Assembly (NCBI GenBank): GCA_913048125.1
Contig: CAJWWL010000006.1
Span: forward strand, 1 to 33,226
Source of the DNA: an uncultured Opitutia bacterium
Lineage (GTDB): Bacteria > Verrucomicrobiota > Verrucomicrobiia > Opitutales > JABJCN01
Direction of reading: 5' to 3'
DNA length: 33,226 nt
Below are positions 1 to 33,226 of this stretch, one piece after another (within the stretch, counting starts at the first letter, position 1; each line of letters starts with the position of its first letter). The position numbers were made by a program, and so were the translations under genes. A model generated the notes under the pieces. The model was not told the DNA's origin, did not search any database, and was given only the letters and a program-made list of their open reading frames with translations.

Positions 1-1150
1 TTGCTTGCAGTTGGCTGGAGATCGCCTCCGCTCTGTCTTTGTCTACTCCGCCTACGAGTTCAGTTATCAGTTCATCCACTTTTGCAAAGTAGGTGTCCAC
101 ACGATCTTTTTTGCGCTGGATTAATATTCGTCGGAGTGCGGCAAGGATACTCCAAGATAGGACTACAGTCGTGAGCCCAAGCGCCATAGTATCAGACCAT
201 CTTTGGAAAAAACCTGGTGCCTCTCTACGGAAGTATTGTCCTACACCCTCATGCGGAGGAAATTGTGAGTCATTGTCTGGATTAATTTGGTGTACCTTAG
301 CAAGGATTGGAGACTGTTGGCTTAGTGCCGAACGGTTCTCCAGTAGACTCCGAATTAGTTTCCGTGCATCCCCATTTGGTAGTGAGGACTTGCAGGCCAA
401 TACGACACGTACGCCAATTGTGGGAAGGTCTTGTTCTGGGATCGTCTTGCCAGGCCCTGTGGTATACGTCCCAGCAGGGATTTTTACATTCTCGATGTGA
501 GGGTGTCGGTGTACAAGAGTCGCAGCTGGCGCGTTGCCAAGAGCCATGAGTGATAATTCACTGTTCCAAATTGCTTCCTCAATACGAGGGTTGTTCATGC
601 CGCTGACCACAAATACCGCATCTACTTTACCTTCATTCAAGTTCATTAGCCCGGACTCGAAGCTTTCATTACGAAGGTCCATCCCATCTTTGTATCCCCA
701 TTGAAAAAGCATTGCTTTTGAGATCTGATCTGTCCCTCCACCATTTGGACCAATTGAAATGGTGCGCCCATGGAGGTTGGACTGGTTGATGTTATCCTTT
801 TTTGTCAGGACGTGTAAGTACTCCCTATACAATGTCCCGATAGAGCATATCCCGGAGAACCCCGGCGTATCGTTTTGTATTAAGCAGAGGTCAACTTTGT
901 CGTTGCGAAGCCCATTAATGTTTTCCCGACTACCAAGGGTATTCAACACCTTAATCTCAAATCCCTCTGATTTAAGGGTAGAAGCAATCGCCTTGGCTAC
1001 TCGATCGTAGTTACCCCCTTCAACACCGCCAGCGAGTTTCCAATTTGTTTTTTCTTTATCGGTTGTGAAGTAGTACGTCGCGAACACAATACCGATTGCT
1101 AGAGTTGCAGCGATCAACAGTAGTTGATTTGATTTTGAAGGTTTTTGCAT
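1..1150 (-). CDS. TAXI-family TRAP-type solute-binding protein, membrane-anchored (3' end outside window)
   Basis: An open frame of 383 codons runs from an ATG at 1150 to the left edge without a stop, so the C-terminus is missing. Residues about 9-27 form a hydrophobic signal or anchor segment. The mature part carries a GGVEGGNYDRVAKAI segment and, near residue 130, SIGPNGGGTD, both typical of TAXI periplasmic receptors, which bind small organic acids or amino acids for TRAP transporters. A second hydrophobic segment (about residues 329-344, LGLTTVVLSWSILAAL) is followed by a basic stretch RRILIQRKKDR and a helical tail, so the protein appears anchored at both ends. It lies 19 bases downstream of the fucosyltransferase gene and is probably co-transcribed. 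No TRAP permease gene is visible, though one could lie beyond the edge. A sensor or stand-alone receptor role is possible. Family assignment is fairly sure; ligand unknown. Confidence 0.82.
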   Translation of the reverse strand, partial: MQKPSKSNQLLLIAATLAIGIVFATYYFTTDKEKTNWKLAGGVEGGNYDRVAKAIASTLKSEGFEIKVLNTLGSRENINGLRNDKVDLCLIQNDTPGFSGICSIGTLYREYLHVLTKKDNINQSNLHGRTISIGPNGGGTDQISKAMLFQWGYKDGMDLRNESFESGLMNLNEGKVDAVFVVSGMNNPRIEEAIWNSELSLMALGNAPAATLVHRHPHIENVKIPAGTYTTGPGKTIPEQDLPTIGVRVVLACKSSLPNGDARKLIRSLLENRSALSQQSPILAKVHQINPDNDSQFPPHEGVGQYFRREAPGFFQRWSDTMALGLTTVVLSWSILAALRRILIQRKKDRVDTYFAKVDELITELVGGVDKDRAEAISSQLQA

Positions 1151-1169
1151 GCTTATTCTTTCAGAATCA

Positions 1170-2063
1170 CTAGTCACAATAAATTGTCTCCCACTCAATA
1201 GGAAAGAGGCTGGAAGTGTTCTTTGGGCTGTTTTTGAACCATGGGGTAGGGTAAAAAACACGTTTATGGGGTTTTCTACCAAGCCAAGCGCCCCACCAAC
1301 TAAAGGTACTGTTAGCGATAATGTGATGCTGGCACTGACTCATGAGGTGGAGGTCAGCATAGTCTTTTTCTGGACCGTTGTGGTCAATTGGACGTAGTTG
1401 AATTTTCTCTTTCGGGAGGTTTTGTATTGCCCATCTAGGATCGTCAGAGAATAGGAAAAATTTGGGTGTGTTCAGTTTTTGGAGCAGTTCTTCTATGGCG
1501 CGATCATAGTAATCCATAGAGACTGTCCCATGTGTCTCGTTGGAGGTGGGGTCTGAGACGAGATCGCCTCGCCGAATATGAATGGCTACACTGTGGTTGG
1601 TTGCTTGGATTTCTTGCTCTGCAGCACAGTCTTGATGGTCTAATGGGGAACAAAGTGTAAATTCCCTGCGGAGTTGGCCTTCAGCACCTTTGAAGTATTC
1701 TGGGCTTTGCCAGTCGCCATCTAGGTAGGCTGGACCATTAATATTTCGTAGTGCTGGTTGAAAGTGGAAGTTCGTTTCGCGGATGATACGTCTAAGATGA
1801 GCAGGTCGTAGCTTATCCAGTAGATAATGAAAAAGAGCCAGAGGATCTTGCCTGCGAAGAATATGAAGTCGTCGTTTGTCTTCCTGTGTAGCTATGGTTG
1901 CCTCTATATTGAAGTGTATCAGGCGATAGTTGCGCAAAGAGCAAGTTTTGAACTTTTCTGTGTCCAACTTTAACGTTTGCCCAGTTACTTCGGCTGTGCG
2001 GCGTCCCATCGCGTACTGAAAAAGCTGGTTGCCGAGACCACCGTTGAGCCGAGTCACAATCAT
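1170..2063 (-). CDS. Glycosyltransferase family 11, alpha-1,2-fucosyltransferase-like
   Basis: The 297-residue protein has the GT11 plan. The N-terminus has the GGLGNQLFQYAMG motif (residues 8-20), DGDWQSPEYF lies at 115-124, HIRRGD at 162-167 (the nucleotide-sugar binding motif of alpha-1,2- and alpha-1,6-fucosyltransferases), and NSTFSWWGAW at 251-260. Length matches bacterial GT11 enzymes, which are about 280-300 residues. These enzymes move fucose from GDP-fucose to galactose or a similar sugar in O-antigen or capsule chains at the cytoplasmic face. The start ATG lies 10 bases after the stop of the upstream glycosyltransferase, so the two are almost certainly co-transcribed. No clear Shine-Dalgarno sequence precedes the start. 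The acceptor sugar cannot be read from sequence. Confidence 0.93.
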   Translation of the reverse strand: MIVTRLNGGLGNQLFQYAMGRRTAEVTGQTLKLDTEKFKTCSLRNYRLIHFNIEATIATQEDKRRLHILRRQDPLALFHYLLDKLRPAHLRRIIRETNFHFQPALRNINGPAYLDGDWQSPEYFKGAEGQLRREFTLCSPLDHQDCAAEQEIQATNHSVAIHIRRGDLVSDPTSNETHGTVSMDYYDRAIEELLQKLNTPKFFLFSDDPRWAIQNLPKEKIQLRPIDHNGPEKDYADLHLMSQCQHHIIANSTFSWWGAWLGRKPHKRVFYPTPWFKNSPKNTSSLFPIEWETIYCD

Positions 2064-2073
2064 AGGTTTAGGA

Positions 2074-3279
2074 TCAGAGGTTGATACTAAGGATTTGAAT
2101 GAATTTTCGATGGATTGTTTTGATGTCGAAGTTGGTGGCGATATTGCGAGCGTTTTTAATAAGCTGCTCAGTATGGTCTCGGTCGGTGCGAATTTTGTTA
2201 ATGGCTTCAGTGATTGAACCGCTCGTGGGTTGGTCTGCGATTTGAGCGTATTTGTATTCTTTCACATGTTTGCAAAGGTGAGTCCATGCTGGAGCATGGA
2301 TGAGAATCGGTCTGTCGACTGCGAGGTATTCAACAACCTTTGTGGGATAACCGGTTAATGCACCCTCCTTGGTGTTGTGGAAGAAAGGAAGAACCGAAGT
2401 CAGTATATGCGCGGAAGCTTGTAGTGCGAGGACCTTTTCTTGTGGTAGAGATAAGATATCAACACACGGCAGGTTGAACCCTTGCTGCAGGAGGCGTTTT
2501 TTGGGGGTGGGAGTGCTCAGGATGAGGCGAGCGTCTAATTTGGGGTTTTCGTTAATGGTCCGTGCAATTCGAAGAAGGCCTTCGCGCTGGCCTTCTACTA
2601 TGCCCGTGTGTACAATCCTTGTGGGGCCACTGGTTGGAGGCTCTGGGAGATCCTTTAGCCGAGTACGTATGCTGTCTAACTCGATTGAGTGTGGGAGGAG
2701 TGTACTACTCAGCCCAAAGCGGCAGGAGAAGTCTTGCCCATATCCCCCTGAAATAATCAGGCGTTCTCGAGAAGCACGTAAGATTTTTTCTTCAAATGTC
2801 TCTATGAACCAACCTTCGAACGCAGACATTGCTGAGCGTCGCACAGGTATATCCATGTGGTAGGTAACTAGAGGTAATCCGCTGGAACGGTGGGCTAAGT
2901 AGGCCCCTATGAGGAAGGGCCAGTTTGGGTAAATACCAAGAATACAGTCAGGGCGGTTCCTTCTAATGGCACGAAGTGTTAAATCGCGAACTCTAAGGAT
3001 AAGTGCAAAACGAAGGTAGCGTTCCCAGCGCCAAATGTAGGGCACTCTTCTGAAAAGTGCAGGTGGGAGACTGGTAGTTTTGATGTTTACGCCGGATGGG
3101 GTATCTGCGCGGGGAGCATCTGCGTGTAGTTCGCGATACTCGGTGATGACTGAGACATCATCTGGCGAGATTTGGGATACGAGGTTGCGCAATACAGTTG
3201 AGGTTCCGCCAACAATGGGAGGGAAATATGACGAGACCAGTACGAACCGGGGTTGCCGGGTCTTTTGATGCGCATTCAT
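2074..3279 (-). CDS. GT-B fold glycosyltransferase (GT4-like)
   Basis: This 401-residue protein begins with the beta-strand and glycine-rich loop of GT-B enzymes (SSYFPPIVGGTSTVLRNLV, residues 16-34). The C-terminal half carries PTKVVEYLAVDRPILIHAP (312-330), equivalent to the nucleotide-sugar binding helix of GT4 enzymes; the usual E-x7-E motif is not obvious. There is no signal peptide, so it should act in the cytoplasm or at the inner membrane surface. It is the first gene of a minus-strand unit with the GT11 enzyme and the TAXI protein, and it is divergent from purS across 120 bases. It probably adds a hexose during synthesis of a surface glycan. Donor and acceptor are unknown. Confidence 0.82.
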   Translation of the reverse strand: MNAHQKTRQPRFVLVSSYFPPIVGGTSTVLRNLVSQISPDDVSVITEYRELHADAPRADTPSGVNIKTTSLPPALFRRVPYIWRWERYLRFALILRVRDLTLRAIRRNRPDCILGIYPNWPFLIGAYLAHRSSGLPLVTYHMDIPVRRSAMSAFEGWFIETFEEKILRASRERLIISGGYGQDFSCRFGLSSTLLPHSIELDSIRTRLKDLPEPPTSGPTRIVHTGIVEGQREGLLRIARTINENPKLDARLILSTPTPKKRLLQQGFNLPCVDILSLPQEKVLALQASAHILTSVLPFFHNTKEGALTGYPTKVVEYLAVDRPILIHAPAWTHLCKHVKEYKYAQIADQPTSGSITEAINKIRTDRDHTEQLIKNARNIATNFDIKTIHRKFIQILSINL

Positions 3280-3399
3280 ACGTGGCTAGGTCTTAAAAAA
3301 ATCAGGATAAGAAACGTTTTTCCTTTTCCTTCTTTCGAAATCAGGTTTTAGGTTTGCATCTTCAATGACACTTTCCTGCTCTGGAGAAAAACGAAAAAA

Positions 3400-3642
3400 G
3401 TGAAAGTTAAAGTTTTTGTGACGCCAAAAGCCACTGTCCTGGACCCTCAGGGTGCGGCCGTAAACCAAGCGATGCACAGCTTAGGCCATACCAATACCTC
3501 AAACGTGAGGGTGGGTAAGACCATTACCTTTGAGGTGAATGGAGGGGATTCTCCTGAGTTCAGGCAAAAGCTCGATAAGCTATGTGAAGATTTATTGAGC
3601 AATCCTGTGATTGAGGACTATGCCTACGAAATCGAGGCCTGA
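3400..3642 (+). CDS. purS: Phosphoribosylformylglycinamidine synthase subunit PurS
   Basis: PurS is the small structural subunit of the three-part FGAM synthase (PurS, PurQ, PurL). It helps couple the ammonia-producing PurQ to the PurL active site at the fourth step of purine synthesis. The 80-residue length fits the family exactly. The KVKVFVTPKATVLDPQGAAV opening and the VRVGKTITFEV strand are characteristic. The start is GTG at 3400; no ATG or Shine-Dalgarno sequence is better placed, and the upstream region is A-rich (gaaaaacgaaaaaa). It is the first gene of the purine operon; purQ and purL follow after an interposed FAH-family gene. Confidence 0.93.
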   Translation: MKVKVFVTPKATVLDPQGAAVNQAMHSLGHTNTSNVRVGKTITFEVNGGDSPEFRQKLDKLCEDLLSNPVIEDYAYEIEA

Positions 3643-3669
3643 CATCGGTTATCCACAAGGTTGGGTTTG

Positions 3670-4473
3670 ATGAAAGTTATCCGCTACGCCAATCCAGAAG
3701 GGGAGCTTGGTTTTGCACAGCTTCGTGAGGAGGGGGTGCCGACAGTACTTCAATTTGTCGATGGGGTTTTTGTAGGTACGGACACACCAGCTAGTATTCA
3801 CCATCATCTTTGGCCGGTAGATGTGCAGACTATTTTTGCCATCGGTCTTAATTATCAGGCTCATGCTGAAGAGTCCGGCAAGACCCCTCCAGAGCACCCG
3901 ATGGTCTTCATGAAGCCAGTTACTTCTCTACAAGCTACGGGGAGGGATATTGTTCTTCCCCGCAAGTTGGCCAGTCAAAGGGTGGATTTTGAAGGGGAGC
4001 TTGCGGTCGTCATTGGGCGTACGTGCCGAAATGTAGACCGTATAAATGCACTAGATTACGTTGCGGGTTACACCATAGCAAATGATGTGAGCGCGCGCGA
4101 CTGGCAACTCCAATGGGGTGGAGGACAGTTCTGTAAAGGGAAGGGGTTTGATACCTTTTGTCCGTTGGGTCCGTGTCTTACAACATCTGACGAAATCCTG
4201 GATCCCTCGAGTCTGCGTTTAGTCACCTCCATCAACGGTGAAGTCATGCAGGATAGTTCGACTAACGACATGATTTTTGACGTACCCACTTTGATCGAAT
4301 TTCTTAGTGGCAGTACAACCTTGCTACCCGGTACAGTTATTTTGACTGGGACACCATCTGGCGTAGGAGATGGTCGAGACCCTAAGCGTTATCTTCAGCC
4401 AGGTGATAAGGTGGAAGTTTCCATAGAAGGTATTGGCTCCCTCATCAACAATGTGGTGGAGGAAATAATTTGA
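3670..4473 (+). CDS. Fumarylacetoacetate hydrolase (FAH) family enzyme
   Basis: The 267-residue protein has the FAH-fold signature. GLNYQAHAEE lies near residues 59-68, DFEGELAVVIG at 106-116 supplies metal ligands E108 and E110, and NDVSARDWQ supplies D139. GTPSGVG follows near residue 232. Family members use Mg2+ or Mn2+ to cleave or decarboxylate acylpyruvates, fumarylpyruvate or oxaloacetate, or to tautomerise them. The size and motif set resemble the FAHD1/YcgM acylpyruvase and oxaloacetate-decarboxylase branch more than true fumarylacetoacetase. I chose ATG 3670 over TTG 3661 because an AAGG at 3657-3660 has nine bases of spacing only to the ATG. It sits between purS and purQ with gaps of 27 and 31 bases, an unexpected place for this enzyme. 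Substrate not determinable. Confidence 0.88.
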   Translation: MKVIRYANPEGELGFAQLREEGVPTVLQFVDGVFVGTDTPASIHHHLWPVDVQTIFAIGLNYQAHAEESGKTPPEHPMVFMKPVTSLQATGRDIVLPRKLASQRVDFEGELAVVIGRTCRNVDRINALDYVAGYTIANDVSARDWQLQWGGGQFCKGKGFDTFCPLGPCLTTSDEILDPSSLRLVTSINGEVMQDSSTNDMIFDVPTLIEFLSGSTTLLPGTVILTGTPSGVGDGRDPKRYLQPGDKVEVSIEGIGSLINNVVEEII

Positions 4474-4504
4474 AAATGCATACCCATCCAATGACTTTTT
4501 GCAT

Positions 4505-5170
4505 ATGAAAGTAGCTGTACTTCAGTTTCCTGGGTCGAACTGCGACCGTGATGCATATCGTGCAGTAAAAGGCCCACTTGGCCTAGAATGTGATCTTGTC
4601 TGGCACAAGCAGACCTCTCTTGCAGGGTATGACGCAGCTCTACTCCCGGGCGGCTTCTCATATGGTGACTATTTACGTTGTGGCGCTATTGCTCGATTTT
4701 CTCCTGTAATGGAGGCATTGGTGCGTTTCGCCGCCGATGGTCGCCGAGTTCTTGGTATATGCAATGGCTTCCAAGTTCTTTGCGAGTCAGGGCTTCTTCC
4801 AGGTGCTCTTGTGCGCAACAACCACATGAAGTTTGTCTGCCAAGATCAACCCCTGCAAGTCGAGGACTCAGATGCACAGTTCAACTCAGCTAAGTTGGGA
4901 TCGAGTCTGACCGTTCCTATCGCTCATGGCGAAGGCAACTTCCGCATCGATGAACCAGGATTGGAGCAACTTCGGCGAAATCGACAAATTCTTCTGCGCT
5001 ACTCAGGTAACGAGGGGAACCCCAACGGTTCACTGGCTGACATCGCAGGCGTACGCAACACCAATGGCAATGTTTTCGGCATGATGCCTCACCCAGAAAG
5101 AGTGGTCGAGCCTTTCCACCCTAATCAGGATGGTCTCAAAGTACTCAAGGCATTCTTTTCACTTAATTGA
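4505..5170 (+). CDS. purQ: FGAM synthase glutaminase subunit PurQ
   Basis: PurQ is the class I glutamine amidotransferase that releases ammonia from glutamine for PurL. The start FPGSNCDRDAY is diagnostic. The nucleophile is Cys86 in GICNGFQVL, and the His/Glu pair lies in MPHPERV near the C-terminus, so the triad is intact. The length of 221 residues is normal. An upstream TTG at 4499 would add only two residues; ATG 4505 begins at the conserved MKVAVLQFPGSN. No Shine-Dalgarno sequence is visible. The gene is followed after 29 bases by purL. Confidence 0.96.
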   Translation: MKVAVLQFPGSNCDRDAYRAVKGPLGLECDLVWHKQTSLAGYDAALLPGGFSYGDYLRCGAIARFSPVMEALVRFAADGRRVLGICNGFQVLCESGLLPGALVRNNHMKFVCQDQPLQVEDSDAQFNSAKLGSSLTVPIAHGEGNFRIDEPGLEQLRRNRQILLRYSGNEGNPNGSLADIAGVRNTNGNVFGMMPHPERVVEPFHPNQDGLKVLKAFFSLN

Positions 5171-5199
5171 AATTTCACCAAACCTACTCATCTTCCTAA

Positions 5200-7518
5200 A
5201 TGAGCGAAGCGCAAAAGACAGAGGTCACCCCATTGGTTGAAGAGGAACTGCGTGTCCCAATCACTCCGGAAGTGGTTGAACAACACGGTCTACTCCCCGA
5301 AGAGTACCAGAAGGTCCTTGAAATACTTGGCCGTGAGCCGAACCTGACCGAATTGGGAATATTTAGCGTGATGTGGTCTGAGCATTGTGCCTACAAGAAC
5401 TCACGACCGCTCCTTCGAATGTTTCCTACTGATAAAGCCGAGCCCAACCCTTCTGTCGGTCGTATTCTTGTAAAGGCTGGTGAAGAAAATGCCGGAGTCG
5501 TGGATATTGGTGATGGTTGGGGAATCTGCTTTAAGATTGAATCACACAACCACCCTAGCTTCGTTGAACCTTTTGAAGGTGCTGCAACAGGAGTTGGCGG
5601 AATCATTCGCGACATCTTTACCATGGGCGCGCGCCCAGCCCTACTGACTAACTCACTTCGTTTTGGTGATCTGGAGAGTCCTCTTGCACGTCGGCTCATG
5701 AGAGGTGTTGTCTCTGGTATTTCTCATTACGGCAACTGTATAGGCATTCCCAACATAGCTGGAGATGTTTACTTCGACAAGTGTTATGAGGGCAACCCCC
5801 TTGTAAACGCACTTTGTCTTGGCGTACTCCGTCATGACCAAATTAAGCGTGGTGCAGCCAAGGGTGTTGGTAATCCCGTCTACTACGTTGGCGCTCCTAC
5901 TGGACGTGACGGTCTAGGGGGAGCCAGCTTCGCGTCAAAAGACCTTAGTGAGGAAAGTCACGAGGACAGACCTGCAGTGCAAAAAGGCGACCCTTTTATG
6001 GAAAAGCTTCTCATGGAAGCCTGCTTGGAGATGATGGCGGTACCTGACTTAGTCGTTGGAATTCAAGATATGGGCGCTGCTGGATTGACCTGCTCTACTT
6101 GCGAGACAGCTTCTCGTGGCGGTGCTGCTGTGGAGATTGACATTGATTTAGTTCCTCAGCGCGAGACGGGGATGAATTCCTATGAAATCATGCTTTCCGA
6201 GAGCCAGGAGAGGATGCTCGTCATCGTCCAAGCTGGTCGTGAGCATGAACTGGAATCAATTTTTGAAAAGTGGGATTTGCATGCGGTTCAAATCGGCAAG
6301 GTTATTGAAGGCGATCGCATGATCGTGAAAAAAGGCGGTGAGACCATCGTCTCGATTCCAGCTGCAAAGCTGGCTGACGATGGACCTGTTTATGACCGTG
6401 AAGCACGTGAACCGGAATACCTCGCCGAGAGCCAAAGTTGGAATGCCTCAAGTATTTCTGATCTCCAGCCTGAAGAAGTACTCACCGCTTTAGAGAAATT
6501 ATTGGGGCATCCAACAATTGCCTCAAAGGAATGGATATATCGCCAATATGACCATAGAGTGATGGCTGATACAGTCGTTGATCCCGGTCACTCCTCTGGG
6601 GTGATCCGCATTAAGACAGACACTGGCGAAAAGTACGTTTCGATCGCAAACGACTGTAATAATCGATACTGCTATCTAAACCCACGCAAGGGTGGAATTA
6701 TCGCAATCGCTGAGTGTATGCGCAACCTAGTTTGCTCTGGTGCAACTCCGCTTGCGATGACCAACAATCTGAACTTTGGGAACCCCTATAATCCTGAGAT
6801 TTTCTACATGTTTCGGGAGGCTGTCATTGGTTTGGCTGATGCCTGTAAGCATTTCGACATACCTGTAATCGGTGGCAACGTAAGCCTCTACAATCAAGGG
6901 CCAGATGGTGCAATTGACCCAACTCCTACTGTTTCTCTTGCTGGTCTTATCGAAAGTATTGACCATGTCACAACCCGAGAGATTAAGAATGGCGACGAGG
7001 TCTTTCTTCTTCTGGGTGATTTTCCCGACGAAATTGGAGCCAGTCTCTACCTTCAGACTCAGTATGAACTAAAGACTGGAGATGCTCCAGATATTGACCT
7101 CCATGCTGCAGGTCGTCTCTATGATTTCACCCTTGAACAGATTAAAAATGGTCGAGTCCATGCGGCGCACGATATTTCAGAAGGTGGCCTTTTAGTTACG
7201 CTTTCCGAAATGCTTTTCGGCGAAACCACCTTTGGGGCTGAGTTAAATCTCAATCCAACACCTGACGCTGGGCGAATTGATGCGTTACTTTTCGGCGAAA
7301 GTCAGAATCGTATAGTTCTGGCCGTACCACCTACTTTTGTTGAGTCCGTGGTCGAAGCTGCCAATGACGCAAGTGTGCCAGTTCACGAACTTGGCACTGC
7401 CACTAAAGCCCCCGTTTTTAATTTGAGTATCAGCGGGAAAACTATTTTCCAAACTGAGACTTCTAAACTGCGTTCAATCTGGGACGAAGCCATACCGGCT
7501 TATATGTCCCGCATCTAA
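5200..7518 (+). CDS. purL: FGAM synthase catalytic subunit PurL (short form)
   Basis: PurL makes FGAM from FGAR, ATP and ammonia supplied by PurQ. The 772-residue length matches the short PurL used with PurS and PurQ, not the roughly 1300-residue fused enzyme of gamma-proteobacteria. The catalytic segment [20 protein letters not shown] begins at residue 114 with His116. The second half repeats the AIR-synthase fold ([18 protein letters not shown] and [15 protein letters not shown]). The start ATG has no Shine-Dalgarno sequence; it is preceded by a C/T/A-rich leader (ctcatcttcctaa). purF starts 20 bases after the stop. Confidence 0.97.
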
Positions 7519-7538
7519 CCTCTACAGCAAATCTCCCT

Positions 7539-9452
7539 ATGAGCGACAAGCTGACTCACGAGTGCGGGATAGCTCTAGTCCGCCTATTAAAACCGCAGGA
7601 GTACTTTTATGAAAAGTACGGTACCAACCTGTATGGTTTCCAAAAGCTGTTCCTTTTGATGGAAAAGCAGCATAATCGAGGTCAGGATGGTGCAGGTATT
7701 GGGGCGCTCAAGCTAGATGTAGAAGTCGGAAAGCCCTTCATGTTTCGTGAGCGGAGTATGGAGGCAAATGCGTTGGCCACAATTTTCCATGAGCAACTTG
7801 CCCGTTATGACGATATGAAGGCCGATGGAGTGATCCATCCTGAGTTTCCGCGGACCGTGAAGGAACACTTTGAATACTCTGCTGAGATGCTCTTGGGGCA
7901 TCTGCGCTACGGCACATCAGGTGGCTACGGTACCAGTTCCTGCCACCCATATTTTCGTCGCAGTAATTGGCCCGCTAAAAACCTCTTGCTCGCAGGCAAC
8001 TTCAACATGACCAACATGGAGGCCTTGAACGAGCACATGATAGGGCAGGGGCAGCATCCTATATTTGATACTGACACTCAGTCCATTCTTGAGTCTATCG
8101 GTAATCGTCTAGATCAGGAGCATGATCGTATTTGGGATTCCTTATCAGGAAAGAAGCTCAAGGGCCGCAACCTTGCTCAAGCGGTCGGTGACGCACTTGA
8201 CCCTGTAGAGATCCTTCTTGAAGCCTCTAAGGGTTGGGACGGCGGTTATGTAATCTCTGGTCTTATTGGAAACGGAGATTGTTTCGTTATGCGTGATCCT
8301 TCGGGAATCCGCCCTTGCTTCTATTTTGTCAATGACGAGGTGGCTGCTTTTGCCTCAGAGCGCGTTGCATTAATGAGTATTTTTGAGAAGGAAGAAAACC
8401 ATATTCATGAGGTTCAGCCAGGTGAAGTCATTTGTATTAAGGCCGGCGGAAAGGTTGTTTCAGGGCAACTTCCTGAATTGCCTGCGCACAAGGCCTGTAC
8501 ATTTGAGCGCATATATTTCTCACGTGGAAATGATCCTAGCATATATGCTGAACGCAAGGCGCTTGGTGCAGCCCTCAAAGATCCTATCATAGATGCTATC
8601 GGTGGGGATTTTGATAACTCCATCTTTAGTTACATACCCAATACTGCTGAGACTGCTTACTATGGACTCCTCGAGGAGCTTGGGCATCATCAGCGCCAAC
8701 TTGCAAAACATCAAATTATACAGGCTCAGGCCGATAACAGTCTAAATGCTGATTTCCTCGACCAACTCTTTGAAGGCCCCTGGGTCCGTGCTGAAAAGAT
8801 TGCTAATAAGGACATTAAGCTTCGCACCTTTATTGCTCAAGAGAGAAATCGTACGCAGATGGTTTCCCACGTTTATGACATCACATATGGTGTTGTCCGT
8901 TCAGATGATAACCTGGTCTGCATTGATGACTCTATTGTTCGTGGCACAACCTTGCGCGAGTCCATTCTCCAGATTCTCAGTCGAACCAACCCTCGTAAGA
9001 TTATCATCGCATCTACTGCGCCGCAGATTCGTTATCCTGACTGTTACGGTATAGATATGTCTGTGCTCGGTAAGTTCATTGCTTTCCAGGCGGCCGTTGC
9101 TCTCCTCAAAGATCGAGGAGCAGAAGACGTTTTACAAGAAGTCTACTCCGAATGCTGTGAACAGGCTACACGCCAACCCGAGAGAATGGTTAACTATGTG
9201 AGCCGGATTTATGAGCCATTCACTCCAGAAGAAGTCTCCCGTAAGATCTCTGATCTTGTCCGACCTCGTGAAGTACCCTGGCAGGGCGAGGTTGAAATTC
9301 TTTATCAGAGTATTGAAAATCTCGATGCCGCGCTCCCTGAACACAACGGTATGTGGTACTTCAACGGGGAATATCCCACTCCTGGTGGCTACGCAGTTCT
9401 AAACAAGGCTTACATCAACTTTTACGAAAACCGTCTCGGCAGAAGCTACTGA
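7539..9452 (+). CDS. purF: Amidophosphoribosyltransferase, long type
   Basis: PurF converts PRPP and glutamine to phosphoribosylamine, the first committed purine step. The N-terminal class II glutaminase domain starts with HECGIALVRL. The nucleophile is Cys9, so eight residues must be removed to expose it. QHNRGQDGAGI follows, and LLGHLRYGTSGGYG contains the usual glutaminase arginine region. The PRPP-binding loop is IDDSIVRGTTLRESI starting at residue 462. At 637 residues it is about 130 longer than E. coli PurF (505). From memory this opening and length match a PurF form common in Bacteroidota. It closes the purine operon. Whether Fe-S cysteines are kept was not resolved. Confidence 0.9.
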   Translation: MSDKLTHECGIALVRLLKPQEYFYEKYGTNLYGFQKLFLLMEKQHNRGQDGAGIGALKLDVEVGKPFMFRERSMEANALATIFHEQLARYDDMKADGVIHPEFPRTVKEHFEYSAEMLLGHLRYGTSGGYGTSSCHPYFRRSNWPAKNLLLAGNFNMTNMEALNEHMIGQGQHPIFDTDTQSILESIGNRLDQEHDRIWDSLSGKKLKGRNLAQAVGDALDPVEILLEASKGWDGGYVISGLIGNGDCFVMRDPSGIRPCFYFVNDEVAAFASERVALMSIFEKEENHIHEVQPGEVICIKAGGKVVSGQLPELPAHKACTFERIYFSRGNDPSIYAERKALGAALKDPIIDAIGGDFDNSIFSYIPNTAETAYYGLLEELGHHQRQLAKHQIIQAQADNSLNADFLDQLFEGPWVRAEKIANKDIKLRTFIAQERNRTQMVSHVYDITYGVVRSDDNLVCIDDSIVRGTTLRESILQILSRTNPRKIIIASTAPQIRYPDCYGIDMSVLGKFIAFQAAVALLKDRGAEDVLQEVYSECCEQATRQPERMVNYVSRIYEPFTPEEVSRKISDLVRPREVPWQGEVEILYQSIENLDAALPEHNGMWYFNGEYPTPGGYAVLNKAYINFYENRLGRSY

Positions 9453-9526
9453 GCTTTTGTCAGGTCGGCTTAACTTCCAAAAGAAAGAGTTGACCATTGG
9501 TGGGGGCGTATTTTTTGTAAGTCCCC

Positions 9527-10123
9527 ATGGGCTGTGTGCCTTCGCATCGAATTCTCGTTTTAAATCGCCTCTGGCAACCGGTTAACATCGTTGGTGTCAA
9601 ACGTGGTTTCAGCCTCCTCTGTCAGGATTACGCCCAAGTCATTCATACCAGTGATGGTGTTTTTGATATACTAGATTTTGGTAGCTGGGTTGAGTATTCT
9701 AGCGAGAATCCTCCAGGAAACCCGGTCGATGGTATCCAGACGGTTCGGCTCTCGCTTCTGATCCCCAAAGTCCTCCTCTTGCGTGCTTACGACCGATTGC
9801 CTATCCGAGAGATGAAGTTCAACCGTCAGAATCTGTTCGAGCGTGATGGTTTTAAGTGTCAATATTGCAACAAGATCTTTCAGGCTCAAGAGTTGAACCT
9901 TGACCATGTGATTCCTCGTGATCGTGGCGGACAGACTTCGTGGGAAAATGTCGTTACCTCCTGTATTCGTTGCAACTCTCGCAAGGGAAACCGTCTTCCC
10001 CATGAGGCAGGAATGCGACTTGTGCGTCGACCTCAAAAGCCTCGTTGGAGGCCCTTTGTCAGTTCAATTGACGAAGATGAATGCGATGAGTCTTGGATTC
10101 AGTTCATGAATCTCAAGAGCTAG
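9527..10123 (+). CDS. HNH endonuclease family protein
   Basis: The C-terminal half of this 198-residue protein is a zinc-ribbon HNH fold. Cys111 and Cys114 (KCQYC) and Cys146 and Cys149 (SCIRCN) form the metal knuckles; LDHVIPRDRGG gives the catalytic His127, and Asn141 and Asn150 follow. The N-terminal part (ILVLNRLWQPVNIVGVKRGF) is the usual lead-in of a widespread chromosomal HNH family found in cyanobacteria, actinobacteria and PVC bacteria. Its cellular role is not established. An in-frame TAA at 9518-9520 rules out a start further upstream. No homing-element or restriction partner is nearby, so selfish activity is not indicated. The gap to purF is 74 bases and it may have its own transcript. 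Confidence 0.88.
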   Translation: MGCVPSHRILVLNRLWQPVNIVGVKRGFSLLCQDYAQVIHTSDGVFDILDFGSWVEYSSENPPGNPVDGIQTVRLSLLIPKVLLLRAYDRLPIREMKFNRQNLFERDGFKCQYCNKIFQAQELNLDHVIPRDRGGQTSWENVVTSCIRCNSRKGNRLPHEAGMRLVRRPQKPRWRPFVSSIDEDECDESWIQFMNLKS

Positions 10124-10220
10124 GCTAAGGATTGAGTGGTTTCTGCCACAGGTCTTGTGCTCAATTTTCTAAGGTTTTTCGGCTCGCCCTCATTATAGGT
10201 TCCTACATGATTCTCCCCCG

Positions 10221-10988
10221 ATGAGTGATGATCCTATTTGGAACGAAATCAGCACTGAGGCTGAAGCTGTAGCTGCTCGTGAGGCCGCCCTGCGTAATTT
10301 TCTGGAATTGACCGTCCTCTCTAGGAATTCGTTGGAAGATGCTTTGGCCAATTACCTTTCTCGTAAGCTTGGTGAAGGTACAACGGCCTTTCCTGCTGGC
10401 CTTTTTCTCGAGGCTTTCAACGGAGATGCTGAAGTGGCAAAGGCCGTCCGTAGTGACTTGGCCGCAGTACGTGATCGAGACCCGGCTTGTTGCAGTCTGC
10501 TCCCTGTATTTCTTTACATGAAAGGTTTTCTCGCAATCAGCTGCCATAGATTAGCGCACTACCTTTGGATGCATGCTAATCGTCAAGACCTTGCCATTTA
10601 TCTTCAGAGTTTGATCTCGGAAATTTATACTGTTGATATACATCCTGCGGCTCGTTTCGGAAATGGTATCTTGCTCGACCACGCAACCGGCTTTGTGGCT
10701 GGGGAAACAAGCGTAGTGGAGGACGATGTCTCGATCTTGCACGCTGTCACACTTGGAGGTACTGGTAAGGAGCAGGGAGATCGTCATCCCAAGGTAAGGC
10801 GAGGGGTTCTGATCGGCGCCGGAGCTAAGATTCTAGGTAATGTTGAGATTGGCGAAAGCTCCAAGATTGGTGCAGGCAGCGTTGTCTTAAGAGATGTTCC
10901 TGCACACGTGTCTGTTGCAGGTGTGCCTGCAAAGGTTGTCGGTAAGACACATGATCTGCCTGCTCTTCGCATGAACCACGACCTCTGA
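10221..10988 (+). CDS. cysE: Serine O-acetyltransferase
   Basis: CysE transfers acetyl from acetyl-CoA to L-serine, the first step of cysteine synthesis in the cytoplasm. The N-terminal helical domain (about residues 20-130) precedes a left-handed beta-helix of hexapeptide repeats. The active-site residues fit E. coli CysE with a shift of four: Asp139, Asp153-His154 in LLDHATGFV, and His189. HAVTLGGTGKEQGDRHP and AGVPAKVVGK are signature segments. At 255 residues it is slightly shorter than E. coli CysE (273); the C-terminal tail that binds CysK and gives cysteine feedback is not recognisable as the usual ending. The leader is pyrimidine-rich (tgattctcccccg) with no Shine-Dalgarno sequence. 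The alpha/beta hydrolase gene follows after 14 bases. Confidence 0.94.
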   Translation: MSDDPIWNEISTEAEAVAAREAALRNFLELTVLSRNSLEDALANYLSRKLGEGTTAFPAGLFLEAFNGDAEVAKAVRSDLAAVRDRDPACCSLLPVFLYMKGFLAISCHRLAHYLWMHANRQDLAIYLQSLISEIYTVDIHPAARFGNGILLDHATGFVAGETSVVEDDVSILHAVTLGGTGKEQGDRHPKVRRGVLIGAGAKILGNVEIGESSKIGAGSVVLRDVPAHVSVAGVPAKVVGKTHDLPALRMNHDL

Positions 10989-11002
10989 AGATCTAGCCGT
11001 TG

Positions 11003-11767
11003 ATGTTATTCAGCCGTCCAATGGGAGGAGAGGGGAAGTTTCCACTCATTATTTTACATGGAATTTTAGGATCTTCACGCAACTGGGGAGTTGCAGGCCC
11101 TAAATTGGCAGATTTTTTTGAAGTTCACGCTATTGATCTTCCAAGCCACGGAAGTTCTCCCTCCTTGCAAGAAATGACCTTCCAGTCGATGGCTGATGAG
11201 GTCATCAAATGGATGGACTCTAATTGCTTCGAAAAGGTCTTTCTCCTTGGTCATAGCCTCGGCGGTAAGGTTGCGATGGTTCTGGCCAGTAACTATCCTG
11301 AAAGAATTGAACGACTCATTGTTGCTGATATTATCCCCCGAGAGTATCCTCCTCATTCCCTGGCTGCTATCGAGGCGATGTTAGCTCTGGATCTGACCAC
11401 TATTAAATCTCGGCGTGAGGCTGAAGCTTTGCTGGAACCTGTCGCCCCTGACCTTGGTCTTCGAAAATTTTTGCTCACTAATCTCGTACGTAGTGAAGAT
11501 CAGCAGTTTTTCTGGCAGACAGACTTACTTTCTTTGCGTAATTCTCTGCAATCACTGGCACAAAACCCGATGGGAAACCGCTCACCATACAGGGGGGGCA
11601 CACAGTTTTTACTCGGAGAATATTCTGAATTTGTACGGGATGGTGATGAAGATCTGATCAGGCATTATTTTCCTGTCGCGAATATTCAAATTATTCAAAA
11701 CGCAGGCCACAATCTGCACTTTGACAATCTTCCTGCCTTCGTTGATGCAGTCGCTGGTCTAGTTTAA
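11003..11767 (+). CDS. Alpha/beta hydrolase, YbfF-like esterase
   Basis: The 254-residue protein is a compact alpha/beta hydrolase. The oxyanion segment LHGILGSSRNWG lies near the start. The nucleophile elbow is GHSLGG with Ser85, and the catalytic histidine is His236 in AGHNLHFD; the acid was not assigned. The opening and length resemble YbfF-type acyl-CoA thioesterases/esterases and abhydrolase-11-like proteins. No signal peptide is seen, so it is probably cytoplasmic. ATG 11003 is preferred over the TTG at 11000. It is probably co-transcribed with cysE (14-base gap). The substrate cannot be named. Confidence 0.85.
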   Translation: MLFSRPMGGEGKFPLIILHGILGSSRNWGVAGPKLADFFEVHAIDLPSHGSSPSLQEMTFQSMADEVIKWMDSNCFEKVFLLGHSLGGKVAMVLASNYPERIERLIVADIIPREYPPHSLAAIEAMLALDLTTIKSRREAEALLEPVAPDLGLRKFLLTNLVRSEDQQFFWQTDLLSLRNSLQSLAQNPMGNRSPYRGGTQFLLGEYSEFVRDGDEDLIRHYFPVANIQIIQNAGHNLHFDNLPAFVDAVAGLV

Positions 11768-11852
11768 GAGTTTTATGCATTCTTCACGGGAAGGTTTTGT
11801 TTGTCATCTCTTATGAACATGCCCAGCTTAGAAAGTCTTACCTCAATCTTTG

Positions 11853-14378
11853 ATGATAAGCCGCTTAATCACTCCACATCTTTTGTTTTTGGGGTTGTGG
11901 ATGACTGCTGCCGCGGAAATTCGTATTGACGATGTTCAGAGGTTACTGCGCACAGGAGAGTATGAGAAGTGCCTTAAACAGGTAGAGTCTGCTCGAGGAG
12001 AGGGCCAGACTGGAGTGGAGTGGGATCTTGTCCATGTCCATGCTCAATTGGCGCTAGGTCTTCAAAAGCCTGCAATGGAGACCTTAGGTGGTAATTTGTT
12101 GCGTCATCACTTTAGTCTACGTGCCAAGTGGCTTGCCCATGAAGTCTTCATTCGAAACGGCAATCTTGAGATGGCACGAGCCCAACTTGATCGTATCTAT
12201 CGTCTCGGAGGCAGTTTTCATATCAATTTTTGGGATCCGTCTGAACTGGTTGTCCTTGGACGTACGCTCTTGGAGTTAGGCGCTGAGCCAAAGGTAGTTC
12301 TAGAGAATTTTTTTGATAAGGCGCTAGAGTCTGACCCTAACTGTCTCGATGCATACTTAGCATCCGGACAGCTTGCTCTTCGCAAACAGGATTATGGCCT
12401 AGCGCGTACCCAGTTTGAGAAAGGATTGAAGCGCCACCCAGAGGAACCAGATCTACTTTTAGGAATGGCGCAGGCACACTTTCACGGTGACCGCCGTCGA
12501 ATGCAGGGACTGTTGGATCAGGTCTTAGATATCAATCCAAGATTTGCCGAAGCAAAGCTGTTATTGGCTGAACATCTATTGGATGTAGATCAGTATGCAG
12601 CTGCTGCTGAGCTAGCCGATGCGGTTCTGGAAGACAATCCTTTCAATCCTAAGGCTTGGTCGATTTTTGCCTTGGTAGCCGAACTTCGTCATGATACTGA
12701 AACTGCTAGCCTATTTCGAAGTCGTGCTCTTGATCAACGGCCTAAGAACCCAGAGGTAGATAGTTTTCTTGGTCGCAAGCTTTCCCAGAAGTATCTCTTC
12801 GAAGAGGGTGCAAAATATCAACGTAAGGCGCTCGTTGCTGATCCTTCTCATCTACCTTCCAAACTTCAGTTAGCACAAGACTTGTTGCGTCTTGGAAATG
12901 AGGATGAAGGGTGGGAGCTTGTCCTAGAAGTAAACGAAGCTGACGCCTATAATGTGACTGCTTTCAATCTCGCCAATTTACAGGAAAAACTTGCTAAATT
13001 TGCCATCATTGAGAACGAGCATTTTATCATCCGAATGGATGAGGCTGAAGCCAATGTCTACGGTAGTGCCGTCCTTAATCTTCTCATGGAGGCTCGAAAT
13101 GTCCTCAACTCAAAGTATGGGTTCAATACTGAAAAGCGTACGACGGTTGAAATTTATCCGGATCAAGCAGATTTCGCTGTGCGCACCTTTGGCATGCCGG
13201 GGGGGGCAGGGTATCTCGGTGTTTGTTTTGGTAGCCTAGTCACTGCAAATAGTCCAAGCTCTCTCGCTGTAGGCGGACGTCATAATTGGCAGGCCATTCT
13301 TTGGCATGAGTACTGCCATGTGGTTACTTTGGGGCTTACCAAAAATCGAATCCCACGATGGCTGAGTGAAGGAATTTCTGTATACGAGGAACTTCAGCGT
13401 AATGGTTCTTGGGGGCAGCGTATGGATCGTCGCTACAAGCAGATCATTGAACGTGATGAAATGACGCCTGTCAGCGAACTAAGCTCAGCATTCTCTCGCG
13501 CACCCAACCCGATCTACATGATGTTTGCTTATTACCAGTCAGCTCTAGTCGTGGAGTTTATTGTTGAGAGCTATGGCTTTGAGGCACTTCTCAAAATTTT
13601 GTTAGATCTGGGTAATGGGGAGAGCATCAACCAGTCCATCGAAAACCATACAGCTCACATTGAAGAGATTGATTCGCAGTTTAAGCTTCGTGCGAAACAA
13701 CTCGCCAATAGCTATGCTGGCAAAATGGACCAAGCCGTTCCTGAGCCCGAGGTTCAGAAAGATAGAGCAAAACTGGGAGACTGGATGAATAATCACCCCA
13801 ACAGCCTCTACACGCTTTCCGAGACAGTTGCCATTCTTTTCAATGAAGAGAAATGGGGTGAAGCTATCCCGCATCTAGAACATTGGATAAGTCTCAACTC
13901 AACCCAGCACGATGAAAACAACAACGCTTATCGTCTTCTTGCCCAAGCGTATCGCAAGCTCAATGACCCTGATAAAGAGCGAAAAGCCTTGCTTGAGGTC
14001 GTAAGATTTGATGGTAGTGCAGTGGATGCCTTTAGGCGCCTTTTGGAACTGGGATTTGACGCTGAAGACTGGGCATTCTTGGAGAAACACGCCCGCAACT
14101 TTTTAGCGATTAATCCATTATTGGCCGACCCTCATCAGCTTTTGGGTAGGGCGTCAGAGGCTCTTGGTAAAAGTGCTCAGGCTGTTCAAGCGTACAAAAA
14201 TCTCCTGCACCTTGAGCCGACCGACCCAGCTGATGTTCACTATCGTTTGGGACGATTGCTGAAGGATTCTGATCCCCATGCTTCCCGCCGGCATATACTT
14301 CAGGCTTTAGAAGAGGCTCCCAGATTTCGGGCGGCCCACAAGCTCCTGCTCGATTTCCAAGATAAAATCGATGATTGA
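11853..14378 (+). CDS. Secreted TPR protein with HExxH metalloprotease (MA-like) domain
   Basis: An 841-residue protein with a signal peptide (residues 1-21, ending AAA-E). Three regions can be seen. About 25-390 are TPR-like helical repeats, with SDPNCLDAYLASGQLALRK as a clear unit. About 395-620 form a gluzincin-type peptidase domain: WHEYCHVVT supplies His485, Glu486 and His489, and WLSEGISVYEE supplies Glu506 as the likely third zinc ligand. About 640-841 are further TPR units. TPR plus an MA-like peptidase is a recurrent periplasmic architecture. It is the first gene of the MoxR cluster, and its stop overlaps the start of the DUF4159 gene by eight bases, so translation is coupled. Role inferred: envelope proteolysis or assembly. 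The zinc motif is intact, so it is probably active. Confidence 0.85.
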   Translation: MISRLITPHLLFLGLWMTAAAEIRIDDVQRLLRTGEYEKCLKQVESARGEGQTGVEWDLVHVHAQLALGLQKPAMETLGGNLLRHHFSLRAKWLAHEVFIRNGNLEMARAQLDRIYRLGGSFHINFWDPSELVVLGRTLLELGAEPKVVLENFFDKALESDPNCLDAYLASGQLALRKQDYGLARTQFEKGLKRHPEEPDLLLGMAQAHFHGDRRRMQGLLDQVLDINPRFAEAKLLLAEHLLDVDQYAAAAELADAVLEDNPFNPKAWSIFALVAELRHDTETASLFRSRALDQRPKNPEVDSFLGRKLSQKYLFEEGAKYQRKALVADPSHLPSKLQLAQDLLRLGNEDEGWELVLEVNEADAYNVTAFNLANLQEKLAKFAIIENEHFIIRMDEAEANVYGSAVLNLLMEARNVLNSKYGFNTEKRTTVEIYPDQADFAVRTFGMPGGAGYLGVCFGSLVTANSPSSLAVGGRHNWQAILWHEYCHVVTLGLTKNRIPRWLSEGISVYEELQRNGSWGQRMDRRYKQIIERDEMTPVSELSSAFSRAPNPIYMMFAYYQSALVVEFIVESYGFEALLKILLDLGNGESINQSIENHTAHIEEIDSQFKLRAKQLANSYAGKMDQAVPEPEVQKDRAKLGDWMNNHPNSLYTLSETVAILFNEEKWGEAIPHLEHWISLNSTQHDENNNAYRLLAQAYRKLNDPDKERKALLEVVRFDGSAVDAFRRLLELGFDAEDWAFLEKHARNFLAINPLLADPHQLLGRASEALGKSAQAVQAYKNLLHLEPTDPADVHYRLGRLLKDSDPHASRRHILQALEEAPRFRAAHKLLLDFQDKIDD

Positions 14379-15180
14379 ACGCAAAGTCACTATCTCCTTA
14401 TTCCTCCTGATGTTTACAGGCATGCTGGACGCGCAGCGTTTACTTCCCGACCCTCGTTACGACCGTAACGGTGTACCTGACTGGAAGATTGACCAAGAGT
14501 TCGGCCACGATGTATTCACTTTCGTTCGAGTTCGTTATTCGTCCTGGAACCGAAACCAAGGAAAATGGAGTACGGATTATCCTGATAGTGATCTCAACTT
14601 CAGCTACCGTCTCCAGCAGCTTACCTCCATGCAGGTGGACCCTAACGGCAAAATCCTCGAACTTACCGACAAGGAACTTTTCAACTACCCCTTTCTTTAT
14701 ATGATCGAGCCCGGCCATATAGAGTTGAGAGATGATGAAATCAAAGCCCTCCGTAAATATCTTCTTAATGGCGGATTCCTAATGATTGACGACTTTTGGG
14801 GATCACAGGAATGGGATAATTTCGCTTTCGAGATGCGCCGGGTCTTTCCTAAGCGCAAGTTTACCGAACTCGACCTGAAGCATCCGATCTTTCATTGTGT
14901 TTTTGACTTGAAGGTCAAACCTCAGGTTCCAGCGATTCAGACTGCCCTCGAAGGTCGCCCTTATGGCATTACCTGGGAGCGCGGGGAGGATGGCCGAGAG
15001 CCTCATTACAAGGCGCTCTACGACGATAAAGGCCGTATGATGGCCATTGCTTGCCATAACACTGATCTTGGAGATGGATGGGAACGGGAAGGGGAGAACC
15101 ATTGGTACTTCAAGGAGTTCTCTGAGAAGTATGCATACCCGATGGGCATCAACATTGTATTCTATGCCATGACGCACTGA
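14371..15180 (+). CDS. DUF4159 domain-containing exported protein
   Basis: A 269-residue protein with a signal peptide (residues 1-21, ending at DAQ). The body matches DUF4159: FVRVRYSS near the start of the mature chain, DFNFSYRL-like SDLNFSYRLQQLT, FLYMIEPGHIELRDDEIKAL, then GGFLMIDDFWGSQEW, and the last part PMGINIVFYAMTH. The domain looks like a class I glutamine-amidotransferase-like fold without a usable catalytic triad, and its biochemical role is unknown. Such proteins regularly sit beside MoxR, DUF58 and BatA-like genes. It overlaps the preceding protease gene by eight bases, and MoxR follows after 92 bases. Assignment by memory of the family and by neighbourhood. Confidence 0.83.
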   Translation: MIERKVTISLFLLMFTGMLDAQRLLPDPRYDRNGVPDWKIDQEFGHDVFTFVRVRYSSWNRNQGKWSTDYPDSDLNFSYRLQQLTSMQVDPNGKILELTDKELFNYPFLYMIEPGHIELRDDEIKALRKYLLNGGFLMIDDFWGSQEWDNFAFEMRRVFPKRKFTELDLKHPIFHCVFDLKVKPQVPAIQTALEGRPYGITWERGEDGREPHYKALYDDKGRMMAIACHNTDLGDGWEREGENHWYFKEFSEKYAYPMGINIVFYAMTH

Positions 15181-15272
15181 GGAATGGCTAGGTACTCAAA
15201 TGTTCAATCCGCTTTCATTCGAATTTTTCCTACCGAAATTAATCGGTCGAACTCTTCTGCTTTATTAAAACC

Positions 15273-16262
15273 ATGAACGACACTTACGAAACTGAACGTC
15301 AGACTGTAGAGGAACTTCAAGGCGCCCGTGCCCGTCTCAAGGCGGAGTTGAGCAAAGTTATAATTGGCCAGGAAAACGTGGTTGACCATCTTTTATTGGC
15401 GGTCTTTTCGGGAGGACATTGTTTACTTACTGGAGCTCCGGGACTAGCTAAGACACTTCTTGTTCAATCACTCTCCCAGCTCTTCAATCTGAGTTTTCAA
15501 CGTATACAGTTTACTCCCGATCTCATGCCCGCCGATGTTACTGGCAGTGAAATTCTCGAAGAGTCTTCTGATGGGCGTAAGATGGCTTTTGTAAAGGGAC
15601 CTATCTTTGCAAACATGGTATTGGCCGATGAAATTAACCGTACTCCTCCCAAAACACAGGCTGCTCTCCTCGAAGCTATGCAGGAGAACCATGTAACCTC
15701 TGCAGGGCGCACCCACGAACTACCTGCGCCATTTTATGTCTTTGCCACTCAAAACCCGATCGAGATGGAGGGAACTTATCCATTACCTGAAGCTCAACTT
15801 GATCGCTTCATGTTTAATCTTGTGGTGGACTATCTGCCAGAGGATGACGAAGTGGCCGTCGTCGCTCAAACTACTGGCGGCGTTGCAAGTTCGATCCACC
15901 CTCTCTTCGATGGTACCCAGATTCAAGCTTTTCAGAATGTAGTTCGAAAGGTTCCTATCGCCGAAGAAGTGGTCCGGCACGCTGTTAGATTAGCTGCAAG
16001 CTCACGGCCTCGTACTGAAAAATCGCCCGCCTTTATCAACGAGTGGGTCAGCTGGGGTGCAGGCCTAAGAGCCGCACAAAACCTCGTGCTGGGCGCTAAG
16101 GCCCGCGCTTTGCTTGATGACCGCACACATGTTCTCCCCGAGGATATTGATGCCTTAGCCAAGCCAGTGCTTCGCCATCGTATTCTAGTGAACTATCGTG
16201 CTGAGGCCGAGGGTGTCAGTGTGGACACAGTCATTGATAAACTGCTGGCGGGCAATAACTAG
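15273..16262 (+). CDS. MoxR-family AAA+ ATPase
   Basis: This 329-residue cytoplasmic ATPase has Walker A GAPGLAKT at residues 54-61 and Walker B with Asp119-Glu120 in VLADEINRTPPKTQAALLE. FATQNPIEMEGTYPLPEAQ is the sensor 1 and lid region typical of MoxR proteins. RHRILVNYRAEAEGV ends the helical lid. MoxR ATPases act as chaperones that insert metal or mature partner proteins with VWA domains, usually encoded next door. Here DUF58 and BatA-like genes follow directly. The 92-base gap from the DUF4159 gene could hold a promoter, but none is convincing. The start ATG has an A-rich leader without a Shine-Dalgarno sequence. Confidence 0.96.
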   Translation: MNDTYETERQTVEELQGARARLKAELSKVIIGQENVVDHLLLAVFSGGHCLLTGAPGLAKTLLVQSLSQLFNLSFQRIQFTPDLMPADVTGSEILEESSDGRKMAFVKGPIFANMVLADEINRTPPKTQAALLEAMQENHVTSAGRTHELPAPFYVFATQNPIEMEGTYPLPEAQLDRFMFNLVVDYLPEDDEVAVVAQTTGGVASSIHPLFDGTQIQAFQNVVRKVPIAEEVVRHAVRLAASSRPRTEKSPAFINEWVSWGAGLRAAQNLVLGAKARALLDDRTHVLPEDIDALAKPVLRHRILVNYRAEAEGVSVDTVIDKLLAGNN

Positions 16263-16314
16263 CTTGGCTTTTTAGTCCGATTATGACCCTGAAAAATTCC
16301 CGAGTATTGCCAAG

Positions 16315-17229
16315 ATGCCAACCACTGCAGAACTTATAGATCCTGCAACACTCATGCGGATTCGTTCTCTGGAGTTCCGCGCGCGTATTGTTGTTGAGGG
16401 TTTTCTTCGCGGTATTCACCGTAGCCCCTACCATGGTTTCTCCGCTGAGTTCACAGAGTATCGCCAGTATATCCCCGGAGAGGATACGCGCTACATGGAT
16501 TGGCGTTTATACGCTCGAAGTGATCGTTTCTACATAAAGAAGTTCGAGGACGAGACCAACCTGCGATGCCACTTTCTTGTGGATCGTAGTTCCTCAATGG
16601 CCTATACTTCAAGTGCTTATACGAAGGCGGACTATGGCTCCACTCTTGCCGCGACTCTTGCATATTTCCTCAGTATGCAGGGTGATGCTTTTGGTTTGGC
16701 CACCTTTGATGAATCATTGGCTGATTATATTCCGCCTCGCAACCGACCAGGGCACCTTCGTCAATTCATGCTTGCTCTGGAAGGCGCTCCAAAAGGGAGA
16801 TCCACAAATCTTGTAACTCCACTCAGTCTCTTGGCAGAAATTCTGAATCGGCGTGGAGTTATTGTATTAATTTCCGACCTCCTAGCCCCTCTTGAGGACT
16901 TAGGCAGGGAACTTGGCAAACTTCGAGCGCGAGGCCATGAAGTTTATCTCTTCCAAATTCTCGACCCCCTAGAGCTTAAATTAGACTTTGATGGCCCTTT
17001 AATTCTACAGGATATGGAGACTGAAATTGATCTCCATGTTGACCCCCAAACCGCTTCCACTCGTTATTTGGAGAATCTCAACGCACATTTAGAAGGCATC
17101 CGAGAAATTTGCACTGCAAATGGCATTCAGTATCAGCTTTTGTCCTCGAATGAACCCCTCGAATTTGCCCTTCTAGAGTTTCTAAACAGCAGATCCCGTC
17201 GCAGTCGCTCAAGCCGAGCTCATCGATGA
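16315..17229 (+). CDS. DUF58 domain-containing protein (VWA-like MoxR partner)
   Basis: A 304-residue soluble protein. The DUF58 signature is clear: EYRQYIPGEDTRYMDWRLYA at about residues 48-67. A VWA-like domain follows with a MIDAS motif Asp90, Ser92, Ser94 (DRSSSM), which binds a divalent metal in this fold. There is no signal peptide or obvious membrane helix. It follows MoxR after 52 bases and is the standard MoxR partner. A C-terminal tail of Arg and Ser (SRSRRSRSSRAHR) is basic and probably disordered. The precise function is unknown; it probably links the ATPase to the membrane VWA protein. Confidence 0.94.
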   Translation: MPTTAELIDPATLMRIRSLEFRARIVVEGFLRGIHRSPYHGFSAEFTEYRQYIPGEDTRYMDWRLYARSDRFYIKKFEDETNLRCHFLVDRSSSMAYTSSAYTKADYGSTLAATLAYFLSMQGDAFGLATFDESLADYIPPRNRPGHLRQFMLALEGAPKGRSTNLVTPLSLLAEILNRRGVIVLISDLLAPLEDLGRELGKLRARGHEVYLFQILDPLELKLDFDGPLILQDMETEIDLHVDPQTASTRYLENLNAHLEGIREICTANGIQYQLLSSNEPLEFALLEFLNSRSRRSRSSRAHR

Positions 17230-17278
17230 TGACCATTTTTTCCAATCCTGCTTTCTGCTCTCCACTTAGAGAGGTATC

Positions 17279-19363
17279 GTGAGTTTGCTTTTTCCACTCT
17301 ACCTACTCGGTGCAGCGGCCATAACTCTGCCAATACTTCTGCATCGTCGTCGTCAGCGCCCAAAAGAACGTACCCAGTTTAGCTCTCTTATGTTTCTTGA
17401 GGCGACACCTCCGCGGGTAAAGACACGAACGAGAATAGAAAATCTCTTGCTGTTGTTTTTGCGCTGTCTTGCCTTTCTCACCCTCACGCTATGCTTCGCC
17501 CGACCATTTCTTCCTAAGCAGGACGATCTTGCTGGTGGTATGATCAATGAGCGAGTTCTGATACTTTTAGATAATAGCGCGTCAATGCGGCGAGAGGGTT
17601 TACAGGAAAACCTTCGCCAGCAATTGACTGAACGTTTAAAGCAAATTGGAGATCGCGATCGCCTCGCCGTGTTCGCTTTTGATCATGAGGTTCGACCTCT
17701 AGTCGAGTTTACTGAGATGGAGGGGTTGGATCAGAAACAACGTAATCAGCTTCTGATTGAGCGTTTAGCTGGAGCGCCTCCCGGGTGGGGCGGTACTCAT
17801 CTAGCTAATGCTTTTATGGCCGCAACAGACTCAATTCTTGAAGACGAGGCTCGGGTTGGAACTCAGACCCTACAGGGAGGACGTATCCTTCTTATTAGTG
17901 ACATGCAGGAGGGTGATCGTCTTGACGAACTTGGTACTTTCGAGTGGCCCAAGAATGTCGTAGTCGACTTGGAGCCAGTTGAAGTAACCAGCACTTCAAA
18001 TGCAGGTTTGATGCTTGCTGCTTCTGAGCAAGGAACTTTGAGTACCGACAGCGGATCAACTCGAGTTCGTATTTGGAACTCAGCAGATTCCAACTTGAAT
18101 AAATTCCGTCTGCGTTGGGATGGGGACGATTCTGAAAGCCCTGAGATTTATGTTCCTTCTGGTAAGAGCCGTGTTGTTAGCGCTCCTGAACGTCATACTC
18201 CAGGAGCCTCCACACTCGTACTCTCTGGGGATAAGCATGATTTCGATAACCGCCTTCATATTGCGCCAGAATTGCCACGTCAGCTCAGTATTGTCTACTT
18301 GGGTGATCGCAAGGAGACTGGCCCAAGTGGTTCACTTTTCTATTTGGAAAGGGTATTCCAGTCTAATCGCTATCTTGCACCGCGCCTGATTTCCTTAAAA
18401 CAACTGCCTGAGCCTGTAGAGTTTCGGTCTGAAGATGTTCACTTGGTCATTGCAGAAAGTCCCATTTCTGAGGTTAACCTTGATTCCTTAAAGCAATACT
18501 TGGAGGACGGACGTACGCTGCTACACATTTTAAACGATGCAGACGATCTCGGAGGCCTCAAATACTTGTGCAAGGCTACAGTTCGACCCGAAGTTGTGTC
18601 TACGCCAATTACTCCGGACGAAAACGAGTTCAATCTGATTCAGGAACTCGATACTAGCCATCCTGTGCTAACGTCTTTTTCCGAGCCTCGATATCGGGAC
18701 TTTACCAAGGTGCATTTCTGGAAATATCGTCCGTGGGCTGAAGGTTATTTCTTAGGGGAATCTGTGCTGGCTCGGTTTGATAATGGTGCACCTGCACTTG
18801 TTGAATTGCCGGTTGGGCGCGGTTCTGTTCTTGTGTTGATGACAAGTTGGCGTCCAGAAGACAGTCAACTTGCCGTCTCCACTAAGTTCTTGCCACTGCT
18901 ATTCAGTGTTTTGGAGCAAAGCGCTGGTGCCTTGTCCAGAACATCTTTGTTCACAACTGGCGAGCAGGTGCCTCTACCGCAGACTCCTCAGGCTGTTGCT
19001 GTTGTGCGACCAGATGGTAAACGTTTTGAACTCAAGCCTGACCAAGAGTACTTTGCTCGCACAAACAACGTTGGATTGTATCAGTTGGAGACTTCAGAAG
19101 CCGAATTGACCTTTGCTGTTAACCTACCTGAAATGGAAAGTAGGACCTCACCAATGAATCCGGGGCGACTGGCTCAGTATGGAGTAAAGTTTGCTGAGTC
19201 TGTACCTGACACCACTACTGAAGAGTTAAAAAAATCTCAGAAACCATTTGCGGAAATTGAGAATCGGCAAAAGCTTTGGAAATGGCTCTTAGCCGCTGCG
19301 TGTGTTTTTTTTCTTCTCGAGACTTGGCTTGCCGGCCGGTTGACCCGTCCGCTGACCGCCTAA
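17279..19363 (+). CDS. BatA-like membrane protein with VWA domain
   Basis: The 694-residue protein starts with the BatA N-terminal domain: LLFPLYLLGAAAITLPILLH (first helix) and IENLLLLFLRCLAFLTLTLC (second helix, about residues 53-72). The VWA domain follows with MIDAS residues Asp98, Ser100 and Ser102 (LLDNSASMR). A beta-rich region and a DUF4159 or amidotransferase-like region (about 330-560) come next. A C-terminal helix LWKWLLAAACVFFLLETWL anchors the end. The VWA domain should face the periplasm. GTG 17279 is chosen because AGAGG lies a few bases upstream, one of the few Shine-Dalgarno-like sites in the window. It follows DUF58 by 49 bases and the large DUF4175 gene starts 15 bases after its stop. 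Confidence 0.88.
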   Translation: MSLLFPLYLLGAAAITLPILLHRRRQRPKERTQFSSLMFLEATPPRVKTRTRIENLLLLFLRCLAFLTLTLCFARPFLPKQDDLAGGMINERVLILLDNSASMRREGLQENLRQQLTERLKQIGDRDRLAVFAFDHEVRPLVEFTEMEGLDQKQRNQLLIERLAGAPPGWGGTHLANAFMAATDSILEDEARVGTQTLQGGRILLISDMQEGDRLDELGTFEWPKNVVVDLEPVEVTSTSNAGLMLAASEQGTLSTDSGSTRVRIWNSADSNLNKFRLRWDGDDSESPEIYVPSGKSRVVSAPERHTPGASTLVLSGDKHDFDNRLHIAPELPRQLSIVYLGDRKETGPSGSLFYLERVFQSNRYLAPRLISLKQLPEPVEFRSEDVHLVIAESPISEVNLDSLKQYLEDGRTLLHILNDADDLGGLKYLCKATVRPEVVSTPITPDENEFNLIQELDTSHPVLTSFSEPRYRDFTKVHFWKYRPWAEGYFLGESVLARFDNGAPALVELPVGRGSVLVLMTSWRPEDSQLAVSTKFLPLLFSVLEQSAGALSRTSLFTTGEQVPLPQTPQAVAVVRPDGKRFELKPDQEYFARTNNVGLYQLETSEAELTFAVNLPEMESRTSPMNPGRLAQYGVKFAESVPDTTTEELKKSQKPFAEIENRQKLWKWLLAAACVFFLLETWLAGRLTRPLTA

Positions 19364-19378
19364 GCCATTCGATGACCT

Positions 19379-22300
19379 ATGCTTGAGAGACATTTAAGGA
19401 TTCGGCTAGCTCCCATTGCTGCGCGTGCGCGCATCTTGGATTTATGGAAGAACCTCGGATGGAGCTGGGGGGTGGCTTTTTTTCTAGCTGCTGCCTTGCA
19501 TTGGTTACGTCAACATGGGGACGCCATGTCCTTTACGCCGCTGGCTCTTGTGCTCATGGTTGGGGTTGGTGGTACGGGCCTTTCATTTTTCCGGTTCACC
19601 CGGTTTTCCCTTAACTATAAAGAGATTGCTTGGAGACTTGTTGAGAAACATCCCGAGGTGCGGTCTTTGGTAATGACCGCCGTTGAGCAAAAGTCTGACG
19701 AAACCAGCGGTCAATTGAACTACCTACAGGAAAGGTTGCTAAGAGAGGCCATCAGTCATGCCAAATCCAATCAGTGGATTCAGACCGTAAGCAGTCAGCG
19801 GCTCCTTTATACGGCAAGCTTTAGTCTGTGGATGGGGATAGGCTATCTTTTCTTCCTCTATCAGGTGATTACTCAGGAACTACCAGTTACTGTTGCACAA
19901 TCTGCCCCTGTTCCGGTTCCAGAAACTATGCCTTTGGCTACAGAGTACATGGTAAATGTAGAGCCAGGTAATACTGAGATAGAAAAGGGTAGTGGTCTTG
20001 TTGTGATGGCCAGATTTGGCGACGCAGTTCCGGAAACTGCTGTTTTGGTACTCGGTGAAGAGTCTGGCTATCCATTGAGACTCCCGATGTCTCGTAACCT
20101 CGGAGACCCCATCTTTGGCGTTCGTATACCAGAGGTCTCCTCCGAGACCACTTATCGGGTTGAGTTTGCAGATGGCGAGTCTCAGAGGTACCGTATTAGT
20201 GTTTACGAACATCCGGCCTTACTCATGGCTGATGCTGTTGTCACCAACCCATTATATTCACGTCTTCCAGACAAGGAGTATAAAGACGTCCGCTCACTCA
20301 GCATGCCTGAGGGTGCAGTAGTTCAGTACACCTTTACATTGAATAAGCCCGTTATGGGTGCATGGCTCACGCCCGAAGATGGAGATGCTATTCGTCTAGA
20401 AGCTGATCAGTCCGGTGACAACATTTACACCACTTCGCTGAGTCCTACAGAATCCGTGCGCTACCAGCTAGATCTGCAAGATGACGATGGTCGTCGCAAC
20501 AAACTTCCACCGAGGTTCAGTATCGACATTCTACCCAATCAGCCTGCAAAGCTGAAAGTGTTATTTCCACGTGGAGACCGGCGAGTTTCGCCTTTGGAAG
20601 AGATTGAGTTTGAGGCAGAGGTATCAGACGACTTTGGTGTAGGCGTCTACGGACTTACCTACTCTCTGCCTGGAGTAGATACCAAGGAACTGGTGCTCGG
20701 GTACCCTAGTCAAGAACCTACCTTCAAGGTCAAGGTGCAGCACATGCTGGCGTTAGAACCTCTCAATGTTGAACCCGACCAGTTGATGACTTGGCACTTT
20801 TGGGCCGAAGATCGAGGTCCTGATGGTAAGGTTCGTCGCCATGAGGGTGACATGTATTTTGCCGAAGTCCGTCCCTTCGAAGAGATCTATCGCCAGGGCA
20901 TGCCTCAGGAGGGAGAAGAGATCCCTGGTCAGGAGAAGAAGCAAATTGCGGAGAAGCTAGCTAATGACCAGAAATTGATTATCAGCGCAACTTGGAAGCT
21001 AAAGCGACAGGCTGATCAGGCGATCCCCAAAACCTACCTTCAAGATGTAGAGTTAGTGCGTCAGTCACAGGCTCAAGTCCGCCAAGAGTCAGAGGAGGCT
21101 ATGGATCAGCTAGATGATCCCGAAGCAGAAGAAATTTTGGGCAAGGCAGTTGAGTTCATGGAGAACGCCATGCAAGACTTAGAAATTGCGGTCGCCAAGG
21201 ATTCGGTCCAGCCTCTAACATCAGCTTTGACTGCTGAGCAGAAGGCTTATTCTCAACTTCTCAAGCTTCGGGCTCGGGAATTCGTAGTTTCTCAAAGCCA
21301 AGGCAAGGGGCAGGGTCAGTCTAGCTCCAGCCAGCGTAATCAGGAACAGCTAGATAATCTTGATATAAAGAAGCAGGAACAGCGCTACGAGACCGCCAAT
21401 CAGAACCAGCGTGAGCAAGACGTTGAAAAGCGGGAGGACAGGCAGGCTCTGAGCCGTCTAAAAGAGCTCGCGCAACGCCAGAATGATCTCGCTGAAAAAC
21501 TCAAGGATCTACAGACTGCTCTCGAAGAAGCCATCACTGCAGATGAGCGTAATGAACTTGAGCGCCAGCTCAAACGCCTTCGGGAAGAACAGCGAAATAT
21601 GCTCTCCGATCTTGATGAGTTGCGTCAGCGTGTACAGAAGCCCGAGAACCGAGAGCGTAACCAGCAGGCTCGCAATCAGCTAGATAAAACACGAGAGAAG
21701 ATGACAAAGGCTTCGGAAGCTTTGCGAGAGCAGAATTTAGAGAAGGCGATAAACTCCTCCACCAAGGCTCAGCGTGATCTAGAAGAACTCGAGGATGATT
21801 TTCGTAAGAAGGTGGCTAACCGCTTTTCCGAAGAGATGCGCAAGATGCGCTCTGACGCTCGTCAACTTGACGATTCCCAAAAGCAACTTGCTTCCGACCT
21901 TCAAAAGAAGCAGGAGTCAAAGGGGCGACGTCTTGTGGATGATGCTGATGACAGGAATTTGGCCCAGCGAGCCGAGCAGCAAAAGTCCCAAACTAGCGAA
22001 TTGCTTAAGCAGATGCGAGAGGTTACTGAGCAATCTGAGGAATCTGAGCCGCTTCTTTCTCGTAAGCTATACGAGTCTCTACGCAAAAATGGTTCGGGTC
22101 AGCTCGAGAAGAGTCTCCAAAACACCAGCGAATTGCTCAAAAGAAGTTTTCTGCCTCAGGCGAGTGAAGCCTTGCAGGCTGCAGACAAAGGAATCGCTGT
22201 TCTTCGTGAAGACGTGGAGAACGCAGCTAAGAGCGTTCTTGGTGATCCTCGCGAATCACTCCGGCGAGCAAAGCAGGAACTTGAGGAACTTCAAAAGAAT

Positions 22301-23194
22301 GTTCAGGACGAGTTGACCAGAAAGAAAGCTGAAAGCGGGAGGAGCAGCACCGAAGAGAATGAGTTGTCAAATCCACAAAATGATGACGGCCCAGATGGGC
22401 TAACTAACCTAGGTGAGGGTAGGGATAACAGCAAGCTTGCTAGCAAGACTAGTAGGGAACTTGGTCTGGAAGCTTCTGATTCAGATGCTGTCCAACAGAA
22501 GTCCTTGGATGCGCAGGCGAACAGCCAGAAACAGCCATTAAACCAGCAAACTTCTGAAAGTGGGGAAGGAGAGAACTCTGGGCAGCCTTCATCCTCCCAG
22601 AAACCCAGCGGAGAACCACAACATTTTTCTGAGATTGATAATTCGGAGAACCAGCAGGTGAACAACCAAGGTCAAACTGTTCAGTTGCCTGAAGATCTTG
22701 GGTCACCGCAAACTAATTCACAAAGCCCTTCACAAGGTGGTCGGGTGGCCGATCAAAATACTGCTGATCAATCTGGTCCACCTCAGAAAACCCAGTCTCA
22801 ACGCGGACAGAGTGGGAATCAGAATCCATTCGAATCTTTCGGCGGTAATACTGGTGGCCCCATGACTGGTCGTAACTATCTTCAGTGGTCAGACCGGCTC
22901 AGGGATGTTGAGGAAATGGTCGAGTCAGAGGAGCTTCGTAATAAAGTGGCAGCTATTCGCGATAAAGCCCGAAGCTTTCGTCGAGACTTTAAGCGTCACG
23001 GTAAGGAGCCTGAGTGGGATTTAGTCAGCAAAGAAATACTTGAGCCCCTAGCTGAAGTTCACGGACAAGTACGTGAAGAATTACTCAAGCTTGAGTCTGA
23101 AGTTTCCCCTGTTCCAATCGACCGGGACCCAGTTCCAGAGCGCTTCTCTGATCTCGTCGAGAAGTATTACAAAGAACTTGGCCGAGGTGAGTAG
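19379..23194 (+). CDS. Large DUF4175-like membrane protein with extended coiled coil
   Basis: A 1271-residue protein. Three likely membrane helices lie at about residues 29-44, 52-71 and 142-165. Residues about 180-510 look like beta-sandwich repeats exposed to the periplasm. From about 520 to 985 there is a long Gln/Glu/Lys/Arg-rich coiled coil (for example ERNELERQLKRLREEQRNM). Residues about 987-1160 are a low-complexity Ser/Gln/Asn/Gly linker, and 1165-1271 form a short helical end domain (YLQWSDRLRDVEEMV). The order matches DUF4175 proteins found next to MoxR and BatA-like genes. It is the last gene of the cluster. Such a long coil could span the periplasm. No catalytic motif is seen. 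Confidence 0.84.
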   Translation: MLERHLRIRLAPIAARARILDLWKNLGWSWGVAFFLAAALHWLRQHGDAMSFTPLALVLMVGVGGTGLSFFRFTRFSLNYKEIAWRLVEKHPEVRSLVMTAVEQKSDETSGQLNYLQERLLREAISHAKSNQWIQTVSSQRLLYTASFSLWMGIGYLFFLYQVITQELPVTVAQSAPVPVPETMPLATEYMVNVEPGNTEIEKGSGLVVMARFGDAVPETAVLVLGEESGYPLRLPMSRNLGDPIFGVRIPEVSSETTYRVEFADGESQRYRISVYEHPALLMADAVVTNPLYSRLPDKEYKDVRSLSMPEGAVVQYTFTLNKPVMGAWLTPEDGDAIRLEADQSGDNIYTTSLSPTESVRYQLDLQDDDGRRNKLPPRFSIDILPNQPAKLKVLFPRGDRRVSPLEEIEFEAEVSDDFGVGVYGLTYSLPGVDTKELVLGYPSQEPTFKVKVQHMLALEPLNVEPDQLMTWHFWAEDRGPDGKVRRHEGDMYFAEVRPFEEIYRQGMPQEGEEIPGQEKKQIAEKLANDQKLIISATWKLKRQADQAIPKTYLQDVELVRQSQAQVRQESEEAMDQLDDPEAEEILGKAVEFMENAMQDLEIAVAKDSVQPLTSALTAEQKAYSQLLKLRAREFVVSQSQGKGQGQSSSSQRNQEQLDNLDIKKQEQRYETANQNQREQDVEKREDRQALSRLKELAQRQNDLAEKLKDLQTALEEAITADERNELERQLKRLREEQRNMLSDLDELRQRVQKPENRERNQQARNQLDKTREKMTKASEALREQNLEKAINSSTKAQRDLEELEDDFRKKVANRFSEEMRKMRSDARQLDDSQKQLASDLQKKQESKGRRLVDDADDRNLAQRAEQQKSQTSELLKQMREVTEQSEESEPLLSRKLYESLRKNGSGQLEKSLQNTSELLKRSFLPQASEALQAADKGIAVLREDVENAAKSVLGDPRESLRRAKQELEELQKNVQDELTRKKAESGRSSTEENELSNPQNDDGPDGLTNLGEGRDNSKLASKTSRELGLEASDSDAVQQKSLDAQANSQKQPLNQQTSESGEGENSGQPSSSQKPSGEPQHFSEIDNSENQQVNNQGQTVQLPEDLGSPQTNSQSPSQGGRVADQNTADQSGPPQKTQSQRGQSGNQNPFESFGGNTGGPMTGRNYLQWSDRLRDVEEMVESEELRNKVAAIRDKARSFRRDFKRHGKEPEWDLVSKEILEPLAEVHGQVREELLKLESEVSPVPIDRDPVPERFSDLVEKYYKELGRGE

Positions 23195-23242
23195 GGTACA
23201 CTCTGATTGTTTTTCAAAAGCTCACGGGCATTTTGGAAAAGT

Positions 23243-23257
23243 GTCCATATGATGGAC
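23243..23257 (-). terminator. Possible terminator hairpin for the antiporter gene
   Basis: A perfect 6-bp inverted repeat with a 3-base loop (GTCCAT-ATG-ATGGAC) lies about 19 bases downstream of the antiporter stop and between convergent genes. In the minus-strand direction it is followed by AC and then TTTTCC, a short U tract. The stem is only moderately stable, so this is a weak call. Confidence 0.33.
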
Positions 23258-23275
23258 CGAGAATCGAACTATTTC

Positions 23276-26200
23276 CTACACACTCGAGCACACGTAAATG
23301 CGAGATCCAGCGTCAATTTGTGCGGCTGATGCATCCAGTAGTGCGGGTGCGTCTACGACTTGGCCTTCTCCAATGGTAGCGCGGCCAGCCACCAAGATGG
23401 CAACCTTTCCGTAAAGATCTTGGCGAGCAGACTCTTCAACGCTTTCGACTTTTCCTTCCGAGATCCAGCGGCGAAGCTCTAGTTGAGTCCAGTCTCGATA
23501 AGGTTCCTTGGCTGCGAGAATGTTTTCAGCGAAACGTGCACCAGCAGTGCGCCAGAGACTTTCGGTCAGCTCTTTGGATTCACTCATGATGGACTGCATG
23601 TCATCAGAAGAAAGCCAGACTGCAGTTACTCCAGTATCCGCCATCACATTGGCCGTTCGTGGGATGCCTGCTAGTACGGCCATTTCTCCAATAACACTAC
23701 CTCGACCAAGGATATCGATAACGCGATCTTCAATGGCAACTCGGACACTTCCACGAGTGATCACAATGAGTCCATCACCTGGATCTCCTTGGTTCATTAG
23801 CTTATCATCTGTCTGGTAGGTCTTTTCCTGAGCTGCACTGATAATCTTCTCAATTACAGAGGTCGGCATACCTTGTAGCCAGGTGACTTCGCGTAGAACT
23901 TCCTGCGAAGTGGGAACTTTTAGTTTAAGCGGGTTGTCCATGATGGACTTCATGCGTTCCTCCACATCGTCAAGCATGCGGGTCGCCTCATCTGCCTCGA
24001 TGGCTCCCTGCTTCTTCATCTTTTTGATGGTAGCTTGTTCGTGATTTAAGATGGAGCGTACCGCTTGCTTCGTCTCGATGCTGACCGTAATGTCAGGGTA
24101 CTTCTCCTGCATGTCCTTGATGTAACCAAGAGCCTCTAAGCGGTTGGAGTCGATTTCCTTGAGAAGGATACTTTTAATGTCTTCATCTTGTACGCTGTCG
24201 TCGATGCTGAGACTCAGCGAATCGACCAACTTCTTCACTTCGTCTTGAGCAACAACAAATCCCTTTGCTGCATCATAAGAAGCTGCTAGGCGATCGTGGA
24301 AGTAGCCGCCGAGGAAAGGAACTCCTTGCAGTGCATCCAGCGGAACTCCCAAGAAAGAAGGGGAGCCACACACATCCTTAAGGTAGTTTCTCTCCGTAAG
24401 TGGAGCAGTGCCGTTAAGATCAAGAACTTCACTGACATTTCCAGAGAGAGCATTGACAGCCTGAGGTCCAAGTAGCCCAGCACCAAATTGGTTCCAGTAG
24501 CTGGCTTTTTCTTTTTCGAGAAGTCTTCTTCTTGCTTCTGCGAGGGTGTCAATATTTGCCTTTTCTGCTTCCGAGACATGAGGAACATCCATTTCTGGAA
24601 GGTAGTTGCGCACTCGACCCCAGCTGGCACCACTCAAGAATCTATCGTTCTTAAGTAAATCCATTTCGTTTTCTGCGCTTCGTTCTACAGTCTGTGCGGC
24701 CTGTCCCATCATAAGGGCTTTGACTGCAGGAATCTTGGTGAGACCAAGTCCGTTAACCACCAACTTTACCGTGGTTGCATTAACGAGAAGTGTAAGTAGC
24801 ACGATTCCAGAAACAAAGAAGAGAAATTGGTCCCGGATAGTTTCTGGAATGGGGTTAGGTCCGGAGTAGTTACCTACGTGAAGGTGATCGTTAGCGATGA
24901 CAAGCGCAAGTGCTAGACCGATGGCTCCCCTGAGAGCTCCCCACCATACCACGATTGCATCCTTTCCTGGGAGTCCATAGCCGGCAGATTTCATCCGCAA
25001 GTAATAGACGCCCATATTTGCCGCACGAACGACATGTATGATGACGTAGATGATACCGAGCATCAACAGATTAGTGCCAAGGTTGTCCAGAGCTACGCGC
25101 TGGGCTATGACAACCCCAACGATAATAAATATCAGCACATTGCAGATGAACGCCGCAAATTCGATGAATTCATGGAGGAAATGCTCTACCTCAGGGCTGA
25201 TTCGAGTTCGGCCAAAGCTCGCCATGACAACACCGAGTGCTACGAGACCAAGCACACCTGATACTCCCATGAAGGTCTCAGCAGCATAGAACGTAAGATA
25301 AGCACCTACGAGTATGATACCGATCTCAATCTCGGGGTCGTTGAACACACGTTTGACCCAGGCGGCAGTAGTTAAGCCAATGAGACCGCCCACGACTGCT
25401 CCAGCCGCACCAATCTTTATGAAACCGAGTGCCGCGCTGCCTAAGCTCCAAGTCTGAGCACCCACTATAACAAGCAGGAGTACGACAAATACGACTATGG
25501 CAGTACCATCATTGAGCAATGACTCGCCTTCAATTAAGGTGCCTAGCTTCTTGCTCGCCCCTAGTTCTTTAAGCAGGGCAACAACAGCGACTGGGTCTGT
25601 TGCACTTGCAATACCGCCAAAGAGCATACAGAGGAACCATGCCATTGCCTCTGGCGATGGGTAGGTGAAGTTCTCTTTGTATAAGCCCAAACTTCGATGA
25701 ACTTCCTCGAGGCTAAAGTTTTTCCACGCCTCCAAACCAAGATTAGGTGCTTGTACGCAAAGCCACAGTAATCCACCAGTCATGAGGGTGGCGGTGATGA
25801 TCCCCGGACCTGCCATCCAGAAGGCATTCTCAACAGACTTCTTGAAGGTGTGCATATCAAGAGCAAATGCGGCTTCAAAGATGAGAACTGGCAAGAAAAC
25901 GTAAAGAATAAGGTGGGGGTCCATCTGTGCGCCCCAGTGAATTGCGCCTATTATGTATTCTATAATTTTGGCGAAAAACCCTTTCTCTTCATGGCCACCG
26001 TGAGAAGCTGAATGGGTATTATCGGGGTGTGCGTGGGCATGATGGTCATGTGATTGACCATGACCTTCTGCACTAGGCGCATGAGAGGTATGGGTTACAG
26101 GAGTTGGCTCAGGTTGTGGCGGGGGTGTTACTGCTGTAACTGGGGCTCCTGGTGCTGGAATTGCAGCATATGCAGCTTGCAGACCTGGGTATGTAGATTC

Positions 26201-26707
26201 GTAGAAATCCCAAGCATCCTTTTCGTCGAGCAGATTGCGAAGCGCCTGCATATGCTCGGTGTCAGTCTGGAGCAGTTTCGGATCTTTTGGATTACGAGAC
26301 TGCAGATGCGCCTTGAAATCATTTATTAGCTTTAGGATTACAGGGCTAATTTGGGCTGTTCCCGCAGAGCCTTCTGGTCCATGACTGCCATGTCCCGTAT
26401 CATGGGAGGGCTCAGCATGATGGCCGGTATCGTGATGGGATTCTGTCTGCGGGTGACCTGCGTGTCCATGACCATGACCTTCATTGCTCGCGTCCTCCTT
26501 CGGCCGAGTCAATGCGCCCATGACCAAGCCAATGATTAGTAGAAATACCGTGAAGGGAAGGGGTATGCCGGGAAAGATCTTTAAGAAGTGCTTTGATGCG
26601 GCACCGATCGTAAGGCATAGAATCAGAAAAAGTAGTCCGTGTAGGTAGTTGAGACCGCCATCGGCGGAAGCAAGTACAGGCAGGTTAGTGAGCATTAGGT
26701 CTGTCAT
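23276..26707 (-). CDS. CPA1 Na+/H+ antiporter with His-rich insertion and cyclic-nucleotide-binding domain
   Basis: A 1143-residue membrane protein of the NhaP/NHE (CPA1) family. Two helices (about 21-64) precede a 185-residue insertion with two histidine-rich stretches (about 77-110 and 205-240, about 11 His each). The transport domain follows: FLPVLIFEAAF (271-281), SATDPVAVVALLKELGA (368-384), EGESLLNDGTAIVV (393-406) with the conserved Asn399-Asp400, and WWGALRGAIGLAL. A long cytoplasmic region ends in a cyclic-nucleotide-binding domain (about 955-1045) whose phosphate cassette IGEMAVLAGIPRTANV (from 1006) keeps the Gly-Glu and Arg residues. The layout and length recall plant SOS1 (about 1146 residues). 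It should exchange cytoplasmic Na+ for H+, perhaps under cyclic-nucleotide control. A good promoter lies upstream at 26753-26781. Confidence 0.92.
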   Translation of the reverse strand: MTDLMLTNLPVLASADGGLNYLHGLLFLILCLTIGAASKHFLKIFPGIPLPFTVFLLIIGLVMGALTRPKEDASNEGHGHGHAGHPQTESHHDTGHHAEPSHDTGHGSHGPEGSAGTAQISPVILKLINDFKAHLQSRNPKDPKLLQTDTEHMQALRNLLDEKDAWDFYESTYPGLQAAYAAIPAPGAPVTAVTPPPQPEPTPVTHTSHAPSAEGHGQSHDHHAHAHPDNTHSASHGGHEEKGFFAKIIEYIIGAIHWGAQMDPHLILYVFLPVLIFEAAFALDMHTFKKSVENAFWMAGPGIITATLMTGGLLWLCVQAPNLGLEAWKNFSLEEVHRSLGLYKENFTYPSPEAMAWFLCMLFGGIASATDPVAVVALLKELGASKKLGTLIEGESLLNDGTAIVVFVVLLLVIVGAQTWSLGSAALGFIKIGAAGAVVGGLIGLTTAAWVKRVFNDPEIEIGIILVGAYLTFYAAETFMGVSGVLGLVALGVVMASFGRTRISPEVEHFLHEFIEFAAFICNVLIFIIVGVVIAQRVALDNLGTNLLMLGIIYVIIHVVRAANMGVYYLRMKSAGYGLPGKDAIVVWWGALRGAIGLALALVIANDHLHVGNYSGPNPIPETIRDQFLFFVSGIVLLTLLVNATTVKLVVNGLGLTKIPAVKALMMGQAAQTVERSAENEMDLLKNDRFLSGASWGRVRNYLPEMDVPHVSEAEKANIDTLAEARRRLLEKEKASYWNQFGAGLLGPQAVNALSGNVSEVLDLNGTAPLTERNYLKDVCGSPSFLGVPLDALQGVPFLGGYFHDRLAASYDAAKGFVVAQDEVKKLVDSLSLSIDDSVQDEDIKSILLKEIDSNRLEALGYIKDMQEKYPDITVSIETKQAVRSILNHEQATIKKMKKQGAIEADEATRMLDDVEERMKSIMDNPLKLKVPTSQEVLREVTWLQGMPTSVIEKIISAAQEKTYQTDDKLMNQGDPGDGLIVITRGSVRVAIEDRVIDILGRGSVIGEMAVLAGIPRTANVMADTGVTAVWLSSDDMQSIMSESKELTESLWRTAGARFAENILAAKEPYRDWTQLELRRWISEGKVESVEESARQDLYGKVAILVAGRATIGEGQVVDAPALLDASAAQIDAGSRIYVCSSV

Positions 26708-26752
26708 GGCGCGGCGTATCTGCTGGGGTTACCAAAAAAACAGTGATTGGTT

Positions 26753-26781
26753 ATGATAGATTCTTAAGTTAGCTACAACAA
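26753..26781 (-). promoter_or_regulatory. Predicted sigma-70-type promoter of the antiporter gene
   Basis: On the minus strand TTGTTG (26781-26776) and TATCAT (26758-26753) are separated by 17 bases. Both boxes match the consensus at four or more positions and the spacing is ideal. The start of transcription would fall about 40 bases before the antiporter ATG. It lies in the 81-base gap after exbD, so the antiporter need not depend on the upstream operon. Confidence 0.5.
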
Positions 26782-26788
26782 AATAGTA

Positions 26789-27184
26789 TTAGCGTGACTG
26801 AATACGAATTTTACTTAAGCCATGAGTCCTACATTGGTCCATGACCCAAGTGATTTTTTTGAGTGGAGTCTCTTGATCGGCGATAAGCAGCACTTGTTTA
26901 GTGTTAGCTTGAGTGCCTGCAAATTTAATAGTTTCTGAGAATTGTTCCTGAGAAACTGATGTGTTGTTGTAAAGAAGGTTACCAAGTGAGTCAACGGACA
27001 CGATTATTCGGTCCTCCAGTTGGTTTGAACCAGCCGTTTTGATTTCCGGGAGTACGAGGTTCAGAGTGCGTACCTGCCGGAATTGCATCGTGATCAAAAA
27101 GAAAAAGAGTATGACCGTGAGCACATCTAGCAGGGGCAATATATTTATGCCTGGTTTTTTGCGTTTTCTACGCAGGGGATGCAT
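26789..27184 (-). CDS. exbD: ExbD/TolR-family biopolymer transport protein
   Basis: A 131-residue single-helix protein. After a basic cytoplasmic start (RRKRKKPG) comes INILPLLDVLTVILFFFLIT with Asp20, the equivalent of the essential proton-carrying Asp25 of E. coli ExbD. A small periplasmic domain follows. With the adjacent ExbB it should form a proton-driven motor that energises TonB- or Tol-type partners across the envelope. Its ATG lies three bases after the ExbB stop, so the pair is tightly coupled. No tonB or tolA gene is beside this pair, so its mechanical partner is unknown; it is unlike the second pair at 31546-32752. Confidence 0.9.
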   Translation of the reverse strand: MHPLRRKRKKPGINILPLLDVLTVILFFFLITMQFRQVRTLNLVLPEIKTAGSNQLEDRIIVSVDSLGNLLYNNTSVSQEQFSETIKFAGTQANTKQVLLIADQETPLKKITWVMDQCRTHGLSKIRIQSR

Positions 27185-27187
27185 GGG

Positions 27188-27769
27188 TCAAACTTCTGTG
27201 TTGGATTCAAGCAACCGTTCAACGCCAGCATCAATACGAGCGGCAAGCACATCTACGCGACGGTCGAGCCAGGTTCCCGCAACTAAGGCTGGGATAGCAA
27301 CGCTGAGACCTATGATAGTGGTGCTCAGGGCTAGAGATATACCTTGCCCGAAGTCTCCGGTGTCGGTGGCGACGCCTGCGCCGTCGAATCCTGTAAAAAC
27401 CCGGACTAGTCCAGTAACGGTACCAAGAAGTCCAAGTAGTGGCGCAACCGCGACCACGATGTCTAAAAGAAACAATCCGCGTTCAAGTCTGCTGACTTCG
27501 AGTCGCGCATAGGCCTTCAATCCATCTGGATCAGTCCCTCCCTCACAATAGAATTGGAGGATACGACCCCCTGAAGATTTAGGATCGACCTCATTACCGC
27601 TCCATTCACCTCGGACAATAGCCTCAAACAGACTTTGTGGAAATACTTTGACGAAACAAAGGGCGATTACTCTCTCAATAGTGACAGCAAGCCCCAGCAC
27701 AGAACAGGCAAGAAGTGGGTAGATAAAAACCCCAGACGCCTTCAGGATCTGAGATAGGTCCAGTTCCAT
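27188..27769 (-). CDS. exbB: MotA/TolQ/ExbB proton channel family protein
   Basis: A 193-residue protein with three likely membrane helices: FIYPLLACSVLGLAVTIERV (about 15-34), LDIVVAVAPLLGLLGTVTGL (about 102-121) and ISLALSTTIIGLSVAIPALV (about 143-162). The APLLGLLGTVTGLVRVF and LALSTTIIGLSVAIPA segments are ExbB/TolQ hallmarks, the latter containing the conserved Thr residues of the proton path. It is shorter than E. coli ExbB (244) but normal for stand-alone ExbB proteins. It lies between leuD (38 bases upstream) and exbD. Whether it serves TonB or another trans-envelope partner cannot be told. Confidence 0.92.
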   Translation of the reverse strand: MELDLSQILKASGVFIYPLLACSVLGLAVTIERVIALCFVKVFPQSLFEAIVRGEWSGNEVDPKSSGGRILQFYCEGGTDPDGLKAYARLEVSRLERGLFLLDIVVAVAPLLGLLGTVTGLVRVFTGFDGAGVATDTGDFGQGISLALSTTIIGLSVAIPALVAGTWLDRRVDVLAARIDAGVERLLESNTEV

Positions 27770-27807
27770 TTACGTTCTGGTTTGCTTAGGTTGCAGTTGT
27801 TTTCTTT

Positions 27808-28407
27808 CTAGGAGGAATAGGAGAGAGCCTGGTCAACCGATTTTGTTGCATCAGCAGACTGAAGTAGCTCAGCGATAGGATCCCAGCGACCCTCTGTAAG
27901 TGCCTGTTGCGCACTGGATGGTAGGGATGCAGGGAAGGCATGGTTCCCTGCTCTAATTTCCAGATGCTCTATATCTAGGGTCACTTCAAGGCTTGGGTCA
28001 GCATTGATAAGATCTGTAAGTTCACGGCGGACATCCTCTGTAGCAGTCATACATGGAATGCCTAGCGTGGTCGAATTGCCGAAGAATATTTCCGCAAAAC
28101 TCCCTGCAACAATTCCTCGAATACCCCAATGGTAAAGGGATTGAGGGGCATGTTCGCGCGAACTACCGCAACCGAAGTTCACACCGCTGACAAGGATAGA
28201 TGCATTGGCGCGTTCAGGTTCGTCAAATGGATGTGTACGACCGTCTTTACTTGCAAAATCGCGCTCGTCATAGAATGCGAATTCGCCAAGGCCGTCGAAA
28301 GTGACGCACTTCATGAATCGAGCGGGAATGATACGATCGGTATCAATATCGTTGCCAGATACGGCTAGTGCTGTGCCGGTTACAGAGGAAATTTTCTCGA
28401 GCGACAT
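27808..28407 (-). CDS. leuD: 3-isopropylmalate dehydratase small subunit
   Basis: LeuD is the swivelling small subunit of isopropylmalate isomerase, which interconverts 2- and 3-isopropylmalate in leucine synthesis with the Fe-S-carrying LeuC. The 199-residue length is typical of the bacterial form. NDIDTDRIIPARF (19-31) and NFGCGSSREHAPQ (77-89) are diagnostic, the latter the substrate-recognition loop. leuC is not in the window, so the two subunits are either split or leuC lies elsewhere. It shares a strand with exbB/exbD 38 bases downstream. A related homoaconitase small subunit is less likely at this length. Confidence 0.93.
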   Translation of the reverse strand: MSLEKISSVTGTALAVSGNDIDTDRIIPARFMKCVTFDGLGEFAFYDERDFASKDGRTHPFDEPERANASILVSGVNFGCGSSREHAPQSLYHWGIRGIVAGSFAEIFFGNSTTLGIPCMTATEDVRRELTDLINADPSLEVTLDIEHLEIRAGNHAFPASLPSSAQQALTEGRWDPIAELLQSADATKSVDQALSYSS

Positions 28408-28516
28408 GGTTGTTAACTGTTTTTTTAATAGTCGAAGGATAAATCAGTTTGTGATGGCTTGCAGTCTAGTCGGCAAGTGTAATCGGTTTCTGTAAAAGCT
28501 ACCGCTAACAAGAAGA

Positions 28517-28542
28517 AACCCCCCTGTGGTAACAGGAGGGTT
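28517..28542 (-). terminator. Rho-independent terminator of the ferredoxin gene
   Basis: On the minus strand AACCCTCCTG pairs with CAGGGGGGTT around a 6-base TTACCA loop, giving ten positions with one mismatch. The stem is followed by a T-rich run (TCTTCTTGTT). It lies 26 bases after the ferredoxin stop and ahead of leuD, so it should end ferredoxin transcripts. Confidence 0.75.
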
Positions 28543-28567
28543 CCGTTGAAAATTTAATAGCTATTGC

Positions 28568-28870
28568 TTACTGATCGGCGTCTGGGTTGGAGCACTTCGG
28601 GCCTTTCAGGGGATCGGAAGAGCTAAAGATTTGCTCGAACTCTTCTGCGGTTGCGTTAAGGTCGATCCATTCCTCCATTTCTTCCGGAAGGTCGGTGTCA
28701 GGGTAGATCGCCTCGACAGGACATTCGTCGACGCAAGCATTGCAGTCAATGCAGGTGTCGGGGTTTATGTAGAGGCGGTCGGGCGTCTCATGAAAGGCAT
28801 CTACGGGGCAGACGCCCACGCAGGTGGTGAATTTGCAGTCGACGCACGCTTCGGTGACAACGTAGGCCAT
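28568..28870 (-). CDS. fdxA: 7Fe ferredoxin ([3Fe-4S][4Fe-4S], FdxA type)
   Basis: A 100-residue ferredoxin. Cysteines at 9, 17 and 21 (C-x7-C-x3-CP) and 40, 43, 46 and 50 (C-x2-C-x2-C-x3-CP) match the FdxA pattern, in which C9, C17 and C50 hold a 3Fe cluster and the others a 4Fe cluster; Cys12 is the extra non-ligand cysteine known in Azotobacter FdI. The acidic C-terminal half (EEMEEWIDLNATAEEFEQIF) is also typical. It is a low-potential electron carrier in the cytoplasm. It stands alone between a promoter at 28925-28952 and a terminator at 28517-28542, so it appears monocistronic. Redox partners are not indicated. Confidence 0.94.
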   Translation of the reverse strand: MAYVVTEACVDCKFTTCVGVCPVDAFHETPDRLYINPDTCIDCNACVDECPVEAIYPDTDLPEEMEEWIDLNATAEEFEQIFSSSDPLKGPKCSNPDADQ

Positions 28871-28924
28871 GATTTTTCTTAGTTGGTTTTTAGCTAGGAT
28901 TAACCCTCAATAAAAGGGCGTAAA

Positions 28925-28952
28925 AACCTAGCAGGATAGACTAAAGGGTCAA
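28925..28952 (-). promoter_or_regulatory. Predicted promoter of the ferredoxin gene
   Basis: On the minus strand TTGACC (28952-28947) and TAGGTT (28930-28925) are spaced by 16 bases. The -35 box differs from consensus at one base and the -10 box keeps TA and the last T. It lies about 55 bases before the ferredoxin start, in the gap after holB. Confidence 0.45.
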
Positions 28953-28975
28953 TTGCAAAAGGTATCCATTTGTAC

Positions 28976-29947
28976 CTATGCCTGACTCCAGATTCGTAGT
29001 GTGTGAAGCATGAAGTACTCGAAAGCGGTTATATCCTTGAGGTTTAAGACTAGGAGCCCTTTCAGTTCCTCTAGCTTTGCAATGGTTTTTATGTACTTGC
29101 TGATGGATTCTGGATCAGTCTGGTTACTTCCTCGGAGAACGATATCGCCAGTAGCTTTTTCAACCTCTTGTAAAAGTTGTAGCAACTTGCCCCGTAGCAC
29201 TCTGGATTCCGCGGCATCTTTTAATTCTTTCGACGCATTCTCTGGTAGTGAGCTGGTTTCAGTGGCAATACTGTCCGCGGATAAGCTTTTATTTATAATA
29301 TCGAAGCGAGCCGCTAGTCCATAGAGTCCAAATATGGCTTTGCTGACAGCTGGTTTGCCTCCGGCCCGAAGATTTCCGAGGGCTTTGATCCAATCACCGT
29401 AGTCAGTTTTCCACTGGATCCAATCTTCATTATCAACCGGAGGCACTGGGGCATTGATATGGAAACGGAAGCAACGGCTCCTGATCGTCGACATAACCTT
29501 GTAGGGGTTAGTGGTCAGGAGAATCAGATATGTGTTTTCAGGAGGTTCTTCGAGCGTCTTGAGAAGCGCGTTGGCAGAAAATTTGACCAATCTGTCCGCT
29601 TCATGAATAATCGCGACCTTGTTGCCTCCTTGGTTGGAGGTCATCTGAATGTCCGTCGTCAGACGGCGTATTGTATTTGGAGGGAAATGACCCCGTTCAG
29701 CTTCTCCAATTAGAAAAGTGCGGCTTTTCCCGGCTGGCCTGATTTCAAAAAGGTCCGGGTGGTTAGTTGGATGCTTTTTATTTGAATCCTCAGCAATGGG
29801 TTCCAGAAGATCACCAGCCAAAACGAATGCTTCCCGCTCGAGAGTCTCCAGAGACTCACCATGGAGGAGAATACCGTGAGCGAGTCGTCCCTCCTTGACA
29901 GCTTTCCGAAGAGATTGAAGGGAGCGAGACTCGCCGGTATCGGTCAC
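28976..29947 (-). CDS. holB: DNA polymerase III delta-prime subunit
   Basis: A 323-residue AAA+ clamp-loader subunit. GILLHG at residues 25-30 stands where Walker A would be and lacks GKT, as in the ATP-inactive delta-prime subunit. IIHEADRL (113-120) is the Walker B region, LLKTLEEPPENTYLIL (128-143) and TIRSRC (154-159) with the sensor-like SRC motif are signature segments. It helps load the sliding clamp. The zinc-binding cysteines of E. coli HolB are not evident. Its ATG overlaps the tmk stop by four bases, and tmk-holB is a common bacterial order. The C-terminal part is more divergent. Confidence 0.92.
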   Translation of the reverse strand: MTDTGESRSLQSLRKAVKEGRLAHGILLHGESLETLEREAFVLAGDLLEPIAEDSNKKHPTNHPDLFEIRPAGKSRTFLIGEAERGHFPPNTIRRLTTDIQMTSNQGGNKVAIIHEADRLVKFSANALLKTLEEPPENTYLILLTTNPYKVMSTIRSRCFRFHINAPVPPVDNEDWIQWKTDYGDWIKALGNLRAGGKPAVSKAIFGLYGLAARFDIINKSLSADSIATETSSLPENASKELKDAAESRVLRGKLLQLLQEVEKATGDIVLRGSNQTDPESISKYIKTIAKLEELKGLLVLNLKDITAFEYFMLHTLRIWSQA

Positions 29948-30603
29948 AGTTCGAAGCGCTCTTTGACGTAACCCCAGATCTCGTCTTCGATCAGCTTTTT
30001 GTCCTGAGTGCCGTCCATGATGTGAAAGCGCTCGGGCATAGACTCCGCAAGCAAGAGATAGCCTTCACGAATTTTCTTGTAGAATTCGATGTTTTCCCGC
30101 TCGAAGCGATCGGGTGGTCCGGCATGTCGGTCGGCCACGCGTTGCATGCTGACATCAGCAGGGACATCAAGTATGAATGTCAGGTCTGGCATGATATCTC
30201 CAACAGCAAAAGCATTGATGGCCTGAATAGGATCATCAGAAACTTGACGGGCTACGCCTTGGTAGACGGTGGTGGAATCAAGAAAACGATCACAAAGAAT
30301 TATACGACCGTCTTCGATTTCCGGAACTATGATTTCACGCACCAATTGAGCTCTTGCGGCGGCAAAAAGGAGAAGCTCCGTTTCAGGAAAGAGCTTATCG
30401 CCTTGGTGTCCGAACTTTAGAAGGTGGCGGATCTCTTCGCCGACTTCAGTTCCACCAGGTTCGCGCGTCACGAAAGCGTGGTATCCAGCGTCCTCGATAT
30501 GAGTCTCAAGACGGTGGATTTGCGTGGTCTTGCCGCAGCCTTCACACCCTTCGAAGGTGATCATCAGGCCCTTTTTTAGGAAGTTTGATGTTTCTTCAGC
30601 CAT
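29944..30603 (-). CDS. tmk: Thymidylate kinase
   Basis: Tmk phosphorylates dTMP to dTDP with ATP. The P-loop FEGCEGCGKTTQ is at residues 17-28. TREPGGTEVGEEIR follows, and CDRFLDSTTVYQGVAR is the DRY-like motif with the catalytic arginine region. LDVPADVSMQR is the usual strand and helix. Length 219 is close to the family. The P-loop carries Cys at two places where Gly and Ser are usual (GCEGCGKT against GGEGSGKS). The N-terminus has about 13 extra residues before the conserved MITFEG, so ATG at Met14 is a possible alternative start. It overlaps holB and begins two bases after the PfkB-like gene. Confidence 0.95.
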   Translation of the reverse strand: MAEETSNFLKKGLMITFEGCEGCGKTTQIHRLETHIEDAGYHAFVTREPGGTEVGEEIRHLLKFGHQGDKLFPETELLLFAAARAQLVREIIVPEIEDGRIILCDRFLDSTTVYQGVARQVSDDPIQAINAFAVGDIMPDLTFILDVPADVSMQRVADRHAGPPDRFERENIEFYKKIREGYLLLAESMPERFHIMDGTQDKKLIEDEIWGYVKERFEL

Positions 30604-30605
30604 TT

Positions 30606-31400
30606 TCAGGATGGGTTTTGTCGGATGTGTCGTTCGATTTCAACCCAAGAAGGATAGGATTTATTGGAAAGTTGAGTTTCCACTGCCGCAACCGCAATAG
30701 GTAGAAGATGTTTTTCTTCAATTCCAAGCAAGCCAGCTGCGCAGTAAGCAGTGCCAAAATTCGTGCCGAGTTCGTTAAGAGATGACTGATCCTCGTGTTC
30801 GTATCTAGACATTATAGAATTTGCCTCGGCTCTTTCAGCTGCTGCATAGTTCTTTTCTGACGACAGAATACATGCTCCAACTCCAAGCGCACTTCTGGCA
30901 CGTGCCAGCGAACGCTCAACTGAATCATCGGAGTTCTCACCGAGATTTTCGAGAGTGTCCTTCAGGCTCGACGGGTTAAGCCCGACAATAACCTCCCCAT
31001 GGGACTGTAGACGTTGAATGATATCCAAGACGGCTGTCCCGGCGCGAGTGTCCGGGTGGGAGAGGTCCACAAAAAAATGACGTAGGTCTCTAGGAAAAGA
31101 GTTGGGGAGCAAGGTTTCTAGAAGGCAGTGTCCTGCATCCACAATCGGTGCCAGGTCGGGGCCGGACATCGTCACCCAGTCTGCACGAGAAAAGGCGTCC
31201 AGAAACTTGCCATGTTCAGGTCCTCCAAGCAAGTCGAGTAGACTTTTGCCGCTGATAGAATCCTGAACGGCAGACTTGCTCCCTCCAAGTGCATCAAAAG
31301 CATCTGCATGCGCACCCGGTGACAGTTGAATGACCTGCAGTTCCCGCATGCTGGCTCGACTACGTCCTAGGGCTTTCAAGGTTTGTTCTGTGATACTCAT
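30606..31400 (-). CDS. Degenerate PfkB-like protein, first gene of tmk-holB operon
   Basis: A 264-residue protein with no firm match. The middle and C-terminus follow the pattern of a PfkB-type sugar kinase branch: VDLSHPDTRA (111-120), VIVGLNPSS (137-145), then LGTNFGTAYCAAGLLGI (211-227) and SYPSWVEIERHI (248-259). Two features argue against normal kinase activity. The protein lacks the N-terminal substrate region, being about 80-100 residues shorter than usual, and the catalytic GAGD motif aligns to ELGT, so the base Asp is replaced. An in-frame TAG just upstream of the ATG at 31400 fixes the start. It is the first gene of an operon with tmk and holB (gap of two bases). Function unknown; a PfkB-fold pseudoenzyme is a reasonable guess. 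Confidence 0.5.
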   Translation of the reverse strand: MSITEQTLKALGRSRASMRELQVIQLSPGAHADAFDALGGSKSAVQDSISGKSLLDLLGGPEHGKFLDAFSRADWVTMSGPDLAPIVDAGHCLLETLLPNSFPRDLRHFFVDLSHPDTRAGTAVLDIIQRLQSHGEVIVGLNPSSLKDTLENLGENSDDSVERSLARARSALGVGACILSSEKNYAAAERAEANSIMSRYEHEDQSSLNELGTNFGTAYCAAGLLGIEEKHLLPIAVAAVETQLSNKSYPSWVEIERHIRQNPS

Positions 31401-31416
31401 GATGGTTGCTTCTTTC

Positions 31417-31443
31417 TAAATATTAAGGATTCAAAGCTGTCAA
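31417..31443 (-). promoter_or_regulatory. Possible promoter of the PfkB-like/tmk/holB operon
   Basis: On the minus strand a perfect TTGACA (31443-31438) is followed after 15 bases by TATTTA (31422-31417). Spacing is short, and the transcript would have a leader of only about a dozen bases before the ATG at 31400. The perfect -35 box makes the site worth recording. Confidence 0.38.
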
Positions 31444-31488
31444 AGCGTAGCAGGCTAGAATCCGGATGAGTGCCTCAATTGTTTGATC

Positions 31489-31516
31489 TTGAACATTTGT
31501 GCCACTTCTCTATCTA
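31489..31516 (+). promoter_or_regulatory. Possible promoter of the exbB-exbD-tonB operon
   Basis: TTGAAC (31489-31494) and TATCTA (31511-31516) are spaced by 16 bases, about 30 bases ahead of the exbB ATG in the 145-base divergent gap. An overlapping TTGATC precedes it. Both boxes are partial matches, so confidence is low. Confidence 0.32.
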
Positions 31517-31545
31517 ATTAAGCCGATGATGACAATGCAGGAGAC

Positions 31546-32301
31546 ATGGATTTGGTAGACGCGGCTATTACAGTCCAGCTTCAACTTCCGATCGCTAACG
31601 TTTGGTTGGCATTCAAGGAGTCCAGCTGGATGGGTTACTTAATACTAAGCATACTCGCAGTGTGTAGCATTGTGACGTGGACGCTTTGCCTAGCCAAGTG
31701 GGGGGAGTTAAGAAAGATCCGCAAGCTCAACCACACTCTGGAACAGAAGCTCCACCCCAACAGTTGCAGCAATCTTCTCAAGCTAACCGAAGGCTCTTTT
31801 GGGACTCATCGCAGCCATTATCAAAACCTTCTACTTGTCTCGCTTAAGGCCTTCTTTCGCCCTGAATTTGGAGCCAACTACCACTCTGACGATGAGGGAA
31901 CTTACACTCAACGTATGAATCAGGTAGAAAGTGCTCTGCAGCGTGCGGTTGCCAAGCGCACAGATGAGTACGAGAAGAATATGGTCTTCCTTAGTATCAT
32001 AGTCACCTCTGCACCTTTTCTTGGTCTATTTGGAACCGTGTGGGGAGTAATGGAAGCTTTTGGTGCCATTGGGCTAAGCGGCGGCGGTTCCATAAAAGAT
32101 TTAGCTCCTGGAGTTTCCTCTGCGTTGCTGACTACAGTGGGTGGCCTAGCCGTGGCAATCCCCTCAGTATTTGGTTACAACCTTCTTCTTGACTATGTCC
32201 GACGGCTCACCATCGACATAGAGAATTTTGCCAGTCAGATCGCTGACCGCTTCGAACTCGACCGGCTTAAAGATCATCCTGTTCAGAACTCCTCTGAGTA
32301 A
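31546..32301 (+). CDS. exbB: MotA/TolQ/ExbB proton channel family protein (second copy)
   Basis: A 251-residue three-helix protein. Helix 1 is MGYLILSILAVCSIVTWTLC (about 29-48); a cytoplasmic domain follows; helix 2 is SAPFLGLFGTVWGVMEAF, and helix 3 is SALLTTVGGLAVAIPSVFGY with the proton-path threonines. It is full length and resembles TolQ/ExbB more closely than the 193-residue copy at 27188. An AGGAG lies only two bases before ATG 31546; a TTG at 31552 would have eight bases of spacing, so the true start may be either. It is followed by exbD after seven bases and then a TonB-like gene, so it most likely energises TonB- or Tol-dependent outer-membrane processes. Confidence 0.93.
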   Translation: MDLVDAAITVQLQLPIANVWLAFKESSWMGYLILSILAVCSIVTWTLCLAKWGELRKIRKLNHTLEQKLHPNSCSNLLKLTEGSFGTHRSHYQNLLLVSLKAFFRPEFGANYHSDDEGTYTQRMNQVESALQRAVAKRTDEYEKNMVFLSIIVTSAPFLGLFGTVWGVMEAFGAIGLSGGGSIKDLAPGVSSALLTTVGGLAVAIPSVFGYNLLLDYVRRLTIDIENFASQIADRFELDRLKDHPVQNSSE

Positions 32302-32308
32302 CATCAAG

Positions 32309-32752
32309 ATGAGCAATACATCTCAGCGCCGTTCTCGCTCCCGTCGGTTTGGGCGACCTAAGACTCAAGGACGTATTTCTGAGATCAACGTAACTCCTTT
32401 GATTGATCTAGCCTTCGCCTTGCTCATTATCTTCATGATTGCCGCACCAATGATGGAGCAGAGTATTCGGATTGATCTTCCAGAGCAAAGCAGCGAGTCA
32501 CCTCCGCCCCCCGATGATCTGGAAATTCGTACGATATCGATCGACAAGGAGGGCACCTACTACTGGGACAAGGAGAAAATGGACTTCCCATCCCTCCAGT
32601 CCCGTATCCGAGGCATTGCTTCCGAGCCAGAGCCACCTGCCCTGAGCATTCGCGCCGACGCTACCATCCAATACCAAAAGGTCATCGACGTAATCGATTA
32701 CGTAAAAGAGCAGAAACTTACAAAAATAAGTCTCGGGACACGACAAGAATGA
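32309..32752 (+). CDS. exbD: ExbD/TolR-family biopolymer transport protein (second copy)
   Basis: A 147-residue protein. A basic cytoplasmic tail (QRRSRSRRFGRPKTQG) leads to ISEINVTPLIDLAFALLIIF with the key Asp33, then a periplasmic domain ending near VKEQKLTKISLG. EINVTPLIDLAFALLIIFMI is the classic ExbD/TolR motif. ATG 32309 lies directly after the exbB stop and before the conserved helix; a longer frame from 32228 exists but overlaps exbB and adds unlikely residues. Forms the motor stator with the ExbB at 31546. Confidence 0.92.
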   Translation: MSNTSQRRSRSRRFGRPKTQGRISEINVTPLIDLAFALLIIFMIAAPMMEQSIRIDLPEQSSESPPPPDDLEIRTISIDKEGTYYWDKEKMDFPSLQSRIRGIASEPEPPALSIRADATIQYQKVIDVIDYVKEQKLTKISLGTRQE

Positions 32753-32800
32753 TCTAGCCCCCAATTCCGCTTCAGATTTCCACCCCAACACCCGCTTCTG

Positions 32801-33226
32801 ATGAAGAGAACCCCATATTCAAACCCCAAGAGGAGCCTGACCACCGCCGTCATCCTGCATGTCGTCTTCCTGCTCACTGCAGGTTTCCTGGCGATTCCAG
32901 AAAAGAAAGAAGACCCCGAGCACCTCTTCGAGCTTGTACTTCCTCCGGCAACTCTTCCTTCACCTACGCCTGAGCCTGCCCCTCCTCCTCCCGAGCCCAT
33001 TTCCGAGCCGGAACCACCGGCACCCGAACCTGATCCGACACCACCTCCGCCGCCGGAGCCCGTAGTCCCTGAACCACCGCCACCTCCAAAGCCCACTCCT
33101 AAACCTAAGCCCGTGCCGAGGAAGGTAGAATCCAAGCCTAAACCCACACCTCCACCTGTTAAGAGAGTTGTACCTAAGCCTCCCCCCGTAAAAAAGGTTC
33201 TCTCACCGCCCAAGCCTATACAGCGT
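32801..33226 (+). CDS. TonB-like energy transducer, N-terminal part (3' end outside window)
   Basis: An open frame of 142 codons runs from ATG 32801 to the right edge without a stop. A cytoplasmic start (MKRTPYSNPKRS) is followed by one membrane helix LTTAVILHVVFLLTAGFLAI (about 13-32), then from residue about 49 a Pro/Glu- and then Pro/Lys-rich region (EPEPPAPEPDPTPPPPPEPV and VPRKVESKPKPTPPPVK). This is the TonB plan, in which the proline-rich part spans the periplasm. It follows exbB and exbD, as expected. The C-terminal domain that touches outer-membrane receptors is beyond the edge, so TolA is not excluded. Confidence 0.8.
   Translation, partial: MKRTPYSNPKRSLTTAVILHVVFLLTAGFLAIPEKKEDPEHLFELVLPPATLPSPTPEPAPPPPEPISEPEPPAPEPDPTPPPPPEPVVPEPPPPPKPTPKPKPVPRKVESKPKPTPPPVKRVVPKPPPVKKVLSPPKPIQR

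Follow-up and report, generated by a model that had tools for sequence, protein, structure and literature searches.

The sea-urchin sperm exchanger SLC9C1 (sNHE; PDB 8pcz, 8otq, 8u6z) contains a signal-like N-terminus with a His-rich tail, an Na+/H+ exchanger, a voltage-sensing domain (VSD), coupling helices, a cyclic nucleotide-binding domain (CNBD) with a phosphate cassette, and a C-terminal region. His71 and His73 of the tail contact Asp134 in TM2'-TM3' of the neighboring protomer at the extracellular dimer interface. In the presence of phosphatidic acid, His73, His132, and Asp129 shift to new positions around it, and a connection with extracellular pH regulation is suggested by the authors (PMC10620092). 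The first 70 residues are unresolved and a possible cap density is seen above the dimer (PMC10620091). Plant SOS1/NHX7 (PDB 7y3e, 8iwo) lacks the VSD. Its domain is described as CNB-like (CNBLD), and it has a long autoinhibitory, phosphorylated C-terminus. Endosomal NHE9 (NHE6/7/9) carries an extra domain between TM2 and TM3, on the non-cytoplasmic side and over the dimer interface, that clasps the dimer, binds PIP2, and raises the apparent Na+ affinity; such a loop domain is missing from bacterial NapA and NhaP according to the authors (PMC11953442). According to a 2020 review of plant antiporters, bacteria lack the combination of an exchanger with a CNBD, which first appeared in algae (PMC7573149); the only non-metazoan examples named in a comparative study are SOS1-like (PMC6660944).

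We analyzed a 33,226-nucleotide stretch of contig CAJWWL010000006.1 (the window), which belongs to an Opitutales-type (Verrucomicrobiota) genome. It encodes an exchanger of this kind. The earlier note had read the gene as a CPA1 exchanger with a His-rich insert and a CNBD, and this was borne out: the ORF is intact and both domains have Pfam matches (Na_H_Exchanger, E 1.7e-51; CNBD, E 1.3e-14). Its features are as follows, with helices and strands taken from an AlphaFold2 (AF2) model that was built from 67 sequences and is good overall (mean pLDDT 78).

23276..26707, minus strand, SLC9C1/SOS1-type Na+/H+ exchanger with CNBD (intact ORF, 1143 aa)
26576..26653, minus strand, TM1 (aa 19-44, AF2 helix)
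26510..26554, minus strand, TM2 (aa 52-66, AF2 helix)
25976..26506, minus strand, TM2-TM3 insert (aa 68-244, 24 His; predicted periplasmic by homology with the SOS1 and SLC9C1 structures)
26372..26500, minus strand, His patch 1 (aa 70-112, 11 His; predicted disordered, pLDDT ~30)
26162..26353, minus strand, middle module of the insert (aa 119-182; three predicted helices, AF2)
25979..26098, minus strand, His patch 2 (aa 204-243; predicted disordered, AF2)
25913..25921, minus strand, D263-P264-H265 at the start of TM3 (alignment to SLC9C1, PMC10620092)
24746..25924, minus strand, rest of the exchanger domain (aa 262-654; Pfam PF00999 at 254-652, AF2)
25508..25513, minus strand, ND ion-binding motif N399-D400 (SLC9C1 Asn237-Asp238, PMC10620092; invariant in 67/67)
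23888..24727, minus strand, cytoplasmic helical coupling region without a voltage-sensing domain (aa 661-940)
23579..23824, minus strand, cyclic nucleotide-binding domain (aa 962-1043; PF00027, E 1.3e-14)
23639..23707, minus strand, phosphate-binding cassette GRGSVIGEMAVLAGIPRTANVMA (aa 1001-1023)
23279..23485, minus strand, C-terminal beta-rich domain (aa 1075-1143; AF2 strands 1086-1141)

The closest relative is Opitutia bacterium SI073_bin56 (G002), which has a syntenic exchanger copy that is 76% identical. The exchanger strand also carries exbD, exbB, and leuD upstream (window 26789-28407), in an order kept in G002; these genes and the exchanger are possibly one transcript. On the other side of the exchanger gene, both genomes have a gene for a 1271-aa protein.

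SLC9C1 and SOS1 were the top Foldseek matches. The likeness to the solved structures is full-length and colinear, with the coupling region included (SLC9C1, E ~1e-117; SOS1, E ~1e-101). The window protein shares with SLC9C1 the exchanger, the coupling helices, the CNBD with its cassette, and the C-terminal region. The SLC9C1 VSD (~585-798) is skipped in the alignment and has no counterpart; we looked for a hydrophobic segment after aa 654 and found none, so that the S1-S4 helices of SLC9C1 proper are lacking. SOS1, with the same domain order as the window protein and likewise no VSD, gave the best query-normalized TM-scores (0.63). The two differ in that the window protein keeps the canonical cassette Glu and Arg, and in that SOS1 lacks the His-rich insert, whereas the window protein lacks the long autoinhibitory C-terminus with its SOS2 phosphorylation site. 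The similarity ends near residue 860 of ~1150 in SOS1, and the window protein stops ~60 residues further on. Since SOS1 has no such loop and a longer C-terminus, the match in length to SOS1 that had been pointed out earlier (1143 vs. 1146) is coincidental.

The ND motif, the TDP sequence, and the conserved Arg residues of CPA1 exchangers are all present. The ion-site residues D371, E395, N399, D400, R561, and R593, which are those named for SLC9C1 (PMC10620092), are invariant in the 67 homologs. Sequence alone cannot tell the substrate, and an NCBIfam K+/H+ antiporter model gives a weak match, far below its cut-off. A transition metal or K+ could then be carried in place of Na+, with the loop gathering the substrate, but we consider this very improbable given that the ND motif and salt-bridge residues are as in the Na+/H+ exchanger SLC9C1 and do not vary across the set. 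The phosphate cassette retains the Gly-Glu pair and the Arg, as had been read from the sequence (G1007-E1008, R1017). Across the homologs the Glu is kept in 61/67 and the Arg in 54/67. Because these residues are kept and class III nucleotidyl cyclase domains are present in the window genome (G000), cyclic-nucleotide control of the exchanger is plausible.

The insert was placed correctly by the earlier note between the second helix and the next transmembrane helix (TM2-TM3), although its length is 177 aa rather than 185. It does not precede the antiporter core, as had been thought, but interrupts the exchanger itself, separating two helices of the dimerization domain. The two patches of about 11 His each were confirmed by counting: the insert (aa 68-244) has 24 His, of which 11 are in aa 70-112, two in the middle, and 11 in aa 200-245. 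His makes up a fraction of 0.136 of the insert and 0.014 of the remaining protein (binomial P = 4e-15 at a clade background of 0.0165). Up to 11 His fall within 40 residues, while none of 121 flanking proteins of the Opitutales loci exceeds five. Both patches are disordered in the AF2 model (pLDDT ~30), with three moderate-confidence helices between them. A slippage array or a local low-complexity artifact can be set aside, as we saw no tandem repeat in the window DNA, the His codons are mixed (18 CAT and 7 CAC), and the architecture recurs in the syntenic relative. Over the aligned residues, the loops of G000 and G002 share only 38% identity, yet have 24 and 20 His, and individual His positions and their spacing are poorly conserved among loops.

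The middle module (~60 residues) recurs in two other G002 genes, L031:2247-2912(-) and L032:2228-3745(+). These stand-alone genes encode a signal-like N-terminus, the module, a linker with some His, and a TM helix, an arrangement that suggests a periplasmic module and would fit the topology expected of the loop. They match each other over 562 bp of DNA. Between the exchanger and the stand-alone genes, DNA similarity is 73-76% over ~230 bp and covers the module only; because it stops at the module edges, the module must have been copied between genes. Pfam gives no significant hit to the module, and a model of it in isolation, built from two sequences, is helical at low confidence (pLDDT 63, pTM 0.37). 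A possible homology to the loop of another exchanger family (f12, L067) was borderline (shuffle p 0.02-0.05) and was dropped.

The insert contains five HxH and three HH motifs with Asp/Glu neighbors, as would be expected of a buffer for Zn2+, Ni2+, or Cu2+ or of a metal-regulated switch on an exchanger that still moves Na+ and H+. The His-rich loops of ZnT7 and PA4063 are reported to bind Zn. We think this reading of the loop somewhat unlikely, because the His spacing is not conserved and metal-transport and metal-regulator genes are absent among the neighbors examined (leuD-exbB-exbD here, complex I in the f2 family described below). The zinc role raised in the earlier note is not favored, given an ion site of the ND-motif Na+/H+ kind and the absence of metal genes nearby. 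ZnT7 also has its His-rich loop between membrane helices, but it is of a different transporter family with a different metal site. By analogy, the SLC9C1 dimer interface on the extracellular side and the NHE9 loop between TM2 and TM3 are closer precedents than zinc transporters. We sought a precedent for a His-rich loop in Na+/H+ antiporters in the openly accessible literature and found none.

The alignment of 67 homologs comprises 19 Opitutales and 48 Bacteroidota/Chlorobiota sequences, and the His-rich segment occupies a different position in each group. In all 19 Opitutales, the TM2-TM3 loop is 40-197 aa long with 4-25 His, and the N-terminus before TM1 is 18-34 aa long with 0-2 His; the window protein itself has ~18 residues ahead of TM1 and no His tail. 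The commonest Opitutales loops (family f2) have only 4-5 His, and the L126 and L134 loops have repeat-like units. In the 48 Bacteroidota/Chlorobiota proteins, the TM2-TM3 loop is 23-32 aa with 0-3 His. Nearly all of these have an N-terminal extension, usually with a signal-peptide-like start, and a His/Asp/Glu-rich tail adjoining TM1 (median 5 His in the last 50 residues). With one truncated row left out, a density of 4 or more His per 40 aa is found in 41/47 tails, compared with 13/303 neighboring proteins (first 100 residues). Short N-tails with 5-6 His occur in the Chlorobiota-type proteins L121 and L153, which lack a clear signal peptide (e.g., MEHGAEVAHQAAEHAVSS precedes TM1); the tail may be old in the exchanger family. 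Exceptions with few tail His and no loop His are L116, L119, and family f52. Sea-urchin SLC9C1 resembles the Bacteroidota homologs in its signal-like N-terminus and His-rich tail: it has 8 His in the ~34 residues before TM1, and its tail aligns with a Bacteroidota tail. The window clade differs from SLC9C1 in being bacterial, in having its His segment in the loop rather than the N-tail, and in having no voltage sensor.

Two other observations concern family f2. In these exchangers (e.g., L033:2572-5853(-) and L035:2672-5872(+)), a further ~90-110 aa are inserted immediately ahead of the last TM helix; this second insertion is predicted to be periplasmic and is missing in the window protein (site aa 604-622). 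At f2 loci (L124-L141, e.g., L136:1685-9870), nuoB-nuoC-nuoD-nuoE follow directly after the exchanger gene on the same strand in the 14 loci with sequence there, and it is preceded by a conserved gene whose ~315-aa product has a signal-like N-terminus and matches no Pfam family. The gene order suggests that the f2 exchanger is coupled to complex I.

Whether the loop is conserved or a local expansion, as the earlier note had put it, has a divided answer. The loop differs in sequence and length among members, and that of Bacteroidota is short and poor in His; nevertheless, almost every member has a His-rich periplasmic face, at one position or the other. The segments could be neutral, disordered linkers of low complexity that tolerate His and have no specific function, as the predicted disorder, the 40-197 aa range in length, the poor positional conservation, and the L126/L134 units would allow. 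We find this unlikely, as His-richness in 19/19 Opitutales loops and 41/47 tails is far above background, the window DNA lacks a tandem repeat, and the sea-urchin tail is similar.

The architecture is well supported, and computation also shows the conserved ion site and cassette as well as the His segments and the two places where they occur. The view that an exchanger, a CNBD that is likely ligand-capable, and a His-rich segment of the periplasmic face are combined in one protein is supported. SLC9C1 Asp134 corresponds to D263 (Asp in 63/67) and His136 to H265 (67/67), and the window insert lies between TM2 and TM3 as the NHE9 domain does. The NHE9 loop is ~60 residues, a Lys-rich beta-hairpin that binds PI(3,5)P2, whereas the window insert is 177 residues, is His-rich, and contains predicted helices, and we saw no sequence similarity between them. 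Based on the SLC9C1 contact between the N-tail His and Asp134, the conservation of D263/H265, and the NHE9 clasp, we propose that the window gene encodes a dimeric, electroneutral SLC9C1/SOS1-type Na+/H+ exchanger, gated by its CNBD, with a titratable His-rich clasp over the dimer interface, and we give this proposal about an even chance of being correct. A cAMP/cGMP-binding domain would gate the exchanger from the cytoplasm. The TM2-TM3 loop, periplasmic by homology, would cover the dimer interface by analogy with SLC9C1 and NHE9. The charge of the loop would change when its His are protonated in an acidic periplasm or when a metal or anionic lipid binds; the scaffold helices would then be held more tightly or more loosely, and local access of Na+ and H+ would be adjusted. 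The loop may thus sense pH, metal, or lipid. In most Bacteroidota and in sea-urchin SLC9C1, the N-tail would carry the equivalent segment and reach the same spot. In the tree, the Opitutales form one clade beside marine Flavobacteriales-type sequences (SH-aLRT 96), and therefore the change from tail to loop happened once. This is a counterweight to the clasp reading, as the alternative placement rests on that single switch. The members with few His (L116, L119, f52), the 4-5 His of the f2 loops, the weak conservation of individual His positions, and the disorder of both patches in the AF2 model also count against it. The same SH-aLRT value is the one result that might point to gene transfer into the Opitutales.

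The dozens of bacterial exchanger-CNBD members contradict the statement of absence from bacteria (PMC7573149). Our comparison was with openly accessible papers, and such proteins may already be annotated in databases. More tentatively, and less likely than not, the clasp could be a conserved principle of extracellular sensing, in which a His-rich segment from either the N-tail or the TM2-TM3 loop would sit at the dimer interface, in common with the sea-urchin sperm exchanger, and pH, metal, or lipid outside and cyclic nucleotide inside would jointly gate one bacterial transporter. The bacterial family bears on the origin of SOS1 and SLC9C1. Its VSD-free members are test proteins for the gating of a transporter by a CNBD, and they offer a route to the role of the His-rich extracellular tail of SLC9C1, most of which is not resolved in the SLC9C1 structures.
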